NCBI GenBank assembly: GCA_903953935.1
Contig: CAJBLF010000004.1
Span: 1-45,872 of the forward strand
Direction: 5' to 3'
Origin: an uncultured bacterium
Lineage (GTDB): Bacteria > Patescibacteriota > Gracilibacteria > Absconditabacterales > Absconditicoccaceae
DNA length: 45,872 nucleotides
Under the pieces are notes generated by a model, which saw only the letters and a program-made list of their open reading frames with translations, was not told the DNA's origin and searched no databases. The position numbers and the translations under genes were made by a program. Positions 1 through 45,872 of this stretch are shown here, in pieces. The stretch's first letter is position 1. Each line of letters begins with the position of its first letter.

Positions 1-1
1 T

Positions 2-2668
2 AATGTAAAGTCAGATGTGGCATATAGATTATGTACTATGCTCTCAGAGCATTATGTGTTCCAGACAGTAGAAAGTAGTAAGAGACAGTTGGGGGATCAT
101 GGAGAAAGACACCTTACAGGAAACATAAAACTGATAGAAAACATGATGAAATCATTTGATTCTAAGGGAAAAATAGATCCGGAATACCAGTTTATGACAA
201 TTATAGGAATGTCTATGCATGATATTGGATATGCGATCAAAATAAGTGCTGCTCCAAATCAATATGCAGGAACCAATATCCATCCATTTACTTCAGCAAA
301 TTTTTTTGAATCATATTATGGCCCTATTCTTATGGAGATGGGAAAATGAGAGATGATAGCTAAAATAAGTAATATGATAAAAAATCATGATGGAACGTAT
401 TTTGATCTTTCTTCTCCGGAAGCAAAATGGTTATCAATATGTAAATTAGCAGATAATTTTGCATTGTTTAGTACGGAAAAATTTCCACCATTTCTTGTAG
501 AAAATCCAAAATATATCGAAGATCTTTACGAGATTGCAAGGCTAACGCAATTCACTGAAAAAAATAAAATACCAGGAGAAAAAATTCAAGCATTAAAAGA
601 TAAAATAGATGCGGATACAAATATTAAGTCTCCTGAATTGAAAAAAAATTATAAAGAATTTATTGATGAAATGACTCCACGTACATTTAAGACGCTGTTT
701 GGTATGATGGAAGCATCTTTGGATTTTGATAATATAAAGAGTGAAACATTGTTAGATTGAAAAACCATTACGAAAGTGATTGTTCAAAGAAATAATAGTG
801 TTATTGGAGATGTATATAACAATACAGGGGACCAAATAGGTAAACCCTTTGAGGATTATCTTAAAGGAGGAAATATTCTGACAAGTATAGAGGGAAAGCC
901 TATCACCAAAGAGAGCGAAATCAGATTGGCTATAGAAGCATGAGGAATCATGATCATGGATAGAGCAGGTAATAAATTAATTTATGAAGTACAGAATATA
1001 AATTATAACATGGTTGGAGATATAAATTTATTGAACAAAACAATGGTGGAATTATCAGATTTACTACAGAAAAAACAAACAGAAACAAATCAGATAAAAG
1101 ACAATCTAGATAAATTGAAAAATTGAACAAAAGAGGAGTATGTAGGGCAAAAAAAGGATCTTGAAAAAAAATTGCTAGAGTCTCAAGCGCATATATTGAT
1201 TATAGAGACACAGATACATAGTAATAAAATGGTGGAGGATGCGAGACTGAGACAAGAAACAATAGCTACCAAAGATATGGCAAAGAATATAAAAAAATAT
1301 GAAGATAAAAAATCTGAACTAAAGAAACAAGAGACAAAATTAAGCGAAGCAACCACTGATGAGGAAAGAACAAAAATAAATGACAAAATAAAAGAATTGA
1401 AAAAGAATATATCGACAATTGAAGATCAGCAATCAAACATTTTTGAACGTACGTTCTCTGAAAAATATATAAACGAACTCAATAAGATAGATCTGACAAT
1501 TAAACAATTATGGTTGGAGATAAGAAATATATCAGACAATTCTGAGATTAAAATGGAAAAAATCAGTGAATTACAGGCAAAGCTTTCTGATATATCAATA
1601 GAGCAGATTCAAAATGCAAAACAAGTAGCGAACGCAATCAAACCAAAAAACCAGAAAACATGAAATGAAATAGATATGTCCAATAATGAGATATCAGAGA
1701 GTTGAATAAATGAAATTTTGGTAGAGGAGAATGCTTCTGAAATTATAGAAGAAAAAAACTTAACAGAGGAGATACAAACAAACAAGAACAATCCAGAAAA
1801 AATAAATTGAATTATATCAAATTTAGCAGATAAAGTAAAGGATACATCAAATCGTCTTATGAATGTGATACAAAGTAATCAACCCATGATACAGAAGACT
1901 AAAGCATTCGTTCAGTCTATCAATAAATTACTAGTAATAGATCATCTGATGCATGAGATAAAAGCAATAAAAATAAATTATAAAGATATCGTTGAAAGTA
2001 TAAGTCAAAAAGAACGATATAGACTTGCTTGAGCATCAACGGATTTGTTGGTAAATCTTTGAATGGCCACCGCAGTTACGGGAAAACATATAGTTGATGT
2101 TATACATTGACATATGATAAGCTGATTGAATATCAACCATTCCTTTAATTTTGCGTTAGAAAATATAAAAAATATTTCAGGATATATAAAACTTAGTTTT
2201 ACTGTTATGGAAGGTCAAAAGTCAGCATACAATAAGATACAAGAATTATGAAAAATTGATATGGAAAAAATATATCAGAATAAGGATGCTTATCTTTCTG
2301 AGTACAATACAGAAACAAAAAAACTATCGGCAAATCTAGATAAATTATATCACATGGATATGTTTGGAAAGTTTATATTAGATCAGAAATACGATATGCC
2401 GATTAATGATCAAACAGAGGTTGGAGATATGTTTGTTCATATTATAAATAAAATGAAGGGGAACATTTCTTCAGAAGAATTTAGTCTTCATATAAAAAAT
2501 ATCAATGAACTAGCAAGTATGATCAATCCAGATAAAACCTTATCCAGAAATGTATATGCTATGGCAAAAAATGTCATTACTTGAAAAGTATGAAATTTTA
2601 ATTATAATTTCGATGCTGTTGTTGAGGATCAAATAGGGGTAAAGTATCGAGAATGAATGTTTAATTAA
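2..2668 (+). CDS. HD-domain protein with long coiled coil (5' end outside window)
   Basis: The frame is open from the window edge to TAA at 2666-2668, about 888 residues, once TGA is read as Gly (in-frame TGA at 347, 758 and many later sites). The first ~160 residues look like an HD-superfamily metal-dependent phosphohydrolase: a DHGERH motif (His 33/37 of the fragment), the HD doublet in MHDIG (73-74), a His in KNHDG (129) and an Asp in LADNF (151). Around residues 275-325 a GKPIT...EIRLAI segment resembles the end of a PDZ domain; this is weak. Residues ~335-555 are Lys/Glu/Gln-rich and should form a long coiled coil. The C-terminal ~330 residues are mostly helical with no motif I recognise. 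The next gene starts 30 bases downstream in the same direction, so the two are probably co-transcribed. Substrate and role are unknown; (p)ppGpp-type, nucleotide or phosphoprotein hydrolysis are all possible for the superfamily. Confidence 0.65.
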
Positions 2669-2698
2669 ATAATTCCTTTATATCAATAAATATTTACC

Positions 2699-3826
2699 AT
2701 GGAAACAGAAAAACTTAAGTGAATAGAATGATCTTTAGAGTATGTTAAACATCATCAGGAAGTGATTGAAAAATATTTAGATTTATGAAATAAATTATGA
2801 TTTCTTGAAACTATAAAATTTTCAGAAACACATACTACATATAAACAACCTGCAATGGTAGATGGGTTTCTTTTGGTTTTGGAAAATCTTCACGAAAAAT
2901 ATCCACAGAATTGGGAATCTAAAATACCTGAGTTTCAGAACGTAGAAGAAGCAAAAAAATGGATGGTTCAACAATATGTAGAACGACTTGAAGCAAAAAA
3001 GAGTGCATGAGACTTAAATGTATTGCAACAAAAGGCTTATGAAAGAGAATTGCATGAGTATAAAGAAATCCTTGAAACTGTCGACCAATGAAGTATGACT
3101 ATCATGGCGTGAATAAATATTGTCTTCGTTTCTCAGCGATGGCAAGAACTCAAAAATAAGAATCCCGACAGAATGCCACATACGATACTTAGGGATGCAA
3201 TAGATTTTATCCCAAAACAGACAAATGAATTGATTGATACGCTTGAACCACCAAAATGAAAAAAAGATTTATCCATTCAATCATCAGTTATGATAGATGA
3301 AGCATCTGAAAATTCCAAAGATGAAATTGCAAAAAAAGTAACATTATCCGCGAAACTTCCTGCTTCGCTAAAAGCTAATGTAGCAGAAATTTACTATTAT
3401 CAATTGTTTGATGATAGTGTGATAGATATATGGTACAGAGACGTTGATTTTGTAAGACAAGAAAAGGGATTGTTTTGATCGCTTAAATCATGGTATATAT
3501 CACATATAAAAGAAGTTTTTCCTCAGGATCGGGAAGTTAGAATAAAAAAAACACTTAAAGAATTTCTTGAAAGAAAAGATGATCCGTCGGCTTTAGCGAA
3601 CTATATTACTCAGACCATGTTTGCTGAATATGTTGATCGATTGGAATCTAATGGTCAATCATCAACAGACACTGAATTTGTGGTAAAAAATTTGAGAATC
3701 AAAATACAAAAAGCACAAGAGAGGTTTGAACAATGATGAAGACCAACTTCTGCTGGATATGCATCTGATTCAGACTTGCCTAAATGGTATCGGTTATATA
3801 AAGATCGGACAACAGAAAAGAAATAA
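2699..3826 (+). CDS. Orphan 375-aa protein, partner of the HD-domain gene
   Basis: ATG at 2699 opens a frame ending in TAA at 3824-3826 with TGA as Gly; there are two TGA codons within the first 11 codons. The product is about 375 residues, highly charged and mostly helical, with no signal peptide or membrane segment visible. No family is recognised. It follows the HD-domain gene by 30 bases and is followed by the L10 leader, so the pair is likely its own transcription unit. A TACTATATAGTA palindrome at 3831-3842 lies just after the stop. Confidence 0.75.
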
Positions 3827-3914
3827 TATATACTATATAGTAGTAAAAGATAAGTATGTCAGGAGATATATATGTTAAAAATCCCTTGCAATCGTACTCA
3901 TTTTTTCTATATAT

Positions 3915-4030
3915 ATGCACATAACTACCCAAGACAGTAGGTTGCTTAAAGCATAAAATACCAATTCCTACCTAGGTTCACATACAGATATTATTTTTTG
4001 TATAAGAACCTTGCAAAAGGACTTTTTTTA
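3915..4030 (+). promoter_or_regulatory. Ribosomal protein L10 leader (autoregulatory mRNA element)
   Basis: The stretch 3926-3978 has the hallmarks of the bacterial L10 leader that binds the L10(L12)4 complex: CTACCCAAGACAGTAGG, then TGCTTAAAGC, then CCTACCTAGGTT pairing back. It lies about 140 bases upstream of rplJ, the expected place. A short hairpin with a GCAA tetraloop (CCTT/AAGG, 4009-4020) followed by seven T residues (4023-4029) could act as an attenuator. The family assignment is from sequence pattern; attenuation is inferred. Confidence 0.75.
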
Positions 4031-4114
4031 ATTTAGAGTTCAAAATTCAGTAATATAACTATATATTCTGAATGGAATTCTTTATTATACATTTTAAATT
4101 CTGCATTTAAGAAG

Positions 4115-4744
4115 ATGACAATTACAAAAGAAAAAAAACATCAGCTCTTAGCAAAATATAGAGAAGATCTCGGTAACGCTGCAAATGCAGTGATTGTGAA
4201 ACAATCTGGGATACCGGTGACGCTTGCCAATAAAATTAGAATGGAACTCAAGACTGCTGATGGGGAGATGAATATTATCAAAAAAAGAATATTTCTCAGA
4301 GCCCTCAAAGACGCAGGACTTGAGGATGTTAATGTGGATGTCTTAGAATGATCGGTATTTGCATTATATTCACATGAAAATGAATTTGGACCGCTCAAAG
4401 TAATCAACAAATATTTGAAAGAGTTTAAAAAAGATAATAAGGGATCAGAATTCTCATTTATAGGAGGATGGTTTGAAAAGAAATGGCAAGGTGGTGAATA
4501 TGTGAGTGAACTTGCTAACGTACCTACAAAAGAAGAACTATTATCCAAACTTTGTTACTTATTCAATTATCCATTACAATCATTCGCTTGTGTACTTAGC
4601 GAGATTGCAAAGAAAAATGGTGGTGATGTAGTAGAGGAGGTTAAGGCTGAGGTTAAAGTTGAAGAAACTAAAATAGAAGAAGCTAAGGTTGAAGAAGCGC
4701 CAGTTGAAGAAGTAAAGGTAGAAGAAACACCAGCTGCGGAATAA
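4115..4744 (+). CDS. rplJ: 50S ribosomal protein L10 (uL10)
   Basis: This is a 209-residue uL10, the base of the ribosomal stalk that carries L7/L12 dimers and recruits translation factors. The N-terminal half matches the family pattern (KEKKHQLLAKYREDL..., then IIKKRIFLRALKDAG). One glycine is a TGA at 4349-4351. ATG 4115 is the only start that keeps the N terminus, and it follows the L10 leader directly. The last ~45 residues form an acidic tail of repeated KVEE/PVEE units that is longer and more repetitive than in typical uL10. rplL follows 56 bases downstream, as usual. Confidence 0.93.
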
Positions 4745-4800
4745 TTAATTAGTTGTTAACTTATTGTAACATATTCTTTATATTATAATTGTTTCAAGAA

Positions 4801-5187
4801 ATGGAACTTACAAAAAATGCACAGAAGATAATGGATCTCGTAAAAGAGATGAGTGCAGTAGAATTAAACCAATTAGTAAAAGGATTGGAAGAAGAATTTG
4901 GCGTTAGTGCTGCCGCTATGGTAGTTGCTGGAGCTGCTGGTGGAGCTGCTGAAGGTGGAGCTACTGGAGGATCTGTTGACACAGTTAATATTGAATTAAC
5001 TGAGATTGGACAACAGAAAATTTGAGTTATCAAAGTAGTCAAGGAATTGCTTGGACTTGGACTCAAGGAAGCTAAAGATTTGGTAGAAAAAGCACCTACA
5101 TTAATCAAAGAAAAGGTTAAATTTGAAGATGCTGAAGGTATCAAAGCTAAATTAGAAGCTGAAGGAGCAACTATCTCTTTCAAGTAG
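4801..5187 (+). CDS. rplL: 50S ribosomal protein L7/L12 (bL12)
   Basis: This is bL12 of 128 residues with the normal layout: an N-terminal dimerisation helix region, an Ala/Gly-rich hinge ([15 protein letters not shown]) and the C-terminal factor-binding domain with the conserved [16 protein letters not shown] segment. The glycine before VIKVVKELL is encoded by TGA at 5023-5025; under the standard code the factor-binding domain would be lost. ATG 4801 is preferred over the upstream in-frame TTG at 4789 because it matches the family N terminus. Confidence 0.95.
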
Positions 5188-5214
5188 ACACTTAGAGGTT
5201 TGGTTGATTGTGAA

Positions 5215-5232
5215 CTTAGATTTTTTTCTAAG
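5215..5232 (+). terminator. Weak hairpin after rplL
   Basis: CTTAGA (5215-5220) and TCTAAG (5227-5232) flank six T residues. The loop, not the 3' side, carries the T run, so this is at best a weak terminator or processing site between rplL and rpsB. Confidence 0.3.
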
Positions 5233-5284
5233 ATCTAATCGTCTAATATTCTAAAAGTCTTTTATTTATCAAACGCTAAAAATT

Positions 5285-5947
5285 ATGAGTATATCGGTAA
5301 ACGATGTAATCGAGGCACAAGCTCATATTGGCACGCTCAAAAGCGAAGCTCACCCAAAAACAAACAAATATTGGGCTGGAGTCATAAACAATATAGCGGT
5401 GATCAATCCTGAATCTATCATAGAGCAGATCCAAAATGCACAAAAGAAAATTCAGACAGCCAAAGCTGAAGGAAAAGAGATTTTGGTAGTATCTGAAAAA
5501 AAGATGTATGCGGACGAACTTGAAAAGTTAGGTGAAAAATATGGATTTAATTACCTCAATTACAAACTTCCTTCTGGATTTTTGACAAATTTTGAAACAC
5601 TCAAAAAAAGGATAGAATCTATGAATACTATGGCTCGTTTTGTTGATACAGAAAACTATCTCTCTTTAACAAAGAAAGAGCAGTTAGTATACAAAAGAAA
5701 ACTTGCAAGAGTATTGAAAATCTACAAAGGAGTAAAGGGACTCAGCAGAAAGCCAGAATTGGTAATTGTGCTTGATGGTCAGATGATGGATAATTTCATT
5801 AACGAACTAACAAAAACTCCTGATATTCAAAATGTTATCATCGCAGGGACAAATTTCTCTAGACGATGGGCTGAAGATAGCATTATCCTAGCTAATATAT
5901 GAAGTCACAAGAGTGTGGATTTTATACTAAATAGTATGTTTAGTTAG
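5285..5947 (+). CDS. rpsB: 30S ribosomal protein S2 (uS2), divergent
   Basis: The 220-residue product follows uS2 along its length: VIEAQAHIG for the usual LLEAGVHFGH, HPKTNKYWAG for the RWNPKMKPYI region, a KLPSGFLTNFETL segment for the RWLGGMLTNF motif, a LTKKE segment, and PELVIVLDG. The usual C-terminal DTNCDPD...PIPGNDDA block is replaced by AGTNFSRRWAEDSIILANIG. One glycine is TGA (5900-5902); the frame ends at TAG 5945. Its placement upstream of tsf supports the call, although a membrane-protein gene intervenes. It is about 20 residues shorter than a typical uS2. Confidence 0.85.
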
Positions 5948-5995
5948 TTTTTATTATAGGATTGCTTACTGCAATTTATCTTCTCTTGGATTTAT

Positions 5996-6466
5996 ATGGA
6001 AGAAACATTACAATCCAACATACCTGGACAACAGTCCAATATAGAAGTAACTACACCTATTGCGGTAGAGCCTACCCAAGAGATGTATGTACCTAGCAGC
6101 ACCGAAAAAAAGAGGGCAGTAATGATGTACCTGCTTATTGGTATTATTGTCGTTGCATTCAACAATCAGAGAAAAAGTGAGTTTGAACAGTTCCACCTCA
6201 AACAATCATTGTGATGGTGGGCATCGTTTCTTCTGCTTCTGGTTGTTACTCTTGTATTTATGTTTATTCCGTTCGTCAGATATCTTCCTATATTTCTCGT
6301 GTTAATTATGGTGGTTTTCTTAGCTATCTTTGCAAAACGCGCTCGAGATGGGAAATACAGTATAGCCCAGGAAAATAAGTTGGCAATATTTGTCGGTTTA
6401 GGGGAGTGGATTATGACGTTATTTGAGGTCAATAAAGAAGAAATCACTCCAGAAGTAAAAAATTAG
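5996..6466 (+). CDS. Small membrane protein, Tic20/DUF4870-like
   Basis: A 156-residue protein with a polar N-terminal ~40 residues and three or four hydrophobic segments. The stretch SEFEQFHLKQSL followed by TGA-Gly and WW is typical of the Tic20-like/DUF4870 family, in which a conserved (F)H-KQSL motif precedes a transmembrane helix. It lies between rpsB and tsf, which are normally adjacent. Function is unknown. Confidence 0.65.
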
Positions 6467-6514
6467 GAATTCGTAATTTGTAATTCGTAATCTTTTAATT
6501 AGTTAATCAGCATC

Positions 6515-7315
6515 ATGTGAAATATAGAATTATTAAAACAACTTAGAGACATGACATTCGCACCGCTCAAGGATTGTAAAGAAGCATTGGCTGAAGCGGG
6601 TGATGATTTGGAACAAGCACAAGAGATTCTCAAGAAGAAAGGAATAGCAAAAGCAGGAAATAGAGCTGAAAGAGATACAAAAGAAGGAATAGTTAAGATT
6701 GTAGAGATACATGAAAAAACAGTTGGACTCAAACTTTTGTGTGAGACAGATTTTGTAGCAAAAAACGAAAATTTTCAAGCATTGTTCGATTCTGTGCTCA
6801 ATAAGATTGCTCAGGGATCAAATGAAATAACTGCGTTAGCTGATCTTGACCCAGCATTGGCTCAAACTGTAGAAGATGAGGTCAAAGAATTTATGGGAAA
6901 GACAGGTGAAAATATGAAAATAGGTGGCGTATTTGTTACGCAAAAAAAGCCATTCATTTATAATCATCCAGGAAATAAGGTAGCTACAATTATTTTCTTT
7001 GAAGGAGGTAATGATGATATAGCTAAAGAGCTTGCTTTGCAAGTGACAGCTATGAATCCTACATATGTATCATTTGAAGATGTTGATCAAAGTGGAATAG
7101 CAAGTATGAAAGAAGAATTTACTGCAGAACTTAAAGCTGCTGGTAAGCCAGACGCTATGATTGCTCAGATTGTAGATGGTAAGATCAAGAAATCATTGGC
7201 AGATGTTGTATTATTGGAACAAGAATATATCAGAGATGGAGCAAAAAAAGTCAAAGATATTATTCCTGCAGACATGAAGGTTATCGCATTTGTGAGAATG
7301 GCAATCTGAAGTTAG
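6515..7315 (+). CDS. tsf: Elongation factor Ts
   Basis: EF-Ts (266 residues) is the nucleotide exchange factor for EF-Tu. The UBA-like N terminus (ELLKQLRDMTFAPLKDCKEAL) and the TDFVAKNENF motif that contacts EF-Tu are both present. Starting at ATG 6515 makes codon 2 a TGA (Met-Gly-Asn) and restores the N-terminal residues that an ATG-6551 start would remove. Gly 265 is also TGA, one residue before the TAG stop. The intergenic space after it carries the CAACTAACA-type inverted repeat. Confidence 0.94.
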
Positions 7316-7400
7316 TGAACAACTAACAGTGAACAATTAACAATTCTTGAAAATTATATAAAATATATTCAATCGTTGTTAGTTATTAGTTGTTAGATGT
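7310..7400. repeat. Intergenic AACAACTAACA inverted repeat (copy 1)
   Basis: AACAACTAACA at 7318-7328 faces TGTTAGTTATTAGTTGTTAG at 7377-7396. The same word, in the same facing arrangement, is found near 12215-12273 and 33204-33290. Confidence 0.6.
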
Positions 7401-7437
7401 TGGTTGAAATATTAGTTTTAATATTTAATAAAGTAAT

Positions 7438-8004
7438 ATGCAAAAGTATGATGTGGTATTATTGGTTGATGCATCTTTATCAGAGACCAATCGTAAAGAG
7501 GTAGTATCTGAATTTGAGAAGCTTATCAAAAAAGGTATCGTTCATCAGGATGATATGGGGCTACAACAATTAGCTTACAATCTAGGTAATAAGGCTTGAA
7601 ACGATAAGGCATATGCATACTCATATGGTATTCAAGCAGAATCTGAAGATTTGGAAGAAATCAAAAAGAATGTCTTGTATAATAAAGCAATCAAAAGATA
7701 CTTTATTTTTAAGATGGAAAAGAATGATGCTTTTGTAGAATTCACGAAGGTGAATGATGAACTTAAGGCAATCATAGAGACATGGGATGCTAAAAAACTT
7801 TGACAAAAAGTAGTATTTTTCTCTGATAAAAAGAATGAAAAGTATCTCAATCGAAAATCAGTAACTATGTTGAAGAAATATATAACTAGATTTGGTAACA
7901 TTAAACCGAGAGAATATACTAAAAATCCTGTAGGAATTCAAAAGAAACTTAAAACAGCTATAATGAGAGCTAGAGAACTTGGATTTATGGCGTTCAAGAA
8001 ATAA
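7438..8004 (+). CDS. rpsF-rpsR: Fused ribosomal proteins S6 and S18 (bS6-bS18)
   Basis: One uninterrupted frame of 188 residues carries two ribosomal proteins. Residues 1 to ~120 are bS6 (MQKYDVVLLVD start, GLQQLAYNLG, YNKAIKRYFIFKM near the end). Residues ~122-188 are bS18 (SVTMLKKYITRFGNIKPREY, then KLKTAIMRARELGFM). The join holds a TGA at 7801-7803 (residue 122); another TGA-Gly lies inside the S6 part (7597-7599), so TGA is clearly sense here. No start codon with a ribosome binding site lies near the join. bS6 and bS18 bind as a heterodimer on the 30S platform, so fusion is structurally sensible. The ssb gene usually found between rpsF and rpsR is absent. Confidence 0.88.
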
Positions 8005-8111
8005 AGTAAGAATTGCTTATATTGGTATAGGTACGAGTTGAGACAATATATAGCAACATGAAACCACTTGAGACAAAAAAATAGTTAATTTATCATTTAT
8101 CATAAAGGAAA

Positions 8112-8267
8112 ATGGCTAGTAAATTAAGAAGGGTGAGAAAATATTCTCGAACCAAAAGAATAGGTAAACATGGTTTCAGGGAAAGAATGTTGACTGCATG
8201 ATGAAGGGCAGTGCTGAGTAGAAGAAGAAGAAAGGGAAGAAAACAATTGACCGTTCAAAGATCTTAA
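8112..8267 (+). CDS. rpmH: 50S ribosomal protein L34 (bL34)
   Basis: A 51-residue basic protein matching bL34: RTKRIGKHGFRERM, then LTAGGRAVLSRRRRKGRKQL. Two consecutive TGA codons encode the Gly-Gly of the usual NGR turn. bL34 is normally 44-46 residues and normally sits near dnaA/rnpA; here it lies just upstream of rpoB. Confidence 0.93.
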
Positions 8268-8296
8268 TCGGATTTTTGAATTTTTTTGTTTTTGGT

Positions 8297-8328
8297 TTAC
8301 CAACCAAATAAACGTAGTACGTTGGTAA
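8297..8328. repeat. Inverted repeat upstream of rpoB
   Basis: TTACCAAC (8297-8304) and GTTGGTAA (8321-8328) form an 8-bp perfect stem with a 16-nt loop in the rpmH-rpoB gap. There is no T run after it. It could be an mRNA structure or operator; function is unknown. Confidence 0.4.
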
Positions 8329-8439
8329 CTATATATTCTTCAATGAAAAATAGATAAGGAGAATATATGAGAAGGAAATTTTTGACTGCCTCACGTATAA
8401 AACATACTCATTGTTTATTTTCTTATCAAAGATAACCTT

Positions 8440-12195
<3,756 letters not shown>

Positions 12196-12214
12196 ACCAA
12201 CTAACAACTATCAT

Positions 12215-12273
12215 CTAACAACTAACAATTAGTGAAAAAACATATAGGAAATACCATCACTGTTAGTTGTTAG
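12215..12273. repeat. Intergenic CTAACAACTAACA inverted repeat (copy 2, rpoB-rpoC gap)
   Basis: CTAACAACTAACA (12215-12227) is perfectly complementary to TGTTAGTTGTTAG (12261-12273), a 13-bp stem. No poly-T tract follows, so it should not block transcription into rpoC; it could shape the mRNA or be a dispersed repeat. Confidence 0.65.
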
Positions 12274-12326
12274 TTGTTCACTGTAAGTTGAATTGAGTCA
12301 TTTATTTTCTTACTAAGTATATTAGT

Positions 12327-16163
<3,837 letters not shown>

Positions 16164-16236
16164 TACAGTAACGCTTGAAAATGGTAGTGAAATCACTATA
16201 TACAAACGCACTGAATTCAAAATGAATACACCATAG

Positions 16237-16268
16237 ATTAATGGTAACGAAAATACGTTACCGTTAAT
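16237..16268 (+). terminator. Strong hairpin after rpoC
   Basis: ATTAATGGTAACG (16237-16249) pairs with CGTTACCGTTAAT (16256-16268), 13 bp with one G-T wobble and a six-base AAAATA loop. A TTTTT tract follows ten bases later (16275-16279), so it may be a partial terminator or an RNA-processing site between rpoC and rpmA. Confidence 0.5.
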
Positions 16269-16300
16269 CGTTAGTTTTTAATTGTTAGTTATGTTTTACA

Positions 16301-16573
16301 ATGGCACACAAAAAGGCCGGTTGATCGGCAAAAAATCTTAGAGATTCAAAACCAAAGTATCGTTGAGTCAAGGTGTTTGGATGACAAAAAGCTACTGCAG
16401 GTAATATTATCATTAGACAAAAATGATCAAAATATGAATGTGGAAAAAATGCTTATTTGGGCAGTGATTTCTCAGTTCATGCAAAAGTTGATGGAACTGT
16501 GGTTTTCAGTAAGAAAAAAATAGCGAGATTTGATGGAAGAAAATACCTCAAGACTATTGTAGATATTAAATAA
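16301..16573 (+). CDS. rpmA: 50S ribosomal protein L27 (bL27)
   Basis: The 90-residue product begins MAHKKAGG, the family N terminus that reaches the peptidyl transferase centre, followed by RDSKPKYRGVKVFGGQ, AGNIIIRQKGSKY and a VDGTVVF strand. Four of its eleven glycines are TGA (for example the second Gly of KAGG), so under the standard code the gene vanishes. There is no cleavable N-terminal extension of the Firmicutes type. Its usual upstream partner rplU is not adjacent. Confidence 0.95.
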
Positions 16574-16574
16574 A

Positions 16575-16661
16575 CAACTGATTAAACGACCAAACGCTTA
16601 AATGTTCAAATGCTTTTATCGTTTCGTCGCTTCGTCGTTTTATCGTTTTATCGTTAGAATT
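16575..16661. repeat. Low-complexity repeat of TTTATCGTTT / TTTCGTCG words
   Basis: The rpmA-rpmF gap is a run of related words (TTTTATCGTTTCGTCGC, TTCGTCGTTTTATCG, TTTTATCGTTAG). The reverse complement of this set recurs at 36544-36570 in another intergenic space. Confidence 0.5.
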
Positions 16662-16892
16662 ATGACAATCGGACCAAAAAAGAAAATTTCTCAAGCAAAA
16701 GGACGCACAAGACATTCTACTCGAGAAAGATTAAATATTCAAAGGATGGTAGATACACATCAGATTTCTGTATGTAAAAATTGTGGCGCTAAAAAATTAG
16801 CTCACAGAGTATGTCCTGTATGTGGATACTACAAAGGGAAACAAGTGTTGACTATCAAGAGTAAAAGCAAGGATACTGTGGTAGACGCTTAA
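16662..16892 (+). CDS. rpmF: 50S ribosomal protein L32 (bL32), zinc form
   Basis: A 76-residue basic protein. Its N terminus (MTIGPKKKISQAKGRTRHS) and two CxxC pairs (CKNCG and CPVCG, about 15 residues apart) match zinc-binding bL32. ATG 16662 is chosen over the in-frame ATG 16602 because the upstream 20 codons come from the low-complexity repeat. All glycines are GGN. Confidence 0.93.
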   Translation: MTIGPKKKISQAKGRTRHSTRERLNIQRMVDTHQISVCKNCGAKKLAHRVCPVCGYYKGKQVLTIKSKSKDTVVDA

Positions 16893-16949
16893 ATTAATTA
16901 AAAATTAGAAATTATACGAAGTAGATCTTTAGTTCCTTATATATGTCTC

Positions 16950-17495
16950 ATGAATATAAGAGCAAGAATCAATGCGAGAAAAATAGTACTTTCCTATTTG
17001 TATCAGCATTGTTTTTTTGTTAATCTTCTAAAACAAGATAAAATGCTCACAGAATCATTGTTTATTGATTATATATTCAAAACGGATGAAGGAATGTATG
17101 ATGAGGAAAAAAACAAACTAAAAGATCAGATAAAAACTCACTTGGTTCTGTATACACCAGAGGATTTTAAAGATTTTGTTGATTGTTTTTTTGATGAACG
17201 ATCACTTGAAGATATTGATTTTGATTATATTTCAAAAGTAGGAATCAACTTTACGAAGTATATCGATGATATAGAAACCAAAGTAAATCAGTACGCAAAT
17301 ACTTTTCAATATACACAAATGGATCCGTTGGATCAGGCAATATTTTTACTCGGATATACGGAACGGAAAGAATTAGAAACACCAAAGGAAGTGATACTCA
17401 ATGAAATGATAGAGATAGCAAAAAGATATTCGGACGAAGGCGCACCAAGACTTCTCAATGGTATTATGCATAAAATAATTAACGACGAGAACTAG
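16950..17495 (+). CDS. nusB: Transcription antitermination protein NusB
   Basis: NusB binds boxA RNA with NusE/S10 in antitermination. The 181-residue product starts with the family's RARINARKIVLSYLYQ helix. It ends with the diagnostic block DPLDQAIFLLGYTE, then PKEVILNEMIEIAKRY, SDEG and PRLLNGIMHKI. Residues ~25-110 form a larger-than-usual acidic insertion. It is the last gene of the block before the TTCG-loop terminator. Confidence 0.9.
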   Translation: MNIRARINARKIVLSYLYQHCFFVNLLKQDKMLTESLFIDYIFKTDEGMYDEEKNKLKDQIKTHLVLYTPEDFKDFVDCFFDERSLEDIDFDYISKVGINFTKYIDDIETKVNQYANTFQYTQMDPLDQAIFLLGYTERKELETPKEVILNEMIEIAKRYSDEGAPRLLNGIMHKIINDEN

Positions 17496-17530
17496 GATTT
17501 TCGTTGATTATATATGATTTGTACTGTATG

Positions 17531-17555
17531 ATGTATCTTCGGATACATTTTTTTT
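17531..17555 (+). terminator. Intrinsic terminator after nusB
   Basis: ATGTATC (17531-17537), TTCG tetraloop, GATACAT (17542-17548), then a run of T to 17555. A textbook rho-independent terminator closing the ribosomal/RNAP block. Confidence 0.92.
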
Positions 17556-17557
17556 GT

Positions 17558-17578
17558 CCTCCTTTATTATAAAGGAGG
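17558..17578. repeat. Perfect inverted repeat CCTCCTTTA/TAAAGGAGG
   Basis: A 9-bp perfect stem with a TTA loop, placed between the converging nusB and pyrF terminators. It may reinforce termination. It has no T run in either orientation. Confidence 0.5.
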
Positions 17579-17605
17579 GATGGTGCGAAACATAAGAGGA
17601 TTTAT

Positions 17606-17631
17606 AAAAAAACGCCCGTACATAACGGGCG
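17606..17631 (-). terminator. Intrinsic terminator after pyrF
   Basis: CGCCCGT (17613-17619) and ACGGGCG (17625-17631) form a GC-rich stem. On the minus strand it is followed by seven U (complement of 17606-17612). The stem is unusually GC-rich for this genome, in keeping with a foreign pyrEF unit. Confidence 0.88.
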
Positions 17632-17654
17632 AAATAATGATGTGAAATCGTATC

Positions 17655-18545
17655 TTAAAAAATAGGTCCGATTTCTTCGTTGAGTTGTTTTATTTCATAT
17701 ACACATACTTCTGCAAAGTTTTCCGGAGCTTCTTCTTTTTTCTTTGCCCAAGGATGAGTGATGCCCGAACTTGAATTTATTCTTGCTAGCCAGAGAGGAT
17801 ACCTAGCTTCACGAAGTACATTAACAACCTCTATTGCGCTTCCTCCTTGTCCACCTACGCCAGGAATAAGCATAGGAATATTGTGTAATGCGAATAATTT
17901 TGCTAATTTTGCTAATTCTTCAAGTCCTGTTGCTCCGACGACAGCACCGATACCAGGATATAGGTTTGACCATCCGATGATCTTTTCAGCAACGGCTTCA
18001 TATACCATTCGCCCGTCTGCTAAAAGAAGATCCTGGATATCTGTTTTACCTGGATTAGAAGTACGACACAAAACATATGCCCCCTTACCGTGACTGACAC
18101 AATATTTTCCAAAAGGAGCTATACTGTCTGTTCCCATATATCCATGAATGGTCGTAGCATCTACGATAAATTCATCGAGTATTTCGTAGGCATAATTGTC
18201 AGATGAAGGACCAATATCTCCTCTCTTAGCATCTAAATTACTGATAGCATGAGGAAAGTACTCTTGTGTCATCTGTATTATTTCTACCAAGGTACTATCT
18301 CCAAAATGATTGTCAAATCGGGACACATTATGGCGTGAATAATAACCTTCGTTAGGCTTAAACATACCAACCTGTACGTTTTGTTTTCTCATTTCAGAGA
18401 AGATTTCTTCGAGATAGGTTTTGAATCCACGAATTCCCGCTTCTCGGTAGAGTGGTGGTAAGGAATTGATGTTTGGATCCAATCCCATGCACACGATACT
18501 TTCTGTATCACGGGCAGATTGTTTGAGTTTTTCTAAATAATTCAT
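17655..18545 (-). CDS. pyrF: Orotidine 5'-phosphate decarboxylase (type 2)
   Basis: Converts OMP to UMP, the last step of UMP synthesis. The 296-residue product has the catalytic LDAKRGDIG motif (Asp105, Lys107, Asp110), the phosphate-binding VGATG and IPGVGGQGG loops, and the longer layout of the type 2 subfamily. All 27 glycines I count are GGN and none is TGA, unlike the neighbouring genes, and the DNA is visibly less AT-rich. It lies 31 bases downstream of pyrE in the same direction and ends at its own terminator. Together with pyrE it would turn orotate plus PRPP into UMP. Confidence 0.94.
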   Translation of the reverse strand: MNYLEKLKQSARDTESIVCMGLDPNINSLPPLYREAGIRGFKTYLEEIFSEMRKQNVQVGMFKPNEGYYSRHNVSRFDNHFGDSTLVEIIQMTQEYFPHAISNLDAKRGDIGPSSDNYAYEILDEFIVDATTIHGYMGTDSIAPFGKYCVSHGKGAYVLCRTSNPGKTDIQDLLLADGRMVYEAVAEKIIGWSNLYPGIGAVVGATGLEELAKLAKLFALHNIPMLIPGVGGQGGSAIEVVNVLREARYPLWLARINSSSGITHPWAKKKEEAPENFAEVCVYEIKQLNEEIGPIF

Positions 18546-18576
18546 AGTTGTTTTTTTTAAACTTGTTTGTTGATGA

Positions 18577-19284
18577 TTACTTTTTTTCTACTTTAGGGAA
18601 GCCATTGTTTTCTCCCCATTGTAATGGATTGTTGCTCCAGTCTCTGAGCATATCAATCTGTTCGGATTTGAGGTAGTTGACGCGCACTGCCTCTTCCAAC
18701 AGTATAGGATAGGTAATGAGTGATTGTACCATACACGAAGGGGTGAGGTTGGCAAACAACTTTTGTGCTTCCGGGAATCCATAATTGAATATGGAGAGGC
18801 ATGAGTAAATGTTGCCGTTTGCTTGTTGTGCGGCTTCTACAGCATTTGCAGAACTGCTACCGGTGGAAATCAGATCTTCAACAACAACTACTTTAGCGTT
18901 ATTGAAATCCTTGTCAGAGTCCAATCCTTCAATTCGGTTTTTGAGTCCATGATCTTTTGGTTTGTCACGGATGTAAGCAAAAGGCAGACCAAGCTCGTGA
19001 GCCAATATTGCTCCCCAGGGAATTCCTGCAGTTGCAGTGCCGGCAATAACTTGCGGTTGGATGCCTTCATTTCTCAGTAAGCGGTACAATCCAGCGACAA
19101 CCATAGTTCTGATTTCCGGATGTGCTAATAACATACGATTGTCGTTGTATATCGGCATACGATATCCTGATGCCCAAGTAAACGGATCATCGGGACGAAT
19201 CTTTATGGCTCCGATTTCTAACGCTTTGGCGATGATGTACTGTTGTAATTCTTGCAACGAGTAACTTTCAAATTGTGTTTTCAT
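18577..19284 (-). CDS. pyrE: Orotate phosphoribosyltransferase
   Basis: Transfers phosphoribose from PRPP to orotate to give OMP. The 235-residue protein has the PRPP-binding motif VVVVEDLISTG (132-142), the flexible-loop KPKDHG (108-113), an FTWASGYRMPIY substrate-region segment, and a GTATAGIPWGAILA block. All 15 glycines are GGN. It is the first gene of the pyrE-pyrF unit. ATG 19284 is followed by MKTQFESYSLQEL, consistent with a complete N terminus. Confidence 0.95.
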   Translation of the reverse strand: MKTQFESYSLQELQQYIIAKALEIGAIKIRPDDPFTWASGYRMPIYNDNRMLLAHPEIRTMVVAGLYRLLRNEGIQPQVIAGTATAGIPWGAILAHELGLPFAYIRDKPKDHGLKNRIEGLDSDKDFNNAKVVVVEDLISTGSSSANAVEAAQQANGNIYSCLSIFNYGFPEAQKLFANLTPSCMVQSLITYPILLEEAVRVNYLKSEQIDMLRDWSNNPLQWGENNGFPKVEKK

Positions 19285-19385
19285 ACGATTTTTTTTAAAG
19301 TTTTATTTAACAATTATTTGACTTTTTATTTTAATATGATTTTTATAGGAAGTGGTAGAGGAAAATCAAGTCTATTCTATAACGT

Positions 19386-19413
19386 AAAAACCCTACAAGA
19401 GATGTAGAGTTTT
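19386..19413 (-). terminator. Terminator after the first surface-protein gene
   Basis: AAAACCCTACA (19387-19397) and TGTAGAGTTTT (19403-19413) pair with one mismatch around an AGAGA loop. On the minus strand it ends in UUUUU, placed ~25 bases after the stop of the 19439-24019 gene. Confidence 0.7.
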
Positions 19414-19438
19414 CGTAATCTGGAATCAGATATATATA

Positions 19439-22400
19439 TTATTTTGAATTATTTTTATTGATAAAATATTGAATTTCAGAAAGCGTAGAAAAATATCTCA
19501 CTTTGATAAGTTTGTAGGACATATATCATCTATCGGTTTTGTAAATGGTATATACTTTATAGTTTGGTGCGGTATATGTTTGTGGCGTGAAAGATGTATC
19601 TACACCATGACTTCGGACTGCTTGTGGAGTGTTTTTGCTATCTATATAATTGCGGAGTGCACTCAAGGTAGTGAAATATTTTTTAATGACAAATTCATTG
19701 GCAGTATATCACTGACCACCATATTGGACGGTATAGATTTTCCCATTCGAGGCAACATGTCTGCTTGGATCTGTATTGGTAAATACCCATGATGAAGCAC
19801 CATAAGTGTTGATGTGACAATCTCCAGGGTTTTGGAAATCGATATATCTTGCAAGTGAATCACGATTAGCAAAATATGTGATGATCTTAAATGCTGGTGA
19901 TGTATATCCTTGTTTTGTGAAATCATAATTGATTGCATATTCTTTGCAGTTAGGAGCGATATGTGTTCATGTATTTATAGATCCTGTGAGTGAGATACCA
20001 AGTTCTGCATTAATGAGATCTTCTAGATATTTTAGATTACAGTCATTGGTAAAATCTATTTCATCAGCAAGCATACTTTGCATGGTATAGAGAAACTCAG
20101 AATATTTATCTGCGCTACCGGAATAATTTTGTATTAAGCTATCAAAAATAGTCTGGATAGTGCTTTGATCAGAGCTTGAAAGTGTACAATCGATTGCTGA
20201 TTCTACTTTAGTGGTTATATTGAATTCAAGAGTTCTGTTTGCCAAGGTAAGTAGTGAAGACACAGTATCATCATAAGTATTGCTTGATCTTAGTGTTATA
20301 TAAAGAACATCATTGTTGGTAACAAATGTACCAGTTCATGCATCACTTCAGTTTTTGTAGAGTATACCATCACCGTCAACAGTAGCCCAAATAGATAATC
20401 ACGTTGCAATTCATTCGATAGTAATTTCATTAGAATCATAATAGGTTCTGAGATTTGCTCTCGTTTTGTTAGTAAAATTTCGATCATTTATATCTATGAC
20501 TTGAAAATATCAGATGTTGCTTCGGATAGAGGAGTTGCCATCTCTATCTTGAGCTTTTATTCTGACATAGTATTTGTTTGTAGTAGTGTCAAAATCACTG
20601 TTTGGTGATCCTATAGTGCCAGTTATGGTTGTTATAAATCCAGTATTTATGATACGTACAAACCCACTGTCGTTTGCTATTTGATAGCTATATCATTCTA
20701 TTCAAGAACCAGTATCGGTAGATGCAGTCCATTCAAAAGTGGTAAAGAAGGTTTTTTCACCGCTTAATGGATATAGAAGTGTTGGAGATGTAGGTGCGAC
20801 AGTATCAGATCATTTAGTCATGATGGTGAAGAGACCAGTTCATTGGCCGATAGATACGTATCATGTGATTGTTTGTGCATATCATGAACTGCTTTGGGCC
20901 ATGGCATGGATCTTATATCAGCTGTAAACAATTAATCCTGATGTTCCAGAACTAATCAATGTAGATCATGAATATATTTCTAGGTATCCCGATGTTGTGG
21001 TTGGTGTAAAAGTAATGGATGCCATAACACCTGTTTCTATACCACCAACGGTTACCGTGCTTCAGGTAAACGTATTTAAGGGTATACTTGTGAGATTGGC
21101 AAATGCAAAAGAACCAGTATTTGGTATTTGATTAAGTCATCTGGTGGTTATAGTAAATTGACTGGTTACAGATCATAAGGTAACTGTTCATGTAACTGTC
21201 TGATTGTATCATGTATGTGAAAGTACATATATCTGAAGTGTGTTTCCATTGTTAATCATTCAACTGAGTAATGTAGCAACTCAACTGATAACGAGATATC
21301 CAGAAGTAGTTGAAGGAGTAAGACTTAATGTAACAGGTACGGCAATATTGATGATACCAGCGGTATAAATATTGGTAGTATACCAGCTATTTAATTGTAC
21401 TGAGCCACTTGATACAAAAGTCATTCATTCTGGTGTAGTATCTCGAATAGCAGCTGTTTCGGCTATATATTTGTTTGTGTCATATTGTGATGATAATTGG
21501 ATCAACGCATTTCATGTAATATATCTTACGGGAACTTTTTGTTTGTACATATTTAAGCCAAAAAGATAATTCACATATGTGGTATCCGGAGTAAGAAATG
21601 TTGCTATATATCAAATATTTGTACATGTGCTATTGAGAAGGGTCAATGAGCTTCAAGAAAGCATAGGATTAGTCGCATACAAACATGAGAATATATTTGT
21701 TCATGTGCTAAGCAATCAAGCATAGGCAAAAAGTCATGCAGCTCCAGGAGAGAGATAGGTATCGTTACCAACCGTTCATTCAAAATTTCCTCATACATTA
21801 TCAAAGAGACTCAATTCTCAATAATATTTATTTCATTGAGAACTATAAAGAGATCTAATACCTAGCGTATTATGATATACTCTTACATCATTGAGCATAT
21901 TGCCAGATGAGTTTTTAAAATAGATTCCAGCATCGCTATTGTTGTAAATTGCTGCTCTATTGATGACGTTTTCTTGGGTCGTCAAATCTCAAAATACTCA
22001 GAAAGTATTGTTATATGATTGAAAATTATTGATAGCATTTCTACTTGATCAGTTAGCAAACCAGATTCCATATCAGCTATTGTTATAGGTTTGTGAATTG
22101 TTTATGACATTATAATTTGAAGAATAATAGAGGTGTATACCTGCGATTCAATTGTTGAAAACCTGTGCATTGGTAATAGTATTGTGGTGTGAACTGAGTC
22201 CGAGATAGATTCCATATTGAGAGGAATTATAACTTTGGATATTGGTGAGTGTAGAATTGTTACTTGCCCCATCAAGTTTTATATTTGATTTTGCAGTAGT
22301 TGATGTTTGGTTTATATCATAATACAATCCATCTATTTTGATGGTATCTATAATGATGTTGTGTTTATCGTTGGCATAGAGTATGCTATTCATACCACCT

Positions 22401-24019
22401 CATCCTGATTTAGTAAACCTTGTGTTTCCAGTTCCTACAAGTGCAATACAATTTCAATTGAATACAAAACCATTGCTACTACCACCAACGTTTGATCTGT
22501 ATTCGTCGCTAGTGAGGATATATATAGTATGATCTTCGAAAGTATATGGTGAGTTGAATATTCCACCAGAAAGTGTTTTTATATGAAAGGCAGAGAGTGA
22601 ACATCAGTTACTTTGTCGATTTTGGGTATAGAGAGATCATGATCAGAAGTATTTATTAACAAGAGATTGTTGGCTCGCTGAGAGTGTAGATTCAGGTTCG
22701 GCGATATACTTTGTAGAGGAATAATCATATCAATTAGTGCCATATTCCTCAAATGTTGATCAGTGATACCATATAGGCATTGTTTGTTGTATGATGGTAC
22801 TTCAGAAAATGTATCTGATAGGTTGTTTTGTTGAATCAAATGTTTGTATTCATCTTATAGCTGTCCGATTCGTTCCATTGAGTAGCCATTGACCAATGCT
22901 ATTTTGAGGATTAGTTATTTGATTATAATTCATGGATACGGATCATGTATCTATTTGACCCGCACTTCGTGATGATATGGGTGCTGATCACGCTTGTAAT
23001 GTGGATCCTGTATCTATGTAATATATATCACTATTGCTAAAAAACCTCAACGTACCATAATAATCGATATATCATGAATATTGCATTATCAATCATGTGG
23101 TGTTATTATAGAAATAGAGATTGTTAAATATTCATGTTGTTGTTCAATTGTATATTCAAACGGTATTGTTGAAAAAGGTGCTATTGTTTATGGCAGAAAT
23201 AGATTGATTCGCATTAATTCCATTGGCGTTGTTGAAAAATTGAGAATTATTTATCGTTGATATAGCATTATTAAATAATGCACCATTAGTATTATTAAAA
23301 AATAACGAATTATTTATGGTCGCTTGTGTGTCATCAAAATATATCCCATTTTGGTTATTAAAAAATCTTGAATTGTATAATCAAACAAATGCAGAGTTAT
23401 TCACTGAACGAAGTCAGAGATTGGTATCATAGAAGCTCATATTGTTGAGTGTTGTGTTGATATTGTTGTCGGTATCTATTCATATGGTTCAAAACCCTTG
23501 ACCATCAACCTTTATATTGTCGAGAATAATATGATTTTTTCCTGAGAAAGCCAAGAGAGAGGTGACGCTCGAATTAGCCGCTTTGAAATATACATCACTC
23601 TTAGCAATGATAGCAGAACAATCACTGAGGACTGTGGTGTTTGTGATAGTATATGTTCATGGATTCATGACATATATAGTATCTCATGCTAACGGTCAGC
23701 CAGATCATGCAGACAGATATACCACATTGCTTGGTACACAACTAGAATCCCACAATCTTGTATATGCTGTGGATCCTGGAGTTCCATCACCAAAAAGCGC
23801 GTATTTTATATTTTCATTAGTAGGATTTTGATCTCGAAAGTCTGGGGTAATAAATCCTCACCATTGTCGACTAGCGGACGTAGAGGTCAAAATATTTGAC
23901 GCACCCCAAAGCATACCTAAAATTGCTAATCCAAAGACACCAAAAGCATGATGAACATTCTGATGAAAATATTCAAAGAATCATTCTGGATGTTTAATAT
24001 GGTGTAATGGTGACTTCAT
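19439..24019 (-). CDS. Large membrane-anchored surface protein: beta-helix, Ig-like domains and triple APNGK repeat
   Basis: A single code-25 frame of 1526 residues, rich in TGA glycines. Residues ~22-48 are hydrophobic and should be a signal anchor. Residues ~120-700 contain many Asn-rich right-handed beta-helix repeats of the NosD/pectate-lyase type (NNSLFFNN, INNSQFFNNANGI, NNSTFFNN). Next come Ig/fibronectin-like sandwiches (~850-1250; WTASTDTGSGIEGYSYQIAN, then TVDGDG...NGSDAGTGTFVTNND). A helical, Cys-containing stretch follows (~1260-1340), then three copies of a ~55-residue unit starting HIAPNCKEYAI, HVASNGKIYTV and YTAPNYKVYTI, with NPGDCHINTYG in the first. The helical stretch and repeats are shared with the next gene upstream. 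Likely an adhesin or carbohydrate-binding surface protein; the substrate is unknown. Confidence 0.85.
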
Positions 24020-24075
24020 AACCCAAATGCTAAGTGTAAAATGCTAAGCTTGTTGATTTTTAGTTGTTAATTGAA

Positions 24076-26826
24076 TTATCGTTTGCTAGGATTGTTAACG
24101 TCGATATAGCGTTTAAGTTCAGAAAGTGTTGGATAATATCTTACTTTCATAAGTTTATATGACATATATCATCTATCAGTTTTATATGTTTTATATTCCT
24201 TTCCATTAGGAGCAGCATAGACGATAGGGATGAATGTGGCATCGATAGTATGTTTCCAGATATCCTTTGGTGGATTTCTAAGATCTATAAACATCTTGAT
24301 ACTACTGAGAGAATCGAAGTATTTTGGCGTAGCAAACTCATTAGCTGAGTAACCACCGTATTGTCCTATGAGTGTATATATTTTTCCGTTTGGAGCGATA
24401 TGTCTCATAGTATCAGAAGTATCAGCTGTTCGGAAGTTTGTTCCATAGGTGTTGATATGACAATCTCCTGGATTGTAGTAATCAAGGTGTCTAATTAGAG
24501 ATTCGCGATTGATGAAGTAATATCTGTTCATCATTTCAGGTGCATAGTATGCTTTCTGTTGGGTATCATATCATATGCTATATTCTTTACAGTTTGGAGT
24601 GATGTGATTGCTAGTATCGATACCATCAGTAGATCAGAAATCATCTTCAATAAGGATGAGGAGATAATCTAGCGTACAGCTATCACTAAGATCTGATTCA
24701 TCTTGTACCATACTTTGGAATGTATTCAAAAAATCAGTGTATTTAGAGATGTCGTTATTATACTCATCTTTGAGGTTTGCGTAAATGTTTTGGATGACGA
24801 GCTTCTCTGCTGTACTTAGATCACAAGAACTCTTTTTGGTAGTGAGAGAAAATGTTCATGTGAGTCCGAGAACACTGAGGTTTGAAGTTACGGTAGTATC
24901 GAATTTATCGCTAGATACCATTTCTATATATATAGTATCTGCAGAAGTTATCATTCCCGTTGTTCATCCACCGGTATTATTATTGATGAAGAGCATACCC
25001 TTAGATACGCTTACAAGAGTAGATCACGTGAGTCCGAGAATCCATATAGGGTCAGATCTATAGATTTTATCAAGATTAAGATTTCTTAACCATATAGTAG
25101 GAGTGACTATTACAACGCCTGTTCATGAAACACCACAATATTGTTGTGAAGAAGTGAATCCGATAGTATTTGATGTAGAAGTATTACCAACAGTATCTAT
25201 TGCAAGTATTCTTACATAGTAGGTTCATAAAGGCAGCAATGAGACATTGATTGATACAGACGTTGTAGATCATCCTGTAGTTCCATACAACATAAGTCCT
25301 GTTACCATACCACTATTATTAAATATTTCATATCTATATGATCCAAGTCATGCTCAAGTATCTGTAGAAGAAGCTGTTCGATTGATAGTAAGTGGTAATG
25401 ATGAACAGATATTCGTCGTACTCAATGTTGCAACAGGTGCAGGAGTAGGTGCTATTGTATCTACATATATTCTTTTAGCATAGTCTACATAAGGACACAA
25501 CAATCCTGTAGTATATGTACTTGAGAAATTGTTGAATGCATTGGTATTTTGAAGGGTGATAGTACTCAAGATAGGAGTAAAGATTGTACTATAGAGATAA
25601 TCACCTATTCGAGGAGTTCCTATAAAGTCTCCAGAGACAACAAAGTGAGTAGGTTGGGTTGCCGCCAATTGTAGCGTGACTCCTGTTTTGTTGGTATAGA
25701 AGGTACCTAGACCGGCATTGACTACATTGCTTCCGCTAAGTGATGAAAATGATATTTCTCATTGAAGTCATGTGATACATCCTGTAGATGGAGGAGGTGG
25801 AGGAGGAGTTGTTCCTGTTATTCCCACGTGGAATGGTATTTGAGTTCAACATTGTGGTCATACATATGTTGGTCATAAAACAGTACAAGTAGCTAGGTAA
25901 TCACCTGTAGCTAATGTTGCTCCTGTAGTTCGAGTATATGAACTACTATTAGTCGATACTTGACCAGTATAGAAAGGAATAGTTGATCAAGAATATGTTA
26001 CGCCCAATATATATCATGATACATTTGTTCCATAACAGGTAAAGCTCATACCGCTAGTATATGCGATAGCGATAGGTTGACTTGCAGGTGTTGAAGTGAA
26101 GTTAACACACAATGGAACGTTCATGCTAAGTTCTGCAATACCTCAGTTGGTATCAAATAAATATCCAGTATTAGTACTTGAAGAATAGGTCAACGTATGA
26201 CCAAATGAAGTTCCGCTATACGTATTTCCCGTGAAGTTATAGTTGATTCCTGCAATCATACGGAAGCCTGTCTGTGTACCAACAGTGTGATCAATCTGAC
26301 CATACACATCAGTAGCATACGGCATATATGTTCCTCAAATTACTCAAGTACAATTGGTAAAAAATCAATTAGCAATAGTCATGGTATTGTATCATGATGC
26401 AGGTAGAGCAGCTTGGAGAATGCTCAAATTACCTGTGTCTAACGGCCAAATTCTTCGTCCTCTCTGATTGTTATAGTAGATTCCCCTAAGTTGTGTACTA
26501 CAAACAATGCTTTGTTGCCCAAAACCTCAGCTACTGATATTTATAGTTTCTGGTGTAGAAAGTGTTATTCCTGTTTGCCAAAAAACGACTCCAACAAAAC
26601 TATTTCCTCAATATTTGAAATGGGCATTGGAATAATTTCATGTATTTAACCAAGAAAATGTAGTAGAAAGTGTATTTTCAAAAGGAATAGCATCTGCATA
26701 GAGAAATTTGAACGTAGTTGCCAAGAGCCCCAAAAGAAAAACTATCCCCAAAAAAGACATAAACCTCAATGCGAGTTTAGCTGAGTTAGGCAGTTTGTGG
26801 TAGTGCTGAGTGAACGGTTTGGTCAT
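24076..26826 (-). CDS. Membrane-anchored surface protein, paralogue sharing the triple APNGK C terminus
   Basis: One code-25 frame of 916 residues; I checked every triplet and found no TAA or TAG. Residues ~20-45 form a signal anchor (LGIVFLLGLLATTFKFLYA). The middle is beta-rich with conserved Cys and a six-Pro linker near residue 340. An Ig-like domain follows (~430-560, IFNNSGMVTGLM and LPLGTYYVRILAID). The C-terminal module from ~670 matches that of the neighbouring paralogue: a helical CDLSTAEKL...SCTLDYLLILI segment, then repeats opening HITPNCKEYSI, HIAPNGKIYTL and YAAPNGKEYKT. Both proteins contain the string NPGDCHINTYG. The two genes are 56 bases apart, which suggests duplication of the module. 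Confidence 0.85.
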
Positions 26827-26927
26827 GATGCTAATCAGAAGGAATAAACAGTAAGGTGATGTAACGCATAGGACAATAAGGTGGGCGTTGTAATCAGTAC
26901 TATTATATTCCCGGGAGACAAATAATC

Positions 26928-26970
26928 AAAAAAACACTGTCTTTGTGGGTACATTAGATTGACAGTGTTT
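26928..26970 (-). terminator. Intrinsic terminator after murL
   Basis: AAACACTGTC (26932-26941) and GACAGTGTTT (26961-26970) form a 10-bp perfect stem; the minus strand continues into a U run (complement of 26928-26934). It separates murL from the surface-protein genes. Confidence 0.85.
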
Positions 26971-27031
26971 GTAAAATGTTTTTAATATGTTATTTGTTTG
27001 AGGAAGAGAGTCTCAAATAGGTAAATGTTTT

Positions 27032-28387
27032 TTACAGAGGAACTATGGATTGAAATATTGTTGGAATGTTTGTATCTTTTTGTGTCGTAGTGAAAAGCTT
27101 TTTTTCAAGCATTAACAGATGTTCGGGGGTGAATGTTGGTAGTATTTCACGAGCAAAGAGTTCGATAATCGTGGGAAGTGTTCAGTTATCTTGTATGTTT
27201 TTGTAATAGAGATACATCGCATAACTTACTTCTTCGTTGGTTCCGACACATTCAAATGGTTTTATACCGTCTATACCAAGAAGTTCTTTGTATAAAGGAA
27301 TTAGATCAACATTATTATATAATTCTTGTCCAAAAATTTTGTGGGTATCTTTATCGTTGAGAAATGGTCTCAGTGTTGTATAGACGAAAGCGCATTTGGG
27401 ACATACACCACACCGACGATGTTCAGTGGTTTTGTTATTTTCGATAATTTTGAAATTATTGTTACAACTACTGAAGAGATCAAAATATTGAGGGTATTGA
27501 GCAAAATTTTGAGCTATTTTGATTTCATACATACCTCTCAAGAGACTAAAATATTCTACATCAGGAGAAAGATATCTTTTAATATATTGATTAAAATCTG
27601 ATTCAAATTGATAACTTTTGCTTCGTTGATGATTGATATCTCTACCATTCAAAATAGTATTTCCTTCATTGGCACTTTTTTCATTGGACATAATGATATA
27701 TCTATAATCATAGAGATATGCTGCAGTCGTAAGGACAAAAGCGATAATTCCACTGATGGGTACATGACCATTATAATATCACTGGGCATTTAATGCGAAA
27801 AGTTGGGAATCCATAGTCCTAATCATAAGTAATCTTGGTGCTCAAATAGCATCACCGACTACTTTGTGGAGATAATAATCTTTACCGAAAGTAGAGGTAT
27901 AAAACGGTATATTGAGTTTTTTGACAGATTCCACACTCACTAAACTATCTTTCCCTCATCCAAGCGCAATCATAGGAAGTGATGAATGGGAATGAAAAAG
28001 TGTTTGTGGTGATGGTTGTGTTCCATCTATAAAATTAAATAATCCCTCAGGAGAAAGTTTATTGGTGTAAAGAAACTCTCCAAGTCCTTGCATATAGAAA
28101 GTTTTTCGGAACGATTGCTGATCTGCATTGAGCTGTCATGTTTCAATGACTAAATTTTTTGTGGGATAAAGTTTATAATAGCTTATACCAAGAGCTAATG
28201 AGAGATGAAAGATGAGGGTACTCATGATTTTGGTGTCTATGGTAGATATAGGATTAAGTTCGTTACTAGCGAAATCAATAGTTTCTGTAAAATTGATCTC
28301 ATGATCAAAAGAATAAGAAAAAGAGGCCTTGAGGGTTTTTGGGTCAAAATTATATCCGGTGAAATAGAACGTTTGGAAGGGCTTCAT
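27032..28387 (-). CDS. murL: MurL-like UDP-MurNAc-L-Ala-L-Glu epimerase
   Basis: A 451-residue protein in one code-25 frame. It carries the motifs I associate with MurL: LGGGKDSLVS at ~142-151 (middle Gly 144 is TGA), a HVPISGIIAF segment, MSNEKSANEGN from residue 233 followed by GRDINHQRSKS, and a CGVCPKC cluster (Cys326, 329, 332) followed by FVYTTLRPFL. In Xanthomonas MurL epimerises the terminal L-Glu of UDP-MurNAc-L-Ala-L-Glu to D-Glu, using ATP. It is divergently transcribed from a MurD-type ligase, the expected partner. ATG 28387 gives MKPFQTFYFTGYNFD, consistent with the family start. If the call is wrong, it is still an ATP-using PP-loop-like enzyme. Confidence 0.8.
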
Positions 28388-28474
28388 AACAGAGATAGCG
28401 ATAAAAAATCGACAATATACAGGATAGGTATTGGGACAGAGAAATCAAGATATACTCATTATTTGGGAAGTATA

Positions 28475-28503
28475 TTGACATAAGATCAGATATGGTTTAT
28501 TAT
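28475..28503 (+). promoter_or_regulatory. Sigma-70-type promoter for the murD2-like gene
   Basis: TTGACA (28475-28480), 17-base spacer, TATTAT (28498-28503), ending ~75 bases before ATG 28579 in the divergent gap. Confidence 0.7.
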
Positions 28504-28578
28504 GTATTTTATGAATTGCAATCATCAGAGAAAAAAGTATGCTCGAAAAGTACGTGTCTTATATCCTATAATTGATAT

Positions 28579-29958
28579 ATGATAAGTTTTGAAAAATTCC
28601 AAAACAAGAAAATTGCTATCTTATGATATGGGAGAGAGGGGAAATCTTCTCTTCATTTTTTGTTGCAGATAGGTGTAGATCCCAAAAATATAACTATTTT
28701 GGATGGAGCAGAAAAAATAGAAGGTCTGGCAGAAAATTTTGATTATCTCAGCAAAAAGTTTACGCTAAATACAGAATTTAATTGTACGTTTGGGGGTAAT
28801 TATCTCGATACGCTTAAAACATTTGATATGATTATCATAACCCCGGGAATATCTTTTTATCATCCCAAAATATATCCATACAGAGACAAAATAACTTCTC
28901 AGGCACAGATTTTTTTTGAGTATTATCAGGGAAAGATTATAGCAGTATCTGGAACTAAGGGAAAATCAACTACAGCAACCTTGATATATGAAACATGTAA
29001 ACGTGCTGATAAAAATGTCCAGCTAGTAGGTAATATAGGAAATCCCGTGCTTGACTATATCAATATAGAGAACCTTATACTACAAAAAGATGAATATGTG
29101 GTCTTTGAGGTTTCTAGTTACATGCTCGATGGCCTCAAAAAAAACAATTACATCAGTGTATTACTAAATATTTATGCCGATCACATTGACTGGCATAATG
29201 GTTTTGATAATTATAAAAACGCAAAACTTAATCTCCTCAATGGTAGCAAATATAATTTAGTAAGAGATGAAGTATGTGAAAAATATGATTTCACCAAACA
29301 ACAAACCAAAGATCTCAATATCAATACGTTCGGACATAGAGGAATGTATATCTATCAAGAGGGACAATTTTATGTACAAAAAAAACCTTTATTTGATGCT
29401 ACTTCAATAGTTCTCAAATGAGAACATAATATGATGAATATAGCCGCAGTTATTGGTGTGTGTGATATTATGAAGATAGAATATTCAGTATTGAAAGAGA
29501 CGCTTGCTACATTTCATGGGCTTCCCCATAGGATGGAAAACATATGAACATATGGTGGTATAGTGCGGGTAGATGATGCAATTTCTACTACTCCTGAAAG
29601 TACTATTCAAGCGATTCAAACCTTTGGTGATACTATTGATACTATTTTTTTATGATGAACAGATAGGGGATATGTTTTCGATGAATTGATAGATGTTTTG
29701 GTAAAATATAGAATAAAAAATGTAATTCTTTTTCCGGATTCAGGAAAGAGGATTTTTGACGTAATCAAGAAAAAAGACGAATGAGAAATAAGAATATTTA
29801 AAACTGATGATATGAAAGATGCAGTGAGATTTGCATATGAATGGACTAGTCATGGAAAAATATGTTTGCTTTCCACGGCATCGCCAAGTTATTCATTATG
29901 GAAAAATTTTGAAGAGAAAGGAGATGTATTTCAAAAACATGTCAAAGCATTAGCATAA
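28579..29958 (+). CDS. murD2: Mur ligase of MurD type (probable MurD2, L-Glu-adding)
   Basis: A 459-residue Mur ligase. It has an N-terminal Rossmann-like LGYGREGKSS (Gly from TGA), the ATP P-loop GTKGKSTTA from residue 125, an EVSSYMLDG segment, the central YADHIDWHNGFDNYKNAK block and the C-terminal GLPHRMENIG...DDAISTTPEST block. These are the MurD signatures. Next to murL it most likely adds L-Glu to UDP-MurNAc-L-Ala (MurD2) rather than D-Glu; that substrate choice is inferred from context. ATG 28579 starts MISFEKFQNKKIAIL, and a good promoter lies upstream. Confidence 0.85.
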
Positions 29959-30027
29959 AAATATGATTTTCAATTTCTATTTTTCAATTTCTAATTTCTA
30001 AACATTTTATATATATATGTATTAGAT

Positions 30028-30384
30028 ATGAAATATGACTTAGAAGAAAGAGTTGTGAAATTTAGTAAAAATATATTATTTACCATCAAGAAAATTACTG
30101 TTACACAAATGAATACAAATATTATAAGTCAGGTATTGAAATCTGCCACAAGTATTTGAGCCAATTATCACGAGGCCAATTGAGCTAGCTCTAAAAAAGA
30201 TTTCAGGAATAAAATTCATATATGTAGGAAAGAAGCGCAAGAAACGTATTATTGGTTAGATTTATTGTCAGAGATTGAAGAATTATATAAAAATGAATTA
30301 AGAAACCTCTTAAAAGAAGCAAAAGAACTTAGTCTGATTTTTAATAAAATCTCTTATACACTAAAAGACAAAGAAGCTGTTTAG
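30028..30384 (+). CDS. Four-helix bundle protein (23S rRNA intervening-sequence protein family)
   Basis: 118 residues matching the IVP/four-helix-bundle family: SATSIGANYHEANGASSKKDF (Gly codons include TGA), then ICRKEAQETYYWLDLL and a final helix. The family was named from proteins encoded within 23S rRNA insertions, but here it is a free-standing gene. The flanking spaces are AT-rich low-complexity words. Biochemical function is not established for the family. Confidence 0.88.
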
Positions 30385-30431
30385 AAATTAGAAATTTTAC
30401 ATTGAAAATTTTACATAGCAACATATCTCAT

Positions 30432-31076
30432 ATGAGAAAATTTAGTCTATTGATAGTAATACTATGTTCTTGAATAGGATTTACTTTTGCTCATCAGCCG
30501 AGATTAGTGTTTGATAGGCCTGAGGGACAGGTAATTGATGTTCAAAATCCTGAAGTATCACAAGCATTCTACGGAATATTGTCGGGACAAGAAGATATCT
30601 ATCAAATTGTCTCCAATACGGGATTTTTATTGTACATAAGTCTTGTAGTACCAAAGATGTCTGGAAACAGGACAGATTTTACAGTAGATCTTATGGAATG
30701 AAATATGGCGGTATATACAAGGCTTGATGGGACTAGATTTGATTGGACTGATTTTTTTGAGCCATTTGCTGGAGATATGTATCTGCAATGACCTAGTATA
30801 GAAAAAACGGTAGGATCTGGGACATATATTATCAGAGTGAGTAATGTTCATAATCAGGGGAAATATTCGCTTGCTATAGGAAAGATAGAGAGTTTCCCAA
30901 TCAATGAAACAATACATACATACAAAGTACTTCCCGAACTCAAAATGACGTTCTTTGAAAAACCATGGTATACGGTAGTACGAAATGTAGTATGATGAGG
31001 GATGGTAGGGATATTACTTATAGTAGTAGGAATAGTTTGGTTAATGATAATATTGGTGAGACGTATAAAAAAATAG
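30432..31076 (+). CDS. Exported protein with C-terminal membrane anchor, PPC-like domain
   Basis: 214 residues: a signal peptide (MRKFSLLIVILCSGIGFTFA, Gly 14 is TGA), a beta-rich extracytoplasmic domain, and a C-terminal transmembrane helix (GILLIVVGIVWLMIILV) ended by RRIKK. The domain's closing part (GSGTYIIRVSNVHNQGKYSL) resembles bacterial pre-peptidase C-terminal (PPC) beta-sandwiches. This placement is by pattern only. The topology is a single-span protein with its domain outside the cell. Confidence 0.7.
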
Positions 31077-31160
31077 ATACAAACACTTGACTTTTAATGA
31101 TAGATAGGTATTAACATACTGCCATTTTTTGGCATACAAAATCCAAAATAACCTTTTAAA

Positions 31161-31475
31161 ATGCGCATTATGATTAAACAAGATGAGACATCGGGAATCA
31201 ACAATTTGATTGAATTAAGAGATGCTTCTCTCACACAAGAACTCCTCGAAAAAATTAAAAAAAACGAGAAGGTGAGTATTTCCATACACCACCCACATAG
31301 TGGGATTGGAAGAAAAATAGTATGGAATAATCATTGTTTATTGATTTTCGATGTGTGTAAGGCGGGAGATCCGAGATACAACGCAATATCCATTGTTCGT
31401 GATTTATTGAAAAAACACGATGTAGATGGACATTGGACTCGGAAGAAGGTAGAATCTTTTGTACATGTAACATAA
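31161..31475 (+). CDS. Hypothetical 104-aa protein
   Basis: A small, charged soluble protein, ATG 31161 to TAA 31473, with no TGA codon. Seen motifs are SISIHHPHSGIGRK and an ARM-like basic end; no family is recognised. An 8-bp inverted repeat (TAAGATTC/GAATCTTA, 31473-31493) overlaps its stop codon and a terminator follows at 31535. Confidence 0.65.
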   Translation: MRIMIKQDETSGINNLIELRDASLTQELLEKIKKNEKVSISIHHPHSGIGRKIVWNNHCLLIFDVCKAGDPRYNAISIVRDLLKKHDVDGHWTRKKVESFVHVT

Positions 31476-31534
31476 GATTCCAAGAGAATCTTATAAATTG
31501 CACAGAGGAATCTAAAATGATGTGTAGAAAACGT

Positions 31535-31564
31535 AAAAGAGTCTAGGAATTTCCTGGCTCTTTT
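31535..31564 (+). terminator. Terminator after the 104-aa gene
   Basis: AAAAGAG (31535-31541) pairs with CTCTTTT (31558-31564), with an inner AGGA/TCCT stem, then CACTTTTTG. It precedes the cysteine hydrolase gene. Confidence 0.6.
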
Positions 31565-31635
31565 CACTTTTTGTTTTGAAAATGAATATAAAATCATTAC
31601 GTTATGAGGTAAGCTTTATATTGTTACTGAGATAT

Positions 31636-32142
31636 ATGACAGACATAGCTTTAGTGCTTGTGGATTTTCAAGAAGAACGAACCAATCCTGATAGTGAATA
31701 TTATATAGGTGATATCAAGGATGTTATTACAAAAGTGAATTATCTTATTGATCATTGCAGGTCGAGGGAATACAAAATAATTCTAACCAAACATAGAGAA
31801 AGCGATTCGTTAGAATATTTTTGACCGGAAACGAAATTTATTCCAGACCTCAAAATACAAGATGATGATACGGTTATTATAAAAAACAAGATCAGTCCTT
31901 TTTATAATACCTCATTAGAAAAAGAATTGAATGGAATCAAACATGTTATTGTGTGTGGTATACTTACTAACCTGTGTGTTAGAAGTTTTATTCAGGATGC
32001 ATATGATAGGGATTTTAAGATAACAGTTATCAAAGACTGTTGTGTTGCCCATACGGCAGAGATACAAGAGTTTACATTCTTTGATCTTGCTCAGACCAGA
32101 GATGAGATAGATTTTACTGAACTCAGAGAGTTTGTAGAATAA
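31636..32142 (+). CDS. Isochorismatase-family cysteine hydrolase
   Basis: 168 residues with the family's triad: Asp10 in ALVLVDFQ, Lys83 in IIKNKISPF and Cys114 in VIVCGILTNLCVRSF. Members act on amide bonds (nicotinamide, ureidoacrylate and others) or vinyl ethers; nothing here fixes the substrate. ATG 31636 is preferred because the Asp strand follows directly; ATG 31582 would add 18 residues. One Gly is TGA (in YFGPETKF). The next gene starts 22 bases downstream. Confidence 0.85.
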
Positions 32143-32164
32143 TATAATTTATTATTACACTATC

Positions 32165-32653
32165 ATGGACCAGCAATTATTACAGTTTCTAGATATACAC
32201 AATATAACGTATATTCCTTATACACATGAAGCAGTATTTACAGTAGATGCTGCAGATAGGGTTTTTCCGAATATTGCATGAATGCATGTGAAAAATCTTT
32301 TTTTGAAGGACAGGTATGGAAAGTTTTATCTTGTATGTATAGAAGCGCACAAGAGGCTTCCGATAAAGGATTTTGGCAGAAAGTTCTGAATCAAAGAATT
32401 ATCTTTTGGTTCTCCTGAAGAATTGGTGAGAGAAATGCATCTGACACCAGGAAGTGTATCTTTATTCTGATTAATCTATGCAAAAGACATTACAGTATAT
32501 ATAGACGATGATATACGGACAGCACCATCTGTTTGATGGCACCCAAACATAAACACCGCAACCATTATGATTACCCACGAATGACTACAAACGTTTTTGA
32601 ATGCTCTACATATATCTCCGGAAATATTCAAAATAGATACATTGGTAGCATAA
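32165..32653 (+). CDS. YbaK/ProX-type aminoacyl-tRNA editing protein
   Basis: 162 residues with the family blocks in order: VFTVDAADRV, the GMHVKNLFLKDRYGKFYLV strand pair, a conserved Lys in LPIKDFG, LSFGSPEELV, and LTPGSVSLFGLI, then HPNINTATIMI. It belongs to the prolyl-tRNA editing group (ProX/PrdX/ProXp-ala) that hydrolyses Ala-tRNAPro. Several of the key glycines are TGA, including the one before MHVKNLF and that in LFGLI. It is likely co-transcribed with the hydrolase gene. Confidence 0.9.
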
Positions 32654-32681
32654 TTCATCAAAGACACATCAACAATCTTTA

Positions 32682-32718
32682 AAAAATGGAAAGACAGATT
32701 TCTCCACTCTCCATTTTT
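32682..32718. terminator. Bidirectional terminator between editing gene and nrdR
   Basis: AAAAATGGA (32682-32690) and TCCATTTTT (32710-32718) form a 9-bp stem between two converging genes. Confidence 0.65.
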
Positions 32719-32744
32719 CCACCTCTCAATATATTTTTGGTGTA

Positions 32745-33179
32745 TTAGTCTATAAAGCGCTTGAAATCTTTGATATCATCAAATGATTTGTAGACAGAAG
32801 CGAATCTGACATATACCACAGGATCTACTTTTTTCAATGCTCTGAGAACATCATCACCGATTTCTTTTGAAGTAATTTCGTTTTTGTCGATCGATCGCTC
32901 TGCTTCAAGATTATTGATGAGATTTTCTATTTTTTCTTTATCGATTTCTCTTTTTGCGAAAGCCAGTAAGATAGCTTTCTTGAGTTTTTGTCTGTCATAC
33001 ATTTCTTTGCTTCCATCTTTTTTGATAACGACCAATTCTGTAAATCCCTTTCTTTCAAAGGTCGTAAATCTATGTTCGCAATATTCACACTCTCTTCTTC
33101 TTCTGATACTTTGGCCATCTTCAATGACTCTCGAATCGATGACTTTAGTTTCCATACTCTGGCATTTCGGACACTTCAT
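32745..33179 (-). CDS. nrdR: Transcriptional repressor NrdR
   Basis: 144 residues; represses ribonucleotide reductase genes in response to ATP/dATP. The zinc ribbon (CPKC at 3-6, CEYC at 31-34), the SRVIEDGQSIRRRRECEYC core and the ATP-cone domain (VVIKKDGSKEMYDRQKLKKA onwards, SKEIGDDVLRAL, VVYVRFASVYKSF) are all clear. ATG 33179 begins MKCPKC as in the family. Its four glycines are GGN. Confidence 0.96.
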   Translation of the reverse strand: MKCPKCQSMETKVIDSRVIEDGQSIRRRRECEYCEHRFTTFERKGFTELVVIKKDGSKEMYDRQKLKKAILLAFAKREIDKEKIENLINNLEAERSIDKNEITSKEIGDDVLRALKKVDPVVYVRFASVYKSFDDIKDFKRFID

Positions 33180-33189
33180 AAATTTATAT

Positions 33190-33292
33190 TAACATATAAA
33201 TAGTTAACAACTAACAATTAACAACTAACAGTGAAGGATTTTTTCTATTTCTTTCAATAATTGTTAGATATTAGTTATAAGTTGTTAGTTGA
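33190..33292. repeat. Intergenic AACAACTAACA inverted repeat (copy 3)
   Basis: AACAACTAACA occurs twice in tandem at 33204-33230 and is faced by TTGTTAG and GTTGTTAGTT at 33261-33290, in the nrdR upstream space. Same family as copies 1 and 2. Confidence 0.6.
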
Positions 33293-33294
33293 GT

Positions 33295-35496
33295 TTATTG
33301 TGGCATCAAAAATCTCTTGTTATAATAACTGATATTTTTGAGAAATCATTTGAATCGGATGACGTCCTCATTGATAATTTTCTTCTTTGTTTCTTCAATA
33401 TCTTTATTTTTGGTGAAGGTAATTCGATTATCATAGCCAATTTTGAGATAGTCTTTGTTATCATCGATCTCTATTCGATGTTTGATGATTTCATTGAAAT
33501 CCGCTTGAAGTGTAGTGATAATGTCAGTAATTTTATGTTCATAATAAGGATCCATATTCAAAATATCTTTAATATATAGTGATATAAGAAGTGAAGTATC
33601 TAGTTGAATTTCTTTTGTCTGCATTTCATCCTTGAGATAGGTGAGATAGATAAGAAATCCGGAGAATGTTTCTCTGATGGTAGAAAATATACCTAGGATT
33701 GTTAGGTCAGCATAATCCTTTTTAAGTAGAATAGTATGTGCTGTGATGGCCCTAAAAAACTTTTTACTGATCCAAAAATCGAGGTTATAGATATTTTCTT
33801 TGATATGATAGATATCTTGTTCGGTCAACTCTTTTTTCAAAATCTTCATAAATTCTTTGTGTTCCAGATGTACAGCGATATCTTTATATACCGATTCTAT
33901 AAAATCAGTATCTGATTCACGAACCATGCTAGAAATCTCTTGCCCTATAAGTCATTTGAAGAGTTCGATTATTTTTTTGTTCTTAATATATAATCTAATA
34001 TCTTTGGGATTGATGTCTTGTAAAATAGTCGCTATGAATGTTTCATCAAAAGACTTAAGAAGACTGATATTTGAATAGATATTTTTGATATTGGTTTTGT
34101 GGGGTAAGGTAAATTTCTGTTTTCATGCTCTCACATTTTCTGATGTGTGTTTGTAGAAGAACACATTTTTGCCATATTGATAGAGGAGTCATCCATAGTA
34201 AAGCAGTGTATAATTTTTTTCATCAAACTGATCATTTATTTTACTGATTCCTTGGATGATAGGTTTTCTAAATAATCTCAAGAAGAAGTTATCACCTCTA
34301 GAAACCCACGATCATCATATGAGAGTAATATAGAAATTTAGTATTTTTTCCATCATTTTGGATTCTTTTTTGATTCTTTCAGGGATTTTGAAGCTTTCTA
34401 TATTTTCTACGTCTTCTCCGATAGAGGACATGAGATCATCAAGATCTTCCTTGGTTGGATTTACCTTATTATCCTCATCTCTAAAAATAGTCATCATATA
34501 TTTTTGTATACCTCAGAAAAAGTTTTTTTTAAAGTTTCTGTAGTCAGTAATATAGAGGAGAAAATTTTCGAGTTGTGTATCATCTTTGCGGAAGCTTTTG
34601 ATGAAGTCATCAAGGATTTTTTTATCAAAGATTTTGGAAATGACGGTATCGGTGATGAGGAACATATCAGCATCGATAAAGAGATATCTCAATAAAATAT
34701 CAGCAGGAAGAATTGATTGCATGATTTTGGTTTCTACAGCAGAAAATGTTTTTTTATTAGTGTACTCTTTATGGTTAGCTATAAATTCTGCATATATGCT
34801 TTTGCTCTCACCCTTGAGTTCATCGTAAAAAAGCCAGGAATAGAGTTCTTTGTCGCTTACCTGTTCATGGACGAAGATGCTATTGAGATTTTGATAAACC
34901 GCAAACAATAAGAAAAATAATTCTATCTGATTGAGCAATTCTTTTTTGAGCGATTTGATGATATTTGGATCGATTTTTTTGCCGGTCTGTTGGAATACAA
35001 ATTCATAGAATGCAAACATAGTCTCTACGAATCGATTATAGTTTTTTTCTCTATCTGTATAGGGAAATATTTTAATCCTTGATAAAAAGACAAAACTGAG
35101 AAGAAAAACTGTATAGAGAAAATTGAGATAATAATCGGGTGGATATGCTCTGAATATATCTTTGACATACAATGCAACTACTAATGCGAGATTGTTGGAG
35201 ATATTTGCCGGAGAAAAGAATCTATAACCATTGAGGTTTGCTGTTGAGCAATAACTATAATAGGTATCAATATCTTTGGATTTTGGTGGATTTTCTCCAA
35301 ATCAGATTTTAAATTCAAAGGGATCAAGCGTTATGTCAAAAAGATTTAGTTTGTAGTTTTCTACAATTTTTCTATTGATTACAGAAAAAAATTCTCTCGT
35401 AGAAATAAACGAGATAAACATACTTGCAGGGTTCATCGTCTGTGCAACGATTTCGTCAGGGAAAAGCGATAATAAAACTCTTTTAAAGAGTTGCAT
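33295..35496 (-). CDS. Orphan 733-aa protein with a membrane-like segment
   Basis: One code-25 frame, ATG 35496 to TAA 33295; I checked the triplets between the shorter fragments and found only TGA. The product is largely helical, with a hydrophobic stretch around residues 115-135 (FLYTVFLLSFVFL) and a charged central linker (~330-395, rich in Asp/Glu). No family is recognised. It is the last of a minus-strand run with the FKBP lipoprotein and two small proteins, so an envelope-related role is possible but unproven. Confidence 0.75.
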
Positions 35497-35522
35497 ACTA
35501 GGGCGTTTTAAACGCTAAAATA

Positions 35523-36026
35523 TTATTTCTTATCGAGCACGGTGATAGTATATTTCAAAGTATCTCGTGTCTGTCTAGGATTTATATCAAAAAGAACCAA
35601 TACATTTCCGCTTGCATCTTGTTCTGTTCATTTTACTATGCCTTCTATATTGCCCAATTTTTGTGGGGTTCAATTTTTGGGTTGTATGCTGAGTTTGTCG
35701 AAGATAAGCTGAGATATTTTTTGGATATTATTTGGATCATAAAGTTTACCATATCATTTTTTTGGAGTGATAGTGATTGTTTTTGTGTCTCCAACTGCAA
35801 TTCCCAAAACACCCTCATCCAATCATTGAATAACCTGTCCTGATCCTACTGTAAACATCAATGGTGTCTGATTAGTTGCTTGATCAAATAGTTCTCCATT
35901 AGAAAATGTAGCCGTATAAGTGAGAGAGACGATGTTTCATTGTTGTACATTATTTTTATTGGTACATCAAGTAAACATAAAAAAAGATAGAGATGTAAGA
36001 GCAAGAAAAGCAATAATTTTTTTCAT
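35523..36026 (-). CDS. FKBP-type peptidyl-prolyl isomerase, predicted lipoprotein
   Basis: 167 residues. The signal peptide ends in a lipobox FTGC with Cys21; its glycine is a TGA, so the lipoprotein signal exists only under code 25. The FKBP fold follows: VSLTYTATFSNGELFD, PLMFTVGSGQVIQGLDEGVLG and GDTKTITITPKKGYG, as in SlyD-like short FKBPs. It would isomerise X-Pro bonds of exported proteins at the outer face of the membrane. It lies 26 bases upstream of the 733-aa orphan. Confidence 0.9.
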
Positions 36027-36111
36027 AGTTTTTGTTTTATAGTGGATAAATACTGGTATATATGTAAGCATCTAAATATGTAATTCAACTCAAAGTATAG
36101 TGTTTAAGACC

Positions 36112-36525
36112 TTATTTACTGATTTTATCGAGGATAAATTTTTTCCATGATTCTTGGGGGGTACCAACACCCTTATTATCAAAATCAATAGAAGATGCTG
36201 TGGTAACTCAGGTATTGGATTGCTGCTTTTGGTACATTTCTTCAAATTTTATAATATATTCGTCACCTTGAAGCATATTGTTTTCGTGTTCGAGAAAATA
36301 TCTAGCATATTCAGATCTTTCGTAATTGACCAAAAAATTCTGAGTAAATGCGAGTTCATCGGTTCTCGTCTGCTGTTCTATAGTAGCATCCTCGATGGCA
36401 GTCTCTATCGAGACATAATTTACGTACGTTTTGATAGCAATAATCATCGCAAAAATATCCAGAATCAAAATTCCATATTTAATACGATTCGGGTATTTTT
36501 TGAGAAGTGCCTGTATATGTTCCAT
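36112..36525 (-). CDS. Small single-span membrane protein
   Basis: 137 residues: a short basic N terminus (HIQALLKKYPNRIKYG), one membrane helix (ILILDIFAMIIAI) and a charged helical domain facing outward. The overall layout resembles bitopic division or pilus-accessory proteins, but no family is recognised. One TGA glycine lies before VTTASS. Confidence 0.65.
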
Positions 36526-36535
36526 AGCTAAAAAA

Positions 36536-36575
36536 CAAAACGTTTAAACGATAAAACGACGAAACGATTTTTGGA
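36536..36575. repeat. Low-complexity repeat AAACGATAAAACGACGAAACG
   Basis: The gap between two minus-strand genes carries CGTTTAAACG followed by ATAAAACGACGAAACG, the reverse complement of words in the rpmA-rpmF gap (16575-16661). Confidence 0.5.
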
Positions 36576-36582
36576 TATATAT

Positions 36583-37188
36583 TTATTGGGCGCTTTTTAC
36601 ATATGATTCTTTATTTTTTGATCGGATATATCAGGCATATTGTTCTAGAGGGACAAAGGTATGGGGTAATGTAGTCTTAGGTTGTGAGAAGAGGAGTATA
36701 GAGGTGTATTTTTTCTTTGAAATATTTGCTTTAGCTACACAAGCATCAAGCTCTCCAGATAATATTAGTTTATCGTATTTGAGGCAAGTAGTAAGTAAAT
36801 TTTTGTGAAATATCTCTATATTTTTGATAAAAATAATACGTTCATGAATATCTGGAAGCGTTTTGATTGCTGCTAAACACAATGTTTCATCATCGTCGTG
36901 GATAACGATTATTTGTTTATCTGTGTTTTTTTTGAGTTCTGCTAGGTTATGTACAACGATAGTTTCTTCTGCTATTATTTTAGTATCTGCATAAAATTGT
37001 TCCTTTGCCTGTGGGTATCACGTCAAAATCAATACTTTTGATCACTGTAGAGCAAGATTTGCTATCAGCGACATAGAATAATGTGATCATCATTCTTTGC
37101 ATTTGTAATGGATGAGAGCGGGAAGGTCGCTTGTATCAAAATGATGTTTTTTATTGCCAACCTTCAAAAAATTTATATGTGTATCCAT
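36583..37188 (-). CDS. Hypothetical 201-aa protein, possibly a degenerate RecA/P-loop fold
   Basis: ATG 37188 to TAA 36583 in one code-25 frame. Alternating predicted strands and helices include EGGSHYSMSLIANLAL (two TGA glycines) followed by the strand KVLILTGYP, and an acidic strand IIVIHDDDE. This looks like a P-loop NTPase layout in which the Walker A lysine is missing. The link is my reading of the pattern and could be wrong; any Rossmann-like fold would fit. Confidence 0.6.
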
Positions 37189-37346
37189 AAGATAGAGTAA
37201 TTCATAAAAATATGATGTATCGTTCGCTTAATAGATAGTGAAGTATTGTTATTCTTGGTTGAAAATTCAAGCCAAAATACTAAAAACCAATATACAATTC
37301 TCACAAAAGTGGTTTAGAAATTTAAAATTTAAAATTATATGTAGAT

Positions 37347-39071
37347 ATGGCTATACGTAAACTTCCAGAATACCTCATCAATAGATTGAAAGCAGGGGAA
37401 ATAGTAGAGAGACCTGCATCTATTCTCAAAGAGTTGGTAGAAAATAGTTTGGATGCTGGAGCAACAAAAATCCAGATAGATATTCACGATGGCGGAAAAT
37501 CATTGATAATTATCGAAGATAATGGATCATGAATAGAATTGTCAGATATGGATCTCTTATTTGAAAGATATGCTACTTCAAAAATATATGGAGAACAGGA
37601 TTTGTTTAATTTAAGTAGCTATGGATTTCGTTGAGAGGCTTTAGCAAGTATTGCAGAAGTGAGTAAGACGACTATCATTTCAAAAACAGAATACAGTGAG
37701 ATAGGAAGTAAAATAACGAAATTAGGTATGGATCCTATCATTAAACATCAGCCCGTAGGATTTGTTCATGGAACCATAGTAACAATCCAGGACTTGTTTT
37801 ATAATGTTCCTGCAAGGCTCAAATTTCTTAAGTCTTCTCAAACGGAATTTTTCTATTGTTACAATTACATCGTAGATATTGCACTGATGCATCCAGACAA
37901 AACATTTATTTTTAAAAAAAGCGACAAGATTATTTTTGACTTACAGCCTAGAAATTCGTTGATGGAGAGAATTATGGATATCTACAAAAAAGATCGATCC
38001 AATCATATAAAAGAGCTTACCTATCAAACAGAAGATCTTTCTTTGTATGGTATAGTGGGAAATTCACAATTATTGTTTTGATCAGGAGAAAATATAAAAA
38101 TCTACGTAAATAAAAGACCGGTTCAGGATAAGGTAATCAGAAAAGCACTTATGGATGCATATTATAGGCAGATAACTCCAGGTGATTATCCATTGGCTAT
38201 TTTAATGATTGATGCAAAACCTAGTTTCGTTGATGTAAATGTACATCCGAGAAAACTCGAAGTAAAATTTGCTGATTCAAGGAAGGTCTATGATATGATA
38301 TATTCAAATGTCCAAAAAGCATTATGAGAAAATAGGATATCAACCATCAGTCAGCAATTTTCTAGATTGGAAATTCCCTCCGGGCAAATGCCAGAGACAT
38401 CATCCATGTTTGGAGTAAGTGATTTCGCTACCGTAGCTCAGCCTTCCGTAACACAAACCACAATGTTTTCATCAATAGAACAGGAGGCGTGATGGGATAA
38501 AGAAATAGGAGAGTATAAGGTCATAGGACAATTATGGAACGCTTATATCGTTCTCGAATCCTCTGATGCTTTATATTATATAGATCAACACGCATTAGCC
38601 GAAAGGATATTGTTTGAAAAAATCAAAACATGAATACAAAATCCTGACTGACCCTCATCGGAAATACTGCTTCAACCCATTACTATCGAGGTCATAAATA
38701 TTCCCAATCTCGACGAAAAACTTGATGAAATAAATGCTTTAGGGTTTGATGTTTCCAGAATTGGTGAAATAAAGGTTGCTATCTATTCTGTCCCAGAAGT
38801 GTTTTCGAGATACAAGATCGACATGGAAAAAGTGTTTAATCATATTCTATATATGGAAAAGATTACATTTGATCATATTTTGGATGATATTTTCGCCAGT
38901 CATGCTTGTAAGGTATCTATCAAAGCGGGAGATAAATTATCTTTGCCGGAGATGATAAATTTGGTAAAAGATTGATTTGCTGGTGTATCTGGACTTTTTG
39001 TCTGTCAGCATGGTAGACCATTCTTTATAAAAACAGAAAAATGAGATATAGATAAATTTTTTGATAGATAA
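37347..39071 (+). CDS. mutL: DNA mismatch repair protein MutL
   Basis: 574 residues. The GHKL ATPase motifs are intact: [18 protein letters not shown] and GFRGEAL, with TGA encoding a glycine in both DNGSGI (37530-37532) and GFRGEAL (Gly96, 37632-37634). [11 protein letters not shown] and [11 protein letters not shown] follow. The C-terminal domain has the endonuclease metal motif [12 protein letters not shown] (from Asp413), with ASHACK and CQHGRP, so this is a nicking-type MutL that needs no MutH. mutS is not in the window. The linker between domains is short. Confidence 0.96.
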
Positions 39072-39082
39072 AAATTTCACAT

Positions 39083-39108
39083 AAAAAACAGCCACCTTTA
39101 GGTAACTG
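39083..39108 (-). terminator. Terminator after the giant M1 gene
   Basis: CAGCCACC (39089-39096), TTTA loop and GGTAACTG (39101-39108) pair with two G-U wobbles. On the minus strand a U run follows (complement of 39083-39088), ~25 bases after the stop at 39135. Confidence 0.75.
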
Positions 39109-39134
39109 TTTCGTAATCATACAGTAACGTTTTT

Positions 39135-42100
39135 TTAGAAATTAGGGACATTGATAGTAAGTGTGCCAGAATATTGACCAATAGCCTGAGATCAAGTAAG
39201 GACTACTTTGAGTGAAACATTGTTTGTTATGATTTTGCATCATTCTCCGACTACACCAACCTTACCCAAAATTTCTTTAGCTCATGAAAGATTAACTCGT
39301 TGATCAAGAGAATCACCTGAAGAGAATGTACATACTCATTCGAGCTTATAAGCAGCAGGATTTTTGATGTATACGCTCGATGCTGGGATAGTTTGAGCAG
39401 CAATATTAGTTGAGCTATTAACGAGCTCAGAAGATTGGATAGTAAGTGCCCGAGTACCTAATCATTGTTTGTCTTCACAAAACCATTCGGTAGCACCACC
39501 AGTGGTAACGAATCAGGTGATGAGACTTCTTTCATCATATGATAGTCCAGTAGTTCCGAAGTCTAGGGTAGTACCATATTGGCAGTAGGAATGCCCAGTA
39601 ATTATTCTCAATTTAAGATCACCACAATAGGATCATGCAGCACAGGATCATCATCAAGCTGGAGAGCTATAGAGTATTTCATCGCTAGTCTGTGCATCAC
39701 TTGTTGAATTCCCATCAGCATCAAACTCAGCATAGATGGTTTTGGTTCCGTAAGTACCAGGAAGAATTCGAGATTTTGTAGTAGCATAATTTTCCCAAGT
39801 AGCACTAGCTAAATCACCGAGAGTATTAGCAAATCTCATCTGTATAGCAGTAGGGGTAGTAGAGTTATTGAGTGTTACCGTGTTTGATGTTGTAGAAGAG
39901 GCATCATTGTTGATAGTAAAAGATCAACTGAATTCTCCTCATCATTGTTCTGGTGGTAGAGTAATAGCAAAATCAGTAAAGTGATCGGTAATGAATTCTA
40001 CATGGGGTTGTCATCAGATAAGTTCTACAGTACTATTGGTATGAAATTCCCAAGTGGTTCAATTATCTTCAGAATAATAGATAACTATTGGGTCTCCTAT
40101 GTTTTTTCATGGAGTAGGAATACTAATAGTGGCGTTTCATCATACAATAAATAAGGGTTCTAATTCTGATCAAACACGAATAGCTTTTATTACATTATCA
40201 AGATTGTTGACAACTATATCAGTAGGAGGACTGATAATGCCCTCAAAATTAGATAGGGTAGATTTTTTCTTGAAAGCTACGTTATTGGGTATATACACTT
40301 TATTATTATTATTTTTAATATTTAAATTGGTTTTTATTATTCAGTTAGGGTTTTTTAGTAGTATTGATTTTGATCAAGATAGTTCTCAATTGTTTTGAGT
40401 ATATCATTTATTCAAAAATTCATTTACTATTGATTCATTATCTCATGAACTAGGTAATACTACAAGATCATTGTAATTATAAACAGTAAAATTTCTATTC
40501 AACCAATATTGATATCATCATATACTTTGGGCAAATCATGTGTAGTTATAGATTCATGGAGTTAATCAATTATAATCGATACTAAATGTCCAATTTTCAA
40601 GATTATTTTTGTTGAAATGCATATTATAGAGTATTTGAATCTCTTGGTTGCTTAATGCTTGATTATATAACATAATATCATCTAATCTTCATTTGAAATT
40701 ATAGGCACCATTACTTCAATATGGGTAATATCATAGGTAAAGTGGAGTATTTACATTATTTAATGTAATTCAGCTAAACGTACACGTGTTGCTTAGATTT
40801 CAGTTTATATATATTTTTAGAGAATTATAATTAAATACTCATACGACGTGTGAATATACTCAAGTCAAAACACTTCATGTAGCAGAATCACATGTTCTTT
40901 GTGTTGTTCATCATCAGATCCCAACTTGAAATGCTTTTCTTTGGCTAGAAGAATATCATAATCAATAATCTATATAAGGAGTATTAAACGATGTATGAGG
41001 TTTAGCAATTATTATTCAGTCAGCAACAAAAGTCGTTGGTTGAATCCATGCTGATATGGTAAATCATGTTGTCATATCCAAGCTATTGTTGTCTGTGATT
41101 ACAGCTCTATCATATGTGTTTCCTCATCTAAAGAATAATGAATTTCATTCTCTTCATAATCATGTTCGTGTAGCTCATGATATACTGCCATGGTTTCAAT
41201 AATTTGAGATATCTCTTAGTACCGTGGTACTTTCTCATAGTTCTGATATGTTATTAGCATTAGTCATAAAGACTAGATTATTGTTATATATATCGAAGCT
41301 TTCATTGTTTATGTTCCGATTGAATTTTTCTAAATTACTATCATTGATATCCAAAGAAATACTTACTCAGGTCTCAATAATTGTTTCTCCTTCATTGGGA
41401 GTTAGTCATGTCCAAGACATAGATCATGTTGTTCATTGATTAGCGTTTAACGTATACATATAGGTATTTATACTACTTGAATTATTAGAAGAATCACACG
41501 ATATTACTTTTATTGTGGTAGTTTCCTCAAAAAGCTGGTTTGACCATGTATTTCAATTACACGTTGGATTTGATCAATTACTTGTATATTTTATAATTCA
41601 TTCTGTGTTTGTACATGATACGCTGATGTTGTCTTCAAAAGACTGACTATTGGTACATGTAACCGGATCAGGTACAATAGTATCTATTCATCATCGATAA
41701 ACGGTTACTATTCATTGACTATTTTCATTATCTTTCAATGTTATGATACAGCTATCGTTTCATATCTTATTGGTATTGGGTGTATAGGTAATAATTTCTC
41801 ATAATACACTACAAGTTCATTTTGCCCCCTGGCTACTTATTCAACTGTAAGTTACACCTCAAGATCAACACCAAAATTCACTCGCATTCGATAATATTTT
41901 CCAGTTTCATGTTTTAGAGCTATTTCATACATTAGCATTTCATGTGAAATTATTTGCACTTATTCATACATTATTAAAAGTATACGTAGCTGTGTTGATG
42001 GCTAAATTTCATAAATAATCTCTCATATATCATGTTTTTGCAATGCTTCATGGCTGTTGTCAAGGTATGCTTAAGACATTCACGTTGCTTCGATTTGATA

Positions 42101-44942
42101 ATTCAAAACTATACGGGTATAGGCCTAATCCTACTCATAAATCTTCTCAGTACACAATACTAAGAGTTCAATCAACACATTCATATCAAGAGTTGCTGTT
42201 GAATTCAAATGATGGTCACTGGTTATCGTACGTATAAAATTGAGATAAAGATTCTCATGTTATTCAGTTTATGTTTTTTGCTCTAAAGAATATTTCTATG
42301 TTTGACGCTGGATTTAAGTTGTTTTTATAACAAGCTCATGCGGTAGTTGTTCAACTATAATTAGCTGAAAATCGATTATTTCCATCAAGAGAATATTCAC
42401 AAGATCATATATCTATTCAATTGTTGTCACTTACATTTGAACTTATGTCTATAATTCAACGATAAAAATTTTGAAAGTCCATTCATGTGGTGGCTGTATT
42501 TCATGAGTTTATTATTCATATAGTCAATTCTGGTGGATTATTGTTTTGTTGAGAAATAGTATGTATTCATCATCGATATACTTCTAATCGATCGGCAAAT
42601 TGAGTTCATTCATTATCTATTACGCTAATTACACATATATCGCTTCATGTTTGATTAGGATTTGGTGTATAAGTTAATATATCTCAATTTAGAGAACATG
42701 TTCATTTTTCTCACTGTTGGTAAATAGAATCTGCTGTGATGTCCCAGTTACCACATATTCATTCGTTTGCATTGGATAATGTTTTTCGGTTTACCTCTAT
42801 ATTTCAAGATCAAACACTATCGCTTCATGTAAATTCATCCGAAATAACTAGTTCATCTAAGAAAGAGTAAGTAGCTGACTTTGATGTAATATTTCCAGAT
42901 AAATCTCTAACGTATCAAGTCATTGCTATAGATCATGGAGTCCTCTGAGTATCTATATTTATTGTATTGGAAGTTCATCGATTTATTCAATCGAAGCTAT
43001 ATGGTAGTGTGTGTAGTCATACTCAAGTATCTTGAGCTCAACTTATTATGAGATATCAAACATTACACTCATATCAATTATTATCAGAGAAATCGAAATT
43101 AGGTCATGTTGTATCTGTCGTTTCTGTTTGTAAATCATATTCATCGATATTTGTTATTCAGTCACTGTCATAATCTCATTCTGCTGTTTGACTTAGATTA
43201 CCAAACATTATGTATTCTCGTCAATCAGGCAATGAATCGCTATCTGTATCATTTTGTAGAGAGAATCATGAATTATATAATCTACCTATATAATCTGTTT
43301 GACGATTTACTGTTCAAGATCATGGGTCTATGACTATTCAACTTATAGTTTTATATGTGTTTATTTCCAAGTAGCTATTTTGATTTTCTTGGAATAAACG
43401 GAACTCTCAACTAGATCAATCAGTATAATCTATTCTAGCAAATACAACATCAGGGGTCCATGCTTTATTATCTGCACGTGATAATTTGAAGAATGCACGT
43501 CAAGAATAAGTTCAATCGTTTATATTATCATAAAAATTTGTTACTCTAAGAAATGGATCTCAAGTACCGTATACGAATCTTGTAAAGAATCAGCTTAAAT
43601 TTATACTCGTAGCTTCTTCTCGAGTATTTTTGAACTGTTGAGTACTTATTGTTCAATGAGCGTGTTTATTTATATAATAATCCAATCAAGAAAAATATAC
43701 ATCATTTCATAGATAACTACGTAAGTGATGATATACCCAAGCGGCACGGTTGTATACAAGATTAGTATTAAATAAATTCGTATCTGATGGATTGTTCAGG
43801 GCCCTGGTTCGATCCATACTCCTACTCAATCAATAACTTGCTTGTTCTCTATTGTTTCTTCAGATCTTACTTACTTGAGGAAAATACGTTCATCAGGCTT
43901 CAGTAATCCACAGATCAGGTCGTGAAGCTATTGTTATCAGATTTCATATTCGTTGATGAGCTAGTTCATGCCTAAATAATGTGTCGTTTGAAATTGAATA
44001 CATTCAGATTATAGTATTGTGTTCCATATAATTATTTATAGGTCGTAGTATCGTTCAAAATTTCTCATCAGGGAAAGGATATGGTCATAAGATATCTATC
44101 ATTTGCTTCATCATTCATGTTGTAGTAGAAAGTTCTTTAACTCTATTGGATAGTGCAGTATTAGATGATTTTGTATATCACCATATATTTTGGCTACCAC
44201 TTAAAAAAGGAGAAGTTCAACTATACACAGTAGTAAAAGGTCATATTCAGATATAAACATTGTAGGTGCTTATAGGATAGTTTTCTTTCCGATAGACAGT
44301 GTGTGTTCAATCTCAATTGTTTGTATCGTACATTAATTTTCAGTTTCAGACAACTACTTTACCAGTCAAAGTTGTAACATAAAAGTCTAATGTGGCTTTA
44401 TCTCAAGGAACATCACTACAAGGAAATCGTTGATGAGCTCATAATGGTTCGTTGAAAGCATGTATTTCAGTTCATGTACTATAAAATCATAATCAACTAG
44501 TATCTATATCAAGTCTTGGTATTCAACTATACGTTACTACTACTACAATATCTCAGCTTGTATTTATATTTGATGGCAATAAGATTTCTAATCTTTTATT
44601 GGTTCAACTTAGAGAGATAGATCAGGTATACGTTATCCTGTAATTTCAAGAACTTATAGTTTGTTCATTGAATACTACTTCGCTTATTGTATAGGTATCC
44701 ACGAAATCTAATCAGAATCGTTCTCATGTAATAAAATTTCTATTAGATTTTGCCGTAACAGTAGTTTTGAAATCGACAACTCTAGTGTCCCGATTTATAT
44801 TTAATATTTCAATTTTATAATTTTGAGCATCTATTCAGGTATTACCTTGATAGGGAGTGTATCTGTAGGCATTTGAGCTATCTAAAAAAAGAAAGAACGA
44901 AACCAGAAGAATGCCAAGTGAATAAATAATAATTTTTTTCAT
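39135..44942 (-). CDS. Giant exported protein with M1 zinc aminopeptidase domain, LamG-like and Ig-like modules
   Basis: A single 1935-residue frame; I read every triplet and found no TAA or TAG. A signal peptide (IIIYSLGILLVSFFLFL) precedes an M1 N-terminal beta domain (RFPCSDVPGDKATLDFYV near 165). The catalytic domain follows: GxMEN-like NYMEHN (Glu307), HELAH (325-329), WITEAGGTYF with the third zinc ligand Glu348, and a YNRAAWVYHHLRSYLGN segment as in M1 enzymes. Then come Ig-like repeats ending in (V/L)xVYRGGI, a chitobiase-like SCTNTEGIIKYTSNGSNPT (~1110-1140), a LamG-like region (~1250-1490) and a beta-rich Cys-containing C terminus. TGA is the main Gly codon in much of it. Probably a secreted or surface peptidase; anchoring is not evident. 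Confidence 0.87.
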
Positions 44943-44973
44943 GACAAATAAACCAAAAATTAAATTATATATA

Positions 44974-45001
44974 ATTGTAATCGCTTTTGGGTATATGTCA
45001 A
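44974..45001 (-). promoter_or_regulatory. Sigma-70-type promoter of the giant M1 gene
   Basis: On the minus strand TTGACA (complement of 44996-45001), 16-base spacer and TACAAT (complement of 44974-44979), about 30 bases before the start codon. Confidence 0.65.
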
Positions 45002-45047
45002 ATTTTGCTATAATTGACGCAATTAAGTGGTAAGTATAATAATAAAC

Positions 45048-45079
45048 AAAAAAAAGATAACTTACGGTATCTTCTTTTT
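45048..45079. terminator. Terminator between lipoprotein gene and giant M1 gene
   Basis: AAGATA (45054-45059) and TATCTT (45068-45073) with an A run on one side and a T run on the other, so it can act in both directions. With the promoter at 44974-45001 it suggests the two minus-strand genes are separate units. Confidence 0.65.
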
Positions 45080-45101
45080 GTTATTGCAAAATAAATTTTC
45101 T

Positions 45102-45824
45102 TTAATTCAAGAATTCAATTGATACTATGTTGGAGCACGGTGTCGGTGCACATCAGTCAGCAATTCAAACAAGATAATATGTATCAGGCTTTGTTTTGTT
45201 ATAATATATATAGAATACATACTTTGATGTATTGGATATCAATCCATAAGATTCAATAGTGCTTACTTCATTTATACGTAGTATGTCTTTGTTATCTGTT
45301 TTTTTTGTCTTTATATCATGTATATCTCACAAATCTATACCTGCATCAATTGCTATGATATGTAAGACTGTTTCCCAATTCTGAGATTGGACGTTTTTTT
45401 CAAAATCCATATTAGCGTCTTTTGTTAGCATTTTTACAAATCATCCATGTGAGGTAACTAGGTCAGGTAATGGTGTTTCTATCTCGTAATAAGGTATTTC
45501 TACCTCGTTATTTACATCAAACGATTCATCTTCTACTATAATCTCTAAATTGTCAGGGTTAGCGTCGTAAATAGCAATACCCATAGAGGGTATGATAAAT
45601 TTATGGAATTTTATTTTTCATATTTTTTCTCATTCCATATTGCTTATGCTTCAATCAGCTACCAGTTCTTCCATGGAATGTGTTCATGCTTTCTCAGTAA
45701 TTATTTCTTCCTTATATGATTCTTTTGTGTTTCAGGTGTTCTCTGATAAGATATTGTTTGGATTTGAACAAGCAAACAAAAACATTGAACAAAAAAACGC
45801 AACTATTATGCCAATTTTTTTCAT
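45102..45824 (-). CDS. Predicted lipoprotein, 240 aa, unknown function
   Basis: ATG 45824 to TAA 45102. The signal peptide ends in the lipobox LFAC with Cys19. The mature part is acidic, with several TGA glycines, a strand-rich middle (KIKFHKFIIPSMGIAIYDA) and a C-terminal pair of Cys in DGCAPTPCSN. No family is recognised. It is translated in the same direction as the giant M1 gene downstream. Confidence 0.8.
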
Positions 45825-45872
45825 AATTATATGCAAGATATATAAAATCAAAGAAATTAATAAAATTAAATA

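Follow-up and report, generated by a model that had tools for sequence, protein, structure and literature searches.

The S6-S18 fusion gene

The genes for ribosomal proteins bS6 and bS18 are joined into one gene in the genome of an uncultured member of the Absconditabacteria/SR1 family, and, to judge from the sequence, this single-copy gene most probably makes a single polypeptide of ~21 kDa that carries bS6 and, covalently attached behind it, bS18. The gene (rpsF::rpsR) lies on the forward strand of the window, by which we mean the whole stretch of 45,872 nucleotides that was analyzed, and occupies positions 7438-8004. A preliminary description of this DNA had proposed that S6 and S18 are encoded in one frame, and the observation of a fusion is confirmed: under code 25, in which TGA is read as glycine, a single frame of 188 codons runs from an ATG at 7438 to a TAA stop at 8002-8004, and the 188-residue product scores above the cut-offs of both Pfam domains. 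The S6 domain (residues 3-92, positions 7444-7713) is complete, matching Pfam Ribosomal_S6 (PF01250) at 44.5 bits against a cut-off of 27 over profile positions 1-90 of 90. It is followed by a C-terminal extension (residues 93-121, positions 7714-7800). Residues 122-188 (positions 7801-8001) make up the bS18 part, including an N-terminal stretch of its own, as delimited by alignment with the separate S18 proteins of relatives. The S18 domain is likewise complete: Pfam Ribosomal_S18 (PF01084) matches residues 138-184 at 41.5 bits against a cut-off of 21, covering profile positions 6-52 of 52. The NCBIfam equivalog models gave 40.6 bits for S6 (TIGR00166, curated cut-off 42.9) and 32.2 bits for S18 (TIGR00165, curated cut-off 38.75), both below threshold, which we read as lineage divergence because the Pfam cut-offs are exceeded and the genome holds no other S6 or S18.

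Two glycines of the gene, G54 and G122, have TGA as their codon, and the second of these (positions 7801-7803) is the join residue, just as the preliminary description had stated; the junction reads ...DAKKLGQKVVFFSDKK.... From codon 85 on, the only in-frame starts are ATG92, GTG104, ATG143, and TTG144. The interval from codon 105 to codon 142 is free of ATG, GTG, and TTG in frame, so that a complete S18 cannot start separately, and the earlier claim that S18 lacks a start of its own is thus borne out. Nor did a separate rpsR, whose presence in the same genome had been named as evidence that would count against the fusion, turn up: the 1.30 Mb assembly (G000, 96% complete) gave one S6 match and one S18 match, both being the window fusion gene, and no second rpsF or rpsR was found elsewhere in it.

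By eye, the gene order on one strand across window positions 4115-16163 is L10-like, S2, EF-Ts, S6-S18, L34, RpoB, and RpoC. Upstream of the fusion gene, positions 7316-7437 hold a repetitive inverted stretch (GTTAGTTATTAGTTGTTAG and its partner); similar CTAGTAGCTAG-type repeats also occur upstream in two relatives (G010 and G028) and are absent from other relatives. No shared fold was apparent when the stretches upstream of the fusion genes were compared by eye, and no Rfam match to an rpsF_leader RNA was found near the fusion gene, with the proviso that Rfam may not contain such a model. A 16S rRNA, sought for an anti-Shine-Dalgarno check, had no match in the same assembly, which is rated 96% complete.

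Distribution among relatives

We sampled 49 species of the Absconditabacteria/SR1 family (f1), 47 of which were matched by a search with a profile of the fusion. Calls were made by reading the DNA; in the canonical fusion the join is free of indels and one frame runs from the S6 start to the S18 end. The preliminary description had suggested looking for the same fusion in related code-25 genomes, and it was indeed found, in canonical form, in 28 of the 47 matched species, including one with a complete chromosome (RAAC1_SR1_1, CP006913.1; G033). Two more species (G015 and G034) have in-frame S6-S18 joins of a different make, one (G031, locus L063) has a fusion frame that is split where an A-run seems to have lost one base, and 16 species retain separate rpsF and rpsR genes. 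Among the relatives sampled for copy number, each genome with a match carries only one S6 and one S18, and no extra rpsR was found. The one-base loss in G031 is either an error or a real frameshift. Open-frame lengths had also suggested in-frame joins in G016, G025, G032, and G431, which were rejected when direct reading revealed TAA or TAG between the genes.

The sampled canonical fusions form one clade in an rpoB tree, with support of 100; deep branches within the family are weakly supported in this tree (39-47). The fusion is clade-specific and is not a trait of code 25 as such, because the 16 relatives with separate genes also use code 25 and because a family using the standard code has a fusion of its own, described below.

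In the variant join of G015 (L047), an ATG at the position of the native S18 start is still present and in frame (MKKK...), and G015 may represent a half-way state. The joins of G015 and G034, each from a single metagenome bin, could be separate fusion events. The S18 proteins of two relatives in the same class (G036 and G041; L068 and L072) carry a CxxC pair near the N-terminus, and the S18 sequences of f1 are without it.

Conservation of the join

Among the canonical fusions, the alignment contains no indels from residue 93 to residue 186, a range that takes in the entire S6 extension; the separate S6 proteins of relatives have tails of widely differing length and composition. The join carries the conserved motif KKxG[QN]Kxx(F)F....N.(K)Y. 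In comparisons of close pairs, the join (residues 118-133) has a pS of 0.79 and a pN of 0.093, giving a pN/pS of 0.12, which makes it the most constrained part of the fusion (S6 core 0.19, S6 tail 0.36, S18 core 0.23). The join is real coding sequence under purifying selection, and this selection, together with the conservation of an indel-free join in 28 species, excludes chance.

The codon of join glycine 122 is TGA in 11 of the canonical fusions and GGA or GGT in the other 17, and the TGA is therefore incidental. As such, the preliminary description was right that TGA is present at the join in the window, but the emphasis placed on it does not stand, since that codon is not essential to the fusion. 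The GGA and GGT codons at the same site in other species support a glycine reading of TGA at the join, and TGA likewise stands for glycine throughout rpoB and other genes. The separate S18 of several relatives starts MKK..FF.D, and its initiator Met lines up with the join glycine in two of them (G014 and G023) and falls within a few residues of it in others.

TGA-encoded glycine is very heavy in long surface-like proteins of the window, with 158 in the 1935 aa encoded at 39135-44942 (minus strand) and 65 in the 1526 aa encoded at 19439-24019 (minus strand), as compared to 2 in the 188 aa of S6-S18 and 21 in the 1251 aa of RpoB. TGA use thus seems to differ strongly by gene class.

A second fusion in a distant family

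A phylum survey was carried out on a sample of 380 genomes. Among the matches listed, S6 and S18 in one frame were found outside f1 only in the small family f28, represented by six species and the sole family of its class in the sample. All five f28 genomes with an S18 (G065, G086, G103, G121, and G161) encode S6-S18 in one frame that has no stop under the standard code; the fusions are 192-199 aa long, and the two that were tested score 64-76 bits against both Pfam families. The f28 fusion resembles the SR1 fusion in having S6 followed by S18 in one frame, but it belongs to a different class, uses the standard code, and has a linker unrelated to that of the SR1 group. From these sequences, we infer that it arose independently. 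Further S6-S18 fusions may exist beyond those listed; G400, a candidate for a third fusion with an internal TGA, was rejected, as its DNA shows stops and no fusion.

Predicted structure and proposed product

The AlphaFold2 single-chain model, built on 27 aligned relatives, has a mean pLDDT of 89.5 and a pTM of 0.84. In the model, a helix (residues 102-114) follows the S6 domain and leads into the linker (~residues 111-130), which is the least confident part, with a pLDDT of 75-77 by ten-residue blocks. When the whole fusion model was used as the query, the fold-search list was filled by S6 domain matches, and the S6 part aligns (VIA-align) with the solved S6 chains 9i5x_b (Z 15.8, rmsd 1.3, 95 residues) and 1g1x_A (Z 14.5). 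For the S18 part, searching with a sequence profile built from the fusions recovers S18 chains in solved ribosomes with an E value of 1.5e-10.

S6 and S18 together make up a textbook cooperative step in 30S assembly. The S6:S18 heterodimer forms before binding the rRNA-S15 complex, and in E. coli this dimer is the active autoregulator, repressing rpsF (PMC4647458). The E. coli S6 is described as extended at its C-terminus and S18 as acetylated (PMC3347575). Since S6 and S18 are known obligate 1:1 partners, a covalent link between them is mechanically plausible, and this same pairing would be the reason that the fusion is tolerated. Within the single chain, the two domains would adopt the usual S6:S18 heterodimer arrangement and would dock as a unit on the 30S platform, at h22/h23 beside uS15, and the fusion would fix S6/S18 stoichiometry and local concentration. 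By analogy with the known S6:S18 heterodimer, faster assembly or a balanced supply of the two proteins might be gained as well.

Alternative explanations and origin

The main rival to a single chain is proteolytic cleavage of the fused polypeptide at the linker after synthesis, which would leave ordinary, separate S6 and S18 in the ribosome. Such cutting would suit the low confidence of the linker in the structural model and the conservation of its KKxG[QN]K motif, but the conserved residues that follow the glycine correspond to the native N-terminus of the relatives' separate S18 (MKK..FF.D), so that no cleavage site is needed to account for their conservation, and the f28 fusion has an unrelated linker; we consider proteolysis unlikely. 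Two products would also be made if S18 were additionally translated from an internal start, or if the join TGA still terminated some S6. The ATG at the native S18 start of the G015 variant, as well as a GTG or ATG at codons 123-127 in some relatives, favors this possibility, which is nevertheless quite improbable given that several other fused species, like the window gene, have no start between codons 105 and 142, that the join glycine has a GGA or GGT codon in 17 of 28 species, and that TGA encodes glycine throughout rpoB and other genes. As for an artifact of assembly or frame in which a stop has gone missing, most of the genomes are metagenome bins, and the frame of G031 is split by an apparent one-base deletion within a run of A. 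However, recurrence in 28 species from independent assemblies, one of them a complete chromosome, together with purifying selection across the join, refutes this explanation and leaves its likelihood practically negligible.

With regard to origin, the change of genetic code could itself have made the fusion, the TGA stop of S6 having become a glycine codon with read-through into S18, and the join codon of the window genome is indeed TGA. In contrast to this scenario, TGA is already glycine in family members with separate rpsF and rpsR, and the S6 stop in separate-gene relatives is TAA or TAG. Additionally, in alignments the join residue falls close to the initiator Met of S18 and not at the variable ends of S6, and the standard-code family has its own S6-S18 fusion. 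Fusion by TGA reassignment was rejected in view of these separate-gene relatives, and we judge it very improbable.

The simplest account of these sequences is probably the loss of a middle gene, after which the stop of S6 and the start of S18 disappeared. The order rpsF, SSB-like frame, rpsR is found in five relatives (G012, G013, G023, G027, and G035), and in seven (G014, G016, G017, G018, G019, G020, and G032) rpsF and rpsR are adjacent, about 25-60 bases apart; S6 stops at TAA or TAG in all twelve. Probably, then, ssb would have been lost from between rpsF and rpsR, leaving the genes at this ~25-60 base spacing, and in a likely second step the S6 gene would have lost its stop and the S18 gene its start, yielding one frame. 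These events would probably have taken place once, on the stem of the fused clade, after TGA had become a glycine codon. Genetic drift, acting in a reduced genome, could also account for the fusion.

It is conceivable, though on balance doubtful, that S6-S18 fusion is a recurrent, selectively favored change in minimal ribosomes. On this view it would have taken place in both the main Absconditabacteria clade and f28, with G015 and G034 as perhaps separate cases, and would alter the shape of the 30S platform and of the mRNA exit side in a lineage in which bS21 is undetectable. No bS21 (PF01165) match was found in 35 of the 36 f1 genomes searched (G000-G035), including the single-contig genomes G013, G017, and G033. 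The sole match, in G023, may be contamination. In Bacteroidia, bS21, bS18, and bS6 together bind the 16S tail (PMC9976891).

Significance and comparison with known systems

Having arisen naturally at least twice, the fusion very probably means that the S6/S18 pair can work as one chain, and it lends itself directly to testing whether the formation of the heterodimer, the stoichiometry, or the free ends are important. In practical terms, marker-gene pipelines that run on code 11, or that expect separate rpsF and rpsR, can truncate or overlook the fusion genes.

Fusion of partner proteins is a kind of event already known, and the rpoB-rpoC gene of Helicobacter is a natural example. As with S6-S18, neighboring genes for an obligate complex have merged there, but the complex is RNA polymerase and not the ribosome. 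For the S6-S18 fusion itself, a search of the open literature, with subscription papers and preprints outside its scope, found no published description. The fusion shares with the rpsF-ssb/priB-rpsR operon the gene order of S6 followed by S18, and the ancestral rpsF-ssb-rpsR form is seen in relatives; in contrast to the operon, it lacks the middle gene, the S6 stop, and the S18 start. Compared to the bS6:bS18 heterodimer of the bacterial 30S subunit (PDB 1G1X; PMC4647458), both domains are recognized in the fusion at the level of the family and the S6 fold is matched in the model, but the fusion is one covalent chain, in which S6 is without a free C-terminus and S18 without a free N-terminus.
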